Source of the DNA: Basfia succiniciproducens
GTDB lineage: Bacteria; Pseudomonadota; Gammaproteobacteria; Enterobacterales; Pasteurellaceae
Reading direction: 5' to 3'
Length of the DNA stretch: 64,000 nucleotides
NCBI RefSeq assembly: GCF_011455875.1
Contig: NZ_CP015031.1
Location: forward strand, 2,027,405 to 2,091,404
Shown here piece after piece: positions 1-64,000 of this stretch. The notes beneath the pieces were generated by a model that worked only from the letters and a program-made list of their open reading frames with translations, was not told where the DNA came from and ran no database searches. The stretch's first letter is position 1; each line of letters begins with the position of its first letter. The position numbers and the translations under genes are program-made.

Positions 1-421
<421 letters not shown>

Positions 422-584
422 ATACAACGCTCAAGTGTTTTTGGTAGTGAAAGTTATTACGGAATAAGTAAGTAGTCAGGGAATCGGCTTGTTTTTAATT
501 TTAGAGAATAGAAGAGTAGAAGACTAGAAGTAGGCTAGTGATAGCGGAGAGAAGAATCCGCGGTCAGTATCTGAAACGGAATTA

Positions 585-701
585 TCCTGGCGGCGATAGT
601 GCAGTGGTCCCACCTGAATCCATGCCGAACTCAGAAGTGAAACGCTGTTATGCCGATGGTAGTGTGGGGTATCCCCATGTGAGAGTAGGTCACCGCCAGG
701 T
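585..701 (+). rRNA. rrf: 5S ribosomal RNA
   Basis: About 117 bases, opening with CCTGGCGGC and closing with the complementary CACCGCCAGG, which form the terminal helix. The conserved internal segment CCATGCCGAACTCAGAAGTG is present. It lies about 165 bases after the 23S gene in the same rrn operon, and no tRNA gene is visible between or after them. End points are good to a few bases. Confidence 0.96.
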
Positions 702-715
702 TGTTATGAAGAGAG

Positions 716-745
716 GCCCCCATCGAGAGATGAGGGCTTTTTTTT
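716..745 (+). terminator. rrn operon rho-independent terminator
   Basis: A nine-pair stem (GCCCCCATC with GATGAGGGC, one C-A mismatch) is closed by a GAGA tetraloop and followed by eight or more T. It sits 15 bases after 5S rRNA. The rest of the gap to 876 holds a perfect 8-bp hairpin (GCGCGTCA/TGACGCGC, 783-808) without a T run and one uptake signal (835-843). I see nothing else there. Confidence 0.92.
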
Positions 746-876
746 GTGCTTGTGCTCACACCCATACCTACTAACTGAACCGGCGCGTCATCACCGCCAT
801 TGACGCGCGTAGGCGCAAAACTGTAGGAAAATTTACCGCACTTTTTTACCGCCATTTTACATTTGAAAAACGTAAT

Positions 877-1236
877 TTAATTCTGTTTTTTCATTACTTC
901 TTCGTATATTGATAATTTATGTGCTAAAAATTGTTGATATTTTTTAATTTCTTTTTCTTGTTCAACTAATTTTTGGTTGTGCGCCTGCAAAATAGCGTAA
1001 CGTTCGGGAATTGTAGTATCGCCCAAATAACGGAGCCGTGCATATTCCTTTATTTGCGTTAAAGGTACGCCCATCGCTTTTAATTTTAGAATAAACGCAA
1101 TCCATTCAAGATCCTGTTTGCCATAGTTACGATAACCGCTTTTATTGCGAGCGGGATTAAGTAACCCTTCTTTTTCATAGTAACGCAACGTATCTATGGA
1201 TAAACCTATTTTTGTAGAAAATTCTTTAATATGCAT
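877..1236 (-). CDS. MerR-family transcriptional regulator (AdhR/NmlR-like), cysteine-free
   Basis: A 119-residue one-component regulator. The N-terminal winged helix-turn-helix carries the MerR signature IDTLRYYEKEGLL, followed by the family's hinge and a long C-terminal dimerisation coiled coil (about residues 75-112). The start is the ATG at 1234-1236, which has AAGGAA eight bases upstream; an in-frame ATG ten codons earlier has no ribosome site. It is divergent from the decarboxylase-like gene at 1311, the usual layout for a MerR protein and its target. AdhR/NmlR relatives sense electrophiles through a conserved cysteine, but this protein contains no cysteine, so its inducer cannot be assumed. 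Confidence 0.85.
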   Translation of the reverse strand: MHIKEFSTKIGLSIDTLRYYEKEGLLNPARNKSGYRNYGKQDLEWIAFILKLKAMGVPLTQIKEYARLRYLGDTTIPERYAILQAHNQKLVEQEKEIKKYQQFLAHKLSIYEEVMKKQN

Positions 1237-1273
1237 AAAAATTCCTTGCTTTAGAGTTTGCTCCATAGTTTAA

Positions 1274-1303
1274 CCTTATTGTCGATTTCAATAAACAATA
1301 AGG
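1274..1303. promoter_or_regulatory. Inverted repeat, probable MerR operator
   Basis: CCTTATTG (1274-1281) and CAATAAGG (1296-1303) form an 8-bp inverted repeat in the 74-bp gap between the divergent regulator and the gene at 1311. A second, overlapping palindrome, TTATTG...CAATAA (1276-1294), shares its left arm. MerR proteins bind such dyads inside promoters with long spacers. The right arm also supplies the AAGGAG ribosome site of the downstream gene. Confidence 0.55.
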
Positions 1304-1310
1304 AGAAACC

Positions 1311-1730
1311 ATGTTACATAATCAACAACTTTTAGAAGAAGGATTAAAGAAGCTTAAAGAAATAGATGGTTCACAGGCAGATAAAGTAATGGACGCTTTA
1401 TCCGATATTGCACCTGATTTAGGCAAATATATTATCAGTTTTGCTTTCGGTGAGATTTACAATCGTCCGCGATTAGATTTACAGCAAAGGGAATTAATCA
1501 CATTGTCGGCGTTGGCTTCGCAGGGAGGCTGTGAAAAACAGCTTCATGTACATATTCACGCCTCTTTGAATGTAGGTTTATCTCGTAAGCAAATTGTAGA
1601 AACCTTTATTCAATGCATACCCTATTTAGGCTTTCCTAAGGTATTGAATGCGGTATTTGTTGCAAAGGAAGTATTTTCAGAAAGGGACGGTACGGAAAAT
1701 TTTGAAAAAACCGACCGCACTTTTAAGTAA
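1311..1730 (+). CDS. Carboxymuconolactone decarboxylase-like (AhpD-superfamily) protein
   Basis: A 139-residue all-helical CMD-domain protein. Residues about 60-125 hold the core, with LITLSALASQGGC followed by a QLHVHIHASLNVG helix and the IVETFIQCIPYLGFPKVLNA segment. The CxxC redox pair of AhpD is absent; only two isolated cysteines occur, so peroxidase-reductant activity is unlikely. AAGGAG lies 6-7 bases before the ATG. It is the only evident target of the divergent MerR gene. In other bacteria similar pairs respond to aldehydes or other electrophiles; here that is inference. No substrate can be assigned. Confidence 0.82.
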   Translation: MLHNQQLLEEGLKKLKEIDGSQADKVMDALSDIAPDLGKYIISFAFGEIYNRPRLDLQQRELITLSALASQGGCEKQLHVHIHASLNVGLSRKQIVETFIQCIPYLGFPKVLNAVFVAKEVFSERDGTENFEKTDRTFK

Positions 1731-1735
1731 AAAAT

Positions 1736-1762
1736 AAGGAGCAAAATGCTCCTTTTATTTTT
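1736..1762. terminator. Bidirectional terminator between convergent genes
   Basis: An 8-bp perfect stem (AAGGAGCA/TGCTCCTT) with a 3-base loop. T-rich tracts follow on both strands. It lies between the CMD-like gene and the 3' end of ndh. Confidence 0.85.
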
Positions 1763-3092
1763 AATGTAATTTCAATGACGGACGGATGAATCGGTTTAAA
1801 CGTCCGATTAAAATAATTAAGCCGGTTTTAAAACAGCCGTGAAGTTTTTGTTGGTGCAGGCGGTATAGCGAGATGTAGGCTAAACGCGCTAAACGTCCTT
1901 CAATGGTTAATGAACTTCTTTTGCCCGTTGTAATATTTCCGAGTGCGGTAAATTTTGATAGAGAAACGAGAGAACCTTTATCAAAATAATGGAAATCCTT
2001 TAACGGCTTGTTGTTAAATAATGCAACGATATTCTGACCGCATATTGTTGCCATCTGGTTTGCGGCTTGGCCTCGCGGCGGTACCGGTTTACCGTCTTTT
2101 TGTAATAAGAAGGCACAGTCGCCGATAGCAAAAATACTGTCATCAACGGTTGTCTGTAAGGTATTCTTTACATTTAACTGGTTAATGCGGTTAACTTCCA
2201 GTCCGTCAAATTGTTGAGTAATGGCGGATACTCGGATGCCAGCCGCCCAGACCATTAAATCCGCGTTAATTTCTTCACCTTCTTTTGTGATCAGACACTT
2301 TTCTGTAGCTTCCGTGATCATTGTACCGGTTTTTACAGTAACGCCGAGGTTTTCCAATTCTTGTTGAACGGAAGATGAAATGCGTTCCGGCAACGCCGGT
2401 AAAATCCGATCACCCGCTTCAATTAACGTTACTTGTAAATGACCGCTTTGGATTTTTCCGTAACCGTAAGAAGATAAATGCTGTGCCGCATTAAATAATT
2501 CGGCGGACAGTTCAACGCCGGTGGCGCCGCCGCCGACGATCGCAATATTCACTTTTCCGTCTTGTACTAGCCGCTGTTTGCTATCGTCTTCACCTATTTC
2601 TTCTAACGCGTTGTTTTCCGAGAATTTTAAGAATAATTCCAGCATTTTGTGTTGAAAACGCAAAGCTTGATTCGGGCTATCCAGGAAAATACAATTTTCG
2701 GCAACGCCTTTGGTATTAAAATCGTTAGATTTACTGCCGATAGCAATGACTAAATAATCATAAGGAATACGGCGGGCAACTACTAATACATCGCCCTCCT
2801 GCCCTGTAACAGGTGCTAATTCCACATATTTGTTCGTACGATCGATTCTGGTGATGGAACCCTGTTCGAAATTGAAATAATGATTATGTGCATGAGCACG
2901 ATAGCTAACCGCGTCGGTTTCGGAATCCAATACACCGGTAGCGACTTCATGTAACAAGGGTTTCCATAAGTGGGTTTGATTTCTATCCACAAGCACCACA
3001 TTGGCGCGCTGTTTTTTGCCCAGGTTATTACCCAGATAAGTCGCCAGCTCTAATCCGCCGGCTCCACCGCCTACGATGACGATATTTTTCAT
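1761..3092 (-). CDS. ndh: Type II NADH:quinone dehydrogenase (NDH-2)
   Basis: Single-subunit, non-proton-pumping flavoprotein that passes electrons from NADH to quinone on the inner face of the cytoplasmic membrane. Its 443 residues match the family (E. coli Ndh 434). Two Rossmann glycine motifs are present: GGGAGG at residues 8-13 for FAD and GGGATG at 187-192 for NADH. The FAD-contacting FAIGDCAF and the quinone-site segment [11 protein letters not shown] are intact. The hydrophobic, basic C-terminus is the expected membrane anchor. It is monocistronic and divergent from nudC. The 196-bp intergenic region is very AT-rich and carries one uptake signal; I found no convincing FNR site. Confidence 0.96.
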
Positions 3093-3288
3093 AAAAGCTC
3101 CTAAAAAGTTAAAAAATCAAAAAAATTTACATTAATTTAACAATTATAAATAATTTTTAAAAAATAGCTATGATTTCTCAGGTAAGCACCCGAAAGAATT
3201 CACTAATTCTGGGAATTTCTTTATAATGCAGAACTTATGCACTCAAAGTGCGGTTATTTTTTCGTAATTTTCATAGGTCGTATGTATT

Positions 3289-4092
3289 ATGCAGCTTATT
3301 CGTTCTTCCGATTATGGTTTCTGGTTGCTTTCTCAAGGTTCTCATATTCATTTGGTTAATAATTACTTACCGGAAGGGAGGGCTGAAGATTTTCATCTGC
3401 AAGGTAAAAAAGGCATGGTAATTGGTGAGTTAGATCAACAACCTTTATGGTTAGTGGAAGAGCAGCCGAATGATACGAGAGCCTATTTTGATTTACGGGA
3501 TCAACTTTACCTGCCCGAACGTACCTTCAATTTGTTAAATCGCGGCGTTGAATTAAACCATTTCTTTAAAACCCATCAATTTTGCGGAAAATGCGGCGAC
3601 AAAACTATACAGACCGAGGACGAGTGGGCGGTACAATGCACGAATGAGGAATGTAATTACCGGACTTATCCGGTTATTTGCCCGTCAATTATTGTTGCCA
3701 TTCGCCGCGGTAAAGAAATTTTACTGGCTAATCATCGTCGTCATGCGCCGAAATACGGCAAAGGAGGTATGTACACCACATTGGCGGGATTTGTTGAAGT
3801 GGGTGAAAGCTTTGAACAAACCATACATCGTGAAGTGTTTGAAGAAACCGGTATAAAAGTAAGGAATATACGTTATTTCGGTAGCCAACCCTGGGCATTT
3901 CCAAATTCGCAAATGGTCGGTTTTTTAGCGGATTATGAAAGTGGCGAAATTCGTTTGCAAGAGGAAGAAATTGCTGATGCGAAATGGTTCCGGTATGACG
4001 AACCTTATCCCGAATTTCCGGAGAAAGGAACAATCGCACGGGCATTAATTGAAGCGACTTTGCAACTTTGCGCCGAACATCAAGATAAATAG
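3289..4092 (+). CDS. nudC: NAD-capped RNA hydrolase / NADH pyrophosphatase NudC
   Basis: Nudix hydrolase that removes NAD caps from RNA 5' ends and cleaves NADH to NMNH and AMP. The 267-residue protein has a zinc ribbon (C99, C102, C117, C122), then a complete Nudix box at 167-189 (G-x5-E-x7-REVFEETGI), then the NudC-specific SQPWAFP motif at 199-205. The NudC-hemE-yjaG-hupA order resembles that of enterobacteria, lacking the nfi gene found there. No strong ribosome site precedes the ATG; the ATG seven bases upstream is out of frame. Confidence 0.96.
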   Translation: MQLIRSSDYGFWLLSQGSHIHLVNNYLPEGRAEDFHLQGKKGMVIGELDQQPLWLVEEQPNDTRAYFDLRDQLYLPERTFNLLNRGVELNHFFKTHQFCGKCGDKTIQTEDEWAVQCTNEECNYRTYPVICPSIIVAIRRGKEILLANHRRHAPKYGKGGMYTTLAGFVEVGESFEQTIHREVFEETGIKVRNIRYFGSQPWAFPNSQMVGFLADYESGEIRLQEEEIADAKWFRYDEPYPEFPEKGTIARALIEATLQLCAEHQDK

Positions 4093-4134
4093 AATAGCTA
4101 AACCGCTATTGTAACCGGAGGAAACTGAAAGTTA

Positions 4135-5199
4135 ATGACAACCTTAAAAAATGATCGTTATTTAAAAGCATTATTACGCGAACCAGTGGACATGACGCCC
4201 GTATGGATGATGCGCCAGGCCGGACGTTATTTGCCTGAATATAAAGCGACTCGCGCTGAAGCCGGCGATTTTATGTCTCTTTGTCGCAATGCGGATCTTG
4301 CCTGCGAAGTAACTTTGCAGCCTTTGCGCCGTTATGAGTTGGATGCGGCGATTTTATTTTCCGATATTTTAACAATTCCCGATGCAATGGGGTTAGGTTT
4401 AACTTTTGGCGCCGGTGAAGGGCCTAAGTTTGACCGTCCTGTTGAAACTAAAAGTGCGGTTGAAAATCTGCCGATTCCGGATCCCGAACAGGAGTTGCAA
4501 TATGTGATGAATGCGGTTCGCACTATTCGTCGAGAACTTAACGGTGAAGTTCCGCTAATCGGTTTTTCCGGCAGCCCTTGGACATTAGCCACTTATATGG
4601 TTGAAGGCGGCTCTACAAAAGCGTTCACAAAAATTAAAAAAATGATGTATGCGGAACCTAAGCTATTACATAAATTACTGGATAAAGTAGCGGATTCCGT
4701 CGTTCTTTATTTAAATGCGCAAATTAAAGCCGGCGCACAGGCGGTCATGATTTTTGATACTTGGGGCGGCGTATTAGGCCATCGCGAATATCTAGATTTC
4801 TCATTGCAATATATGCATAAAATCGTGAACGGCTTAATTCGCGAAAACGACGGGCGTAAAGTGCCGGTTACCTTGTTTACCAAAGGTGGCGGTTTATGGC
4901 TGGATGCTATTGCCGATACGGGCTGTGACGCCATCGGTTTGGACTGGACGGTAAATCTCGCTCAAGCGAAAGCGCAGGTAGGACATAAAGTGGCTTTACA
5001 AGGTAATATGGACCCTTCGGTATTATATGCTGCGCCTGAACGCATAGAGCAAGAAGTGCGGTCGATTTTGGCTGATTTTGGCGAAGGTTCCGGGCATGTA
5101 TTCAATTTAGGACATGGCATTCATCAGGACGTGCCGGTTGAAAGTCCGAAAGTGTTTGTGGATGCGATTCACCAGTATTCAAAACCATATCATAAATAA
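4135..5199 (+). CDS. hemE: Uroporphyrinogen decarboxylase
   Basis: Cytosolic enzyme removing four carboxyl groups from uroporphyrinogen III to give coproporphyrinogen III in heme synthesis. At 354 residues it has the E. coli length. The signature [15 protein letters not shown] (about residues 21-35) supplies the substrate-binding arginines, and the [16 protein letters not shown] segment is intact. A GGAGG site lies upstream of the ATG. The 42-bp gap to nudC suggests cotranscription. One uptake signal (4452-4460) is embedded in the coding sequence. Confidence 0.97.
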
Positions 5200-5255
5200 T
5201 AATTTCAGGGCGGGTTTATGCTTCGCCCAAATTTCAAGAGTAAGGAACCACACCT

Positions 5256-5846
5256 ATGCGAAACCCAATTCATAAACGCCTTGAAAATTTCGAAACCTGG
5301 CAAACTCTGACTTTCATGGCTTGTTTATGTGAACGAATGTATCCGAATTATCAATTGTTTTGCAAAGTAACGGAACAAAGTGAAAACGGAAAAGTTTATC
5401 AAAATATTTTAAATTTGGTATGGGAATCCCTGACGGTTAAAGGGGCGAAAATTAATTTTGATAATCAGTTGGAAAAATTAGAGAACATTATTCCCGACGT
5501 TAACGATTATGAATTTTTCGGCGTTGTTCCTGCACTGGATGCTTGTGAAGCGTTATCCGAGTTATTGCACGCAATTATTGCGGGTTCTGTATTAGAACAA
5601 GCAATTAAAGTCAGTCAGCTTTCTTTACAAACCATTGTGACGATGTTAGAAACGCAAGAGGATCACGAATTAACGGAAACCGAATTGAAAGCGCGCGAAG
5701 ATATTCAACAGGAACTTGACGTTCAATGGCAAATTTATCGTACTTTAAAAGAGCAGGAAGAGCGCAGCGTAAATTTGATTCTTGACCTGAAAAATGAGCT
5801 CAGAGAGGCAGGGATTTCGAATATCGGTATAGAAATTGAGCATTAA
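5256..5846 (+). CDS. yjaG: YjaG family protein (DUF416)
   Basis: A 196-residue helical protein of the DUF416 family, recognised from the N-terminal pattern LENFETWQTLTFMACLCERMYPNY split around conserved aromatic and cysteine residues and from its location between hemE and hupA, as in E. coli. Its biochemical function is unknown. There is no signal peptide or membrane segment, and the C-terminal half is strongly charged and likely helical. The 56-bp gap to hemE has an AAGGAA ribosome site. Confidence 0.88.
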   Translation: MRNPIHKRLENFETWQTLTFMACLCERMYPNYQLFCKVTEQSENGKVYQNILNLVWESLTVKGAKINFDNQLEKLENIIPDVNDYEFFGVVPALDACEALSELLHAIIAGSVLEQAIKVSQLSLQTIVTMLETQEDHELTETELKAREDIQQELDVQWQIYRTLKEQEERSVNLILDLKNELREAGISNIGIEIEH

Positions 5847-6011
5847 ACGAGATATTTGTCTCAAAATTGACAGATAATACTTTGCTTTCTTGCAAAGTTA
5901 GATTAAGCTTTACACGCTGTTATTAACAGTTACTGATGGTGTCGGTAAACAAAATATAAGCTTTATCGAAGACATAACCAAGTTTAATAGAAAATAAAGA
6001 AGGTCTAATTT

Positions 6012-6287
6012 ATGAACAAAACGGATTTAATTGATGCGATTGCTAGTGCAGCTGAGTTAAACAAAAAACAAGCTAAAGCAGCATTAGAAGCAACTCTAGA
6101 CGCAATCACAGCAAGTTTAAAAGCTGGTGATTCAGTACAATTAATCGGCTTTGGTACATTCAAAGTGAGCGAACGTAAAGCTCGTACAGGTCGTAACCCG
6201 CAAACAGGTGCAGAAATTCAAATCGCAGCATCTAAAGTTCCTGCGTTCGTATCTGGTAAAGCATTAAAAGATGCTGTAAACGGTTAA
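6012..6287 (+). CDS. hupA: DNA-binding protein HU
   Basis: Nucleoid-associated histone-like protein of 91 residues. The helical dimerisation half ([11 protein letters not shown]...) leads to the DNA-embracing beta arm with [21 protein letters not shown] split over residues about 46-66, including the intercalating RNP tip. The 165-bp upstream region contains a hairpin (ACTTTGC/GCAAAGT, 5879-5898) and probably its own promoter. The hupA versus hupB choice rests on the hemE-yjaG context. Confidence 0.95.
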
Positions 6288-6306
6288 TTAGTCGATAATT
6301 ATTTTT

Positions 6307-6332
6307 AAACCCTGCTTTTGCAGGGTTTTTTT
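6307..6332 (+). terminator. hupA rho-independent terminator
   Basis: A 9-bp stem (AAACCCTGC/GCAGGGTTT) with a TTT-type loop is followed by a run of T, 20 bases after the hupA stop. Confidence 0.93.
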
Positions 6333-6421
6333 GTGACAAAATTTAACCAAATAAAATATTTACATTTAGATTTATCCTCTATAAAATTTCGAATCGAAAC
6401 TTATTTTGGTGTTTTTTTATT

Positions 6422-7198
6422 ATGAAGCGAAATTTTCAGCAACGAAATACGCAACAGCGCCGACACGGTATTATGCAATTGTTACAACAAAAAGGCGAAG
6501 TGAGTGTCGAACAATTAGTTCAACTATTTGAAACCTCGGAAGTTACCATTCGTAAAGATTTGACTGCACTTGAGTCTAATGGTTTTTTGTTGCGTCGTTA
6601 CGGCGGGGCAATTTTGATGCCGCAAGATTTAATGGATGAGTCACAAGATGAGAACCTTTCGAAACAAAAGTTGTCTATAGCAAAAGCGGCGGCCGAGCGG
6701 ATTAGAGATCATCATCGTATTATTATTGATAGTGGCAGCACAACGGCGGCTTTAATCAAGCAGTTGAACAGTAAACAAGGATTGGTGGTGATGACCAACT
6801 CCCTGTCGGTGGCAAGCGAATTACGTTCACTGGAAAACGAACCGACTTTGCTGATGACCGGCGGTACCTGGGATACTCGTTCGGAGTCTTTTCAAGGTAA
6901 AGTGGCGGAACAAGTGTTGCGTTCTTACGATTTTGACCAGCTTTTTATTGGTGCTGACGGCATTGATTTAGCGCGCGGTACCACCACTTTTAACGAGTTG
7001 GTGGAGCTTAGCCGGGTGATGGCGGAAGTGAGCCGGGAAGTGATTGTGATGGTGGAGAGCCAGAAAATCGGACGCAAAATGCCAAATTTAGAATTGAATT
7101 GGCAGCAGATTGACGTGTTAGTAACGGATGATTTGCTGTCGGAAAAAGATAAAGCGGTTATTGAACGACATAATATCGAAGTGATTATTGCGAAATAA
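6422..7198 (+). CDS. DeoR-family transcriptional regulator adjacent to glmS
   Basis: A 258-residue repressor with an N-terminal DeoR helix-turn-helix (about 14-65, with VSVEQLVQLFETSEVTIRKDL) followed by RRYGGA and a DeoR-C sugar-phosphate-sensing domain with DSGSTT and FIGADGID motifs. The gene ends 63 bp before glmS on the same strand. A DeoR gene directly before glmS is a known arrangement in other gamma-proteobacteria, where amino-sugar control has been proposed. Control of glmS here is inference. The effector is probably an amino-sugar phosphate, but nothing in the sequence proves it. Confidence 0.88.
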   Translation: MKRNFQQRNTQQRRHGIMQLLQQKGEVSVEQLVQLFETSEVTIRKDLTALESNGFLLRRYGGAILMPQDLMDESQDENLSKQKLSIAKAAAERIRDHHRIIIDSGSTTAALIKQLNSKQGLVVMTNSLSVASELRSLENEPTLLMTGGTWDTRSESFQGKVAEQVLRSYDFDQLFIGADGIDLARGTTTFNELVELSRVMAEVSREVIVMVESQKIGRKMPNLELNWQQIDVLVTDDLLSEKDKAVIERHNIEVIIAK

Positions 7199-7261
7199 TT
7201 GAAAAGTTTATATTTAACCATTTAGTGGGAAAGCCCCACAGCAACTAAGAGGAAAAAACTT

Positions 7262-9094
7262 ATGTGTGGTATTGTTGGTGCGGTAGCGCAACGTGATGTG
7301 GCGGAAATTTTAGTCGATGGTTTACATCGTTTAGAATATCGCGGTTATGATTCGGCCGGTGTTGCAGTATTGAATAATGCGCATGAAATGCAAATTGTTC
7401 GCCGCGTAGGGAAGGTAAAAGCCTTAGATGACGCGATTGCCGAAAAACCGTTATTAGGCGGAACCGGTATTGCGCACACCCGTTGGGCAACTCACGGCGA
7501 ACCGACCGAAGCTAATGCGCACCCGCATCGTTCAGGCAAAATTGCCGTCGTGCATAACGGGATTATCGAAAACTACGAAGAATTAAGAACGCTGTTGCAA
7601 GAACGCGGTTATGTCTTCCAATCACAAACCGATACCGAAGTTATTGCCCACTTAGTGGAATGGGAATTCCGTACGGCAGGTTCTTTATTGGAAGCGGTAC
7701 AAAAAACCGTAAAACAACTGCGTGGCGCATACGGTACGGTAGTATTAAACGAAGAAGAACCCGAACATTTAATCGTTGCCCGTTCAGGCAGCCCGTTGGT
7801 AATCGGTTATGGTGTCGGCGAAAACTTCTTAGCTTCGGATCCGTTAGCCTTATTAAGCGTAACTCGCCGTTTCACTTATCTTGAAGAGGGCGATGTGGCG
7901 GAAATCACCCGTAAGTCCGTACAGATTTATACCCGTGACGGTCAAAAAGTAGAACGTGAAATCCACGAAGGTAACTTTGAAGCGGATGCGGCGGATAAAG
8001 GCCCTTACCGTCATTACATGCAAAAAGAAATTTTTGAACAGCCGGTTGCGATTATGAACACCTTAGACGGACGTATCAAAGAAGGTAAAGTCAACATTGA
8101 AGCCATCGCACCGAATGCCGCTGAAATTTTATCAAAAGTGGAACATGTTCAAATCGTGGCTTGCGGTACTTCATACAATGCGGGTATGGTGGCGCGTTAC
8201 TGGTTTGAAGCTATTGCGGGCGTAAGCTGCGATGTGGAAATCGCCTCTGAATTCCGTTACCGTAAATTCGTAACCCGTCCGAACAGCCTGTTAATCACTC
8301 TTTCACAATCCGGTGAAACGGCGGATACTTTGGCGGCATTACGTTTGGCAAAAGAATCCGGTTATATGTCGGCAATGACAATCTGTAACGTGGCAAGTTC
8401 TTCTTTAGTCCGCGAATCTGATTTTGCCTTCTTAACCCGTGCGGGCGTGGAAATCGGTGTGGCGTCAACCAAAGCCTTTACCACCCAATTAACCTGTATG
8501 TTGTTGTTAAATGCGGCGATCGGTCGTTTGAAAGGCAATTTAAGCGAAGAGCAGGAACACCATATCATTCAATCCTTACAACGCTTACCGGCTCAAATCG
8601 AAAGCGCCTTAGTGTTTGATAAACAAATTGAAACATTATCGGAAGATTTTGCGGAAAAACATCATACCTTATTCTTAGGTCGCGGCGAATATTATCCGAT
8701 TGCTATGGAATCCGCTTTAAAACTGAAAGAAATTTCATATATTCATGCGGAAGCTTATGCGGCGGGCGAATTAAAACACGGTCCGTTAGCGTTAATCGAC
8801 AGCGAAATGCCGGTAGTGGTGGTAGCGCCTGAAAACGATTTATTGGAAAAAGTAAAATCCAATATCGAAGAAGTACGCGCCCGCGGCGGTCAGCTGTATG
8901 TTTTTGCCGATAGTGACGCAGGTTTTGAAGATTCCGATAACTTCAAAACAATTGTGTTACCGAAAGTAGATGAAGTGACGGCGCCGATTTTCTATACCGT
9001 GCCATTACAATTGCTTTCATATCATATCGCCTTAATCAAAGGTACCGATGTTGACCAACCGCGTAACCTTGCGAAAGCGGTAACCGTGGAATAA
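7262..9094 (+). CDS. glmS: Glutamine--fructose-6-phosphate aminotransferase
   Basis: Makes glucosamine-6-phosphate from fructose-6-phosphate and glutamine, the first step to UDP-GlcNAc for peptidoglycan and LPS. The 610 residues comprise an N-terminal glutaminase domain with nucleophile Cys2 (MCGIVGAVA), then two SIS isomerase domains ([25 protein letters not shown]), ending with the conserved [11 protein letters not shown] tail. AAGAGG precedes the ATG. The short upstream gap rules out a Firmicute-type glmS ribozyme. Confidence 0.98.
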
Positions 9095-9110
9095 GACGTA
9101 AAACTTAATG

Positions 9111-9151
9111 AAAAAAGACCGTACTTTAAATAAAAGTGCGGTCTTTTTTTG
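9111..9151 (+). terminator. glmS terminator built from an uptake-signal pair
   Basis: AAAAAAGACCGTACTTT pairs with AAAGTGCGGTCTTTTTT across a short loop. The right arm is an exact uptake signal and the left arm is a one-base variant (GTACTT for GCACTT). A T run follows. Confidence 0.88.
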
Positions 9152-9275
9152 CGAAATTTTATTGCCAAATCAGGCGGAATTACCTAAACTACGCCTCAAT
9201 TTCCCAGCAGGGAAAGTGTCTTTTTTCTCTTCTTTCACTTTAAAGGTTGCCTGCGAGCAACAAAAGGACTTCACA

Positions 9276-10487
9276 ATGTCAAATAAAGTAAATAGTTACG
9301 GCTGGAAAGCCCTAATGGGATCTGCCGTGGGCTATGCCATGGACGGGTTTGATCTTTTAATTCTCGGTTTTATGCTTTCCGCCATTTCGGCGGATTTATC
9401 CCTATCTCCGACACAAGCGGGTTCTTTGGTAACCTGGACGCTGATTGGCGCTGTAGCCGGTGGGATTATTTTTGGTGCGTTAAGCGATAAATACGGGCGT
9501 GTACGGGTTCTTACCTGGACTATTGTGTTATTTGCCGTATTTACCGGATTATGTGCATTTGCTCAGGGTTATTGGGATTTATTAATTTATCGTACTATTG
9601 CCGGCATTGGCTTAGGCGGTGAATTCGGTATCGGTATGGCACTCGCGGCGGAGGCCTGGCCGGCACGTCATCGTGCCAAAGCTTCTTCCTATGTGGCCTT
9701 AGGCTGGCAAGTCGGGGTGTTGGCGGCGGCGTTATTAACGCCGCTATTGCTACCGGTTATCGGCTGGCGCGGCATGTTTTTGGTGGGCATTTTCCCGGCT
9801 TTTGTGGCTTGGTATTTACGTGCTAAATTACACGAACCGGAAGTATTCGTGCAAAAACAGGCGGAAGTTGCAACCGGAAAGCGACAATCACCGTTTAAGT
9901 TATTGATAAAAGATGTTGCTACTGCAAAAGTCAGTTTAGGCATGGTAGTACTAACCTCGGTACAAAATTTCGGTTACTACGGCATTATGATTTGGTTACC
10001 GAATTTCTTGTCTAAACAATTAGGATTCAGTTTAACTAAATCCGGTGTGTGGACGGCGGTAACCGTCTGCGGCATGATGGCGGGTATTTGGATTTTCGGC
10101 CGTCTTGCAGACCGAATCGGGCGCAAACCCAGTTTCTTATTATTCCAGATTGGTGCGGTGATTAGTATTATCGCCTATTCACAATTAACGGATCCTGCAA
10201 TCATGCTCTTTGCCGGTGCCGCATTAGGTATGTTTGTAAACGGTATGATGGGCGGTTATGGCGCGTTGATGTCCGAGGCTTACCCGACGGAAGCTCGAGC
10301 TACGGCACAAAACGTGTTATTTAACTTAGGTCGCGCCGTGGGTGGCTTCGGTCCGGTGATTGTTGGCGCAGTGGTGTCCGCCTATTCCTTTAAAATCGCT
10401 ATTGCATTATTAGCGGTGATTTATGTGATCGATATGATTGCAACTGTCTTCCTTATTCCGGAATTAAAAGGAAAAGCGCTGAAATAG
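9276..10487 (+). CDS. MFS transporter, aromatic-acid/sialate:H+ symporter-like
   Basis: A 403-residue major facilitator with about twelve membrane segments. Diagnostic features are the first-helix GYAMDGFDLLILG (AAHS/SHS families), the loop 2-3 motif GALSDKYGR and its repeat GRLADRIGRK in the second half. I chose the ATG at 9276 because AAAAGGA sits just upstream; the open frame extends 56 codons further but would run through the glmS terminator. The substrate is likely an organic or aromatic acid but cannot be told. It is monocistronic. Confidence 0.85.
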   Translation: MSNKVNSYGWKALMGSAVGYAMDGFDLLILGFMLSAISADLSLSPTQAGSLVTWTLIGAVAGGIIFGALSDKYGRVRVLTWTIVLFAVFTGLCAFAQGYWDLLIYRTIAGIGLGGEFGIGMALAAEAWPARHRAKASSYVALGWQVGVLAAALLTPLLLPVIGWRGMFLVGIFPAFVAWYLRAKLHEPEVFVQKQAEVATGKRQSPFKLLIKDVATAKVSLGMVVLTSVQNFGYYGIMIWLPNFLSKQLGFSLTKSGVWTAVTVCGMMAGIWIFGRLADRIGRKPSFLLFQIGAVISIIAYSQLTDPAIMLFAGAALGMFVNGMMGGYGALMSEAYPTEARATAQNVLFNLGRAVGGFGPVIVGAVVSAYSFKIAIALLAVIYVIDMIATVFLIPELKGKALK

Positions 10488-10504
10488 GGCTATTTCATCT
10501 ATTG

Positions 10505-10564
10505 AAAAGTGCGGTCAGTTTTACTCGATTTTTAAAATTATCGATAAACAGACCGCACTTTTTC
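10505..10564. terminator. Inverted uptake-signal pair, probable terminator
   Basis: AAAAGTGCGGTC (10505-10516) and GACCGCACTTTT (10551-10562) form a 12-bp stem around a 34-base loop, followed by T-rich sequence. It lies 17 bases after the MFS gene and 50 bp before mntP. Confidence 0.7.
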
Positions 10565-10613
10565 TTTTATAATAAGCGCTCTTTTTTATCCTATTCTTAT
10601 TATCGGGCTTTTT

Positions 10614-11180
10614 ATGTCTTTGTTTTCATTGTGGGTGATGGCTTTCGGGCTATCAATGGATGCTTTTGCCGTTTCGATTTGCAAAGGTTTAGCGATGGAG
10701 AAATTCCAATGGTGCGGTGCTCTGAAAGCAGGCTTGTACTTCGGTTTGTTTCAAGCTGTGATGCCGTTAATCGGTTTTTTGCTTGGTGTTCAGTTTAGCG
10801 AGTACATTACGGATTATGATCATTGGGTTGCCTTTTTTCTGTTGGCTCTTATCGGTGTCAATATGTTGCGTGAGTCTTTGAGTGATGAAGATGATGAAGA
10901 TTCTTGTTCCAATGATTTTAATTTTAAAACCATGATGACCTTAGGTTTTGCCACCAGTATTGATGCCTTAGCTGTTGGCGTAACTTTCGCTTTTTTATCG
11001 GTGGATATTTATTCTTCTGTTGTAACAATCGGTTTAATTACTGCCGCTTTATCCATTATCGGAGTGAAAAGCGGACACTTTTTAGGCAAGAAGATAAAAA
11101 CTAAGGCGGAAATTTTAGGCGGGTTAATCTTAATCGGATTAGGCGTGAAAATTCTGTTGGAGCATACTTTATTCGGTTAA
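10614..11180 (+). CDS. mntP: Manganese efflux pump MntP
   Basis: Inner-membrane Mn2+ exporter of 188 residues with six predicted membrane helices in two repeats. Each repeat carries the family's acidic motif: GLSMDAFAVSICKG near the N-terminus and GFATSIDALAVGV near residue 110. A short acidic loop (DEDDEDS) separates the halves. In many bacteria mntP follows a yybP-ykoY Mn riboswitch, but the 126-bp upstream gap here is mostly the uptake-signal pair and has no room for one. Confidence 0.93.
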   Translation: MSLFSLWVMAFGLSMDAFAVSICKGLAMEKFQWCGALKAGLYFGLFQAVMPLIGFLLGVQFSEYITDYDHWVAFFLLALIGVNMLRESLSDEDDEDSCSNDFNFKTMMTLGFATSIDALAVGVTFAFLSVDIYSSVVTIGLITAALSIIGVKSGHFLGKKIKTKAEILGGLILIGLGVKILLEHTLFG

Positions 11181-11210
11181 GCGATATTTCCGTCGTTTAA
11201 AAAATGTATA

Positions 11211-11253
11211 AAAAAATACCGCACTTTGTTATTAAAAAGTGCGGTATTTTTTT
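11211..11253. terminator. Bidirectional uptake-signal terminator between mntP and pnuC
   Basis: AAAAAATACCGCACTTT pairs with AAAGTGCGGTATTTTTT over an 8-base loop, giving a near-perfect stem whose arms are exact uptake signals. T tracts follow on both strands, serving the convergent mntP and pnuC genes. Confidence 0.92.
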
Positions 11254-11265
11254 GCCGAATTTTGT

Positions 11266-11991
11266 TTAACCCGCTTGATGTTTTTTTACTAATTGCGTCC
11301 AGTTATAATAACCGTAAATAGAATTACACAGGTACATAATATACATGGTAAGTAACGGCAGGCTTGTTTCGCCGTTTTCTAAATACATGCCAACCCAGAG
11401 GGAAATGGTAAGGATATTGACGATAATCCATAATGACCATTGTTCGCGATAACGTAGAATCATCAGTACTTGCGCCACAATTGAAACGCCCACAGTCACG
11501 CCGTCGAGAGCGGGTAATGCGCTGCCTAAATGACGCAGCCATTCGATATAGGCATAAGTAACCAAACCTGCGGCGAGAATAACGAGAACCCATTGTTTGG
11601 CGGTTAATGCTTTGGCTATCACTTCCTCAACGCCCGCCGTGTTTAAGGTGTTCTTGTTTGTCATATGTTTTCGCCACATAAAAAAACCGATAAATTGCAC
11701 CGGTACATAAACCAATAAGTTCAACATCATTTCGCCGTAGAGTTTGAAGGTATAAGACGTGTAGGCATAAAGGGAAACGCTGATAAAGCCGAACAGATAA
11801 TTACTGATTTTTCCTTTACCCACAAATACCACACAGATAATACCGGTAATGGCGGCGATAGTGGCAATCCAGCTGTCAGGTTGGTAAATAAAAAGACCGA
11901 TTTGAATTGCGAGGAAAAGAATCAGCCAAAACGCTTCAAATTTCGTCCAACCGCCAAAAAACTCGTCTTTTAAACTTTTTGATAAACTCAT
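11266..11991 (-). CDS. pnuC: Nicotinamide riboside transporter PnuC
   Basis: A 241-residue membrane protein of the PnuC family, with about seven helices. Recognisable elements are the N-terminal FGGWTKFEAFWLILFLA and the C-terminal ILRYREQWSLWIIVNILTISLW block, with the substrate-stacking tryptophans. PnuC imports nicotinamide riboside by facilitated diffusion, driven by NadR phosphorylation inside the cell. This is important in Pasteurellaceae because several need NAD precursors. PnuT thiamine transporters are close relatives, but no TPP riboswitch is visible upstream. Confidence 0.9.
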   Translation of the reverse strand: MSLSKSLKDEFFGGWTKFEAFWLILFLAIQIGLFIYQPDSWIATIAAITGIICVVFVGKGKISNYLFGFISVSLYAYTSYTFKLYGEMMLNLLVYVPVQFIGFFMWRKHMTNKNTLNTAGVEEVIAKALTAKQWVLVILAAGLVTYAYIEWLRHLGSALPALDGVTVGVSIVAQVLMILRYREQWSLWIIVNILTISLWVGMYLENGETSLPLLTMYIMYLCNSIYGYYNWTQLVKKHQAG

Positions 11992-12007
11992 GGTTTCTGT
12001 CCTTAGG

Positions 12008-12217
12008 TTAGGGTCTGTTTATAAAAGATAAACAAACGATTTTCAACGCGGAGTCGGCGAAAAATAAGCTCGTCCCTTCGGAGTGTGCCTAAAATAGCCA
12101 TATGCGTCGTTGTAAAACTTGTTAATAGGGCTGTTGTCTATTCACGGCGTTTTACGCCTAGCCGGCGGCTATTTTAGGCGACAACGCAAACAGTTATAAA
12201 AGATAAACGAGCACTAA
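12008..12217. mobile_element. Non-coding 210-bp element with terminal inverted repeats (MITE-like)
   Basis: The 410-bp gap between pnuC and rapA contains TTAGGGTCTGTTTAT at its left and ATAAACGAGCACTAA at its right, which match as inverted repeats at 11 of 15 positions. Each end also carries TTATAAAAGATAAAC in direct orientation. Inside, GCCTAAAATAGCC (from about 12087) and GGCTATTTTAGGC (from about 12167) form a perfect 13-bp inverted repeat. No open frame of note occurs. A palindrome close to the left end recurs upstream of betT, so this looks like a dispersed small element. No target duplication could be fixed by eye. Confidence 0.5.
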
Positions 12218-12401
12218 ATCATCATTGCGGAATTCTTACACCACCCGCTTTACTTGTCAATAATAAGCGCAATAGGAAAAAGTGCGGTCGTTTTTGGTGA
12301 TTTTTCCATGAGGCCGATTTATTTTTATAAACAAGATCGCTAAAATAGCCCCCTTTTTTACAAAAATTTACATTTTTATTTGATACATAGGTTGGAGAAT
12401 T

Positions 12402-15305
12402 ATGTCGTTTGCCGTTGGTCAACGTTGGATTAGTGAGAGTGAGAATGACCTGGGATTAGGCGTTATTGTGGGTATGGATAACCGTACGGTAACAATTTTA
12501 TTTCCCGCATCGGATGAACAACGTGTGTACGCATTAGCAGCCGCGCCGTTAACAAGGGTGGAGTTTCAAAAAGGGGATACCGTCGTTCATCATGAGGGCT
12601 GGAAAGCACAGGTTATTGATGTAATGGAAAATAACGGCGTATTGATTTATTTGACCATTCGCCTTGATACGCAGGAAGAAGCGGTATTGAGAGAAATGGA
12701 TCTGGCTCACAAAATTTCGTTTAGCAAGCCGCAGGAGCGCCTGTTTAGCGCGCAAATTGATCGTAGCGACCGTTTTACTTTACGTTACCATGCGCTTCAG
12801 CAGCAACAGGCGCAATTTCAATCGCCGTTACGGGGATTGCGCGGCATTCGGGCGGGCTTGATTCCCCATCAATTGCATATTGCCAACGAAGTGGGGCGCC
12901 GTGTGAATCCGCGCGTGCTGTTAGCCGACGAGGTGGGGTTGGGAAAAACCATTGAAGCGGGCATGATTTTGCAACAGCAGCTTTTTGCCGGCAAAGTTGA
13001 ACGAGTATTGATTATTGTACCGGAAACCTTACAGCACCAATGGTTGGTGGAAATGCTCCGTCGTTTTAATTTGCACTTTTCTTTATTTGATGAGGAACGG
13101 GCGGCGGACTTTGCCGCTAACGAATATGATGAAGAACGCAATCCTTTCGAGAGCGAAAACCTGATTATTTGTTCGTTAGACTGGATTGTTGCCCAACCGA
13201 AACGGACGCAACAAATTTTACAGGCTGAATTTGATATGCTGATTGTGGATGAGGCTCATCATTTGGTTTGGTCGGAACGACAACCAAGCATGGCATATCA
13301 GGTGGTGGAACAATTATCCCGCAGAATTCCGGCGATATTACTATTAACCGCCACACCGGAACAGCTCGGGCAAGAAAGCCATTTTGCCCGCCTTGCTTTG
13401 TTAGATCCGGACAGATTTTATAATTACGATGCCTTTGTGGCGGAACAGAAAAATTATCAGCCGGTGGCGGAAGCGGTACAAACCTTATTAAATGAAAAAC
13501 CGCTGAATACGGCAGAACAAAATGCCATTGCCGATTTGTTGGAAGAACAAGACGTCGAACCTTTATTTAAAGTCATTAATTCAATGGCAGAGGAAAGCGA
13601 ACGTCTGCAAGCGCGTCAAGAATTAATTGATAATTTAGTGGATCGTCACGGTACCAGCCGCATATTGTTTCGCAACACGCGTCAGGGGGTAAAAGGATTT
13701 CCTCATCGCATATATAATCAGGTGACGCTGGAAATGCCGAAACAATACGTCAATGCGGTGAAAGTGATGAATTTGTTAGGGGAAGAAATTGGTGACGGAT
13801 TGTTTTATCCGGAACAGATTTTCCAGAAAATGAACCCTGAAGCAAAATGGTGGGAATTTGATCCCCGCCTGGAATGGCTGATTACGTTTCTGAAAAATCA
13901 CCGTGAGGAAAAAGTGTTGGTTATTTGTCGTCATGCGAATACGGCTATTCAGCTTGAGCAGGCGTTGCGGGAGAAAGAGGTCATTCGCAGTGCGGTTTTT
14001 CATGAAAACATGTCGATTGTGGAGCGGGATAGAGCATCCGCTTACTTTGCTCTACAGGAGGAAGGCGCACAGGTTCTATTAAGCTCAAGTATCGGTTCCG
14101 AAGGGCGCAATTTCCAGTTTGCCTGTCATTTAGTGTTGTTTAATCTACCGGATAATCCCGATTTATTAGAACAATGTATCGGACGTTTAGACCGTATCGG
14201 ACAAACCCGGGATATTCGGATTCACACGCCTTGTTTTGCCGACACGCCGCAAGTAGTACTGGCGCGTTGGTATCACGAAGGTTTGAATGCTTTTGAAGAA
14301 ACCTGCCCGATGGGAATGACGATTTTTACAGAGTGCGGTAAAAAATTAAAAAATTTTGTGAAAAATCCGACACAATTAGACTGTTTTGAGGAATTTGTAG
14401 CGCAAACCCGTAAACGACAACAGGTGCTGAAACAGGAACTGGAAAACGGACGTGACCGTCTATTGGAATTAAATTCCAACGGCGGCGAACGGGCGCAAAA
14501 ATTGGCGGAACATATTGCAGACGAAGATAATTCCACTGCATTGGTGAATTTTGTACTGAATTTATTTGATGTTATCGGTATAGAACAAGAAGATTTAGGT
14601 GAGAAGTCCATTGCGATTATACCCGCAAGCACAATGTTAGTGCCTGATTTCCCCGGGTTAAAAGAAGAAGGCGTAACAGTGACCTTTGATCGCCGGCTTT
14701 CGCTTGCCCGTGAAGAGTTAGAATTTTTAACCTGGGATCACCCTATTGTCACCAACGGTATTGATTTGATTACTTCAGGCGATATCGGCAAAACAGCGGT
14801 GTCTTTGTTAATTAATAAATCCTTACCGCCGGGAACTTTGTTGCTGGAGCTTATTTATGTGGTGGAAAGCCAGTCACCGAAAGGCTTGCAGTTAACCCGG
14901 TTCCTACCGCCTACGCCGGTGCGTTTGTTGCTTGATGCAAAAGGTAATAATTTAGCCGCGCAGGTTTCTTTTCAGGCTCTGGAAAAACAATTACGTCCGG
15001 TAAAGAGAAATATGGCAAATAAAATGGCAAAAATGATCCGACCTAATATTGAACGATTGATTGCCGGCAGCGATAAACATATTGCCGAACAGGCACGGGA
15101 AATCATTCAAAGCGCAAAACAAAAAGCGGATCAGACATTAAGCGCGGAACTTGATCGTTTGAACGCCCTAAAAGCGGTGAATAAAAATATCCGTCAGGAT
15201 GAAATTGATATTTTAGCGCAGATCCGCGAACAGTCTTTGACACAACTGGATCAAGCCAATTGGCGGCTGGATTCGTTACGGGTTATTGTCAGCAATAAAG
15301 AATAG
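12402..15305 (+). CDS. rapA: RNA polymerase-associated ATPase RapA
   Basis: SWI2/SNF2-family ATPase that binds core RNA polymerase and promotes its recycling. The 967-residue protein matches E. coli RapA (968). It begins with two Tudor-like barrels (about 1-105), then the helicase core with Walker A GLGKT at 179-183 and DEAH at 283-286, the TATPEQ motif III, and a C-terminal lobe with [13 protein letters not shown] and the motif VI region [15 protein letters not shown] lies just before the ATG. One uptake signal (12280) lies in the upstream gap. Confidence 0.97.
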
Positions 15306-15323
15306 GCATTATTAATAAATTAT

Positions 15324-15362
15324 AAAAAGCTATTTTCCGATAACAAGAAAATAGCTTTTTTA
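15324..15362 (+). terminator. rapA terminator
   Basis: AAAAAGCTATTTT pairs with AAAATAGCTTTTT around a short loop, with further T downstream. It lies about 20 bases after the rapA stop. The remaining 220 bp to gdhA is very AT-rich and presumably contains the gdhA promoter. Confidence 0.9.
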
Positions 15363-15586
15363 TTAACTCAAACTAGTTAGAAACGGGCAAGTGAGAGAAT
15401 TGGTTTCTGTCTATTGAATGAAATATAAAAATACGGATTAAAAATTAAATATAATTTAATATATTTAATAAAGTTATAAATTTTTAAAAAAATATTTGTA
15501 TTTTTATTCGAAATTGTTGCATATTAATCTCAACACAAAAACATAATTTGCAAACATTAACAATATTACTAATAAGAGGAAAGCTT

Positions 15587-16936
15587 ATGTCCAGCACAGT
15601 ATCATCTCTAGAAGACTTTTTATCATTAGTTGCGCAACGTGACGGTAACCAACCTGAATTCCTGCAGGCGGTGCGTGAAGTGTTTACTTCTATTTGGCCG
15701 TTTTTGGAAGCAAATCCGCAATATCGTTCACAAGCATTATTAGAACGTTTGGTTGAACCTGAGCGTGCATTCCAATTCCGTGTGGCTTGGACAGACGATA
15801 AAGGTCAGGTACAGGTAAACCGCGCATTTCGCGTTCAGTTCAGTAGTGCTATCGGTCCGTACAAAGGCGGTATGCGTTTCCACCCGTCAGTGAACTTATC
15901 TATCTTAAAATTCTTAGGTTTTGAACAAATTTTTAAAAATGCCTTAACAACCTTGCCGATGGGCGGTGGTAAAGGCGGTTCGGATTTCGATCCGAAAGGT
16001 AAATCCGATGCGGAAGTTATGCGTTTCTGTCAGGCGTTGGTAGCCGAATTATATCGCCATATCGGTCCGGATACAGACGTGCCGGCAGGCGACATCGGTG
16101 TTGGCGGTCGTGAAGTGGGTTATCTTGCCGGCTACATGAAAAAATTATCTAACCAGGCCGCTTGCGTATTCACCGGACGCGGTCTGTCATTCGGCGGCAG
16201 CTTAATCCGTCCGGAAGCGACAGGTTACGGCTTAGTTTACTTTGCTCAAGCAATGTTGGCGGAAAAAGGTGATAGTTTCCAAGGTAAAACCGTTTCTGTG
16301 TCCGGTTCCGGTAACGTGGCCCAATACGCCATCGAAAAGGCCCTTCAATTAGGTGCGAAAGTAGTAACCTGTTCGGACAGTGCCGGTTATGTGTATGATG
16401 AAGCGGGTTTCACCACTGAAAAATTAGCGGCATTATTAGACATCAAGAATGTAAAACGCGGTCGTGTGAAAGATTACGCAGAACAATTCGGCTTGCAATA
16501 CTTCCCAGGCGAACGTCCGTGGGGTGTGAAAGTGGATATCGCTTTGCCATGTGCAACCCAAAACGAATTGGAACTTGCCGATGCGCAAAAATTAATTGCC
16601 AACGGCGTGCAATTGGTAGCGGAAGGCGCAAATATGCCGACAACTATTGAAGCGACCGAAGCATTACAGGCGGCAGGCGTATTATTTGCGCCGGGTAAAG
16701 CGGCAAATGCCGGCGGTGTAGCAACTTCAGGCCTTGAAATGGCACAGAGTTCGCAACGTTTATTCTGGAGCGCGGAAGAAGTGGATCAAAAATTACACAG
16801 CATTATGTTAGATATCCACGCAAACTGCAAAAAATACGGTACGGATGCAAACGGCAATATTAACTACGTGGCGGGCGCCAACATCGCAGGTTTCGTGAAA
16901 GTAGCGGATGCAATGCTTGCGCAAGGCGTGTACTAA
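15587..16936 (+). CDS. gdhA: NADP-specific glutamate dehydrogenase
   Basis: Hexameric enzyme interconverting 2-oxoglutarate plus ammonia and glutamate. The product is 449 residues from the ATG at 15587, which has AAGAGGA upstream; the frame extends 13 codons further without a ribosome site. The substrate pocket GPYKGGMRFHPSVN, catalytic lysine in LPMGGGKGGSDFDPKGK, and Rossmann fold SGSGNVAQYA are intact. Length and start (SLEDFLSLVAQRD) match the NADP-dependent small-subunit class. It is monocistronic. Confidence 0.97.
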   Translation: MSSTVSSLEDFLSLVAQRDGNQPEFLQAVREVFTSIWPFLEANPQYRSQALLERLVEPERAFQFRVAWTDDKGQVQVNRAFRVQFSSAIGPYKGGMRFHPSVNLSILKFLGFEQIFKNALTTLPMGGGKGGSDFDPKGKSDAEVMRFCQALVAELYRHIGPDTDVPAGDIGVGGREVGYLAGYMKKLSNQAACVFTGRGLSFGGSLIRPEATGYGLVYFAQAMLAEKGDSFQGKTVSVSGSGNVAQYAIEKALQLGAKVVTCSDSAGYVYDEAGFTTEKLAALLDIKNVKRGRVKDYAEQFGLQYFPGERPWGVKVDIALPCATQNELELADAQKLIANGVQLVAEGANMPTTIEATEALQAAGVLFAPGKAANAGGVATSGLEMAQSSQRLFWSAEEVDQKLHSIMLDIHANCKKYGTDANGNINYVAGANIAGFVKVADAMLAQGVY

Positions 16937-16968
16937 AGCTATTCCTTAAACGGAAACTTTGAAATTAT

Positions 16969-17006
16969 CCACCGCACTTTGGCGTTTAAAGTGCGGTGGT
17001 TTTTCT
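16969..17006 (+). terminator. gdhA terminator, inverted uptake-signal pair
   Basis: CCACCGCACTTT and AAAGTGCGGTGG form a perfect 12-bp stem with a 7-base loop, followed by TTTTTC. Confidence 0.92.
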
Positions 17007-17103
17007 CATAAATCTCGTTTCATATCAGCAAAACCAGTTTTCCGTAAATCAGTGTTGCCAACTCTCCAGATGATCAATAAGTTTAAGTTATCTCTAATAC
17101 GGC

Positions 17104-17967
17104 TTACTCTTGTACGGTTGATACGTGTTCCGCCGCTTTTTGGTTTGCATACGCAACGGCATCGCGCAATGTATTATTTTCACTGAGTGCTGTGCATAAA
17201 TGGCCTACAAAGCAATCGCCGGCACCGAGAGTACTGATTAATTTAACCTTGATAGAAGCTATTTTTCCATTTGATTCTTTATCCGCATAGGCAACACCGT
17301 CACCGCCGGCGGTGACGATAACGCGAGAAAAATCCTGCGATAATTTAAGGGCGGCCTGTAAAGCCGAATCCAGACTATTAACGGATAATCCGCACATAGC
17401 TTCCGCTTCCACCGAATTCACAATCAAAATATCAATCAGTTTAGTAAACTCTGCAGATAATTTTTTGGCGGGCGCCGCATTTAAACAAACGGGTATATGG
17501 CGTCTGCTTGCCCGTTTGGCGGCTTCAAAATTGATACTATCAGAAACTTCATTTTGTAAAATAAGCATTTTAGCGTTATCCCACAGCGTTTCATTATCCA
17601 GGCGATTAATATCTATCTCTAAATTAGAACCTGAGACAACAACAGCGCCGTAATCGCCCTCACTATCCATAATAGCAACGCTCATTCCGGAGCCGACTCC
17701 GCTAATTTTCTGCACAAAATCGGTATTTACTCCCGATTTATTTAAATGTTCCAGCAAAAATGGTGCAAAATTATCGGAACCAACCGCACTAACCATAAAT
17801 ACCCGGCATCCGGCTTTTGCCGCGGCAACAGCCTGATTACCTCCTTTACCGCCAAATTTAGGGTACCAACGCTTTCCAATAACCGTTTCGCCTTTAACCG
17901 GGCGGTGAGTAGATTCAACAACAATATCATAATGCAAACTACCTACGACAACGACTTTATTGAGCAT
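17104..17967 (-). CDS. PfkB-family sugar kinase (ribokinase-like)
   Basis: A 287-residue carbohydrate kinase, last gene of the six-gene sugar operon. The N-terminal substrate motif GGKGGNQA is at 39-46. The C-terminal anion-hole and catalytic motif GAGD is at 248-251, with D251 as presumed base. It is shorter than E. coli ribokinase (309). The ten-base gap to the RpiR gene supports cotranscription. In context it would phosphorylate the ketose made by the isomerase at the head of the operon. Ribose itself is possible, but the presence of an isomerase argues for another substrate. Confidence 0.9.
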   Translation of the reverse strand: MLNKVVVVGSLHYDIVVESTHRPVKGETVIGKRWYPKFGGKGGNQAVAAAKAGCRVFMVSAVGSDNFAPFLLEHLNKSGVNTDFVQKISGVGSGMSVAIMDSEGDYGAVVVSGSNLEIDINRLDNETLWDNAKMLILQNEVSDSINFEAAKRASRRHIPVCLNAAPAKKLSAEFTKLIDILIVNSVEAEAMCGLSVNSLDSALQAALKLSQDFSRVIVTAGGDGVAYADKESNGKIASIKVKLISTLGAGDCFVGHLCTALSENNTLRDAVAYANQKAAEHVSTVQE

Positions 17968-17977
17968 AGATTACTCC

Positions 17978-18838
17978 TTATTTTGTTCTCTTATGCTTAA
18001 CCGCACAGCGTGTTTTTCTCAAATTATCTTCCGAGATATCGAGATTCTGTTTGGCAACGGCGACATAGAGCGCATCTAAAATATTCAGCTGAGCGATACG
18101 CGCTGCGGCATTTTCACCTAATAATAACGAACCCTGTGAAGTCGAAGTTAAAACGACATCCGCACATTCGGCAATCGGCGAAATGGCATAATTTGTAATA
18201 GCGATGGTTTTAGCGCCGTTTTGACGCGCCAACTGCAAAGGCTCGATGACATCGATCGTCGTTCCCGAATGGCTAATTGCCAAAACGACATTTCCGGGAT
18301 GACTTACCGCACCTGCCATCAACATCATATGAGAATCGTCATAAACCGAAGCTTTAATTCCGATTCTCAGAAACTTATGGGCCATATCTTTTGCGATCTG
18401 AGCGGAACCGCCGATACCGAACAAATCGATATGATCGGCTTCAACCAATATTTTGACACATCGCTCAAATTCGCTTATATCAAGAATGCTCATGGTTTCC
18501 TGTAAAGCCTGAATAGAGGTTTCAAATACTTTTTTAATAACCTGTGTCGCAGTGTCATCAGCTGAAATATCATTGTGTAAATTTGCCACTTCCAGCTGTT
18601 TGTAATAAGCAAGTCCCGAACGGAATTCTCTGTAACCGGAAAAATCAAGTTTTTTGGCAATTTTTACAACAATTGCTTCGGAAACCTGATTTTCCGTCGC
18701 GATTTCTTTTAGCGATGTTTTTTCATCAAAATCGCTTTTAGCTAAAATACAATCCAAAACTTTGCGTTCTAATGGGGTTAATTGTTGTTTGCGAGTCCGA
18801 ATATGCGCGCCAATAGATTTTGGATCGATCTGAGCCAT
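17978..18838 (-). CDS. RpiR-family transcriptional regulator
   Basis: A 286-residue regulator. The N-terminal RpiR helix-turn-helix (about 1-80, with LTPLERKVLDCILA and TENQVSEAIVVKIAKKLDFSG) is joined to a SIS sugar-phosphate domain (about 125-260) with FGIGGSAQIAKDMAHK and ISHSGTTIDVIEPL. It is the fifth gene of the sugar operon, five bases downstream of the permease, so it is probably autoregulated. The palindromes near 23434-23473 are its likely operators. E. coli allose genes are also governed by an RpiR protein, but the other genes differ. Confidence 0.9.
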   Translation of the reverse strand: MAQIDPKSIGAHIRTRKQQLTPLERKVLDCILAKSDFDEKTSLKEIATENQVSEAIVVKIAKKLDFSGYREFRSGLAYYKQLEVANLHNDISADDTATQVIKKVFETSIQALQETMSILDISEFERCVKILVEADHIDLFGIGGSAQIAKDMAHKFLRIGIKASVYDDSHMMLMAGAVSHPGNVVLAISHSGTTIDVIEPLQLARQNGAKTIAITNYAISPIAECADVVLTSTSQGSLLLGENAAARIAQLNILDALYVAVAKQNLDISEDNLRKTRCAVKHKRTK

Positions 18839-18843
18839 AGAAA

Positions 18844-19776
18844 TTATTTACCTCTTGTTGCTCTATCAATTAACATGGCCACAATAATAATTAAACCTGT
18901 TGCGAGTAATTGATAGAATGCCTGAATATTTAACAGCGTTAGACCATTACGTAATGCGCCGAGAATAACCGCACCCAGTATGGTACCTATAATGCTTCCT
19001 TTTCCCCCCATCAGTGATGCTCCGCCGATTGCGGCGGCGGCAATAGCATCAAGCTCCCATAAATTACCCAGGGTAGGATCTGCCGCACCAAGACGGCCAA
19101 CGAGTACTAAACCAGCAACCGAAGCCAAAAAACCGGAAATCATATAAACCGCAACTTTGGTTTTTGCCACAGGAACGCTACAAACCCGAGCTGCTTCCTC
19201 ATTGCCGCCAACAGCAAAAATATATTCGCCCAACGGGGTTTTATTTAATACTACCCATAGAATCAATGCAATACTTGCAACAATTAAAATGGAGCTTGGA
19301 ATACCGAATAAAGAACCGTTCATAAACGCTCTAAATTCCGCCGGGATACCAAATATGGGATTGCCGCCAGTATAAATCAAAGATAATGCTCGATAAAGAG
19401 AAAGACTGCCTAATGTCACGATGAAAGGCTGTAAACCGGCATAGGCTATTAAAACGCCATTGAAAAGCCCGCCTAAAGACCCGATACAAAGGGCGCCTAA
19501 AACCGCAATCGGAACGGGAACGCCGGAGACCATTAAACTGGCGCCAAGCACCGCGGACAATGCCGCGGTGGGACCGACGGATAAATCAATTCCTGCGGAA
19601 ATAATCACTAAAGTCATACCAAGTGCAATTGCTGCGTTCAGTGATGATTGTTGCAGAATATTTAATAGATTCGGTACGGTGAAAAATACGGGGGATAAAA
19701 ATGAGAAAACCACAAAAATAATCACTAACCCGACAAGAGTACCTGCGTCCCGCACATTTAATTTAATTGCTGACAT
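18844..19776 (-). CDS. Sugar ABC transporter permease (RbsC-like)
   Basis: A 310-residue inner-membrane permease of the BPD_transp_2 family with about eight to ten hydrophobic helices. The conserved ITAGIDLSVG-type motif appears as ISAGIDLSVGP near residue 60, and the cytoplasmic coupling loop includes GGNEEAARVCSV. It overlaps the ATPase gene by 14 bp, so the two are translationally linked. Together with the ATPase and binding protein it forms a CUT2-class pentose/hexose importer. Confidence 0.93.
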   Translation of the reverse strand: MSAIKLNVRDAGTLVGLVIIFVVFSFLSPVFFTVPNLLNILQQSSLNAAIALGMTLVIISAGIDLSVGPTAALSAVLGASLMVSGVPVPIAVLGALCIGSLGGLFNGVLIAYAGLQPFIVTLGSLSLYRALSLIYTGGNPIFGIPAEFRAFMNGSLFGIPSSILIVASIALILWVVLNKTPLGEYIFAVGGNEEAARVCSVPVAKTKVAVYMISGFLASVAGLVLVGRLGAADPTLGNLWELDAIAAAAIGGASLMGGKGSIIGTILGAVILGALRNGLTLLNIQAFYQLLATGLIIIVAMLIDRATRGK

Positions 19777-21292
19777 AATTTAATCCCTCTTCATTCTTAA
19801 TTTTATTTTGTCCAATCGCATATTGGGCAATATTTTCTTCATTGATATAACCACCACATAATTCGGCTGTGATAGAGCCTTCCTTCATAACTAATACGCG
19901 GTCAGATACTCGAATAATTTCCGGCATTTCTGATGAAACGACTAAAATAACATTTCCTGCTTTTGCTAAATTCTCAATTAAATTGTAGATTTCAGATTTA
20001 GTCCCAATATCTATACCTCGCGTAGGTTCATCAAAGAGATAAATTTTAGTCCCCGCCGCAAGCCAACGGCCGATAATGACTTTTTGTTGATTTCCTCCGC
20101 TAAAAGTCCCTACCGTTTTTTCTAAATCAAAGGGTTTTAAATTTAGATCCATCATTAACCGATGAGAAACAGCGCCCAGATAATCCTTACGAATAAATCC
20201 GTTTTGAGAGAATCGATCCATTGAAGGCATGGCAATATTAATCAATACGCTGCGATCACGTAAAATACCTTCTTTTTTCCGGTCTTCCGGCACCAGACCT
20301 ATTCCCATTTTGATTGAATCGCGCACACTGTTTAATTTTAATCTTTTACCTTCAACAAGAATCTCTCCCGATGTCGGTTTATCTAAACCCGCTATCAATC
20401 TGAATAATTCCGTACGACCGGCGCCGACTAAACCCGAAATACCGACAACCTCTCCTTTATGAGCAATAAAATTAATATCTTTTACCGCTTTATCCCGGCC
20501 CAAATTGCGTACTTCTAAAATTTTTTCATCGGTGGCATAACTCATATGAGTCAATTTTTCGATTTTACGGCCGACCATTTTGGTTACGATACTTTCTTCC
20601 GTTTGCTCGGACATATTTACACAGTCGATAAAACGTCCGTCACGGAGAATTGTCGCACGATCACACACCTTGAATATTTCATCCATCTTGTGTGATACGT
20701 AAATAATTGAAACGCCGCTATTCGCCAGTCCTTTAATCAACTCGGCCAAACGTTCGAACTCACTCGGCGTTAAACTTGATGTCGGTTCGTCCATTGCGAT
20801 AATCTTGGCGTTATCCAGTAAAGCTCGCGCTATCTCAACAATCTGTTGCTGTGCAACTTTAAGCGTCTTAATGGGAACCGACGGATCAATACCGGGATCT
20901 AAACTCTTTAAGACTTCCAAGGCTAATTGACTTTCTTTAGATTTATCCACAAATAAACCCAAATTCTTTTTTAAAGAACGCCCCAAAAATATATTTTGAA
21001 AAACGGAGAGTTCAGGCACATTTTGTAGCTCTTGGTGTATCATTGCGATACCGCAATCTTTAGCCGCTTTCGGAGAATTTATATTTACTTTTTGTCCGTC
21101 AATATAAATTTCTCCCGCCGTAGCGTCTCTTACTCCCGATAACAAATTCAATAATGTGGATTTTCCCGCTCCGTTCTCGCCGATAAGAGCATGAACCTCT
21201 CCGGCTTTAACATTAAAAGAAACATCTTCTAATACTGTCACCGTCCCATATTTCTTTGTCATATTGCGCATACTTAAACGTTCGGTAGCCAT
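19763..21292 (-). CDS. Sugar ABC transporter ATP-binding protein (RbsA-like, dual domain)
   Basis: A 509-residue protein with two fused nucleotide-binding domains, the layout of CUT2 sugar importers (RbsA, AraG, AlsA). Domain 1 has Walker A GENGAGKST near residue 38 and MDEPTSSL. Domain 2 has the degenerate GLVGAGRTE and the signature FSGGNQQKVIIGRWLA. A GGAG site precedes the ATG. It lies 21 bp after the binding protein gene and overlaps the permease gene. Confidence 0.95.
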   Translation of the reverse strand: MATERLSMRNMTKKYGTVTVLEDVSFNVKAGEVHALIGENGAGKSTLLNLLSGVRDATAGEIYIDGQKVNINSPKAAKDCGIAMIHQELQNVPELSVFQNIFLGRSLKKNLGLFVDKSKESQLALEVLKSLDPGIDPSVPIKTLKVAQQQIVEIARALLDNAKIIAMDEPTSSLTPSEFERLAELIKGLANSGVSIIYVSHKMDEIFKVCDRATILRDGRFIDCVNMSEQTEESIVTKMVGRKIEKLTHMSYATDEKILEVRNLGRDKAVKDINFIAHKGEVVGISGLVGAGRTELFRLIAGLDKPTSGEILVEGKRLKLNSVRDSIKMGIGLVPEDRKKEGILRDRSVLINIAMPSMDRFSQNGFIRKDYLGAVSHRLMMDLNLKPFDLEKTVGTFSGGNQQKVIIGRWLAAGTKIYLFDEPTRGIDIGTKSEIYNLIENLAKAGNVILVVSSEMPEIIRVSDRVLVMKEGSITAELCGGYINEENIAQYAIGQNKIKNEEGLNYVSN

Positions 21293-21313
21293 AGAGCTCT
21301 CCTATTTCATTTT

Positions 21314-22357
21314 CTATTTAGATAAAATTTCCCGGATAGTTTTTGCATCAGCCTCAGAATATGTTTTTGCATTTTCTAAGGTAATTAATGCCTGAGGCGT
21401 CGTTACCACACGAGGTAATTTTTGGCCTGCGGTTAAACGTAAGACCACTTCCATTGCCACTTCACCGGTTAATACAGGGAAACTATCCACTGTTCCCGTT
21501 AATTCCCCCGCTAAAATAGATTTATAAGCGTCGGAAATACCATCGGTTCCGAATACCGCTACTTTTCCTTGTAGTTTCGCAGCCTTAACCGCTTCAACAA
21601 CACCTAACGCCATACCGTCGTTATTGACATAGAAACCGATTAAATCCGGATTACGTTGTAAAATCGTCATAGCTACGTTATAAGCCTGCTCACGACTCCA
21701 GTTGGCAGGGACACTTGCAACCACTTCAAATTTGCCGGATTTATTAATAGTTTCGGTAAAACCTTCCGTACGTTGTTTGGCTGCAAATACACCCGGCTGG
21801 CCTTCAACCACAGCAACTTTACCGCCTTCCGCACGATGTTCGATAAACCAGTTGGCAACCCGCACTCCATTATCTTTTTGTACGTTTCCTACATAATGCG
21901 TTGCTGTCGGCATTACCGCATCATTTACGTTTACAACGGGAATATTTTTAGATTGGGCTACTTCCGCCGCAGGTTGTAAGTTCACATCGGTTTGCGGAGA
22001 AAATAAAAGCGCACTGTATCCTTCAGTAATCATCGTTTCGGCAATAGATAACTGCCCTAATTGATCACCTTCATTGGCAGCCGCTTGATAAGCCACAAAC
22101 ACTTTATGTTTGTCCGCAAAGTTTTTATAACCCTCACCCAAAGAACGCCAATATTCATTGGTTAATGTTTTTGATACGCCGCCGATTTTTAAACCTTCTT
22201 TAAGTGTCGGAAATGAACCCAGCTTACTTTCTAACTCAGTCCAGTTGATCCGATCCTGTTCCGTATCCGAATTAAGGGGTGCTAATTGCGCATAAGCGGA
22301 ACCAATCATGAATGTAAAAACAGCTGAAACGAGAGTGGTTTTAAGAAATTTTCTCAT
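21314..22357 (-). CDS. Periplasmic sugar-binding protein (PBP class I)
   Basis: A 347-residue secreted binding protein. Its signal peptide MRKFLKTTLVSAVFTFMIGS ends with an AYA-Q type I cleavage site near residue 23; there is no lipobox. The mature part has the two-lobed ribose/galactose-binding-protein fold, with VSKTLTNEYWRSLGEGY, LLFSPQTDVNLQPA and GFYVNNDGMALGVVEA elements. It is about 35 residues longer than RbsB or AlsB, partly from an N-terminal extension before the first strand. It is the second gene of the operon. The ligand is unknown. Confidence 0.92.
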   Translation of the reverse strand: MRKFLKTTLVSAVFTFMIGSAYAQLAPLNSDTEQDRINWTELESKLGSFPTLKEGLKIGGVSKTLTNEYWRSLGEGYKNFADKHKVFVAYQAAANEGDQLGQLSIAETMITEGYSALLFSPQTDVNLQPAAEVAQSKNIPVVNVNDAVMPTATHYVGNVQKDNGVRVANWFIEHRAEGGKVAVVEGQPGVFAAKQRTEGFTETINKSGKFEVVASVPANWSREQAYNVAMTILQRNPDLIGFYVNNDGMALGVVEAVKAAKLQGKVAVFGTDGISDAYKSILAGELTGTVDSFPVLTGEVAMEVVLRLTAGQKLPRVVTTPQALITLENAKTYSEADAKTIREILSK

Positions 22358-22402
22358 GAGATACTCCTTTTTTGAGGTCGAAAAGAAAAATTAAGAAAAT
22401 TA

Positions 22403-23386
22403 TTATCTTCCGAGTAAAAATTGATTAATAATCCCTTGGCTACTCACTGCATCTTGGTTTGCGATGGCAACATTCAATTGATCAACCGAATTAAGTTGGT
22501 CTGCAATTTTCACTAATTGATTAACCGTTTGTATATTGACTTCACATTCATGTACCGGATCTAAACCGCTGGCATCCGGGAATGTGTCGAAATAATAGGC
22601 TCCGTCAAAACCCGCTTTACGTAGTTGCCAAATAAGTTCTAACGTCGCCTTAGGATTTGCTGACGCAACCATTAAACCGTCATCACGTTTGTGATAGCCG
22701 TCATTAAGATGTAATCCCATGATTTTTGTTCGTCGCGCAATCATCGCCGCGGCGAAAGCAGGCATTTCATCCGCATATAACACATGGGCAAAATCAAGAG
22801 TCACACCTATATTTTTGGCACCGATATCCGAAATAGCGAGTAATGTGGTCGATACGTCGGGAAGAATACTAAAGGAGCGGGGTTCGTTAGGTTTATACTC
22901 AATACTGATATCACAATCCGGGGCATACTCGGCAACTTCACGGAACGCATAAATTAAATCATCCCATATTTTGTTGTAATCAGCCTGGAAACTATAATCA
23001 AAACCATCCTGTCCCAGCCAGATTGTCATTAAATTGGTACCAAGTTCACGACCGCAATCAATACCGCGTTTAGTAAGCTCAATAGCTTCACGACGAACTT
23101 TTTCATCAGGATGAGTAAATGCACCTAACTGGAATTCCGGATTGGTGCTATAACGCATAGCCATTCCGTTCACGTTTAATCCGCAGTCTGTAATAAATTT
23201 ACCTAATTCTTTCGGTGCTTCATTTAAATGCTGAGGATAATTTAAATCGACATCCGTTAACCCTTTTACTTTTGACGCTCTCTCAATCATTTGACGAATA
23301 GTAGGTTTCCCTTTAATGGAAGGCCAATAACTATGTGCTTTTGATGCGAAAGAATTTAAACGTGTAGCAAAGCGTAATTTTTCCAT
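22403..23386 (-). CDS. Sugar isomerase/epimerase, TIM-barrel (xylose-isomerase-like)
   Basis: A 327-residue TIM barrel of the AP-endonuclease-2/xylose-isomerase-like superfamily and first gene of the operon. Candidate metal ligands sit at strand ends in the expected order: Glu in IEYKP, Asp in TLDFAHV, His in GLHLNDGY, then Asp in YFDTFPD. There is no signal peptide. The ATG has AGAGGA upstream. In context it should convert the imported aldose to a ketose, or epimerise a ketose, before the PfkB kinase acts. Candidates include allose/allulose, tagatose, apiose and related sugars; the sequence alone does not decide. Confidence 0.85.
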   Translation of the reverse strand: MEKLRFATRLNSFASKAHSYWPSIKGKPTIRQMIERASKVKGLTDVDLNYPQHLNEAPKELGKFITDCGLNVNGMAMRYSTNPEFQLGAFTHPDEKVRREAIELTKRGIDCGRELGTNLMTIWLGQDGFDYSFQADYNKIWDDLIYAFREVAEYAPDCDISIEYKPNEPRSFSILPDVSTTLLAISDIGAKNIGVTLDFAHVLYADEMPAFAAAMIARRTKIMGLHLNDGYHKRDDGLMVASANPKATLELIWQLRKAGFDGAYYFDTFPDASGLDPVHECEVNIQTVNQLVKIADQLNSVDQLNVAIANQDAVSSQGIINQFLLGR

Positions 23387-23433
23387 TTTATTTTCCTCTT
23401 ATTACATTAAAAATTAATCTTGCATTAGAATGT

Positions 23434-23473
23434 AAAGTAAAATACTTTTAATTAAAAATGTGTAAAGTACTTT
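23434..23473. promoter_or_regulatory. Two palindromes, candidate RpiR operators
   Basis: AAAGTA-AAA-TACTTT (23434-23448) and AAAGTACTTT (23464-23473) both follow the half-site TGTAAAGTA. They lie 50-90 bp upstream of the isomerase ATG, between it and the CRP site. A duplicated dyad here suits binding by the operon's own RpiR regulator. This is inference from position and symmetry. Confidence 0.5.
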
Positions 23474-23480
23474 ATCTTGG

Positions 23481-23502
23481 TTTTGTGAAGAACTTCACAA
23501 AA
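23481..23502. promoter_or_regulatory. CRP-cAMP binding site of the sugar operon
   Basis: TGTGA-AGAACT-TCACA (23484-23499) is flanked by TTT and AAA. The 22-bp site is symmetric except for the two central bases and matches the CRP consensus in both halves and in the 6-bp spacing. It is centred about 105 bp upstream of the isomerase start. Catabolite control of sugar uptake is the expected role. Confidence 0.85.
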
Positions 23503-23682
23503 TATTTAAAAGTTGTATTTTAAAAGTAATAAAAATGGAATAAAACTGCTGAACGCTTTCCGTTAGAGGACAAAAACGGTCTCAAATATTCTAACGGGCT
23601 GAAAATATGAGATGATGTCGGAAGGTTGAAAAAGAAAATAATATTTTAGGCTACTATAAAAAGCACTTATAAAAAATGACAG

Positions 23683-23758
23683 AAAAATAACCGCACTTTG
23701 CTCTGTAACTTAAAAGTCAGGTTCGCATATCAATTAAATTAAAGTGCGGTGGTTTTTT
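23683..23758. terminator. Inverted uptake-signal pair downstream of trmN
   Basis: ACCGCACTTT (23690-23699) and AAAGTGCGGT (23741-23750) face each other across 41 bases, and A/T runs flank both sides. It lies just after the trmN stop, so it probably ends trmN transcription (minus strand). The 90 bp to its left, up to the CRP site, shows nothing recognisable. Confidence 0.6.
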
Positions 23759-23773
23759 ATGGATTTTTGGAAA

Positions 23774-24490
23774 TTAAAAATTCAGATAAAAATCCCGGGT
23801 CAGCGCGATAAACCGTTCCGTGTATTGATTTTGTTCATTATAGACAACAAGCCGGCTTTGTTCTGTTGTACAAGGTTGTTTGCTGAAAGTGAGTAGTAAC
23901 CGTTGCGGAATTTTGCCCGATTTAGTGATTACTTCACAGCAACGGGCGCAAAAAAGTGCGGTCTGTTTTTGCAGATTTTTTCCTGCCGCATAAGGCAGAA
24001 TTAAATGGATCCGGCCCGTATCGGTTAAGCAATCAGCCGCTAGGTTTAACCAATCCGAATGGCTTAATGTTTGAGTATAACGGGCGGTATCGCGCTGTTT
24101 GTCGCGACAATCGACACCCTGTTCGAAATAAGGCGGATTTGACAAAACGGTATCAAATTTTTTCGTGCAGGTTCGGGTAAAATCGACGATGTTTTGCTGC
24201 TCTAACTGAATTTTATCCGCCCAAGGGGATTGACGGACGTTTTCAGTCGCTTGTCGATATGCAGAGGAATCAATTTCAACACCCGTAATATGGCAATCGG
24301 TTTGTGTGCGCTGCGCCAACATTAAAGCGATTAAGCCGGATCCCGTACCGAGATCCAAATAACGGTTGCCCTGCAGGCTTGCCCAAGCGCCAAGCAAAAT
24401 ACCGTCCGTTCCTACTTTCATGGCGCATTTATCGTGGCTTACATGGAATTGTTTAAAGGTAAAACCGGCGGATTTTGTTTTGTTGTTCAT
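23774..24490 (-). CDS. trmN: tRNA1(Val) (adenine(37)-N6)-methyltransferase
   Basis: SAM-dependent enzyme (YfiC/TrmN6) methylating A37 of tRNA-Val. The 238-residue product has the class I motif YLDLGTGSGLIALMLA and the N6-adenine motif NPPY (in VLSNPPYFEQG). I use the ATG at 24490. An in-frame TTG four codons upstream sits directly on an uptake signal and has no ribosome site, though the ATG also lacks a good one. One uptake signal lies inside the gene (23954). Confidence 0.93.
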   Translation of the reverse strand: MNNKTKSAGFTFKQFHVSHDKCAMKVGTDGILLGAWASLQGNRYLDLGTGSGLIALMLAQRTQTDCHITGVEIDSSAYRQATENVRQSPWADKIQLEQQNIVDFTRTCTKKFDTVLSNPPYFEQGVDCRDKQRDTARYTQTLSHSDWLNLAADCLTDTGRIHLILPYAAGKNLQKQTALFCARCCEVITKSGKIPQRLLLTFSKQPCTTEQSRLVVYNEQNQYTERFIALTRDFYLNF

Positions 24491-24688
24491 AAATGTTGTC
24501 AAAGTGCGGTAAAAATTCAGAAAATTTTGTCCGCAGTATTCTAGGCGGCCTTTCTTGTTAGGGCAAGTCGGATCGTGAAAAAATCCGATTGGATTCGCAT
24601 AATTTAATATGAAAGATCAAAATTAAATGCTACAATCCCTCGTTCACAAAAACATCCCAAATTTTTACATTGGATTCATGGGTTAATT

Positions 24689-25102
24689 ATGGCTTTAGCA
24701 ATCGACAAAAAGAAGAAAAACGCTCCTGAAGAAGTTGAGCAAAAATCAAAGGGTTTAAATACCTTTTTATGGGTGTTAGTAGCTGTCGTTATCGCAGTTG
24801 CGGCATTTGGAAACGTATATTATGCGGAACAATTCTCTACTGCGGTTCGCGTAGTGGCGGTTGTTGTGTTACTTGCAGTTGCACTCGGGATCGCAGCGGT
24901 TACCAATCAGGGTAAAGTTGCATTGGCATTCTTCGGTGAATCAAGAACTGAATTAAGAAGAATCGTATGGCCGACCCGCCCGGAAGCAATGCAAACTACG
25001 TTAATTGTAATTGGCGTTACTGTTCTTACCTCTCTTATTTTATGGGGTTTTGATAGTATCATCGTATCAATCATTAATTTCTTAACAGATTTGAGATTCT
25101 AA
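24689..25102 (+). CDS. secE: Preprotein translocase subunit SecE
   Basis: Essential membrane subunit of the SecYEG channel. The 137-residue protein has the three-helix gamma-proteobacterial form: two N-terminal helices, then the conserved amphipathic [17 protein letters not shown] segment before the third helix. nusG follows one base after its stop, as in E. coli. tufB, often upstream, is absent; trmN lies divergently instead. Confidence 0.97.
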
Positions 25103-25103
25103 A

Positions 25104-25658
25104 ATGACAGAAACAGCAGTGAAAAAACGTTGGTATGTGTTGCAGGCGTTTTCAGGTTTTGAAGGTCGTGTTGCAACTACATTACGTGAATATATCAAAT
25201 TAAACCACATGGAAGATCAATTCGGCGAAGTATTGGTACCAACCGAAGAAGTGGTTGAAAATGTTGCTGGTAAACGCCGTAAAAGCGAACGTAAATTCTT
25301 TCCCGGCTATGTGTTGGTTGAAATGGAAATGAATGACGATACATGGCATTTAGTGCGCAGTGTGCCTCGTGTTATGGGATTTATCGGCGGCACGCCTGAT
25401 CGTCCTTTACCAATCAGTAAACGTGAGGCGGATCTGATTCTAAACCGTGTTGAAGAAAATGCGGATAAACCGCGTCCGAAAAACACCTTCCAACCGGGTG
25501 AAGAAGTCCGCGTTACCGAAGGTCCGTTTGCCGACTTTAACGGTACCGTTGAAGAGGTGGATTACGAAAAAGGTCGTCTTAAAGTATCGGTATCTATTTT
25601 TGGCCGAGCTACACCGGTTGAGCTTGAGTTCAGCCAAGTGGAAAAAGCGAACGGTTAA
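25104..25658 (+). CDS. nusG: Transcription elongation/antitermination factor NusG
   Basis: Binds RNA polymerase, suppresses pausing and couples it to Rho or the ribosome. The 184-residue protein has an N-terminal NGN domain ([15 protein letters not shown] and [10 protein letters not shown]) and a C-terminal KOW domain ([19 protein letters not shown]). It forms an operon with secE and is followed by a terminator. Confidence 0.98.
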
Positions 25659-25691
25659 TCGTGATTTTGGTAAATATCTTTCTATAATAAG

Positions 25692-25717
25692 AGCAGGTGT
25701 AAAACCTGCTTTTTTTA
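25692..25717 (+). terminator. secE-nusG terminator
   Basis: A 7-bp stem (AGCAGGT/ACCTGCT) with a 5-base loop is followed by seven T. Confidence 0.92.
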
Positions 25718-25730
25718 TTATAAAAATCGC

Positions 25731-25759
25731 TTGAAAATCCACCGCACTTTTAGTAAAAT
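25731..25759 (+). promoter_or_regulatory. rplKA promoter with an uptake signal in its spacer
   Basis: TTGAAA (25731-25736), a 17-bp spacer, and TAAAAT (25754-25759) form a strong sigma-70 promoter. The spacer contains the exact uptake signal ACCGCACTT (25741-25749). The 120-base leader that follows contains hairpins (GAGC...GCTC; AGCACAT/ATGTGCT) and a GC-rich segment before the ATG, where L1 would be expected to bind for feedback control. Confidence 0.8.
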
Positions 25760-25880
25760 CCGCACCCTGACTATGAGCGAGGGAACTTGCTCATATTTTT
25801 GTGTAGCACATTATGCTTATGTGCTTAATATTACCGGGGAGCCGATTTCGGCGTTATCACCCGCTTAGAGGAAACTTAAA

Positions 25881-26309
25881 ATGGCAAAAAAAGTCCAAGC
25901 ATACGTTAAGTTGCAAGTTGCAGCTGGTATGGCTAACCCTTCACCACCGGTTGGTCCGGCATTAGGTCAACAAGGTGTAAACATCATGGAATTCTGTAAA
26001 GCGTTCAATGCTCGCACAGAGAGCTTAGAAAAAGGTTTACCGATTCCTGTCGTTATTACCGTTTACGCAGACCGTTCATTCACTTTCGTAACTAAAACTC
26101 CACCGGCGGCGGTATTATTGAAAAAAGCTGCGGGCGTTAAATCAGGTTCAGGTAAACCGAACAAAGAAAAAGTGGGTAAAGTGACTTTAGAACAAGTTCG
26201 TCAAATCGCTGAAACTAAAGCGGCGGATATGACAGGCGCAACTATCGAAACTAAAATGAAATCAATCGCTGGTACGGCTCGCTCAATGGGCTTAGTAGTA
26301 GAGGAATAA
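25881..26309 (+). CDS. rplK: 50S ribosomal protein L11
   Basis: Part of the GTPase-associated centre; it binds 23S rRNA and is needed for RelA activation. The 142-residue protein begins with the conserved [20 protein letters not shown], and the C-terminal RNA-binding half ends with [18 protein letters not shown] precedes the ATG. It is the first gene of the L11-L1 operon, four bases before rplA. Confidence 0.98.
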
Positions 26310-26313
26310 TACA

Positions 26314-27003
26314 ATGGCTAAATTGACTAAAAGAATGAAAGCAATCAAAGCTGGCGTAGATTCTACTAAAGCATATGAAATCAACGAAGCAATCGCAGTA
26401 TTAAAACAATTCGCGACTGCAAAATTTGATGAAAGCGTTGATGTAGCGGTGAACTTAGGTATCGACCCGCGTAAATCAGACCAAAACGTTCGTGGCGCAA
26501 CCGTGTTACCAAACGGTACTGGTCGCTCAGTACGTGTTGCCGTATTTACTCAAGGCGCTAACGCTGATGCAGCTAAAGAAGCAGGTGCTGATTTAGTCGG
26601 TATGGAAGATTTAGCGGAACAAATCAAAAAAGGCGAAATGAACTTTGATGTTGTTATCGCATCTCCGGACGCAATGCGTGTTGTCGGTCAATTAGGTCAA
26701 GTATTAGGTCCTCGCGGTTTAATGCCAAACCCTAAAGTAGGTACTGTAACGCCAAACGTAGCGGATGCGGTTAAGAACGCGAAATCCGGTCAGGTTCGTT
26801 ACCGTAACGATAAAAACGGTATCATCCATACAACTATCGGTAAAGCAAGCTTCTCAGCAGAAGCATTAACGCAAAACCTACAAGCTTTATTAGCTGCGTT
26901 AGTGAAAGCTAAACCGACAACTGCCAAAGGTATCTTCATCAAGAAAGTAAGTATTTCTACGACGATGGGTGCCGGCGTTGCCGTTGATCAAAACAGCTTA
27001 TAA
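26314..27003 (+). CDS. rplA: 50S ribosomal protein L1
   Basis: Forms the mobile L1 stalk at the ribosomal E site and represses its own operon by binding the rplK leader. The 229-residue protein has the conserved [12 protein letters not shown] and the signature [15 protein letters not shown]. It immediately follows rplK. Confidence 0.98.
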
Positions 27004-27017
27004 TTTACGCTGAAATC

Positions 27018-27046
27018 TTTACAAGGGCGTGCGTTATGTTTATAAT
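27018..27046 (+). promoter_or_regulatory. rplJ operon promoter
   Basis: TTTACA (27018-27023), a 17-bp spacer and a perfect TATAAT (27041-27046) lie just after rplA. This corresponds to the L10 promoter of E. coli. Confidence 0.85.
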
Positions 27047-27049
27047 TCC

Positions 27050-27300
27050 ACGCCTTGATTTTGTGAATATCACAAATGATTTTCTGGTTGGTGCTTGCCT
27101 TTTCAAGCCCCGTCCAAGACCGTAGGGGAAAGCCGGCTTAAAAAGCGCAGTGAGTTTTCACTAAGTTTTCTTAATATCCTACGTAGATGGTGAACAGAGT
27201 ACGAATTTTTCTGCTTCTGTACACCGAAGTCGTCCTAATGCGGTTTGTATTAGGTAATTTAATTCCGAGCAATCGGAGTGTATTCAGGAGCTAAAAGCCA
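27050..27300 (+). promoter_or_regulatory. rplJ mRNA leader (L10-L12 autoregulatory region)
   Basis: A 250-base untranslated leader between the promoter and rplJ. It is rich in potential stems, including TTGTGA/TCACAA at 27061-27075 and a long GC-bearing central part (27100-27250). In E. coli the L10(L12)4 complex binds such a leader and blocks translation of rplJ. I recognise it from position and length; I did not fold it. AGGAG lies before the ATG. Confidence 0.75.
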
Positions 27301-27792
27301 ATGGCATTAAATCTTCAAGACAAACAAGCAATTGTTGCTGAAGTAAATGAAGCAGCCAAAGGTGCCCTTTCGGCAGTAATCGCGGATTCTCGCGGTGTAA
27401 CTGTTGATAAAATGACTGAGTTACGTAAAACAGCTCGTGAAGCTGGCGTTTCAATGCGCGTTGTTCGTAATACTTTATTACGTCGTGCGGTTGAAGGCAC
27501 AGAATTCGAATGTTTAACAGATACGTTTACCGGTCCGACACTTATCGCATTCTCTAATGAACATCCGGGTGCGGCAGCACGCTTGTTCAAAGAATTTGCT
27601 AAAGCAAATGATAAGTTTGAAATTAAAGGTGCAGCCTTTGAAGGTAAAATCCAAGATGTTGATTTCTTGGCAACATTACCGACTTACGACGAAGCGATTG
27701 CACGTTTAATGGGTACTATAAAAGAAGCTGCGGCAGGCAAACTTGTTCGCACTTTTGCGGCATTACGCGACAAATTACAAGAAGCTGCTTAA
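27301..27792 (+). CDS. rplJ: 50S ribosomal protein L10
   Basis: Base of the ribosomal stalk. The 163-residue protein has an rRNA-binding N-terminal domain ([31 protein letters not shown]) and a C-terminal helix that carries L7/L12 dimers. It is followed 57 bp later by rplL. Confidence 0.98.
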
Positions 27793-27849
27793 GTTTAAGC
27801 AAGAACTTCTTAACTCGTTTAACTTTATTTACATTAGGAATTGATTGTT

Positions 27850-28218
27850 ATGTCATTAACTAACGAACAAATTATTGAAGCGATTGCTTCTAAATCAGTA
27901 TCAGAAATCGTTGAATTAATTTCTGCGATGGAAGAAAAATTCGGTGTTTCAGCAGCGGCAGTAGCAGCGGCAGCTCCGGCAGCAGGCGCAGCGGCAGCAG
28001 AAGAAAAAACTGAATTCGACGTAGTTCTTAAAGCGGCCGGTGCTAACAAAGTAGCAGTAATCAAAGCGGTACGCGGTGCAACAGGCTTAGGCTTAAAAGA
28101 AGCTAAAGACTTAGTTGAATCAGCTCCGGCTAACTTAAAAGAAGGCGTTTCTAAAGAAGAAGCCGAATCACTGAAAAAAGAATTAGAAGCAGCTGGCGCA
28201 GAAGTAGAAATCAAATAA
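27850..28218 (+). CDS. rplL: 50S ribosomal protein L7/L12
   Basis: Multi-copy stalk protein that recruits translation GTPases. The 122-residue product starts at the ATG at 27850 (MSLTNEQ); an in-frame TTG three codons earlier falls between the AGGA site and the ATG and is unlikely to be used. An N-terminal dimerisation domain is joined by an Ala-rich hinge (about residues 36-50) to the globular domain with [12 protein letters not shown]. Confidence 0.98.
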
Positions 28219-28254
28219 TTTTGATTGAAACTTTAAACCGACTTTTGGTTCTGG

Positions 28255-28288
28255 AAAACCCCGATGGTAACGTCGGGGTTTTCTTTTT
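28255..28288 (+). terminator. Attenuator/terminator between rplL and rpoB
   Basis: AAAACCCCGA pairs with TCGGGGTTTT over an 8-base loop and is followed by CTTTTTT. In E. coli this position holds a partial terminator that sets the rpoBC to ribosomal-protein ratio. Whether termination here is partial or complete is not visible in the sequence. Confidence 0.88.
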
Positions 28289-28429
28289 TATGTAGAAAGA
28301 TAATTGATTCCCACGAAATTGATGGAAGTTATGAATTTAACTTCTTCCGTTAAAAATCAGATTTTGAAAATCTGCGGTAAGAAAATTTGAAATTTTTGAC
28401 CGCACTTTTTTATTCTTTCTTTTTATTTA

Positions 28430-28458
28430 TTGCTAAAAAATATTCAAAACGCTATAAT
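28430..28458 (+). promoter_or_regulatory. Candidate rpoBC promoter
   Basis: TTGCTA (28430-28435), 17 bases, then a perfect TATAAT (28453-28458) lie in the 509-bp gap between rplL and rpoB. A CCAGC...GCTGG hairpin follows at about 28461. The gap also has two exact uptake signals (28399, 28672). A separate promoter would explain how rpoBC is expressed beyond the strong terminator. Confidence 0.55.
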
Positions 28459-28727
28459 AACCAGCCATTTTTAAGAAATGTAGCTGGCGGTAAAGTATCG
28501 TCAGCTTTTTGCGTTATTGGTATAACGTGAAAAAATCACCGTTTTATTGCAGAAAATTAAGTTAAATCAAGCTGTTAACTTAACGCAATCCGCTCATCAG
28601 AAGTAAGGTTCAGAGTGCGGTATCTGAAAACGGGTTCAAACATTGATATGGGATAAAATTCGCAAATTTTGACCGCACTTTTATTTTATATCAACTCGGT
28701 CTCACTAGAAATTACAGAGGAAAACCA

Positions 28728-31700
28728 ATGGGTTACTCCTATACTGAGAAAAAACGTATCCGTAAAGACTTTGGTAAACGTCCACAAGTTTTAAACGTAC
28801 CTTATTTATTAACAATCCAACTCGATTCTTTTGAAAAATTTATTCAAAGAGATCCTGAAGGTCAGCAGGGTTTAGAAGCCGCATTCCGTTCAGTTTTTCC
28901 TATCGTAAGTAATAACGGTAGCACGGAATTGCAATATGTAAGCTATAAACTTGGCGAACCTGTATTTGACGTACGCGAATGTCAGATTCGCGGCACGACC
29001 TTTGCCGCGCCGTTACGCGTTAACTTGCGTTTGGTAAGTTACGATCGTGATGCGGCTCCGGGCACAATTAAAGATATTAAAGAACAAGACGTTTATATGG
29101 GTGAAATCCCATTGATGACGGATAACGGTACTTTCGTAATTAACGGTACCGAACGCGTTATCGTCTCTCAATTGCACCGTAGCCCGGGTGTGTTCTTTGA
29201 TTCGGATAAAGGTAAAACCCATTCTTCGGGTAAAGTGCTTTATAACGCACGTATTATTCCTTACCGCGGCTCTTGGCTGGATTTTGAATTCGACCCGAAA
29301 GATAATTTATTCGCCCGTATCGACCGTCGTCGTAAATTGCCGGCAACAATTATTCTGCGCGCGTTAGGTTATAGTACCGAAGAAATTTTGGATTTATTCT
29401 TTGAAAAAATCCAATTTGAAATTCAAGATAACAAATTATTAATGGCGCTAGTGCCGGAACGTTTACGCGGCGAAACTGCCTCATTCGATATTGAAGCGAA
29501 CGGTAAAGTTTACGTTGAACGTGGCCGTCGTATCACTGCGCGTCATATCCGCACATTAGAAAAAGATAATGTAACCAAAATTGATGTGCCTACGGAATAT
29601 ATCGTAGGTAAAGTTTCCGCTAAAGATTATATTGATTTAGAGTCGGGCGAATTGGTTTGCCCTGCGAATATGGAAATTTCGCTTGATATCTTAGCTAAAT
29701 TAGCTCAGGCGGGTTACAAATCAATTGAAACTTTATTTACTAACGATTTAGATTTCGGCCCTTATATTTCCGAAACTTTACGTGTTGATCCTTCATCGGA
29801 TCGTTTAAGTGCGTTAGTTGAAATCTACCGTATGATGCGTCCGGGCGAACCGCCGACAAAAGAAGCGGCGGAAGCTCTATTCGATAACCTGTTCTTCTCA
29901 GCGGAGCGTTATGATTTATCTGCGGTAGGCCGTATGAAATTCAACCGTTCTTTAGGCTTGGCGGAAGGCGTTGGTAACGGCGTGTTAAGCAAAGAAGATA
30001 TCGTCGGCGTGATGAAAAAACTGATTGATATCCGTAACGGTCGCGGTGAAGTGGACGATATCGACCACTTAGGCAATCGTCGTATCCGTTCCGTCGGCGA
30101 AATGGCGGAAAACCAATTCCGTATCGGTTTGGTTCGTGTTGAACGTGCGGTAAAAGAGCGCTTATCTTTAGGTGATCTTGATGCGGTAACGCCACAGGAT
30201 TTAATCAATGCCAAACCGGTTTCTGCGGCAGTAAAAGAATTCTTCGGTTCTTCACAGCTTTCGCAATTTATGGACCAAAACAACCCGTTATCGGAAGTAA
30301 CGCATAAACGTCGTATTTCCGCATTAGGTCCGGGCGGTTTAACCCGTGAACGTGCAGGCTTTGAAGTACGAGACGTACACCCGACTCACTATGGTCGCGT
30401 ATGTCCGATCGAAACTCCTGAAGGTCCGAATATCGGTTTGATTAACTCTTTATCCGTGTATGCCCGAACTAATAATTACGGTTTCTTGGAAACGCCTTAT
30501 CGTAAAGTTGTTGACGGTCAGGTAACGGAAGAAATCGAATATTTATCGGCTATTGAAGAAGGTAATTACGTTATTGCACAGGCGAATGCAAGTCTGGATG
30601 AAGATTTCCGCTTTACCGATGCGTTCGTAACCTGTCGCGGCGAACACGGCGAATCGGGTTTATATCGTCCTGAAGAAATCCAATATATGGACGTTTCGCC
30701 TCAACAGGTTGTTTCCGTGGCTGCGGCATTAATCCCGTTCTTGGAGCACGACGATGCGAACCGTGCGTTGATGGGTGCCAACATGCAACGCCAAGCAGTA
30801 CCGACATTACGTGCGGATAAACCGTTAGTAGGTACCGGTATGGAAAAACCGATCGCTCTTGACTCGGGTGTTGCGGTAGTGGCTAAACGCGGCGGTATTA
30901 TCCAATACGTTGACGCTTCCCGTATCGTGGTTAAAGTCAATGAAGACGAAACTATTCCGGGCGAAGCGGGTATCGATATTTATAACTTAATTAAATATAC
31001 CCGTTCAAACCAAAATACTTGTATCAACCAGATTCCTTGTGTGAATTTAGGTGAGCCTATTGGTCGCGGCGAAGTGTTAGCCGATGGTCCGTCAACGGAT
31101 TTAGGCGAACTGGCGTTAGGTCAAAATATCCGTGTGGCGTTCATGCCTTGGAACGGTTATAACTTCGAAGACTCAATGTTAGTATCCGAACGTGTCGTTC
31201 AACAAGACCGTTTCACGACTATCCATATTCAGGAATTATCCTGTGTGGCTCGTGATACCAAACTTGGCGCCGAAGAAATTACAGCGGATATTCCGAACGT
31301 AGGTGAGACCGCGTTAAGCAAACTTGACGAATCGGGTATCGTTTACGTTGGTGCGGAAGTGAAAGGCGGCGATATCTTAGTAGGTAAAGTAACGCCTAAA
31401 GGCGAAACCCAATTAACGCCGGAAGAAAAACTTTTACGCGCAATCTTCGGTGAAAAAGCCTCTGACGTTAAGGATTCTTCATTACGCGTACCAAACAGCG
31501 TTTCCGGTACGGTTATCGACGTTCAGGTATTTACTCGTGACGGCGTGGAAAAAGATAAACGCGCGCTGGAAATCGAAGAAATGCAGTTAAAAGAAGCGAA
31601 GAAAGATATTGCCGAAGAGTTAGAAATTCTGGAAGCAGGTTTATTCTCCCGCGTTCGTAATCTGTTAATTGACGGCGGCGTTGATGCGAAAGAATTGGAT

Positions 31701-32756
31701 CGTTTAGATCGTACTAAATGGTTGGAACAAACTTTAAATGATGAAGCGAAACAAAACCAATTAGAACAACTGGCGGAACAATACGAAGAATTACGCAAAG
31801 ACTTCGAACATAAATTAGAAGTGAAACGCGGCAAAATTATTCAAGGTGATGATTTAGCGCCGGGCGTATTGAAAGTGGTTAAAGTTTATCTTGCGGTGAA
31901 ACGTCGTATTCAACCCGGGGATAAAATGGCGGGTCGTCACGGTAACAAAGGTGTTATTTCAAAAATTAACCCTGTTGAAGACATGCCGTACGATGAAAAC
32001 GGTCAACCTGTTGAAATCGTATTGAATCCGTTGGGCGTACCGTCTCGTATGAATATCGGTCAGATTCTTGAAACCCACTTAGGCTTAGCGGCTAAAGGTA
32101 TCGGTGAGCAAATCAACCGTATGTTGAAAGAAAAACAAGAGATTGAGAAACTACGCGGATACATTCAAAAAGCCTATGATTTAGGCGGTGGCTCACAAAA
32201 AGTGGATTTAAATACCTTTACTGATGAAGAAGTTATGCGTTTAGCACAAAACTTACGTAAAGGTATGCCGCTTGCGACACCTGTATTTGACGGTGCGGAA
32301 GAAAAAGAAATCAAAGATCTCTTGGAATTAGGCGGTTTACCGACTTCCGGTCAGATTACGCTATACGACGGCCGCACAGGTGAAAAATTTGAACGTCCGG
32401 TAACCGTGGGTTACATGTATATGCTCAAATTGAACCACTTAGTTGATGATAAAATGCACGCTCGTTCAACCGGTTCTTATAGTCTTGTTACACAACAACC
32501 GTTGGGTGGTAAAGCACAATTCGGTGGTCAGCGTTTCGGTGAAATGGAAGTATGGGCATTAGAGGCATATGGTGCGGCATACACGTTACAAGAAATGTTA
32601 ACCGTGAAATCCGATGACGTGAACGGCCGTACGAAGATGTATAAAAACATCGTGAGCGGCACTCATCAAATGGATCCGGGTACCCCTGAATCTTTCAATG
32701 TAATCATGAAAGAGATTCGTTCGTTGGGTATCAACATTGACTTAGACGAAGAGTAA
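28728..32756 (+). CDS. rpoB: RNA polymerase beta subunit
   Basis: Catalytic core subunit, 1342 residues, the same length as in E. coli. The rifampicin-binding cluster reads [20 protein letters not shown] then [18 protein letters not shown], with wild-type residues at the usual resistance sites (Ile-to-Val in the SEITH position is conservative). The [12 protein letters not shown] active-site segment and the C-terminal clamp-anchoring segment are intact. AGAGGA precedes the ATG. Confidence 0.99.
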
Positions 32757-32821
32757 TTAAAATGACGGCGCGTTTTAGGCGTGTCGTCAAAAAACTTCGT
32801 CGCAATGCGAAAATTTCCGCT

Positions 32822-32862
32822 CAAAGTGCGGTAAAAAATTGAAAAATTTCCACCGCACTTTG
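32822..32862. repeat. Inverted uptake-signal pair in the rpoB-rpoC gap
   Basis: CAAAGTGCGGT (32822-32832) and ACCGCACTTTG (32852-32862) form an 11-bp perfect stem, extended by AT pairs inside. A second hairpin lies just after rpoB (GACGGCGCG/CGTGTCGTC with two G-U pairs, from 32763). Neither has a long T run, so full termination before rpoC is not expected. They could act as RNA processing or stability elements. Confidence 0.75.
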
Positions 32863-32892
32863 AATAAGTTTAACTCCGACAGGAGCAAATCT

Positions 32893-35800
32893 GTGAAAGA
32901 CTTAGTTAAGTTTTTAAAAGCACAATCAAAAACTTCAGAAGATTTTGATGTGATTAAAATTGGTTTAGCATCACCCGACATGATCCGTTCATGGTCATTC
33001 GGTGAAGTAAAAAAACCGGAAACAATCAACTACCGTACCTTCAAACCGGAACGTGACGGTCTTTTCTGCGCACGTATTTTCGGGCCGGTAAAAGATTACG
33101 AATGTTTATGCGGTAAATATAAACGTTTAAAACATCGTGGCGTTATTTGTGAAAAATGTGGTGTAGAAGTTACCCAAACCAAAGTTCGTCGCGAACGTAT
33201 GGGTCACATTGAACTTGCCTCACCGGTTGCGCACATTTGGTTTTTAAAATCCCTGCCGTCCCGTATCGGTTTATTATTGGATATGCCGTTACGCGATATC
33301 GAACGCGTTTTATATTTCGAATCATATATTGTGATCGAACCGGGTATGACTGATCTTGAAAAAGGTCAATTATTAACCGAAGAACAATTCATGGACGCAG
33401 AAGATCGCTGGGCCGATGAATTTGATGCGAAAATGGGTGCGGAAGCAATCCAAGCCTTATTGCGCGATATGGATTTAGAACACGAATGTGAAACTTTGCG
33501 CGAAGAGTTACAGGAAACCAATTCCGAAACAAAACGCAAAAAAATCACTAAACGCTTGAAATTATTAGAAGCGTTTATGCAGTCCGGTAACAAACCGGAA
33601 TGGATGGTAATGACCGTATTACCTGTGCTGCCGCCGGATTTACGTCCGTTGGTGCCGTTGGACGGCGGTCGTTTCGCTACTTCGGACTTAAACGATTTAT
33701 ATCGTCGCGTAATCAACCGTAATAACCGTTTAAAACGTTTATTGGATTTAGTTGCGCCGGATATTATCGTACGTAACGAAAAACGTATGTTGCAAGAGTC
33801 TGTGGATGCATTATTGGATAATGGTCGTCGCGGTCGTGCGATTACCGGTTCTAACAAACGTCCGTTAAAATCTTTGGCTGATATGATCAAAGGTAAACAG
33901 GGTCGTTTCCGTCAAAACTTACTTGGTAAACGTGTTGACTATTCAGGTCGTTCCGTAATTACCGTTGGTCCTTACCTACGTCTGCACCAATGCGGGTTAC
34001 CGAAGAAAATGGCGTTGGAATTATTCCGTCCGTTTATTTACGCTAAATTAGAAAGCCGTGGCTTTGCTTCAACAATCAAAGCGGCGAAGAAAATGGTTGA
34101 ACGTGAAGACGCTATCGTATGGGATATTCTGGCGGAAGTCATTCGCGAACATCCGATTTTGTTAAACCGTGCGCCAACCTTGCACCGTTTGGGTATTCAG
34201 GCATTTGAACCTATCTTAATCGAAGGTAAAGCAATGCAGTTACACCCGCTTGTTTGTGCGGCGTTTAACGCGGACTTCGATGGTGACCAAATGGCGGTTC
34301 ACGTACCCTTGACACTTGAAGCGCAATTGGAAGCCCGCGCGTTAATGATGTCAACCAATAACGTGTTATCACCGGCGAACGGTGATCCGATTATCGTTCC
34401 TTCACAAGACGTTGTATTAGGTATCTACTATATGACGCGTGAAAAAGTGAACGCGAAAGGCGAAGGTATGTTATTGCAAGATCCGCGCGAGGCGGAAAAA
34501 GCTTACCGTACTGGTCGTGCGGAATTACATTCGCGCGTGAAAATCCGTATTACCGAATATGTGAAAAATGCCGAAGGTGAGTTTGAACCGCAAACAACCT
34601 TAACGGATACTACAATCGGTCGTGCCATTTTATGGATGATTGCACCTAAAGGTATGCCGTATAGTTTGTTTAACCAAACGCTCGGTAAAAAAGCGATTTC
34701 TAAATTAATCAACGAATGCTACCGTCGTTTAGGCGTGAAAGCGAGTGTTATGTTTGCCGACCAAATTATGTACACAGGTTTTGCTTACGCCGCTCGTTCG
34801 GGCTCATCCGTCGGTATCGACGATATGGTTATTCCGGAGAAAAAATACGAAATTATTTCCGCTGCGGAAGCCGAAGTTGCCGAAATTCAGGAACAGTTCC
34901 AATCCGGTCTTGTGACTGCGGGCGAGCGTTACAATAAAGTGATCGATATTTGGGCGACGGCAAACGAACGCGTTGCTAAAGCGATGATGGAAAATCTTTC
35001 TACGGAAGAAGTGGTTAACCGTGAAGGTAATCTTGAGAAACAATCTTCTTTCAACAGCATCTTTATGATGGCGGATTCCGGTGCCCGTGGTTCCGCAGCA
35101 CAGATTCGTCAGTTAGCGGGTATGCGTGGTCTGATGGCTCGTCCGGACGGTTCGATCATTGAAACCCCGATTACCGCGAATTTCCGCGAAGGTTTGAACG
35201 TATTACAGTACTTTATTTCAACCCATGGTGCGCGTAAAGGTTTGGCGGATACCGCGTTAAAAACAGCGAACTCAGGTTATTTAACCCGTCGTTTGGTTGA
35301 CGTGGCGCAAGACTTGGTTATCGTTGAAGACGACTGCGGTACGCACGAAGGTATCGTTATGACTCCGCTTATCGAAGGCGGTGATGAAAAAGTATCGTTA
35401 CGCGAACTCGTATTAGGTCGTGTAGCGGCGGAAGATATCTTAAAACCGGGTACGGAAGAGGTATTATTCCCGCGTAACACATTATTAGATGAAAAAGTGT
35501 GTGATATCCTTGATGAAAATTCAGTGGATAGCGTGAAAGTACGTTCGGTTGTAACCTGTGATACCGATTTCGGCGTTTGTGCGAAATGTTACGGCCGTGA
35601 TCTGGCTCGCGGTCACTTGATTAACCAAGGTGAAGCGGTCGGTGTTATTGCTGCGCAGTCAATCGGTGAACCGGGTACACAGTTAACCATGCGTACTTTC
35701 CATATCGGTGGTGCGGCATCTGCGGCGGCTAAAGAATCCAGCGTTCAGGTGAAAAACAGTGGTTCTATCCGTTTAACAAACGTGAAATCCGTTACCAATA

Positions 35801-37155
35801 ACGAAGGTAAATTAGTGGTTACCTCACGTAATACCGAATTAACCATTATTGATGCTTTCGGTCGTACTAAAGAGCATTATAAAGTGCCTTACGGTGCGGT
35901 ATTGAACAAAGGCGACGGCGAAGCGGTAACAGCGGGCGAAACGGTAGCAAACTGGGATCCGCATACAATGCCGGTTGTCTCCGAAGTAGCGGGTTTTGTG
36001 AAATTTGTGGATATTGTTGACGGTTTAACCGTTACTCGTCAAACCGACGAATTAACAGGTTTATCTTCTATTGTGGTACAAGACGTGGGTGAACGCGCAA
36101 CCGCAGGTAAAGATTTACGTCCTGCGATTAAAGTTGTTGACGCGCAAGGCAACGATATCTTTATTCCGGGCGTAGATGTGCTTGCCCAATACTTCTTACC
36201 GGGTAAAGCCATTGTTACTCTAGACGACGGTGCGGAAGTCCAGGTCGGTGAACCTTTAGCCCGTATTCCGCAAGAATCCGTTGGTACTAAAGATATTACC
36301 GGCGGTCTTCCGCGCGTAGCCGACTTGTTCGAAGCGCGCAAACCGAAAGAACCTGCAATCCTTGCGGAAATTACAGGTATCGTTTCATTCGGCAAAGAAA
36401 CCAAAGGTAAACGCCGCTTGGTTATCACACCGGTTGAAGGCGAAGCATACGAAGAAATGATTCCGAAATGGCGTCAGTTGAACGTATTCGAAGGCGAAAT
36501 GGTTGAACGCGGCGACGTAATCTCCGATGGCGCGGAAACTCCGCATGATATTTTACGTTTACGCGGCGTACACGCAGTAACCGAGTATATCGTTAATGAA
36601 GTACAAGAAGTTTACCGCTTACAAGGGGTAAAAATTAATGATAAACATATCGAAGTTATCGTACGTCAAATGTTACGTAAAGGCATCATCACTAAAGCTT
36701 ACGATTCTGAATTCTTAGAAGGTGAGCAAGTGGAAGTGGCGCGCGTTAAAATTGTGAACCGTAAACGTGAAGCCGAAGGTAAACCGCCGGTAGAATTCGA
36801 ACGCGAATTGCTCGGTATTACCAAAGCTTCACTGGCAACCGAGTCATTTATCTCGGCGGCATCGTTCCAGGAAACAACCCGCGTGTTAACGGAAGCTGCG
36901 GTTGCAGGTAAACGTGACGAATTACGAGGCTTGAAAGAGAATGTAATCGTAGGTCGTTTAATCCCGGCAGGTACCGGTTTCGCTTATCATCAAAACCGCA
37001 TTAAAAACCGCGGTCAGGCGAACGTTGTTGAAGAGCAAGAAGTAAAATTCTCTGCGGCGGACGAAGCGGAAATTGAAGCTGAATTTAATATGATAGCGGA
37101 AGACCCGGCAGCGAGTCTTGCCGAAATGTTAAATATGGCGGATGATGCGGAATAA
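32893..37155 (+). CDS. rpoC: RNA polymerase beta' subunit
   Basis: Catalytic core subunit of 1420 residues, slightly longer than in E. coli (1407). I chose the GTG at 32893 because AGGAG sits seven bases upstream and the protein then begins [11 protein letters not shown], aligning with E. coli MKDLLKFLKAQ. An 18-codon upstream extension from a TTG is encoded by uptake-signal DNA. The N-terminal zinc site ([20 protein letters not shown], residues about 70-89), the Mg-binding NADFDGDQM and the second zinc site ([13 protein letters not shown]) are intact. Confidence 0.98.
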
Positions 37156-37202
37156 GCATTAACCATCCTAAATATAGGGCGGGCTTGCCAGCTCGTCGAT
37201 TA

Positions 37203-37236
37203 AAGCCCTCGGGACTCTTGTTCCGGGGGCTTTTTG
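37203..37236 (+). terminator. rpoBC operon terminator
   Basis: AGCCCTCGGGA pairs with TTCCGGGGGCT (11 bp with G-U pairs), followed by TTTTT. Directly after it a 14-base unit, TTTTTGTTATAATC, is repeated in tandem (37231-37244, 37245-37258). Confidence 0.92.
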
Positions 37237-37314
37237 TTATAATCTTTTTGTTATAATCTATGAAAGATAAACAGACTTTAAATGTTAAAGATAAATTATG
37301 AACGGAGGCTTGTA

Positions 37315-37881
37315 ATGAAAGAAGTAAGTTCAAAATCGCTTAATGATGATGAATTAGCGCTGTTGGATAATCTATTACTAGAATATGCAAATGAAGAAAG
37401 CGACGAAGGTATTTTTACTCTTTCCGAACTGGATGGTTATCTTACCGCAATTATTTCCTCGCCTATGTTAATACAACCTAGTACGTGGATTCCGGCTATT
37501 TGGGATAATAACCTACCGGAATGGGAAAATGAACAGGAAATGGCGATGTTTTTCGATTTATTATTTCGTCATTATAATAGTATCATTATGATGTTACAGA
37601 CCGGATTAGAGAATTATTCCCCTTGTTTTGAATATAGTAACTTTACGGATGGAGATTATCCTATCGTTGACGATTGGTGCTTTGGTTATATGAGGGGCGT
37701 AAAATTAGCGGATTGGCAAAATCTACCTACTAAATTGCAACCTTATTTAAAGTTAATTGAGGTTCAAACTCATCTTCACTCATCTTTGGATGATTATGTC
37801 TCGCCTTCATTACAGGAACAAAATGAGTTAGCTGACAGACTTATTGAAGCTGCGGTTGAAATTTATCGTTATTTCAGATAA
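37315..37881 (+). CDS. UPF0149 (YgfB/YecA-like) family protein
   Basis: A 188-residue acidic, helical protein. The N-terminal two thirds match the UPF0149 pattern (LSELDGYLTAIISSP, WIPAIW, DDWCFGYMRGV). The C-terminal SEC-C zinc motif found in YecA is absent, leaving the domain alone. I chose the ATG at 37315 because GGAGG lies six bases upstream; the frame reaches back 11 codons. It stands alone between rpoC and mfd. The function is unknown. Confidence 0.8.
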   Translation: MKEVSSKSLNDDELALLDNLLLEYANEESDEGIFTLSELDGYLTAIISSPMLIQPSTWIPAIWDNNLPEWENEQEMAMFFDLLFRHYNSIIMMLQTGLENYSPCFEYSNFTDGDYPIVDDWCFGYMRGVKLADWQNLPTKLQPYLKLIEVQTHLHSSLDDYVSPSLQEQNELADRLIEAAVEIYRYFR

Positions 37882-37949
37882 CGGAATTGTCTTTTTACTG
37901 ATAGCGCTTATTTTCCAATGAATGTTTATTTACGCCGGACATAAAACCA

Positions 37950-37990
37950 AAAGTGCGGTGCAAAATTTCCAAATTTTTGACCGCACTTTT
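37950..37990. repeat. Inverted uptake-signal pair upstream of mfd
   Basis: AAAGTGCGGT (37950-37959) faces ACCGCACTTTT (37980-37990) over about 20 bases, followed by ATTCTG. It could terminate the UPF0149 gene. The remaining ~110 bp leads to mfd. Confidence 0.65.
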
Positions 37991-38103
37991 ATTCTGCCTT
38001 TTGTCCGCTTGTACCCGTTACATTAATCGCCCGTTTTTATGGTAATAACTGTTATAATATTTGCCATTCAGTAGTAAAGCGTAAGCCAAGGCGATATATC
38101 AAA

Positions 38104-41100
38104 ATGACAACACATTATTTTAATTTGGATATTCCCACTCAAGCGGGAGATCACAAAATTGTAGCCAACGTATTAACGGGTTCGGACGGATTGGCGATTT
38201 GTGAAATGGCGGAACAGTTTCAGGGGCTCACCGTTGTGGTGGCTAACGATACCAAAAGTGCGGTGCGTTTAGAGAAAATTTTGCAGGAGTCCGGCAAGCT
38301 TGAAGTCCGTTATTTCCCCGATTGGGAAACCTTGCCTTACGATAGTTTTTCTCCTCATCAGGATATTATTTCCTCTCGTCTCAGTGCGCTTTTCTATTTG
38401 CAAAATACCCGAAAAGGTATTCTGATTTTATCGGTGAGTACCTTAATGCAACGGATTTGCCCGCCGCAGTATCTGCAACATAATGTGTTGCTGATTAAAA
38501 AAGGCGATCGTCTGGTTATTGAAAAATTACGTCTGCAATTGGAAAATGCGGGCTATCGCGCGGTAGAACAGGTTATGGAACATGGCGAATTTGCCGTGCG
38601 CGGCGCTTTGTTGGATCTTTTTCCTATGGGCAGTCCGCTTCCGTTCCGGTTGGATTTTTTTGATGATGAAATAGACAGCATCCGCACTTTTGATGCGGAT
38701 ACTCAGCGGACGTTGGAAGAAATCAGACAGATTAATTTATTGCCGGCGCATGAATTCCCTACGGATGACAAAAGTATTGAATTTTTCCGTGCGCAATTTC
38801 GCGAAACTTTCGGCGAAATCCGCCGTGATCCGGAGCATATTTATCAACAGGTCAGCAAAGGCACGTTAGTTTCCGGTATTGAATATTGGCAGCCGTTGTT
38901 TTTTGAGAATATGGCGACTTTATTTGATTATTTACCGGCAAATACGTTGTTCGTGGATATGGAACAATATCAAATTCAGGCGGAACGCTTTTATCAGGAT
39001 GCGGTACAACGTTTTGAAAGCCGTAAGATTGACCCTATGCGCCCGTTGCTAGCGCCGGAACGTTTGTGGTTGCACATTGACGAAGTCAATCGGGCGTTAA
39101 GAAATTATCCTCGGATTAGCCTGAAAGCGGAAAAAGTGCGGACTTCGGTACGGCAAAAAAATCTGCCGCTGAAAGCCTTGCCGGAATTGCAAATTCAGCC
39201 GCAACAAAAAGAACCCTTACAAAATATTCGTCACTTTATTGAAAAATTCAAAGGACATATTGTTTTTTCCGTAGAAACGGAAGGGCGACGCGAAACCCTA
39301 CTGGATTTGCTTTCACCTATTAAATTACGCCCGAAACAAGTGAACTCGCTATTTGAGGCGCAGTCACAAACTTACAGCCTGCAAATCAGCAGCCTGGATA
39401 ACGGTTTTATTATCGAGCAAGAAAATGGCGAACCTATTGCCATTATTTGCGAAACGGAATTGTTAGGCGAACGGGTTCAGCAACGCGGGCGGGACAAACG
39501 TAAGTCAGTCAATCCCGATACTTTAATCCGTAATCTTGCGGAATTAAAAATCGGTCAGCCGGTGGTTCATTTGGATCACGGCGTCGGGCGTTACGGCGGA
39601 TTGGTTACGCTGGAAAACGCCGGTATCAAGGCGGAATATTTACTGCTCACTTATGCAAACGATGCCAAGCTTTATGTACCGGTCGCCAATTTACATTTGA
39701 TCAGCCGCTATGTGGGCGGTTCCGAAGAAACGGCGCCATTGCATAAATTAGGTAGTGATAGCTGGGCGAAAGCAAGACGGAAAGCGGCGGAAAAAATCCG
39801 CGATGTGGCGGCGGAATTGCTTGATGTGTATGCGCAGCGCGAAGCGCAAAAGGGCTTTGCTTTTCATTATAATCGTGAAGAATTTATGCAGTTTTCGGCG
39901 ACTTTCCCTTTTGAGGAAACTCATGATCAGGAAGCGGCGATCAATGCGGTTATTTCCGATATGTGTCAGCCGAAAGCAATGGACCGTTTAGTTTGCGGCG
40001 ATGTGGGGTTTGGTAAAACCGAAGTGGCGATGCGGGCGGCATTTCTTGCGGTGATGAATCATAAACAGGTAGCCGTATTAGTACCGACCACCTTATTGGC
40101 GCAACAACATTATGAAAACTTCCGCGATCGGTTTGCGAATTTGCCGGTGAATGTGGAAATGGTTTCACGTTTCAGAACGGCGAAGGAACAGAAAAAAATT
40201 CTCGAAGATTTATCCGCCGGCAAAGTGGATATTCTTATCGGCACGCACAAATTGATTCAATCCGATGTGAAATTTAACGATTTAGGCTTACTGATTATTG
40301 ATGAAGAACACCGGTTCGGTGTGCGTCAAAAAGAAAAAATTAAACAGCTGCGCGCCAATGTGGATATTTTAACTCTCACCGCTACACCGATTCCGCGTAC
40401 CCTTAATATGGCGATGAACGGTATTCGTGATTTATCCATTATTTCTACGCCGCCGGCACGTCGTTTGACTATCAAAACCTTTGTGCGACAGGCGGACGAT
40501 TTGCTTATTCGCGAAGCTATTTTACGTGAGATTTTGCGCGGCGGGCAGGTTTATTATTTGCATAATGATGTGGCAAGTATTGAAAATTGTGCGGAAAAAT
40601 TGACCGCACTTGTGCCGGAAGCCAGAATTATTATCGGTCACGGGCAAATGCACGAACGGGAATTGGAACGGGTGATGACGGATTTTTATCATCAGCGTTT
40701 TAATGTGCTGGTTTGTTCCACCATTATCGAAACGGGAATCGATATCCCTACGGCAAATACCATTATTATTGAGCGCGCGGATCATTTTGGTTTGGCTCAG
40801 CTTCATCAGTTACGCGGGCGGGTCGGGCGTTCCCATCATCAGGCTTATGCTTATTTGCTCACACCGCCGCCGAAATTAATGACCAAAGATGCGGTGAAAC
40901 GTTTAGAAGCTTTAGAAAGTCTGGATAATTTAGGGGCGGGCTTTATTCTTGCCACTCATGACCTGGAAATCCGCGGTGCCGGGGAATTGCTGGGCAGCGA
41001 ACAAAGCGGACAAATTGAAAGTATCGGTTTTAGTTTGTATATGGAATTGCTTGAAGCTGCGGTGCAAGCGATGAAACAAGGGCGCGAACCTTCGCTTGAC

Positions 41101-41550
41101 GAGCTTACTCAGCAGCAGGTGGAAATTGATTTGCGCATTCCCGCTTTATTACCGGAAGATTATCTTGGTGATGTGAATATGCGCCTTTCTTTCTATAAAC
41201 GTATTGCGGGGGCGGAGAATAAGCCTGCTCTCGACGAGTTGAAAGTAGAATTAATCGATCGTTTTGGTCTACTGCCGGAAGCGACAAAAAATCTGATGCA
41301 GATTACGGAACTGCGTTTAATGGCAAAACAGTTGGATATTATCCGCATAGACGGTTCGCAAAATGGCGGTTTTATTGAATTTTCACCGACTGCCGATATA
41401 GATCCGATGAAGTTTATTAATCTCATTAAACAGCAGCCCGCGGTGTTCAAATTTGACGGGCCGACTAAATTCAGATTCAGCTGTGCCTTAGAACAGGCGC
41501 AAAAACGATTGGATTTCATTTTTAATTTGCTTCAGAGTTTAATGGATTAA
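38104..41550 (+). CDS. mfd: Transcription-repair coupling factor Mfd
   Basis: Superfamily 2 translocase that removes RNA polymerase stalled at DNA damage and recruits UvrAB. The 1148 residues match E. coli. The UvrB-homology N-terminal module (FPDWETLPYDSFSPH) is followed by the RNA-polymerase-interacting domain (GQPVVHLDHGVGRYGG), then the motor with Walker A GDVGFGKTEVAMRAA, DEEHRFGVRQKE, TATPIPRTLNMA and LRGRVGRS, and the C-terminal regulatory domain. Two uptake signals lie inside the gene. Confidence 0.98.
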   Translation: MTTHYFNLDIPTQAGDHKIVANVLTGSDGLAICEMAEQFQGLTVVVANDTKSAVRLEKILQESGKLEVRYFPDWETLPYDSFSPHQDIISSRLSALFYLQNTRKGILILSVSTLMQRICPPQYLQHNVLLIKKGDRLVIEKLRLQLENAGYRAVEQVMEHGEFAVRGALLDLFPMGSPLPFRLDFFDDEIDSIRTFDADTQRTLEEIRQINLLPAHEFPTDDKSIEFFRAQFRETFGEIRRDPEHIYQQVSKGTLVSGIEYWQPLFFENMATLFDYLPANTLFVDMEQYQIQAERFYQDAVQRFESRKIDPMRPLLAPERLWLHIDEVNRALRNYPRISLKAEKVRTSVRQKNLPLKALPELQIQPQQKEPLQNIRHFIEKFKGHIVFSVETEGRRETLLDLLSPIKLRPKQVNSLFEAQSQTYSLQISSLDNGFIIEQENGEPIAIICETELLGERVQQRGRDKRKSVNPDTLIRNLAELKIGQPVVHLDHGVGRYGGLVTLENAGIKAEYLLLTYANDAKLYVPVANLHLISRYVGGSEETAPLHKLGSDSWAKARRKAAEKIRDVAAELLDVYAQREAQKGFAFHYNREEFMQFSATFPFEETHDQEAAINAVISDMCQPKAMDRLVCGDVGFGKTEVAMRAAFLAVMNHKQVAVLVPTTLLAQQHYENFRDRFANLPVNVEMVSRFRTAKEQKKILEDLSAGKVDILIGTHKLIQSDVKFNDLGLLIIDEEHRFGVRQKEKIKQLRANVDILTLTATPIPRTLNMAMNGIRDLSIISTPPARRLTIKTFVRQADDLLIREAILREILRGGQVYYLHNDVASIENCAEKLTALVPEARIIIGHGQMHERELERVMTDFYHQRFNVLVCSTIIETGIDIPTANTIIIERADHFGLAQLHQLRGRVGRSHHQAYAYLLTPPPKLMTKDAVKRLEALESLDNLGAGFILATHDLEIRGAGELLGSEQSGQIESIGFSLYMELLEAAVQAMKQGREPSLDELTQQQVEIDLRIPALLPEDYLGDVNMRLSFYKRIAGAENKPALDELKVELIDRFGLLPEATKNLMQITELRLMAKQLDIIRIDGSQNGGFIEFSPTADIDPMKFINLIKQQPAVFKFDGPTKFRFSCALEQAQKRLDFIFNLLQSLMD

Positions 41551-41635
41551 AACGTAACGTTGTTATAGAATGGCAAAGCATTTATCGGGTGCGGTATTTT
41601 CCGCATTTTTCACTTGTTCGTAGAAGGAAAATTGA

Positions 41636-42220
<585 letters not shown>

Positions 42221-42298
42221 CCGTTTAAAAGTGCGGTCGAAAATCCGAAAGTTTTATCCCATATAAGGACGCCGTGCCTGGCATCCGGATCTTATAAG

Positions 42299-42329
42299 GC
42301 TCCCGTAACCGAATTACGGGAGTTTTTTA
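42299..42329 (+). terminator. gmhA terminator
   Basis: CTCCCGTAA pairs with TTACGGGAG around a short loop, followed by TTTTTT. Confidence 0.92.
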
Positions 42330-42385
42330 TACGCATAATAAAATGTCGCCGGCCTATGCAAACAGCATAACAATCTCCTTTAATT

Positions 42386-42424
42386 ATTGCATAATTATGC
42401 AAAAAATATTAATATTCTTTCAAT
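42386..42424. promoter_or_regulatory. Tandem ARG boxes upstream of artPIQM
   Basis: Box 1 (42386-42403) contains the perfect palindrome TTGCATAATTATGCAA. Box 2 (42407-42424) follows after exactly 3 bp and fits the ARG consensus with about three mismatches. Two 18-bp boxes 3 bp apart is the standard ArgR operator geometry. It lies 30 bp before artP, so arginine repression of the transporter is expected. Confidence 0.75.
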
Positions 42425-42453
42425 TTTGTAAAATGTAGAGAATTCATAAAAAA

Positions 42454-43185
42454 ATGACCATTAGTGTTAAAAATTTAAATTTTTTCTATGGTTCGTCGCA
42501 GGCGTTATTCGATATAAATTTAACCGCCGAAGACGGTGATACCGTAGTTTTGCTCGGACCGAGCGGGGCGGGGAAAAGTACCTTAATCCGTACCTTTAAT
42601 CTGCTTGAAGTACCGAAATCCGGCGATTTAACCGTGGCGGACAATCATTTTGATTTGTCGCAAAATACCGATGCTAAAAAAATGCGCCAGCTTCGCCAGG
42701 ATGTAGGGATGGTGTTTCAACAGTATAATTTGTGGCCGCATTTCACCGTAATGGAAAATCTGATTGAAGCGCCGATGAAAATTCTGGGATTAACGGAATC
42801 GGAAGCACAAAAAGAAGCGATGGAGTTATTAACCCGCCTGCGTTTGGAAGAACATGCGCATCGTTTTCCGCTGCAACTGTCCGGCGGGCAACAGCAACGG
42901 GTTGCTATCGCCCGTGCGTTAATGATGAAACCGAAAGTGTTGTTATTTGACGAACCGACCGCCGCGCTGGATCCGGAAATTACCGCACAGATTGTTTCGA
43001 TCATTCAGGAATTACAGGAAACCGGCATTACGCAGGTGATTGTGACCCACGAAGTCGGTGTTGCCCGTAAAGTGGCGACCAAAGTGGTGTATATGGAAAA
43101 AGGCCGTATTGTGGAAACGGGCGATGCAAGTTGTTTTGAAGCGCCGCAAACAGAACAATTCAGACAATATTTATCTCACGATTAA
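42454..43185 (+). CDS. artP: Arginine ABC transporter ATP-binding protein
   Basis: A 243-residue ATPase with Walker [10 protein letters not shown], signature LSGGQQQR, Walker [15 protein letters not shown] and the switch histidine in VTHE. It is the first gene of a four-gene operon in the E. coli artPIQM order. The ATG has no strong ribosome site in the preceding 15 bases. Arginine specificity rests on gene order, similarity and the ArgR-type operator. Confidence 0.93.
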
Positions 43186-43198
43186 TCAAGGATCTTAT

Positions 43199-43921
43199 AT
43201 GAAAAAATTATTATTAGCCGCCGCGCTAGCCGGCACAACTTTCGCCGCCCAAGCCCGGGATATTACTTTTGCGATGGAACCGAGTTATCCTCCTTTTGAA
43301 TTAACTAATGCGCAAGGCGAAATCATTGGCTTTGACGTGGATGTGGCAAAAGCGATTTGTAAGGAAATCGAAGCGAATTGTAATTTTAAAAGCCAGTCTT
43401 TTGATGCGTTAATTCCAAGTTTAAAAGCAAAACGTTTTGATGCGGCAATTTCCGCTATTGATATTACGGAAACACGTGCAAAACAAGTGCTGTTTTCCGA
43501 TGCTTATTATGACAGTTCCGCAAGTTTTATTGCGGTAAAAGGCAAAGCGGATTTAAACAGCGCTAAAAATATCGGCGTACAAAACGGTACGACATTCCAA
43601 CAATATACGGTAGCTGAAGCGAAACAATATTCGCCAAAAGCTTACACTTCATTACAAGACGCTATTTTAGACTTAAAAAACGGTCGTATTGATATTATCT
43701 TCGGCGATACCGCGGTATTGGCGGATATGTTGGCTAAAGAGCCCGAACTTACTTTTGTGGGCGATAAAGTCACCAATAAAAAATATTTTGGTAACGGTTT
43801 AGGTATTGCGGTAAACAAATCTGACAAAGCCTTAGTAGAAAATCTGAATAAAGGTTTAGCCGCAATTAAAGCTAACGGCGAATACCAAAAAATCTATGAT
43901 AAATGGATGACTGCTAAATAA
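43199..43921 (+). CDS. artI: Arginine-binding periplasmic protein
   Basis: A 240-residue secreted binding protein. The signal peptide [19 protein letters not shown] is followed by the SBP_bac_3 start [15 protein letters not shown], with [11 protein letters not shown] and [10 protein letters not shown]. The ATG at 43199 has AAGGA upstream; the longer open frame overlaps artP and is not used. Type I signal peptidase cleavage after AQA is likely. Confidence 0.93.
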
Positions 43922-43927
43922 GCGATT

Positions 43928-44599
43928 ATGTTTTTTGAATATCTTCCTTTAATGAGTACCGCAACCCTGATGACTTTGGGGTTAGCGGTTTGTTCGTTAA
44001 TAGCGGGTCTGGTTTTAGCCATCTTTTTTGTGGTGCTGGAAACGAACAAATTTGTGTGTGTGCGCAAACCGACCGCTATTTTCGTTACCCTATTACGCGG
44101 GTTGCCCGAGATTTTGGTGGTGTTATTGATCTATTTCGGGTCTACCGAATTGGTGGAAAAACTCACCGGCGAGTATATTGAATTCAGTCCGTTTTTATGC
44201 GGGGTAATCGCATTGGCGATTATTTTTGCCGCTTACGCCTCACAAACCCTAAGAGGAGCAATTCAGGCGATTCCTTTAGGTCAGTGGGAATCGGGCGCCG
44301 CATTAGGATTAAGCCGCGGCTATACCTTTGTGAATATTATTCTGCCGCAGGTGTGGCGCCACGCGTTGCCGGGCTTGAGTAACCAATGGCTTGTGTTATT
44401 GAAAGATACGGCATTGGTTTCCTTAATCGGAGTGGACGATTTAATGCGTCAGGCAAGTTTGGTTAACACAAACACCCATCAACCTTTTACCTGGTATAGT
44501 TTTGCCGCGCTGCTTTATCTGATTATTACCTTGGTCAGCCAATTTTTCATGCGTAAATTGGAAATGCGTTTTACTCGTTTTGAAAGAGGGGTGAAATAA
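43928..44599 (+). CDS. artQ: Arginine ABC transporter permease ArtQ
   Basis: A 223-residue His/Glu/Gln/Arg-type permease with about five helices. The EAA coupling loop appears as [18 protein letters not shown]. It starts six bases after artI and its stop overlaps the artM start (TAATG). Confidence 0.93.
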
Positions 44600-45282
44600 T
44601 GTTCCGGGAATATTTTATGGAAATTGCCCGCGGGATTCCGACCAGCCTGTTGTTAACGGCGGTTGCCCTGGCGGTTGCTTTTGTGCTGGCTTTATTTTTA
44701 ACCTTTTTGTTATCTATGGAAAACAAACCTGTTAAAAGAGTAATTAATATCTTTTTAACCCTGTTTACCGGCACCCCGTTATTGGTACAGTTTTTCCTGA
44801 TTTACAGCGGCCCCGGTCAGTTTCAATGGATTGTCAACAGCGCTCTGTGGCCATTATTATCTAATGCCTGGTTTTGCGCCATGTTTGCGTTAGCGTTAAA
44901 CAGTGCGGCCTATTCTACGCAATTATTCCATGGTGCGGTAAAAGCGATTCCGAAAGGTCAATGGGAAAGCTGTGCCGCATTGGGTTTAAGCCGTTTGCAG
45001 ACGTTGAAGATTCTGATCCCTTATGCCTTAAAACGCGCATTGCCTTCTTACAGCAATGAAATTATTCTAGTATTTAAAGGCACTTCTTTAGCGTCAACCA
45101 TCACAATTATGGATATTATGGGTTATGCAAGACAGCTTTACGGTACGGAATATGACGCTATTACGATTTATGGTATTGCCGGCGTTATTTATTTGGTTAT
45201 TACTGGTTTAATGACCTTATTGCTGCGTAAATTAGAGCATAAAGTCCTTGCGTTTGAACGTTTGGAAGTGGAAAAAGCATAA
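44599..45282 (+). CDS. artM: Arginine ABC transporter permease ArtM
   Basis: A 227-residue permease paralogous to ArtQ, with the EAA loop AIPKGQWESCAALGLSRLQ. Its ATG overlaps the artQ stop codon by one base, implying translational coupling. ArtQ and ArtM form the heterodimeric channel. Last gene of the operon. Confidence 0.93.
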   Translation: MFREYFMEIARGIPTSLLLTAVALAVAFVLALFLTFLLSMENKPVKRVINIFLTLFTGTPLLVQFFLIYSGPGQFQWIVNSALWPLLSNAWFCAMFALALNSAAYSTQLFHGAVKAIPKGQWESCAALGLSRLQTLKILIPYALKRALPSYSNEIILVFKGTSLASTITIMDIMGYARQLYGTEYDAITIYGIAGVIYLVITGLMTLLLRKLEHKVLAFERLEVEKA

Positions 45283-45328
45283 AAAATCGGCTAAAACCGA
45301 CCGCACTTTTGATTTAAACCCTAGAACG

Positions 45329-45383
45329 ATCCGCACTTAAAAGTCAGGCATTAAGCCGACCGATTAAGGTGCGGATTTTTTTA
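45329..45383 (+). terminator. artPIQM terminator
   Basis: ATCCGCAC pairs with GTGCGGAT across a longer loop that can also pair partly (TTAA/TTAA), followed by a run of T. An uptake signal (45300) precedes it. Confidence 0.75.
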
Positions 45384-45482
45384 TTGGTTTTTCTTATTAA
45401 AGAAATAGATTTTTTAATCGGCAAAGCCCCTACTTTTTATAGGATAATTTAAACTCCCGTTTCACTATTTGGAGTTAATTCT

Positions 45483-46886
45483 ATGAAAAAATATTTTTTA
45501 TCCGCCATAGCGATCGCCGGTTTGGGCTATTTATCAATGGTAGGCTACGCCCACTTTTTTGATAAATCCCAATCGGAAAAACTGTATGCCGCAACGGAGG
45601 TTCCACAACAATTCAAACCCGTTGCTAAAGTGATGTTTGACAATGGTTGTCAATATTGCCATTCGCCGAGTGCCGATATTCCCGGTTACGCGAATTTCCC
45701 GATTGCCAAACAGTTAATGGAGCAAGATATTGCCCAAGGTTTGCGCAGTTTCCGTTTGGATCGGATGTTTGAAGGCATGAAGGACCCAAGCAAACTTTCC
45801 GAAGCGGATTTGGCTAAATTGGAACAGGTTATTCGTAATGATCAGATGCCTGCGGCGAAATTTTTACATATTCACTGGGGCACTCGTCCCGATGCGGATG
45901 AAAAACAAGTCTTGTTAGACTGGATTAAACAACAACGTGAAGCGCATTTCCTACCTCAAAACACCCAGGGTGCGGATGCCGCACGTTTAGTACAACCTAT
46001 TCCTGATGCGATTGCAACGGATTCTCACAAAGTCGCCTTGGGCGAGAAACTGTATTTTGACGGGCGCTTGTCCGCCGACGGTTCGATTCAATGCCATACC
46101 TGTCACCAGCTTGAGCAGGCGGGGATAGATAATTTACCGGTGTCCGAAGGGATTGAAGGTAAAAAAGGCGGCATTAACGCACCGACGGTCTTTAATGCGG
46201 CATTTAACAAATGGCAATTCTGGGACGGTCGTGCGAAGACATTAGCGGATCAAGCGGGCGGACCGCCAGTTAATCCGGTAGAAATGGGATCAAAAGATTG
46301 GGATGAAATTATTGCCCGTCTGGATCAAGACGAGACATTCAAAAAAGAATTCTTATCGGTTTTCCCGGAACTTTCACAAGCAACCGTCACCGAAGCTATC
46401 GGCGAGTTTGAAAAAACATTAATTACGCCGAACAGTGCCTTTGACCGCTATTTGAAAGGTGAACAATCCGCCTTAAACGATCAGCAAAAGCGCGGTTATG
46501 AATTATTCAAAAATGCCAAATGCGACACCTGTCATACCGGGACTGCAATGGGCGGACAATCCTTCGAATACATGGGTATTTATGACGATTATTTCAAAGC
46601 CCGCGGTACGGATTTAACGGATGCGGATAAAGGACGTTTCGCCGAAACCCAAGATCCTTACGATATGCATCGTTTCAAAGTACCGACTTTGCGTAATGTG
46701 GCGTTGACCGCACCTTATATGCACGACGCAACGGCGAAAGACCTGAAAGAAGCGGTTCGCATTATGGGACATTATCAAAGCAATAAAGATTTCTCTGATG
46801 CAGAACTCGACGATATCGTTTCTTTCTTAAATTCATTAACCGGTGAATTTAAAGGGAAATTATTAACCAATGAGAAAATGAAATAA
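45483..46886 (+). CDS. Triheme cytochrome c / quinol peroxidase (YhjA/QPO type)
   Basis: A 467-residue membrane-anchored peroxidase reducing hydrogen peroxide in the periplasm. The uncleaved N-terminal helix (about 5-24) is followed by three c-heme motifs: CQYCH at 56-60, CHTCH at 204-208 and CDTCH at 347-351. The second and third belong to the classical di-heme peroxidase fold (WDGRAKTLADQA, LRNVALTAPYMHDA). The extra N-terminal heme domain is that of E. coli YhjA/Ccp and the Aggregatibacter quinol peroxidase, which takes electrons from quinol. GGAG precedes the ATG. It is monocistronic. Confidence 0.92.
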   Translation: MKKYFLSAIAIAGLGYLSMVGYAHFFDKSQSEKLYAATEVPQQFKPVAKVMFDNGCQYCHSPSADIPGYANFPIAKQLMEQDIAQGLRSFRLDRMFEGMKDPSKLSEADLAKLEQVIRNDQMPAAKFLHIHWGTRPDADEKQVLLDWIKQQREAHFLPQNTQGADAARLVQPIPDAIATDSHKVALGEKLYFDGRLSADGSIQCHTCHQLEQAGIDNLPVSEGIEGKKGGINAPTVFNAAFNKWQFWDGRAKTLADQAGGPPVNPVEMGSKDWDEIIARLDQDETFKKEFLSVFPELSQATVTEAIGEFEKTLITPNSAFDRYLKGEQSALNDQQKRGYELFKNAKCDTCHTGTAMGGQSFEYMGIYDDYFKARGTDLTDADKGRFAETQDPYDMHRFKVPTLRNVALTAPYMHDATAKDLKEAVRIMGHYQSNKDFSDAELDDIVSFLNSLTGEFKGKLLTNEKMK

Positions 46887-46897
46887 TTTTTCGAGTG

Positions 46898-46931
46898 CTT
46901 GTGGAAAGTTTAAGCTTTCCACAAGTTTTTT
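46898..46931 (+). terminator. Terminator of the triheme peroxidase gene
   Basis: CTTGTGGAAAG pairs perfectly (11 bp) with CTTTCCACAAG over a 6-base loop, followed by TTTTTTG. Confidence 0.95.
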
Positions 46932-47111
46932 GTTTAATGTTTTAAACTAAGCCAAGTTAATCCCGCCCAACCAACCTTATTCGATTGAATTTCATCATAA
47001 CATGCTTTCAAAATTCCCTCAAAAAGCACCGCACTTTTACGAGATAATCCGCAGTTTCACTCAATTTTAAGCTATAATGACGCATTGTTTTTGCTTTATT
47101 TTGAGATTGTT

Positions 47112-49982
47112 ATGGCACAAATTGCACAAAATCCGCTTGTTTTAGTTGACGGTTCGTCTTATTTATACCGTGCGTTTCACGCGTTTCCTCCTCTGACAAA
47201 TTCCCTCGGTGAGCCGACGGGCGCAATGTTCGGTGTGTTAAATATGCTGAAGAGTCTGATTACTCAGGTACAGCCGAGTCATATTGCGGTGGTTTTTGAT
47301 GCTAAAGGCAAAACATTCCGGGACGAACTCTTTGAACAATATAAGTCTCACCGACCGCCGATGCCTGATGATTTACGCAAACAAATTCAGCCGTTGCACG
47401 ATATTATTCGCGCTTTAGGCATTCCTCTGCTTTCTATCGAAGGGGTTGAAGCGGACGATGTCATCGGCACTCTCGCTTTACAGGCGTCAAGTGCGGGCAA
47501 AAAAGTGCTGATTTCCACCGGCGATAAAGATATGGCGCAGTTAGTGGATGACAACATTATGCTTATCAATACCATGAATAACACTTTATTAGACAGAGAA
47601 GGCGTAATTGAAAAATACGGTATTCCGCCGGAATTAATCATTGATTATTTGGCCTTGATGGGAGATAGCTCCGATAATATTCCAGGTATCAGCGGCGTAG
47701 GTGAAAAAACCGCATTAGGCTTATTACAGGGAATCGGCAGCATGGCGGAAATTTATGCCAATTTGGATAACGTTGCCGATTTGCCTATTCGCGGGGCAAA
47801 AAAATTAGGGGAAAAACTGGCGGCGGCGAAAGCCGATGCGGATCTGTCTTATGTGCTGGCGACGATTAAAACGGATGTAGAGCTGGATTTGAACCCGGAA
47901 CAGCTTATTATCGGTACGGCGAATAAGGATGAATTAATAGAGTATTTTGCCCGTTATGAATTTAAACGTTGGTTAAACGAAGCCTTGAACGGCGAGAGTT
48001 CGGTAACGAAACCGCAGGAACAGGCGGTGAAAATTAATAATTATCAGGCAACGCCGGCGCTTGCTAAACAGGAAAGTGCGGTCAAAAATTCGGTAAAAAT
48101 CGACCGCACTTTGTATGAAACGGTGGACAATCAAGCCAAGCTGCAACAGTGGATTGAGAAAATCCGGCAGGTAAAATTAGTTGCGGTGGATACGGAAACC
48201 AACGCTTTGGATCCGATGCTGGCGGAACTGGTCGGCATATCTTTCGCTTTAGAAAACGGCGAGGCTTGTTATATTCCGCTTGCTCATGTTCATCAGGTTG
48301 CCGCTCAGGCGGAAAATGCGCAGGGCGATTTATTTGCGGAATCGGAGCAATCGCGTGAAAGTCGTTGGGAGCCGGTTGTCGGACAGCTGAACAAAGCGGA
48401 ATGCCTGTCTCAATTAAAACCCTTATTAGAAAACCCGGAAATTAAAAAAATCGGGCAGAATATTAAATACGATTTAACCATTTTTGCCAATAACGGCATT
48501 AATATGCAGGGCGTGACCTTTGATACCATGTTGGAATCCTATGTGCTGGACAGTACCGGGCGCCATAATATGGACGATTTAGCGGAACGTTATTTAGGGC
48601 ATCACACCATTGCTTTTGAAGATATTGCCGGCAAAGGGAAAAACCAACTGACGTTTGATCAAATCGAACTCAAAAAAGCGGCGGAATATGCGGCGGAGGA
48701 TGCAGATGTGACCATGAAACTGCACCAAACCTTATGGCGGGAAGTCGCTCAAAGTCCGGAATTGGTGAAACTGTATCAAGAAATGGAATTGCCTTTAGTG
48801 AGTGTGCTTTCCCGTATCGAGCGTAACGGCGTATTAATCGACAGCCGGGCTTTGCTGGCGCAATCAAAAGAATTTTCGCAAAAACTGACCGCACTTGAGA
48901 ACAAAGCCCACGAACTGGCGGGGCAACATTTTAATTTGGCGTCTACCAAACAGTTACAGGAGATTTTGTTTGATAAGCTCGGTTTGCCGGTGCTGAAGAA
49001 AACGCCGAAAGGGGCGCCTTCAACCAATGAAGAAGTGCTGGAAGAATTGGCTTATGAGCATGAATTGCCGAAATTGCTGGTAGAACACCGCGGTTTAAGC
49101 AAGCTTAAATCCACTTACACCGATAAATTGCCGCAAATGGTGAATCGAAAAACAGGGCGTGTGCATACCTCTTATCATCAGGCGGTCACCGCTACCGGCC
49201 GGTTATCTTCAAGTGATCCGAATTTGCAGAATATTCCGGTACGTAATGAAGAGGGGCGCCGCATCCGTCAGGCATTTATCGCCCGCAAAGGATTTAAAGT
49301 GATAGCTGCGGACTATTCGCAAATCGAATTACGCATTATGGCGCATTTATCGGCGGATAAAGGGTTAACCGCCGCCTTCAGCGAGGGGAAAGATATTCAC
49401 CGTTCGACAGCGGCGGAAATCTTCGGGCTTGCTCTGGAGAATGTTACCGCCGAACAGCGTCGTAGCGCCAAAGCCATTAATTTCGGCTTAATTTACGGCA
49501 TGTCTTCGTTTGGTCTGTCCCGTCAGCTCGGGATTGCCCGCGGCGATGCGCAACGTTACATGGATCTTTATTTCCAGCGTTATCCGGGCGTACAGACCTT
49601 TATGACCAATATTCGGGAAAAAGCCAAATCGCAGGGGTATGTGGAAACATTATTCGGTCGCCGTTTGTATTTGCCGGACATTCAATCCGCTAACGCCATG
49701 CGTCGCAAAGCGGCGGAACGGGTGGCGATTAACGCACCGATGCAGGGAACCGCGGCGGATATTATCAAGCGGGCGATGATCGATATTGATAAAGCCATTA
49801 CCGATGATCCGGATATTCTCATGATTATGCAGGTACACGATGAATTGGTCTTTGAAGTCAAAGAAGACAAAATCGAGCATTACAGCGCTCTGATTAAATC
49901 CTTAATGGAAAATGCCGCACAACTTCATGTTCCGCTGATTGTTGATGTGGGGGTGGGCGATAACTGGGACGAAGCCCATTAA
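47112..49982 (+). CDS. polA: DNA polymerase I
   Basis: Repair and Okazaki-fragment polymerase, 956 residues from the ATG at 47112; an in-frame TTG nine codons earlier lacks a ribosome site. The N-terminal 5' nuclease (about 1-300) is followed by a linker, the 3'-5' exonuclease and the polymerase. Proofreading residues look intact: DTE in VAVDTETN (D360), NIKYDLTIF and YAAEDADVT. Polymerase motifs DYSQIELR, the O-helix [14 protein letters not shown] and [10 protein letters not shown] are present. A TATAAT lies at 47073-47078. Three uptake signals lie inside the gene, two as an inverted pair in the linker. Confidence 0.97.
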
Positions 49983-50075
49983 TGTTATGGAAACCCAGGC
50001 CTTGAACGTGGCGAAGTGGATTTAGCGTTGCTTACGCCTAATATGGCGATGTCAGATTTGTATATCCGTCATTGA
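49983..50075 (+). pseudogene. Remnant of a LysR-type regulator effector domain
   Basis: Directly after the polA stop, and in the same frame, 30 sense codons end at TGA (50073-50075). The central part reads LERGEVDLALLTP followed by SDLYIRH, typical of the effector-binding domain of LysR-type regulators (G-x-x-DLAL then L-x-x-R-x-LF). There is no start codon, no helix-turn-helix and no continuation, so I read it as a truncated relic. It is short, and the call rests on motif resemblance only. Confidence 0.42.
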
Positions 50076-50150
50076 AAAATAAATTTTTATATTTTGTAGC
50101 ATGTTTTCATAAATCATTTAAATTTTATTATACATAAAAATGGTCAATAT

Positions 50151-50179
50151 TTGACAAATATACTATTTTAATGTAGCAT
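50151..50179 (+). promoter_or_regulatory. Candidate betT promoter
   Basis: TTGACA (50151-50156), a 17-bp spacer and TAGCAT (50174-50179) lie in the AT-rich gap before betT. A hairpin GCTGAA/TTCAGC (50197-50216) follows. The leader would be about 270 bases, with a CCCCT/AGGGG hairpin near 50290-50307. Confidence 0.45.
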
Positions 50180-50411
50180 GCAGTCTTATTTTGTTTGCTG
50201 AATTTTATTATTCAGCTACATTTTGTCTATTGTTTAGCGAATCCCGCTATCTTTTGGTATTACTTTTCTGGTAATTCCGCATCAAAAATCCCCTCTCCGG
50301 TAAGGGGCGATAACAGACCCTGAGTTTCTTTATTTCATTTTTGTTTTTGTAACAAAAGTTTTTGAATGTTTTAAATCATTCCCTGTTCAGCATAAATTTA
50401 AAGCGTTCATA

Positions 50412-50444
50412 TTAGGGTATGTTTATAGAAGATAACAGACCTAA
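50412..50444. repeat. Palindromic repeat shared with the pnuC-rapA element
   Basis: TTAGGGTATGTTTAT, then AGAAG, then ATAACAGACCTAA form an imperfect palindrome. It matches the left end of the element at 12008 at about 25 of 27 aligned positions. It lies immediately upstream of the betT ribosome site and includes an in-frame ATG (50419) that would add 14 codons. Confidence 0.6.
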
Positions 50445-50460
50445 CAACATGGAGCATTTA

Positions 50461-52479
50461 ATGAGTTTATATCAACAACTTCGTGCTACGAGTACGTTAA
50501 AAGCACCTATTTTTATGCCGACGGTAATATTTGTTTTGCTGGTTACCGTTTTTTGTTCGGTTTTTCCCGAGCAGGCTCAAATTACGTTAAATATGGTAAA
50601 GCAAAGTATTTTTACGCATTTTAGTTGGTTTTATATTTTAGCCGGATCGATTTTCTTTCTTTTCCTTATTTTCTTGTGTGGTAGCCGTTTGGGAGATATT
50701 CGTTTAGGTGCGGACAACGATGAACCCGAATTTTCCTTTACCTCATGGATCGCTATGCTATTTGCGGCGGGAATGGGGATCGGGTTGATGTACTTCGGGG
50801 TTGCCGAACCGGTGTTGCATTATGTAAAACCGGTACAGGAAAATTTAACGGAAGCGGAACGCATGAAAGAAGCTATGATGACAACTTTTTATCATTGGGG
50901 AATCCATGCTTGGGCAATTTATGCGGTTATTGCGTTGGCATTAGCTTATTTTGGTTTCCGCTATAAACTGCCGTTAACGGTACGTTCCGGTTTTTATCCT
51001 TTATTAAAAAATAATCTTTCCGGCTTTTGGGGGCATTTAATCGACATTGTGGCTCTGTGCAGCACGATTTTTGGTTTAACCACCACCTTAGGTTATGGGG
51101 CGATGCAGGTGAATGCTGGCTTTAATAATTTAGGTTTAATTGATAGCAATAGTTTTGTCGTATTGGCGGTAATTATGATTGTTTCCATGATGCTAGCCGT
51201 TATTTCCGCCATTTCAGGTGTCGGTAAAGGAGTAAAGATCCTAAGTGAAACAAATTTGGTATTAGGCGGATTACTGCTTATTTTCGTGATTATAGCGGGC
51301 CCGACTTTGTGGTTATTCTCCGGTTTAACGGAGAACCTGGGTTATTACTTCAGTTCATTGCTTGAGCTAAGTTTCCGCACATTCGCTTATGAGCCCGAAC
51401 ATCAATCCTGGTTAAGTGGCTGGACAATTCTATATTGGTCCTGGTGGGCTTCCTGGGCGCCTTTTGTAGGCATGTTTATTGCAAAAATTTCTAAAGGTCG
51501 TACCATCCGCGAATTTATTTTAGGCGTATTGTTCGTACCTTCGTTATTTAATATTTTGTGGATGACAAGTTTCGGCGGTTCGGCGATCTGGATCGATCAG
51601 CAAACTCACGGTGCGCTGGCTGCAATCAGCGATAATACCGAGGCGTTGTTATTCGGTTTTTTTGATCAGTTACCTTTCGGTCAAATTGCTTCGGTTATCG
51701 CACTATTAGTGATTTCTATTTTCTTTATTACCTCGGCGGATTCCGGCATTTTTGTGTTAAACAATATGGCATCGCAAGGCAGCGGAAAAGCGCCGAAGTG
51801 GCAAAGCGTTTTTTGGGGCGCGTTGCTTGCGGTACTCGGACTTTCCCTGCTGTATTCCGGCGGGCTGGCTTCTTTGCAGTCTATGACCTTAATTATTGCA
51901 CTGCCTTTTATGGCGATTATGCTGGTGCTCTGCTTCGGTTTGTGGAAAGGATTGATGGTTGATACCCAATATTCCAGTAAAAAATTTACTCAAGGTAGTG
52001 TGTTATGGACCGGTGAAAACTGGAAAGAACGGCTGGAAAAAATTGTGAACCCGACGGATCGCAAAGATATCCGGCGTTTTCTGAATCAAATCGCTCGTCC
52101 TGCCTTTAATGATTTGGTGAAAGAATTTTTGGAACACGGTTTAAACGCACAAATGAATTTTATCGACGGTAAAAATCCTAAAATTGAGTTTGAAGTCGTT
52201 AATGAAAATTTGCGTAATTTCTTATACGGAATCCGTTTACAATCCCGTCAATTATCGGATTTAGTGGTGGATGACGATAATTTACCGAATCTGGAAGAAA
52301 GTAAAATTTATGAGCCGATTACCTATTTCTTCGACGGTCGCGAAGGTTATGACGTACAGTACATGACGCAAGAGGAACTCATCGTAGACGTATTAAAACA
52401 ATACGAACGGTTTATGAATCTGGCCATGGATAAAAGCCATAATTTAATGACGGCGGATGTAGAAAATATGGCGGAATAG
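50461..52479 (+). CDS. betT: Choline/glycine betaine transporter (BCCT family)
   Basis: A 672-residue secondary transporter with twelve hydrophobic helices and the BCCT signature around MYFGVAEPVLHY and WSWWASWAPFVGMFIAKIS. A long hydrophilic C-terminal domain (about 520-672) is typical of BetT-type carriers and their osmotic gating. I chose the ATG at 50461, with GGAG six bases upstream; an earlier ATG lies inside the repeat. No betA/betB genes are nearby, so the substrate may serve as osmoprotectant or be used elsewhere. BetT rather than another BCCT is by overall resemblance. Confidence 0.88.
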   Translation: MSLYQQLRATSTLKAPIFMPTVIFVLLVTVFCSVFPEQAQITLNMVKQSIFTHFSWFYILAGSIFFLFLIFLCGSRLGDIRLGADNDEPEFSFTSWIAMLFAAGMGIGLMYFGVAEPVLHYVKPVQENLTEAERMKEAMMTTFYHWGIHAWAIYAVIALALAYFGFRYKLPLTVRSGFYPLLKNNLSGFWGHLIDIVALCSTIFGLTTTLGYGAMQVNAGFNNLGLIDSNSFVVLAVIMIVSMMLAVISAISGVGKGVKILSETNLVLGGLLLIFVIIAGPTLWLFSGLTENLGYYFSSLLELSFRTFAYEPEHQSWLSGWTILYWSWWASWAPFVGMFIAKISKGRTIREFILGVLFVPSLFNILWMTSFGGSAIWIDQQTHGALAAISDNTEALLFGFFDQLPFGQIASVIALLVISIFFITSADSGIFVLNNMASQGSGKAPKWQSVFWGALLAVLGLSLLYSGGLASLQSMTLIIALPFMAIMLVLCFGLWKGLMVDTQYSSKKFTQGSVLWTGENWKERLEKIVNPTDRKDIRRFLNQIARPAFNDLVKEFLEHGLNAQMNFIDGKNPKIEFEVVNENLRNFLYGIRLQSRQLSDLVVDDDNLPNLEESKIYEPITYFFDGREGYDVQYMTQEELIVDVLKQYERFMNLAMDKSHNLMTADVENMAE

Positions 52480-52500
52480 CGAACTTCCCTTAATAAAATA

Positions 52501-52545
52501 AAAAGTGCGGTAAAAATTTGGAGATTTTTCACCGCACTTTTAAGG
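52501..52545. terminator. Bidirectional uptake-signal terminator between betT and hemN
   Basis: AAAAGTGCGGTAAAAAT faces ATTTTTCACCGCACTTTT over a 6-base loop, a long stem with one bulge. It lies between the convergent betT and hemN genes. Confidence 0.9.
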
Positions 52546-52559
52546 AAGAGAGGATTTGT

Positions 52560-53927
52560 CTAGATAATTCTTGAAAATTGCTGTCTTTTTGCCAGTTGTC
52601 TTGAATAGGTGTCAAAACACATACAAATGTTACGAATCAGCAGGCGGCCGCGGGCGGAGACCTGAATCGCCGTATCCGTGATTTCCACCAATCCGTCTTC
52701 GGCAAGGGGCGCCAGTAGGGCTAAATCTTCGGTAAAATGTGTTTTGAAATCAATATTATATTGTTTCTCGATTAACTCGTAATTAAGTTTAAAATTACAG
52801 ATCAACTGTTTGATTACATCACGGCGCAGGCAGTCTTCCTTGCTTAACACTAAGCCTTTGTGCAAGGCAATACCGGTTGCATCCACATCCGCATAATAGC
52901 GTTTCAACTCTTTTTGGTTTTGGGCGTAAGTATCACCTAACAGGCTGATTGCGGAAACGCCGAGACCTAATAAATCGCATTCTTCCTGTGTGGTGTAACC
53001 CTGGAAGTTACGGTGCAATACGCCGTTTTGTTGAGCAATCGCCAGTTCGTCATCCGGTTTGGCAAAATGATCCATACCGATAAACTTGTAACCCGCCGCA
53101 CCTAAGGTTTCGATAGTTTTTTGTAAAATCGTCAACTTGGTTTCCGGCGCCGGCAGCATATGATCTTTAATTTTTGCCTGTCCGGCAAAGCGGCTGGGTA
53201 GATGGGCGTAATTGAACACGCTCAAGCGATCGGGGTTTAACTCGATTACCTTTTGCAGGGTGAACATAAAACTTTCCACATTTTGCAACGGTAGACCGTA
53301 AATAAGATCCAGATTGGTGGACCGGAAACCTAGTTCACGGGCATGTACCAGCAAGGCTTTAATGAATTCTTCGTCCTGTTCGCGGTTCACCGCTTTTTGT
53401 ACGTCTTTATTGAAATCCTGTACGCCCATACTGATGCGGTTAAAACCTATTTTACGCAGGTGGTCTAGCATGCTGAGCTCGATTTCACGGGGATCCATTT
53501 CAATACTGATTTCAGCACTATCGGCAATGCTGAAATGATTGCGCAGCATGGTCATTAAGCGCGCGGATTGCGCTTCGGACAGATAAGTCGGCGTGCCGCC
53601 GCCCCAGTGAATTTGGGTAACGCTGCGGGTTTTAAATAATTCGGCGCGGTGTTTGATTTCCTGTTCAAGATAATCAAGATAAATATCCGCTTTATGCTGG
53701 TGGCGGGTAATCACTTTATTACAACCGCAGAAATAGCAAAGTTTATGGCAAAACGGAATATGCACATAAAGGGAAAGCGGACGGCCCGGATAACGTGCCG
53801 CTGCGGCTTTAAAATCTTCATCGGTGTAGTTCTCGTTGAATTCGAGCGCCGTCGGATAGGACGTATAACGGGGACCTGATTGATTGTATTTTTGAATCAG
53901 CGCCAAATCCCAAATAATGTCAGACAT
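52560..53927 (-). CDS. hemN: Oxygen-independent coproporphyrinogen III oxidase
   Basis: Radical-SAM enzyme converting coproporphyrinogen III to protoporphyrinogen IX without oxygen. The 455 residues run from the ATG at 53927 (MSDIIWD), which has GGGGA eight bases upstream; a GTG five codons earlier is less likely. The 4Fe-4S motif is C60-x3-C64-x2-C67 in FCHKLCYFCGC, preceded by GPRYTSYPTA and followed by HWGGGTPTYL. It pairs functionally with hemE at 4135. Separate transcription from the DUF2489 gene is not evident. Confidence 0.96.
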   Translation of the reverse strand: MSDIIWDLALIQKYNQSGPRYTSYPTALEFNENYTDEDFKAAAARYPGRPLSLYVHIPFCHKLCYFCGCNKVITRHQHKADIYLDYLEQEIKHRAELFKTRSVTQIHWGGGTPTYLSEAQSARLMTMLRNHFSIADSAEISIEMDPREIELSMLDHLRKIGFNRISMGVQDFNKDVQKAVNREQDEEFIKALLVHARELGFRSTNLDLIYGLPLQNVESFMFTLQKVIELNPDRLSVFNYAHLPSRFAGQAKIKDHMLPAPETKLTILQKTIETLGAAGYKFIGMDHFAKPDDELAIAQQNGVLHRNFQGYTTQEECDLLGLGVSAISLLGDTYAQNQKELKRYYADVDATGIALHKGLVLSKEDCLRRDVIKQLICNFKLNYELIEKQYNIDFKTHFTEDLALLAPLAEDGLVEITDTAIQVSARGRLLIRNICMCFDTYSRQLAKRQQFSRII

Positions 53928-53953
53928 AAAATGTTTCCCCACAAAACAATATG

Positions 53954-54409
53954 TTACTGTTTGATTTTTTGATAGCTTGCAATGTCAGCCAAAAGCTGTT
54001 CAAGCTCAGATTTGATTTTTTCTTCCAATTCCGCTTCGGCGGTTTCACGGGCCAGATCGAGTTTCATACGCTCATTGCGTTTAAGTGCGCGACGAGAATC
54101 GTGAGTCGGCATATCTTTTACCGTTTGGTAAAGCCGGTGCATGGAATGATAGGCATCAATCTCTTTTTGTCCTAAGGGTTCGAGCAGCATTTTTAACCGG
54201 ATCACGCCCTCGGAATGGTTGCATTCGCCGCTTTGCATGGCTTTGGCGATAATTGTAATGCTTTCGTGCAGGCGCGCGATTCTGGCTTGACGGGCCTGCG
54301 CAAAACGGCGTTTTTGCTTGTGCAGTTCACGGAAAATATAAATGCTGTAACCCGCCATTGCGACAATAATAATGATGGCGAGAATGGAAAGAATATAAGT
54401 CCAGGTCAT
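53954..54409 (-). CDS. DUF2489 family membrane-anchored protein
   Basis: A 151-residue protein with one N-terminal transmembrane helix (about 5-27), then a basic segment (HKQKRRFAQARQARI) and a mostly helical, charged cytoplasmic domain with likely coiled coil at 110-145. It resembles the DUF2489 family seen beside yihI-hemN in related species. It lies 12 bp after yihI and 26 bp before hemN, so a shared transcript is likely. The function is unknown. Confidence 0.8.
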   Translation of the reverse strand: MTWTYILSILAIIIIVAMAGYSIYIFRELHKQKRRFAQARQARIARLHESITIIAKAMQSGECNHSEGVIRLKMLLEPLGQKEIDAYHSMHRLYQTVKDMPTHDSRRALKRNERMKLDLARETAEAELEEKIKSELEQLLADIASYQKIKQ

Positions 54410-54421
54410 AAAAATAATGAA

Positions 54422-55006
54422 TTATTTAAATTGGTTAATATCGATTTTCTCAAAGGTACGCAGCAAGTTGTCTTCGCTTTCTTCTTCGTCTTCAATACCC
54501 AGTTCGTCCATTAATTGAGCAATGCGATCCAGGCATTCATCCACGAATTTTTGATCTTCTGCGCTGATTGTTTTGCCTTCGTCCAACGCATCCAATAATT
54601 GATTAAGGCATTCATTGTTTTCCAATTGCTCTAATTCAAGCATCGGATCCAATTTTTTCACTTTTTCTTCCGCAGGCTGAACCTGAACCGGTTGGATAAA
54701 TTGACCTTTTTCCGGCTTATTGACGAATTCCACCACTAAAGGCACTTTTTTGCGGCTGCCTAAGCGCGGATCCCGTTTTTCCTGCATTTGTTGGTTGTTG
54801 TGCTGTTCAGACCGGCTGTGACGGGAACCTGAAGTTAACCCTTTGTGTTTTTTCTTTTTTTTATCTTCACGGGCTTTCGCATCCAATTCATAACGCGTGA
54901 GTTTTTTGCTCGGACGGGTATAACTTGCCGGTGAGATTTGACTTTTATCCGATTTGCGCTGCGGCATCACATCAACGATGTTGCGGCTTTTCTTTTGACG
55001 AGACAT
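54422..55006 (-). CDS. yihI: Der GTPase-activating protein YihI
   Basis: A 194-residue protein with a highly basic, disordered N-terminal half ([31 protein letters not shown]) and an acidic C-terminal half. In E. coli YihI stimulates the GTPase Der and so tunes 50S ribosome assembly. The N-terminal pattern and the yihI-hemN neighbourhood support the call. First gene of the minus-strand cluster. Confidence 0.9.
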
Positions 55007-55157
55007 AATATTCCTTACATTCCTAAACGATTAAGGGCGGATTGTATCATTTTAGCGGGATTATCTCACTATTTCTTTGCAATTTACCTCTATCCGGTTA
55101 GCGGAAATTTTATCCCGGAGAAAATAAAATTTGCGCTTTTTCGACCGCACTTTTGCC

Positions 55158-55817
55158 TTAGAAATCCGCCGGGCGGAAAAAGGTCATTTCTTCGCCGCTA
55201 ATTGGATGTTTGATGGTGAGGCTTTCCGCATGCAGACATAAACGTGGCGCCATGGTTTTCGCCTGCGGATGCGCATAAAATTTGTCCCCTAAAATAGGAT
55301 GACCGAGCGCCAGCATATGCAAACGCAATTGGTGCGAACGTCCGGTAATCGGCGTGAGTTTGACCCGGGTGGTATTGTTGGGCAGGCGTTGTAAAACTTC
55401 GTATTTTGTGACCGCACTTTTCCCCCGTTCGAAACAAATCGTTTGCCGCGGGCGGTTTTCCCAGTCGCAAACCAAAGGGAGATTTACCTCGCCCGAATCC
55501 TGCTCCAAGTGTCCCCAGACTAAGGCTTCGTAGTATTTCTTGGTTTCGCGTTCACGAAACTGACGTTTTAGTTCGCTGTCCGCCGCTTTGCTCATGGCGA
55601 ATAACAAAATTCCGCTGGTTGCCATATCCAGGCGGTGTGCAGGTTCGCAGAATCCGTATTTATCTTTTACCCGAGACATTGCACTGTCGTAATATTGGGG
55701 CTGATTTCCCGGTACCGAAAGCAAGCCGCTCGGCTTATTGACCACTAAAATATGATTATCATGATAAACAATATCAAGCCAGGGCTCTGTCGGTGGGTTA
55801 TATTCAATTAATGCCAT
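55158..55817 (-). CDS. rluA: tRNA/23S rRNA pseudouridine synthase RluA
   Basis: Makes pseudouridine at 23S rRNA position 746 and tRNA position 32. At 219 residues it has the short RluA form without an S4 domain. The catalytic aspartate is D64 in HRLDMATSG, with NKPSGLLSVPG before and GRSHQLRLHM after. One uptake signal lies inside the gene (55411). Confidence 0.95.
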   Translation of the reverse strand: MALIEYNPPTEPWLDIVYHDNHILVVNKPSGLLSVPGNQPQYYDSAMSRVKDKYGFCEPAHRLDMATSGILLFAMSKAADSELKRQFRERETKKYYEALVWGHLEQDSGEVNLPLVCDWENRPRQTICFERGKSAVTKYEVLQRLPNNTTRVKLTPITGRSHQLRLHMLALGHPILGDKFYAHPQAKTMAPRLCLHAESLTIKHPISGEEMTFFRPADF

Positions 55818-55903
55818 GAAATTCTCTTATAGGGTGGAAAATAAAGAAAACGGGGATTATACAAAACTTTGTCGATTTTGACCGCACTTTTTATTGATAA
55901 ACC

Positions 55904-55928
55904 GGCGGGCATCAGAACCATGCCCGCC
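55904..55928 (-). terminator. argE terminator
   Basis: GGCGGGCAT pairs perfectly (9 bp) with ATGCCCGCC over a 7-base loop. On the minus strand it is followed by moderately T-rich sequence and an uptake signal (55881). It lies 22 bases after argE. Confidence 0.7.
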
Positions 55929-55949
55929 TTGAATTACGAGTGATAAGAA

Positions 55950-57092
55950 TCAGCAGAAATGCATAATCATTTTGGTGAGTAAGTCACGGGTCGGCTCAAT
56001 AAACTCGGCAGATAAAAATTCATCCGGTTGGTGTGCCTGTTCGATAGAACCCGGGCCCAGCACTAAGGTCGGGCAGAGTTCCTGAATAAAAGGCGCTTCA
56101 GTGCAATAATTTACCACCTCGCATTTTTCACCCAGTAATTTTTCCACAACCTGCACGACTTGCGCGCTATGTTCGCATTCGTAACCGGGCGTAGGTTCAT
56201 GCAAAGCTTCGATAGAAATACGATCGCCCCATTTTTCAAACATAGGCGCCAATTTTTGTTGCAGCATTTCGTCTAAATCTTCCAAACGCATTTTCGGCAA
56301 CGGGCGAATGTCAAAATGCAGTTCGCAACAGCCGCAGATTCGATTTACCGCATCGCCGCCGTGAATCGCTCCGAAGTTCATGGTCGGGTAAGGAATTTCA
56401 AAGGCGTCGTGGTGATATTTATCCCGTAATTCATCGCGCATTTGCATCAGATAGCCGGTTGCCTCGTGCATCAGTTCGATAGCGTTAATGCCTTTTGCCG
56501 GGTCGCTTGAATGCCCGCTTTTGCCGATGATACGAACCGCTTTTCCCACATGTCCTTTATGTGCCCGTACGGCGCGAAGTGAAGTCGGTTCGCCGATTAA
56601 GGCGCAATCCGGGCGGATGTGCGTGTGTCGGATAAAGGTACGGGTGCCGAGCATGGTGGTTTCCTCATCCGCCGTTGCCAGAATGCGTAAAGGTTTAGTC
56701 AGTTTGGTTAAATCGATTTGGCGGACGGCGTCAATAACAAAGGCAAAAAAGCCTTTCATATCCGCCGTGCCTAAACCGAAAAATTTACCGTCACGTTCCG
56801 TCAGTTTAAAAGGGTTGGTGGTCCATAATTCTTCGTTGCAAGGTACGGTATCCGTGTGACCCGCTAATAATAAGCCGCCTTCGCCTTCGCCGTAGGTCGC
56901 CAATAAATTGTATTTGGCGCGGCTGTTTTCCACCGGAATAATTTCCGTTTTAAAACCGAGCGTCGCCAGCCAATCGGCTAATAACTCAATTAACGCTTTG
57001 TTTGATTGGTCAAATTCGGGTTCAAGGGCGCTGATGGTCGGAAGGGCGATCAACTGTGAATACATATCGAGAAATTTAGGCAGTCGTTTCAT
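55950..57092 (-). CDS. argE: Acetylornithine deacetylase
   Basis: Zn-dependent M20-family hydrolase releasing ornithine from N-acetylornithine. The 380 residues contain the metal ligands H79 and D81 (GHTDT), D111 (TADMKGF) and the catalytic pair E143-E144 (TADEETTM), followed by GEPTSL. It is divergent from argC across a 100-bp region with ArgR boxes, as in E. coli argECBH. Confidence 0.96.
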
Positions 57093-57118
57093 GGCGGTAG
57101 TCCAAATAGTTGTTGATT

Positions 57119-57157
57119 TTTAAATAATTATGCAGAATAATAGCATAATTAATCATT
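57119..57157. promoter_or_regulatory. Tandem ARG boxes in the argE-argC divergent region
   Basis: Box 1 (57119-57136) contains AAATAATTATGCA and fits the 18-bp ARG consensus with about two mismatches. Box 2 (57140-57157) contains GCATAATTAATCA with about four. They are separated by exactly 3 bp, the ArgR hexamer geometry. One operator could control both argE and argCBH. Confidence 0.8.
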
Positions 57158-57192
57158 AATAAGAATTTTAAATCTATTATACGGGATAAATT

Positions 57193-58203
57193 ATGGCACA
57201 AAAAGCAATCGTTATCGGTGCAAGCGGATATACCGGTGCGGAGTTGGCGAGAATCCTGACTCATCACCCCGAATTCGAACTTGCTGGTTTATATGTTTCA
57301 ACCAATAGTGCGGATGCAAACAAATCTATTTCTACACTCTATCCTCAACTCAAAACTATCTGCGATTTACCTCTGCAACCTCTGCCGGAAGATTTAACGG
57401 AAATCGCACAAAACGCCGATTTGGCTTTTTTCGGTACGGCACATGAAGTGAGTGCGAATTTAGCGCCGGTTTTTCTGCAAAATAACTGTAAAGTTTTTGA
57501 TCTTTCGGGGGCGTATCGGGTAAACAGCGAATCTTTTTATCAGGAATTTTACGGTTTTGAACACAAACATCCCGAATTGTTAAAACAAGCGGTATATGGT
57601 TTGGCGGAATGGAATGCGGATAAGATCAAAACTACGGATTTAGTTGCTGTTGCCGGTTGCTATCCGACGGTTTCTCAGCTAAGTTTAAAACCTTTAATTG
57701 AGGAAGGTTTACTGGATGTTAACCAATTGCCGGTGATTAATGCGGTAAGCGGTGTGAGCGGGGCCGGGCGAAAAGCTTCACTGACCAGCAGTTTCTGCGA
57801 AGTAAGTTTAAACGCCTATGGTGTGTTTAACCATCGCCATCAACCGGAAATCGCCACTCATTTGGGTACGGATGTTATTTTTACTCCGCATTTAGGCAAT
57901 TTTAAACGCGGTATTTTGGCGACTATCACCGCTAAGTTGAAAGCAGGTGTAAGCGATGAACAGATCAAGCGGGCTTATGCAAAATATTATGCGAATAAAC
58001 CGTTGGTTCGTGTGTATGAACAGGGTTTGCCAAGTATTAAGGCGGTAGAATTCAGCCCGTATTGCGATATCGGTTTTGCCACTAAAAATAACCATATTAT
58101 TATTGTGGGCGCGGAAGATAATTTATTAAAAGGCGCGGCGGCTCAAGCAGTACAATGCGCTAACATTCGTTATGGCTACAATGAAGTTTTAGGATTAATT
58201 TAA
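57193..58203 (+). CDS. argC: N-acetyl-gamma-glutamyl-phosphate reductase
   Basis: Third step of arginine synthesis, reducing N-acetylglutamyl-phosphate with NADPH. The 336-residue protein has the Rossmann start [15 protein letters not shown], the catalytic C156 in VAGCYPT and HRHQPEI near residue 215. argB begins one base after its stop. Confidence 0.97.
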
Positions 58204-58204
58204 A

Positions 58205-58978
58205 ATGAAACCCTTAGTAATTAAACTTGGCGGCGTATTATTAGACACACCCGCCGCCATGGAAAATTTATTTACCGCGTTGGCGGATTATCAACAGAAT
58301 TTTGCCCGCCCTTTATTAATTGTACACGGCGGCGGCTGTCTGGTTGATGATTTAATGAAGCGTTTAAATCTTCCCGTGCAAAAGAAAAACGGATTACGGG
58401 TGACGCCGGCGGATCAAATCGACATTATTGTGGGCGCGTTAGCCGGTATTGCGAATAAAACTTTAGTGGCGCAGGCGGCAAAATTCAAATTAAATCCGGT
58501 CGGCTTGTGCTTAGCCGACGGTAATTTAACTCAAGCCACACAATTTGATCCCGAATTGGGGCATGTGGCGATGGTGGTGGCGAAAAATCCCGCTTTGTTA
58601 AATAATTTGTTAGGTGACGCTTTTTTACCTATTATTAGTTCTATCGCCGTTGATGATAACGGTTTATTAATGAATGTAAATGCCGATCAGGCGGCAACGG
58701 CAATTGCGGCGTTAATCAACGCGGATTTGGTGATGTTGTCCGATGTGGACGGCGTGCTGGATGCAAATAAACAACGCTTAACGGAACTGAATTCGGCACA
58801 AATTGAGCAACTAATCGAAGATAAAGTGATTACCGACGGTATGATCGTTAAAGTAAATGCCGCATTGGATGCCGCCAAGATTTTAAATTGCGGCGTGGAT
58901 ATTGCAAACTGGAAATATCCTGAAAAATTAACCGCACTTTTTGCCGGTGAAATTATCGGCACCAGAATTAATCCGTAA
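58205..58978 (+). CDS. argB: Acetylglutamate kinase
   Basis: Second step of arginine synthesis, phosphorylating N-acetylglutamate. The 257-residue protein has the amino-acid-kinase start [10 protein letters not shown], the glycine loop [13 protein letters not shown] and the MLSDVDGV nucleotide segment. The short E. coli-like form lacks the N-terminal helix of arginine-inhibited kinases, so control is probably by ArgR rather than feedback. One uptake signal lies near its 3' end. Confidence 0.97.
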
Positions 58979-58989
58979 CGGAAATTGCA

Positions 58990-59043
58990 AAGGTACATTA
59001 CGTACCTTAATAACGAATTCAGGGGCGTAGGCGATACGCCCCT
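58990..59043. repeat. Two hairpins in the argB-argH gap
   Basis: AAGGTAC/GTACCTT (58990-59008) and AGGGGCGTA/TACGCCCCT (59021-59043) are perfect inverted repeats with short loops, filling most of the 88-bp gap. Neither has a T run. The GC-rich second one stands out from its AT-rich surroundings and may be a dispersed palindromic repeat or an RNA stability element. Confidence 0.6.
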
Positions 59044-59066
59044 ACAAAATTAAAAGGAATATAAAT

Positions 59067-60449
59067 ATGGCACTTTGGGGTGGACGTTTTACACAAGCGG
59101 CGGATCAGCGTTTTAAAGATTTTAACGATTCGTTACGTTTTGATTACCGTCTTGCGGAACAGGATATCGAAGGTTCGGTAGGCTGGTCAAAAGCTTTAGT
59201 TAGCGTAGGCGTGTTAACTACGGACGAACAACAACAATTGGAACGGGCTTTAAACGAACTGTTAATTGAAGTACGTTCGAATCCGCAGGCAATTTTGCAG
59301 GATGATGCGGAAGATATCCACAGCTGGGTTGAAAGCAAGCTTATCGACAAAGTGGGCAATCTCGGCAAAAAATTGCATACGGGTCGTAGCCGTAACGACC
59401 AAGTGGCGCTTGATATTAAAATGTGGTGTAAAGCGCAGGTAACCGAATTGCAATATGCCGTACGTGATTTACAGGCAAAATTAGTGGAAACCGCCGAGAA
59501 CAATCAACATGCGGTAATGCCCGGTTATACTCACTTGCAACGAGCACAACCTATTAGTTTTGCCCATTGGTGTATGGCTTATGTGGAAATGTTAGAGCGT
59601 GACTATTCCCGCCTTGCCGATGCTTATAATCGCATGGATTCATGCCCGTTAGGCAGCGGTGCGTTAGCGGGAACGGCGTACCCGGTAGATCGCGAACAAT
59701 TAGCCAAAGACTTAGGCTTTGCTTTTGCCACCCGCAACAGCTTAGACAGCGTATCTGATCGGGACCATATCATCGAATTGCTTTCTACCGCTTCATTAAG
59801 TATGGTTCATCTTTCCCGTTTTGCCGAAGATATGATTATCTTCAATAGCGGTGAGGCGGATTTTGTTGAATTATCCGATCGCGTTACTTCCGGTTCGTCT
59901 TTAATGCCGCAAAAGAAAAACCCTGACGCCTGCGAATTAATTAGAGGCAAAGCCGGTCGGGTTATCGGCTCGCTAACAGGTATGATGGTTACCGTGAAAG
60001 GTTTGCCGCTTGCCTATAACAAAGATATGCAGGAAGATAAAGAAGGCATTTTCGATGCGTTAGACACATGGCACGACTGCTTAACCATGGCGGCATTTGT
60101 GCTGGAAGATATTCGCGTTAATGTTGAGCGCACTCGCGAAGCCGCTCTGAAAGGTTATTCCAATGCAACGGAACTGGCCGATTACCTGGTGGCAAAAGGC
60201 GTACCGTTCCGTGATTCTCATCATATTGTAGGAGAAACCGTCGTTTATGCCATTAAAGTTCACAAAGGGCTGGAAGACCTGAGTATTGAAGAATTCCGCC
60301 AATTCAGTGATGTGGTAGGCGAAGACGTTTACCCGATTCTTTCCTTGCAATCGTGCCTGGATAAACGAAGCGCAAAAGGCGGCGTCTCACCGTTACGCGT
60401 AGCGGAAGCCATTGCGGACGCAAAAGCGCGCATTGCAGCAAAGAAATAA
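59067..60449 (+). CDS. argH: Argininosuccinate lyase
   Basis: Last step of arginine synthesis, splitting argininosuccinate to arginine and fumarate. The 460-residue protein begins [12 protein letters not shown], has [13 protein letters not shown] and the family signature [12 protein letters not shown] containing the flexible catalytic loop. AAGGAAT precedes the ATG. argG is not in this window. Confidence 0.97.
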
Positions 60450-60474
60450 TTGAATTATAAAAACAGATTGTAAG

Positions 60475-60500
60475 GACGCCAAGTTTGGCGTCTTTATTTT
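60475..60500. terminator. argH terminator
   Basis: GACGCCAA pairs with TTGGCGTC over a 2-base loop (or shorter stem with larger loop), followed by TTTATTTTTATT. It lies 25 bases after argH. Confidence 0.88.
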
Positions 60501-60570
60501 TATTGCATACGGTTCCCAATCTATAATTCCGCATGCATTATAAAATTAACCGAATTTTGACCGCACTTTG

Positions 60571-61302
60571 CTATAAATCGCCAAAGCAGAGCTGTAACGC
60601 CGTGATTGCTACTAAAGACGCGGTTTCCGTGCGTAATACCCGTTTACCCAATAATACTTCGGTAAACCCCTGCCGTTCCGTTTGGGCGATTTCCTGCGGA
60701 GACAGCCCGCCTTCCGAGCCGATTAATAAACGTACCCCCTCGGCGGGAATGTCAGGCAGTGTTTGAATGGAATATTTAGCGCGCGGATGTAAATTCAATT
60801 TCAGCATACCGTCTTGTTCGGCGCACCAATCCTGCAATTTCATCATAGGCCGGATTTCCGGCACTATATTGCGCCCGCATTGTTCACAGGCGGCAACGGC
60901 AATTTTTTGCCATTGTTGGATTTTTTTATCCATTCGCTCCGCATCCAGCTTTACCCCGCAACGTTCCGACCACAAAGGCGTTATCACGTTCACGCCCAAT
61001 TCGACGGATTTTTGAACGGTAAATTCCATGCGTTCGCCGCGAGAAATTACCTGCCCCAAATGGATTTTCAGATGGCTTTCTCGGTCGTCTAATTGACAAT
61101 CCCGGATTTCCGCCGTGACGGATTTTTTATCCGCCTGAAGAATAACCGCAGTATAAACATGATTACTGCCGTCGAATAATTCAAGTCGTTCGCCCGCCTG
61201 CATTCTCAACACGCGCCCTACATGATTCGCCGCCTCGTCAGTTAAACGACAGGTCTTAATATTCGTTAAAGAATCCGGATGATAAATTCTGGGAATTCGC
61301 AT
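60571..61302 (-). CDS. rsmE: 16S rRNA (uracil(1498)-N3)-methyltransferase
   Basis: SPOUT-class methyltransferase acting on the 30S subunit. The 243-residue protein begins [12 protein letters not shown], has an N-terminal PUA-like domain, then [19 protein letters not shown] and the knotted SAM site with [14 protein letters not shown] and [11 protein letters not shown]. It is monocistronic. The 250-bp gap to recO has one uptake signal (61441) and a repeated TAGAATAT motif, and probably the recO promoter. Confidence 0.96.
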
Positions 61303-61554
61303 AATTTCTCATTAGTAAAAAAGCAATGGCTTATCATAACAGAAATAAAAAGAAAGTTCTGTATTCGTAGTTCCGTGAATCCTCAATAACCTGCTTGAAT
61401 ATTTGTGTTTAATATAGATTCTAATGATTAAAATAAATAAAAGTGCGGTAGAATATCTGATAGAATATGTCAGTTTTCCGGCAAGCTTGATTTACTGTGT
61501 AAGCGTTCTCGGAATATACATAAATCCTAGTGTTAATAAAAGGGAGAAAAGGCT

Positions 61555-62265
61555 ATAGAAAACCTGCAGCGGGGTTTTGTGTTACACCGCAAACCTTATA
61601 GCGAAACCAGTCTGTTAGTGGATCTGCTCACAGAAGAAAGCGGACGATTAACCGTTCTTGCAAAAGGGGCAAGGGCTAAGCGCTCTGCATTAAAATCTGT
61701 TTTGCAGCCTTTTACGCCGTTATTGTTGCGCTGGACCGGTAAAAGCAGCCTTAAAATCTTAACGAAAGCGGAACCCGCCGCTATCGCCTTGCCTCTCCAA
61801 CAAACGGCGCTATTCAGCGGCTTTTATGTGAACGAATTAATCACCCGAGTGATTGAGCCGGAAACGCCGAATCCGCAATTATTCCAGGATTATTTGCATT
61901 GTTTGACGAGCCTTGCGGTATCGCAGAATTTTGTCGAACCCGCTTTACGGGAATTTGAATTTAAACTTCTGCATATTTTGGGATACGGCGTGGATTTTCT
62001 CCATTGCGCCGGTTCCGGCGAGCCGGTAGATGAAAATATGACTTACCGCTACCGTGAGGAAAAAGGCTTTATCGCCTCCTTAATTAAGGATAATTTAACT
62101 TTTTTCGGACGGGAACTTATCGCTTTCGAACGGCAGGATTTCAGCGAAAAATCCGTATTGCAGGCGGCAAAACGCTTTACCCGAGTTGCCTTAAAGCCTT
62201 ATTTAGGCAATAAACCGTTGAAAAGCCGCGAACTTTTTACTCAGACTATTTTACATTTGAAATAA
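61555..62265 (+). CDS. recO: DNA repair protein RecO, apparent AUA start
   Basis: RecF-pathway mediator that loads RecA on SSB-coated DNA and anneals strands. Residues [20 protein letters not shown] match the family N-terminus. The family's initiator position, M-E-x-x-QR-x-FVLH, is ATA here (61555-61557: ATA GAA AAC CTG CAG CGG). The frame has a stop at 61537 and no ATG, GTG or TTG until GTG at 61579, which would remove the first eight residues. AAGGGAG lies eight bases before the ATA, ideal spacing. From ATA the product is 236 residues. The GTG or the CTG at 61564 remain alternatives. rlmD follows six bases later. Confidence 0.88.
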
Positions 62266-62271
62266 TTTGCC

Positions 62272-63594
62272 ATGGTTTTACTTTATACACCTCCCCAAAA
62301 AATAAATAAGCTCCAACGAGAAATGGAAGTAGAGATCCTCGATCTTGATTATCAAGGATTAGGCGTGGCAAAAATTCAAGGAAAAACCTGGTTTGTTGAA
62401 AACGCGTTACCGGGCGAGAAAGTTCGGATTAAAATTAAAGAAGAAAAACGCCAGTTCGGTCTGGCAACAACTAAAAAGATCCTTGAGGCGAGTGCGCAAC
62501 GGCAAACGCCGAAATGTCAGTATGCGTCTCAATGCGGCGGTTGCCAAAATCAGCATATTCCCGTCGAAATGCAACGGGAAGCAAAACAAAAAGCCTTATT
62601 CCGACGGTTATTGAAACTGCAACCGGAAGGCATTGAATTTATGCCGATGATAGTTGGTGAAGCTTTTGGTTATCGCCGCCGCGTGCGCCTTAGTATGTTA
62701 TTTGACGGAAAATTGAAACGATTAGAAATCGGCTTTCGGCAAAAAAATTCCGCCCAAATCGTTCATATTGAGCAATGTGAGGTGATTGAGCCTGCGTTAA
62801 ATAAAATTCTGTCAAAACTGACCGCACTTTTATCCCGTTTTTCTCAACCGAAAAATCTTGGGCATATTGAATTGGTCGCAGCGGATAACGGCGTTGCCAT
62901 GTTGTTGCGTTACAGTGGAAAATTGACGGAAAACGACCGCACTTTACTGTTGGATTTTGCCGTTCGGGAAGAGCTAATGCTTTTTTTACAGGATGATGAA
63001 AAAACAGAACAAATTTACGGACAACCGCCTTTCTATCAATTAGCGGATAACCTGCAATTACAATTTGATATCCGGGATTTTATTCAGGTCAACAGCCTAT
63101 TGAATCAGCGGATGATCACCGCAGCGCTGGATTGGCTGGACGTACAAAAACAGGATCATGTGTTAGATCTGTTTTGCGGTATGGGAAATTTCACATTGCC
63201 GTTAAGTCGACGAGTAAAAAGTGCGGTCGGAATTGAAGGAATTTCGGCGATGGTGGAAAAAGCCAAAGCAAATGCCGAACGAAATCAATGTCAAAATGTC
63301 CAATTTTATCGTGCTGATTTAGATCAGAATTTTGCAGATGAAGTCTGGGCGACAGAGCCATTTAATAAAATTTTACTGGATCCGCCTCGAACCGGTGCCG
63401 CATTTGCGCTGAATGCACTTTGCCGGTTAAAGGCGGAAAAAATTCTTTACGTATCTTGTAATCCTGCGACTTTGGTGCGAGATGCGGAGATTCTATTAAA
63501 CTCGGATTATCGGGTTAAAAAAGTCGCAATGATTGATATGTTCCCCCACACGGGACATTTGGAAAGCATTACACTTTTCGAAAAACAAAGTTAG
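62272..63594 (+). CDS. rlmD: 23S rRNA (uracil(1939)-C5)-methyltransferase
   Basis: RumA-type enzyme forming m5U1939. The 440-residue protein has an N-terminal TRAM domain (about 15-75), 4Fe-4S ligands C82, C88 and C91 (with a fourth cysteine near 166), the SAM motif VLDLFCGMGNFTLPL and the catalytic cysteine in YVSCNPATLVRD. It precedes relA by 12 bp, the same pair as in E. coli. Three uptake signals lie inside. Confidence 0.96.
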   Translation: MVLLYTPPQKINKLQREMEVEILDLDYQGLGVAKIQGKTWFVENALPGEKVRIKIKEEKRQFGLATTKKILEASAQRQTPKCQYASQCGGCQNQHIPVEMQREAKQKALFRRLLKLQPEGIEFMPMIVGEAFGYRRRVRLSMLFDGKLKRLEIGFRQKNSAQIVHIEQCEVIEPALNKILSKLTALLSRFSQPKNLGHIELVAADNGVAMLLRYSGKLTENDRTLLLDFAVREELMLFLQDDEKTEQIYGQPPFYQLADNLQLQFDIRDFIQVNSLLNQRMITAALDWLDVQKQDHVLDLFCGMGNFTLPLSRRVKSAVGIEGISAMVEKAKANAERNQCQNVQFYRADLDQNFADEVWATEPFNKILLDPPRTGAAFALNALCRLKAEKILYVSCNPATLVRDAEILLNSDYRVKKVAMIDMFPHTGHLESITLFEKQS

Positions 63595-63606
63595 TAAGGA
63601 AAAATT

Positions 63607-64000
63607 ATGGTTGCGGTGCGTGTTTCTCATTTATTGAATCCCAAAGACTTTATTATTGAAGACTGGTGCGCCGGTTTGGGATTAACGCCGGATGTGGAAA
63701 AAAATATTGTGCGTGCTTGGTATTACGCCCAGGAAAAAGCGCAACAACTTTTCCAGAACAGCCATTGGTATTTGCGTGACGGTGTGGAAATGGTCGAAAT
63801 TCTGCACGGTTTAAATATGGATGCGGACAGCTTGCTAACCGCTATGCTATTTCCGATTGTGAATGCGAAAATCGTGAATCAGGAACAAATTAAAGAAGAT
63901 TTCGGTCCCCATATCTGGAAATTGCTTAAAGGTGTGATTGAAATGAATAATATTCGTCAATTAAACACCACTGACTCCAACGCCCAGGTGGATAACATAC
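63607..64000 (+). CDS. relA: GTP pyrophosphokinase RelA, N-terminal part (cut by window end)
   Basis: Stringent-response (p)ppGpp synthetase, of which only the first 131 codons are present. The start MVAVRVSHLLNP and the segment DGVEMVEILHGLNMD then LLTAMLFPIV match E. coli RelA; this is the degenerate hydrolase-like domain. AAGGA lies before the ATG. It is the probable second gene of an rlmD-relA transcript. The frame is open to the last base. Confidence 0.95.
   Translation, partial: MVAVRVSHLLNPKDFIIEDWCAGLGLTPDVEKNIVRAWYYAQEKAQQLFQNSHWYLRDGVEMVEILHGLNMDADSLLTAMLFPIVNAKIVNQEQIKEDFGPHIWKLLKGVIEMNNIRQLNTTDSNAQVDNI

Follow-up and report, generated by a model that had tools for sequence, protein, structure and literature searches.

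Where can translation of the DNA-repair gene recO begin when its reading frame offers none of the canonical start codons ahead of the conserved N-terminus of the protein? The question is raised by a stretch of 64,000 nucleotides of Basfia succiniciproducens DNA, analysed here as a whole (the window) and taken from a genome of 2,253,194 bases, in which the codons from 61555 read ATA GAA AAC CTG CAG CGG GGT TTT, followed by GTG at 61579. An ORF lister limited to ATG, GTG and TTG can begin recO no earlier than this GTG, giving 228 residues, and a preliminary description of the DNA had proposed that the gene starts at the ATA. We find that recO indeed appears to begin at AUA 61555 and that AUA, AUC or AUU, collectively AUH (H = A, C or U), stands at the homologous site in many relatives.

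The recO start region in the window

The region is laid out as follows:

60571–61302, − strand: rsmE, divergent upstream neighbour with an ATG start (NF008690, 439.4 bits)
61537–61539, + strand: in-frame TAA read from the sequence, closing the frame upstream of the ATA
61540–61546, + strand: Shine-Dalgarno site AAGGGAG, predicted pairing with the 16S 3′ end −8.4 kcal/mol
61555–61557, + strand: ATA, proposed recO start codon, opposite Met1 of E. coli RecO in the alignment, initiator Met expected
61555–62265, + strand: recO coding sequence, 236 amino acids counted from the ATA
61579–61581, + strand: GTG of Val9, the earliest canonical codon in frame and not accepted as the start
62272–63594, + strand: rlmD, downstream neighbour with an ATG start (NF009639, 560.9 bits)

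What had been described for this region holds up. The ATA that homology marks as the recO start and the TAA upstream of it are both present, reading the frame confirms that no ATG, GTG or TTG lies between TAA 61537 and 61579, and the AAGGGAG is separated from the ATA by 8 nt (61547–61554). The codon just 5′ of the ATA is GCT. Read from the ATA, the protein is identified as RecO by NCBIfam TIGR00613 (166.6 bits against a cut-off of 48.7, residues 5–230 of 236), with the RecO_N and RecO_C domains both matched, and phmmer aligns it with E. coli RecO (PDB 3q8d) at an E value of 2e-91, query residues 2–231 falling on chain residues 2–231. The two proteins thus match one for one from residue 2, which bears out the residue-for-residue N-terminal alignment claimed earlier. 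When the protein is trimmed to GTG 61579, the RecO_N Pfam score falls from 76.3 to 68.2 bits. A gene finder limited to ATG, GTG and TTG begins this RecO eight residues late.

AUH codons and gene context in Pasteurellaceae

We surveyed 140 Pasteurellaceae genomes, one per species, and read the 5′ region of recO in all 139 that carry the gene; these cover 43 of 43 genera, and the exception (G006) is a genome that is 81% complete. In 34 of the 139, the stretch that runs from the stop as far as residue 8 contains no ATG, GTG or TTG, and all but one of the 34 carry ATC, ATA or ATT at the homologous site, the remaining genome (G039) having ATT two codons earlier; this pattern is beyond chance. Two odd N-termini were re-anchored, which added G084, where a TTG lies three codons 3′ of the ATC, and shifted G039 by two codons. 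The resulting strict set, in which the AUH is not preceded by any canonical codon after the stop, comprises 35 of the 139 genomes from 13 genera (30 ATC, 3 ATA and 2 ATT). Thirteen further genomes have ATC at the site plus some upstream in-frame ATG, GTG or TTG (the ambiguous set), and the two sets together make 48 AUH genomes of 139, in 17 genera. The other 91 were counted as canonical, including six of g13 in which ATT is preceded by GTG at −6. All counts given here are weakened by the relatedness of the genomes.

In the nearest relative, the sister species P. bettyae (G001; RecO 86% identical), ATA stands at the site and GTA takes the place of GTG 61579, and ATA is likewise found in G138. 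Named records with ATC belong to Aggregatibacter, Avibacterium, Necropsobacter, Conservatibacter, Volucribacter and Pasteurella, together with one Rodentibacter caecimuris record; of these, all from Pasteurella and two from Aggregatibacter fall in the ambiguous 13. Across the family, the sister species thus shares the ATA, most AUH relatives have ATC and two have ATT, and this conservation of a non-ATG codon at the homologous site supports the reading of an AUA start comparable to the AUU of infC and pcnB, as put forward in the preliminary description. The spread over a large part of the family, AUC as the commonest form, and the association with a lack of era upstream and with an upstream promoter motif go beyond that description. 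One of the recO loci lies on a record titled Pseudomonas stutzeri NCTC11607 (CABDVE010000001.1, L014); its recO is 80% identical to the window RecO, and the title looks wrong.

The neighbouring genes served as a control in 58 loci (L002–L059, some genomes in twice). ATG stands at the aligned start of rlmD in 55 of 56 loci and of rsmE in 7 of 7; the one exception, the rlmD of G127 (L046), reads ATA-ATG, its ATA aligning with the Met of the others and its ATG following one codon later.

An Era match, defined as a tblastn match within the 1.2–1.5 kb fetched upstream and not always the adjacent gene, precedes recO in 36 genomes from 15 genera, and AUH is found in none of the 36. Upstream of recO in the window lie two further elements:

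61441–61449, + strand: AAGTGCGGT, Haemophilus-type uptake signal core, by sequence match
61458–61466, + strand: TGATAGAAT, putative extended −10 promoter element, by match to the consensus motif

In 42 of the 48 AUH genomes the promoter motif TGNTANAAT lies no more than 150 nt before the start, where shuffled sequences lead one to expect about 1.6 genomes. By group, it is present in 29 of 35 strict and 13 of 13 ambiguous AUH genomes, in 0 of 36 era-linked genomes and in 11 of 55 others; six of the 35 strict genomes are without it, and 11 of the 53 genomes that carry it have a canonical start. The distance from motif to start is 30–45 nt in the 41 other AUH genomes that carry it versus 88 nt in the window, and the promoter of the window may therefore differ. 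About 50 nt of the window leader (61467–61554) seem to be extra relative to the sister species. Since the segment 61474–61600 is no more stably folded than its shuffled versions (z −0.08), we claim no RNA switch in the leader. The sequence AAGTGCGGT, which we take to be the core of the Haemophilus-type uptake signal, lies in either orientation within 200 nt upstream in 28 of the 48 AUH genomes.

In one genome each of g18, g21 and g38 (G057, G071 and G116), genera that are probably Haemophilus-like, recO follows a few bases after a small ORF, and the gene before that ORF in G057 has an OapA domain; recO starts in these three genera are GTG or ATG. In G131 (L072) an ORF ends 9 nt before recO in an arrangement resembling theirs, the start still being ATC, and G131 may possibly represent an intermediate state. 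Beside its intact gene, one g21 genome also holds a decayed second recO-like copy with 66% identity and four stops (G081:C1:1263922-1264635).

A tree of RecO alone (quick method, LG+G4, 10 outgroups included), in which 53 of 143 inner branches are open and long-branch warnings were raised, needs no fewer than 10 switches from AUH to canonical starts or back. All 36 era-linked genomes are held in a 41-row canonical-start clade with 100% SH-aLRT support, and the recO genes of outgroups, read by eye in 19 of 20 loci, begin with ATG (17), GTG (1) or TTG (1). Our reading is that AUH may have arisen early with a move away from era and was followed by several returns to canonical codons, the tree being too weak to give the direction. 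The AUH start is not indispensable, as the switches on the tree and the canonical starts in G106 (ATG-ATC) and G085 (ATG) indicate.

Explanations for the AUA codon

We consider it probable that RecO synthesis starts at AUA 61555 with the ordinary fMet initiator tRNA, and that this start is a brake on RecO that was kept after the gene left era. The anticodon would pair with the A and U of the codon and mismatch its third base, and the Shine-Dalgarno site would position the ribosome on the AUA. Such a weak start would act at the level of translation, keeping RecO levels down where the gene is served by a separate promoter. Its probable origin is that recO left an rnc-era-recO arrangement and gained an extended −10 promoter of its own; AUH, mostly AUC, would then have been retained through many genera, as proposed for E. 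coli pcnB. IF3 accepts nothing but Watson-Crick pairing at the first two bases and rejects weak pairs at the third (PMC10158994). Because IF3 disfavours third-base mismatches, it should influence the yield of RecO.

The AUH codon could also be used as a start and yet be neutral, ATG having been lost, an adjacent Ile codon having sufficed since little RecO is needed, and drift having kept it, low expression being under no selection. In the era-linked clade, several genomes (eight of g2, three of g17, G070 and G083) have ATG-ATH-GAA here; AUH might thus once have been the second codon, left in front when the ATG was lost, and the repeated changes between AUH and canonical codons on the tree also suit drift. 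However, AUH persists in 13 to 17 genera though a single substitution restores ATG, and Met itself stands at this site in 8 of the 10 tree outgroups. Moreover, compared with internal Ile codons, AUH varies less in its third base and has C there more often: the 43 ATC, 3 ATA and 2 ATT of the 48 AUH genomes require 4 changes on the tree, versus 11 and 7 for two conserved internal Ile codons in the same genomes, and within recO ATC is used for 118 of 388 internal Ile codons. With two Ile sites as the control and relatedness still in the figures, this pattern points to constraint on AUH as a start, and we regard drift as an unlikely explanation.

Both of these explanations place the start at the AUA; a start at GTG 61579, or at another downstream canonical codon, would leave the first eight residues unmade. 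In the window, recO offers no canonical codon earlier than GTG 61579, and codons 2–4 vary in residue among relatives. Against such a start, GTG is found at the Val codon in just 17 of the 43 AUH genomes compared and is otherwise GTA, GTT or GTC (G011–G013, G082 and G084 were omitted from this codon comparison for their odd N-termini), and in relatives the next canonical codon is found 33 (G001), 34 (G051), 49 (G052) or 156 (G105) codons downstream. The nearest canonical codon downstream of AUH is reached after 8 to 49 codons in 34 of the 35 strict genomes and after three in G084; the predicted Shine-Dalgarno pairing before it averages −2.7 kcal/mol versus −2.3 in shuffled sequence, which is little enrichment. 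Before the AUH of the same 35 genomes the mean is −5.9 kcal/mol versus −1.4 shuffled, with 34 sites at −4 or lower and one weak.

Coding constraint bears on the same choice. Over the nine codons after AUH, pairwise comparison of the 43 genomes gives 3576 synonymous and 513 nonsynonymous differences. All of the nonsynonymous ones fall in the first three codons, where they exceed the synonymous (513 versus 304), and protein constraint is therefore plain only from the fourth codon after AUH. The QRGF codons, which lie between AUH and the Val of the GTG alternative, show 1971 synonymous differences and 0 nonsynonymous; coding constraint is thus plain between AUH and that alternative, the first three codons excepted. 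For the eight in-frame codons that precede AUH, an ungapped comparison gives 320 synonymous versus 6195 nonsynonymous differences. For the window, GTG 61579 is rejected on the QRGF constraint, the variability of the Val codon, the Shine-Dalgarno pairing and the distance of canonical codons in relatives, and we hold a downstream start to be very improbable.

The codon preceding AUH takes 11 forms across the 48 genomes, among them ACA, TCC, GCT and GGC, and in G052, G099 and G100 the AUH is one codon away from a stop. In 21 of the 48, ATC or ATT also occupies that preceding position, and in those genomes either codon of the tandem is a candidate start.

The true start might conversely be an upstream canonical codon, with AUH as an internal Ile codon, and the 13 ATC genomes of the ambiguous set do offer such codons. 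Most of these have a poor Shine-Dalgarno score, the exceptions being G097 (TTG at −18, −6.8 kcal/mol; GTG at −27, −4.7 kcal/mol) and G020 (GTG at −201, −11.7 kcal/mol); TTG stands at −6 in G087 and G088, and the GTG at −6 in the six g13 genomes would serve in the same way. Against this, a stop with no canonical codon before AUH is found in 35 genomes including the window, where TAA 61537 excludes an upstream canonical start, barring sequence error. The ATG or TTG at −12 in Pasteurella (four genomes) and g16 (two) is part of the Shine-Dalgarno sequence TGAGG and is absent from the same-spaced G108, G051 and G052, and codons beyond about −40 would precede the predicted transcript start. Taken as the general explanation, an upstream start is scarcely credible.

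An assembly or base-call error in place of a real ATG, from which ATA is one base away in the one genome of the species, is hardly to be entertained, being rejected on the ATA of P. bettyae and G138 and the ATC or ATT of 45 other genomes.

An out-of-frame ATG combined with frameshifting was also set aside: a short out-of-frame ORF runs into the ATA in G001 and none lies nearby in the window, so that frameshifting is not general.

Other genes with known or proposed AUH starts

To our knowledge, few bacterial genes have AUH starts, and elsewhere in bacteria rare inefficient starts hold proteins at a low or regulated level. E. coli pcnB was reportedly found by Binns and Masters in 2002 to be translationally limited by its inefficient AUU start. 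It shares with recO the use of an AUH start; it differs in being another gene, and in recO the codon is mostly AUC or AUA and is known here from sequence alone. A second comparison is infC, whose AUH start with a Shine-Dalgarno site is likewise shared, but which is autoregulated by its own product, and here recO differs: we know of no role of RecO in translation initiation.

infC starts with AUU in E. coli, with AUA in S. aureus and with ATC in Streptomyces, and IF3 discriminates such starts (PMC9410913, PMC13009471, PMC5472188); the first of these papers names only infC and pcnB as having AUU starts in E. coli (PMC9410913). In S. aureus, AUU and AUA starts reduce reporter output, and ccpN (AUA) and cvfC1 (AUU) have conserved non-canonical starts with extended Shine-Dalgarno sites that limit initiation (PMC13009471); these two were found by initiation profiling and tested with reporters, whereas the recO start comes from comparison of sequences. 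Streptomyces sigR resembles recO in its non-canonical start, which is repressed by IF3 (PMC5472188), but its GTC departs from ATG at the first as well as the third base, and the gene encodes a stress-response sigma factor.

AUH starts as such are thus already known, and recO as a conserved user of one is new as far as the open-access papers listed by our searches go, among which we found no earlier report of a non-canonical recO start. Its AUH start in at least 13 genera, with natural switches to canonical codons and an accompanying change of gene context, provides an evolutionary test of why a poor start is kept. After infC and pcnB, recO might be the third conserved gene of Pasteurellaceae to start at AUH, and this start might couple its synthesis to IF3 or to the state of the ribosome. 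In this naturally transformable group, initiation fidelity would then tune how DNA is repaired by recombination or how incoming DNA is handled; we put this forward tentatively and think it doubtful. Regulation of RecO through its start in response to a signal is speculation.

In the window and its strict relatives, recO combines the lack of a canonical start consistent with the protein, a suitably placed Shine-Dalgarno site and an AUH codon conserved across the strict and ambiguous sets, and infC and pcnB appear to keep AUH starts here, so that recO joins them. infC was found in 137 of the 140 genomes, and its start, read in this genome and the 30 best-scoring loci, is AUH in all 31 (27 ATT and 1 ATC by pattern parse, 3 ATT by eye). 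No canonical codon lies between the stop and the conserved core in 26 of these, and a GTG or TTG lies somewhere there in the other five. pcnB, read in this genome alone, opens with ATT-ATT (L220), and its next canonical codon is about 70 codons on. The same tandem ATT-ATT was seen at the start of many of the infC loci (L190–L219).
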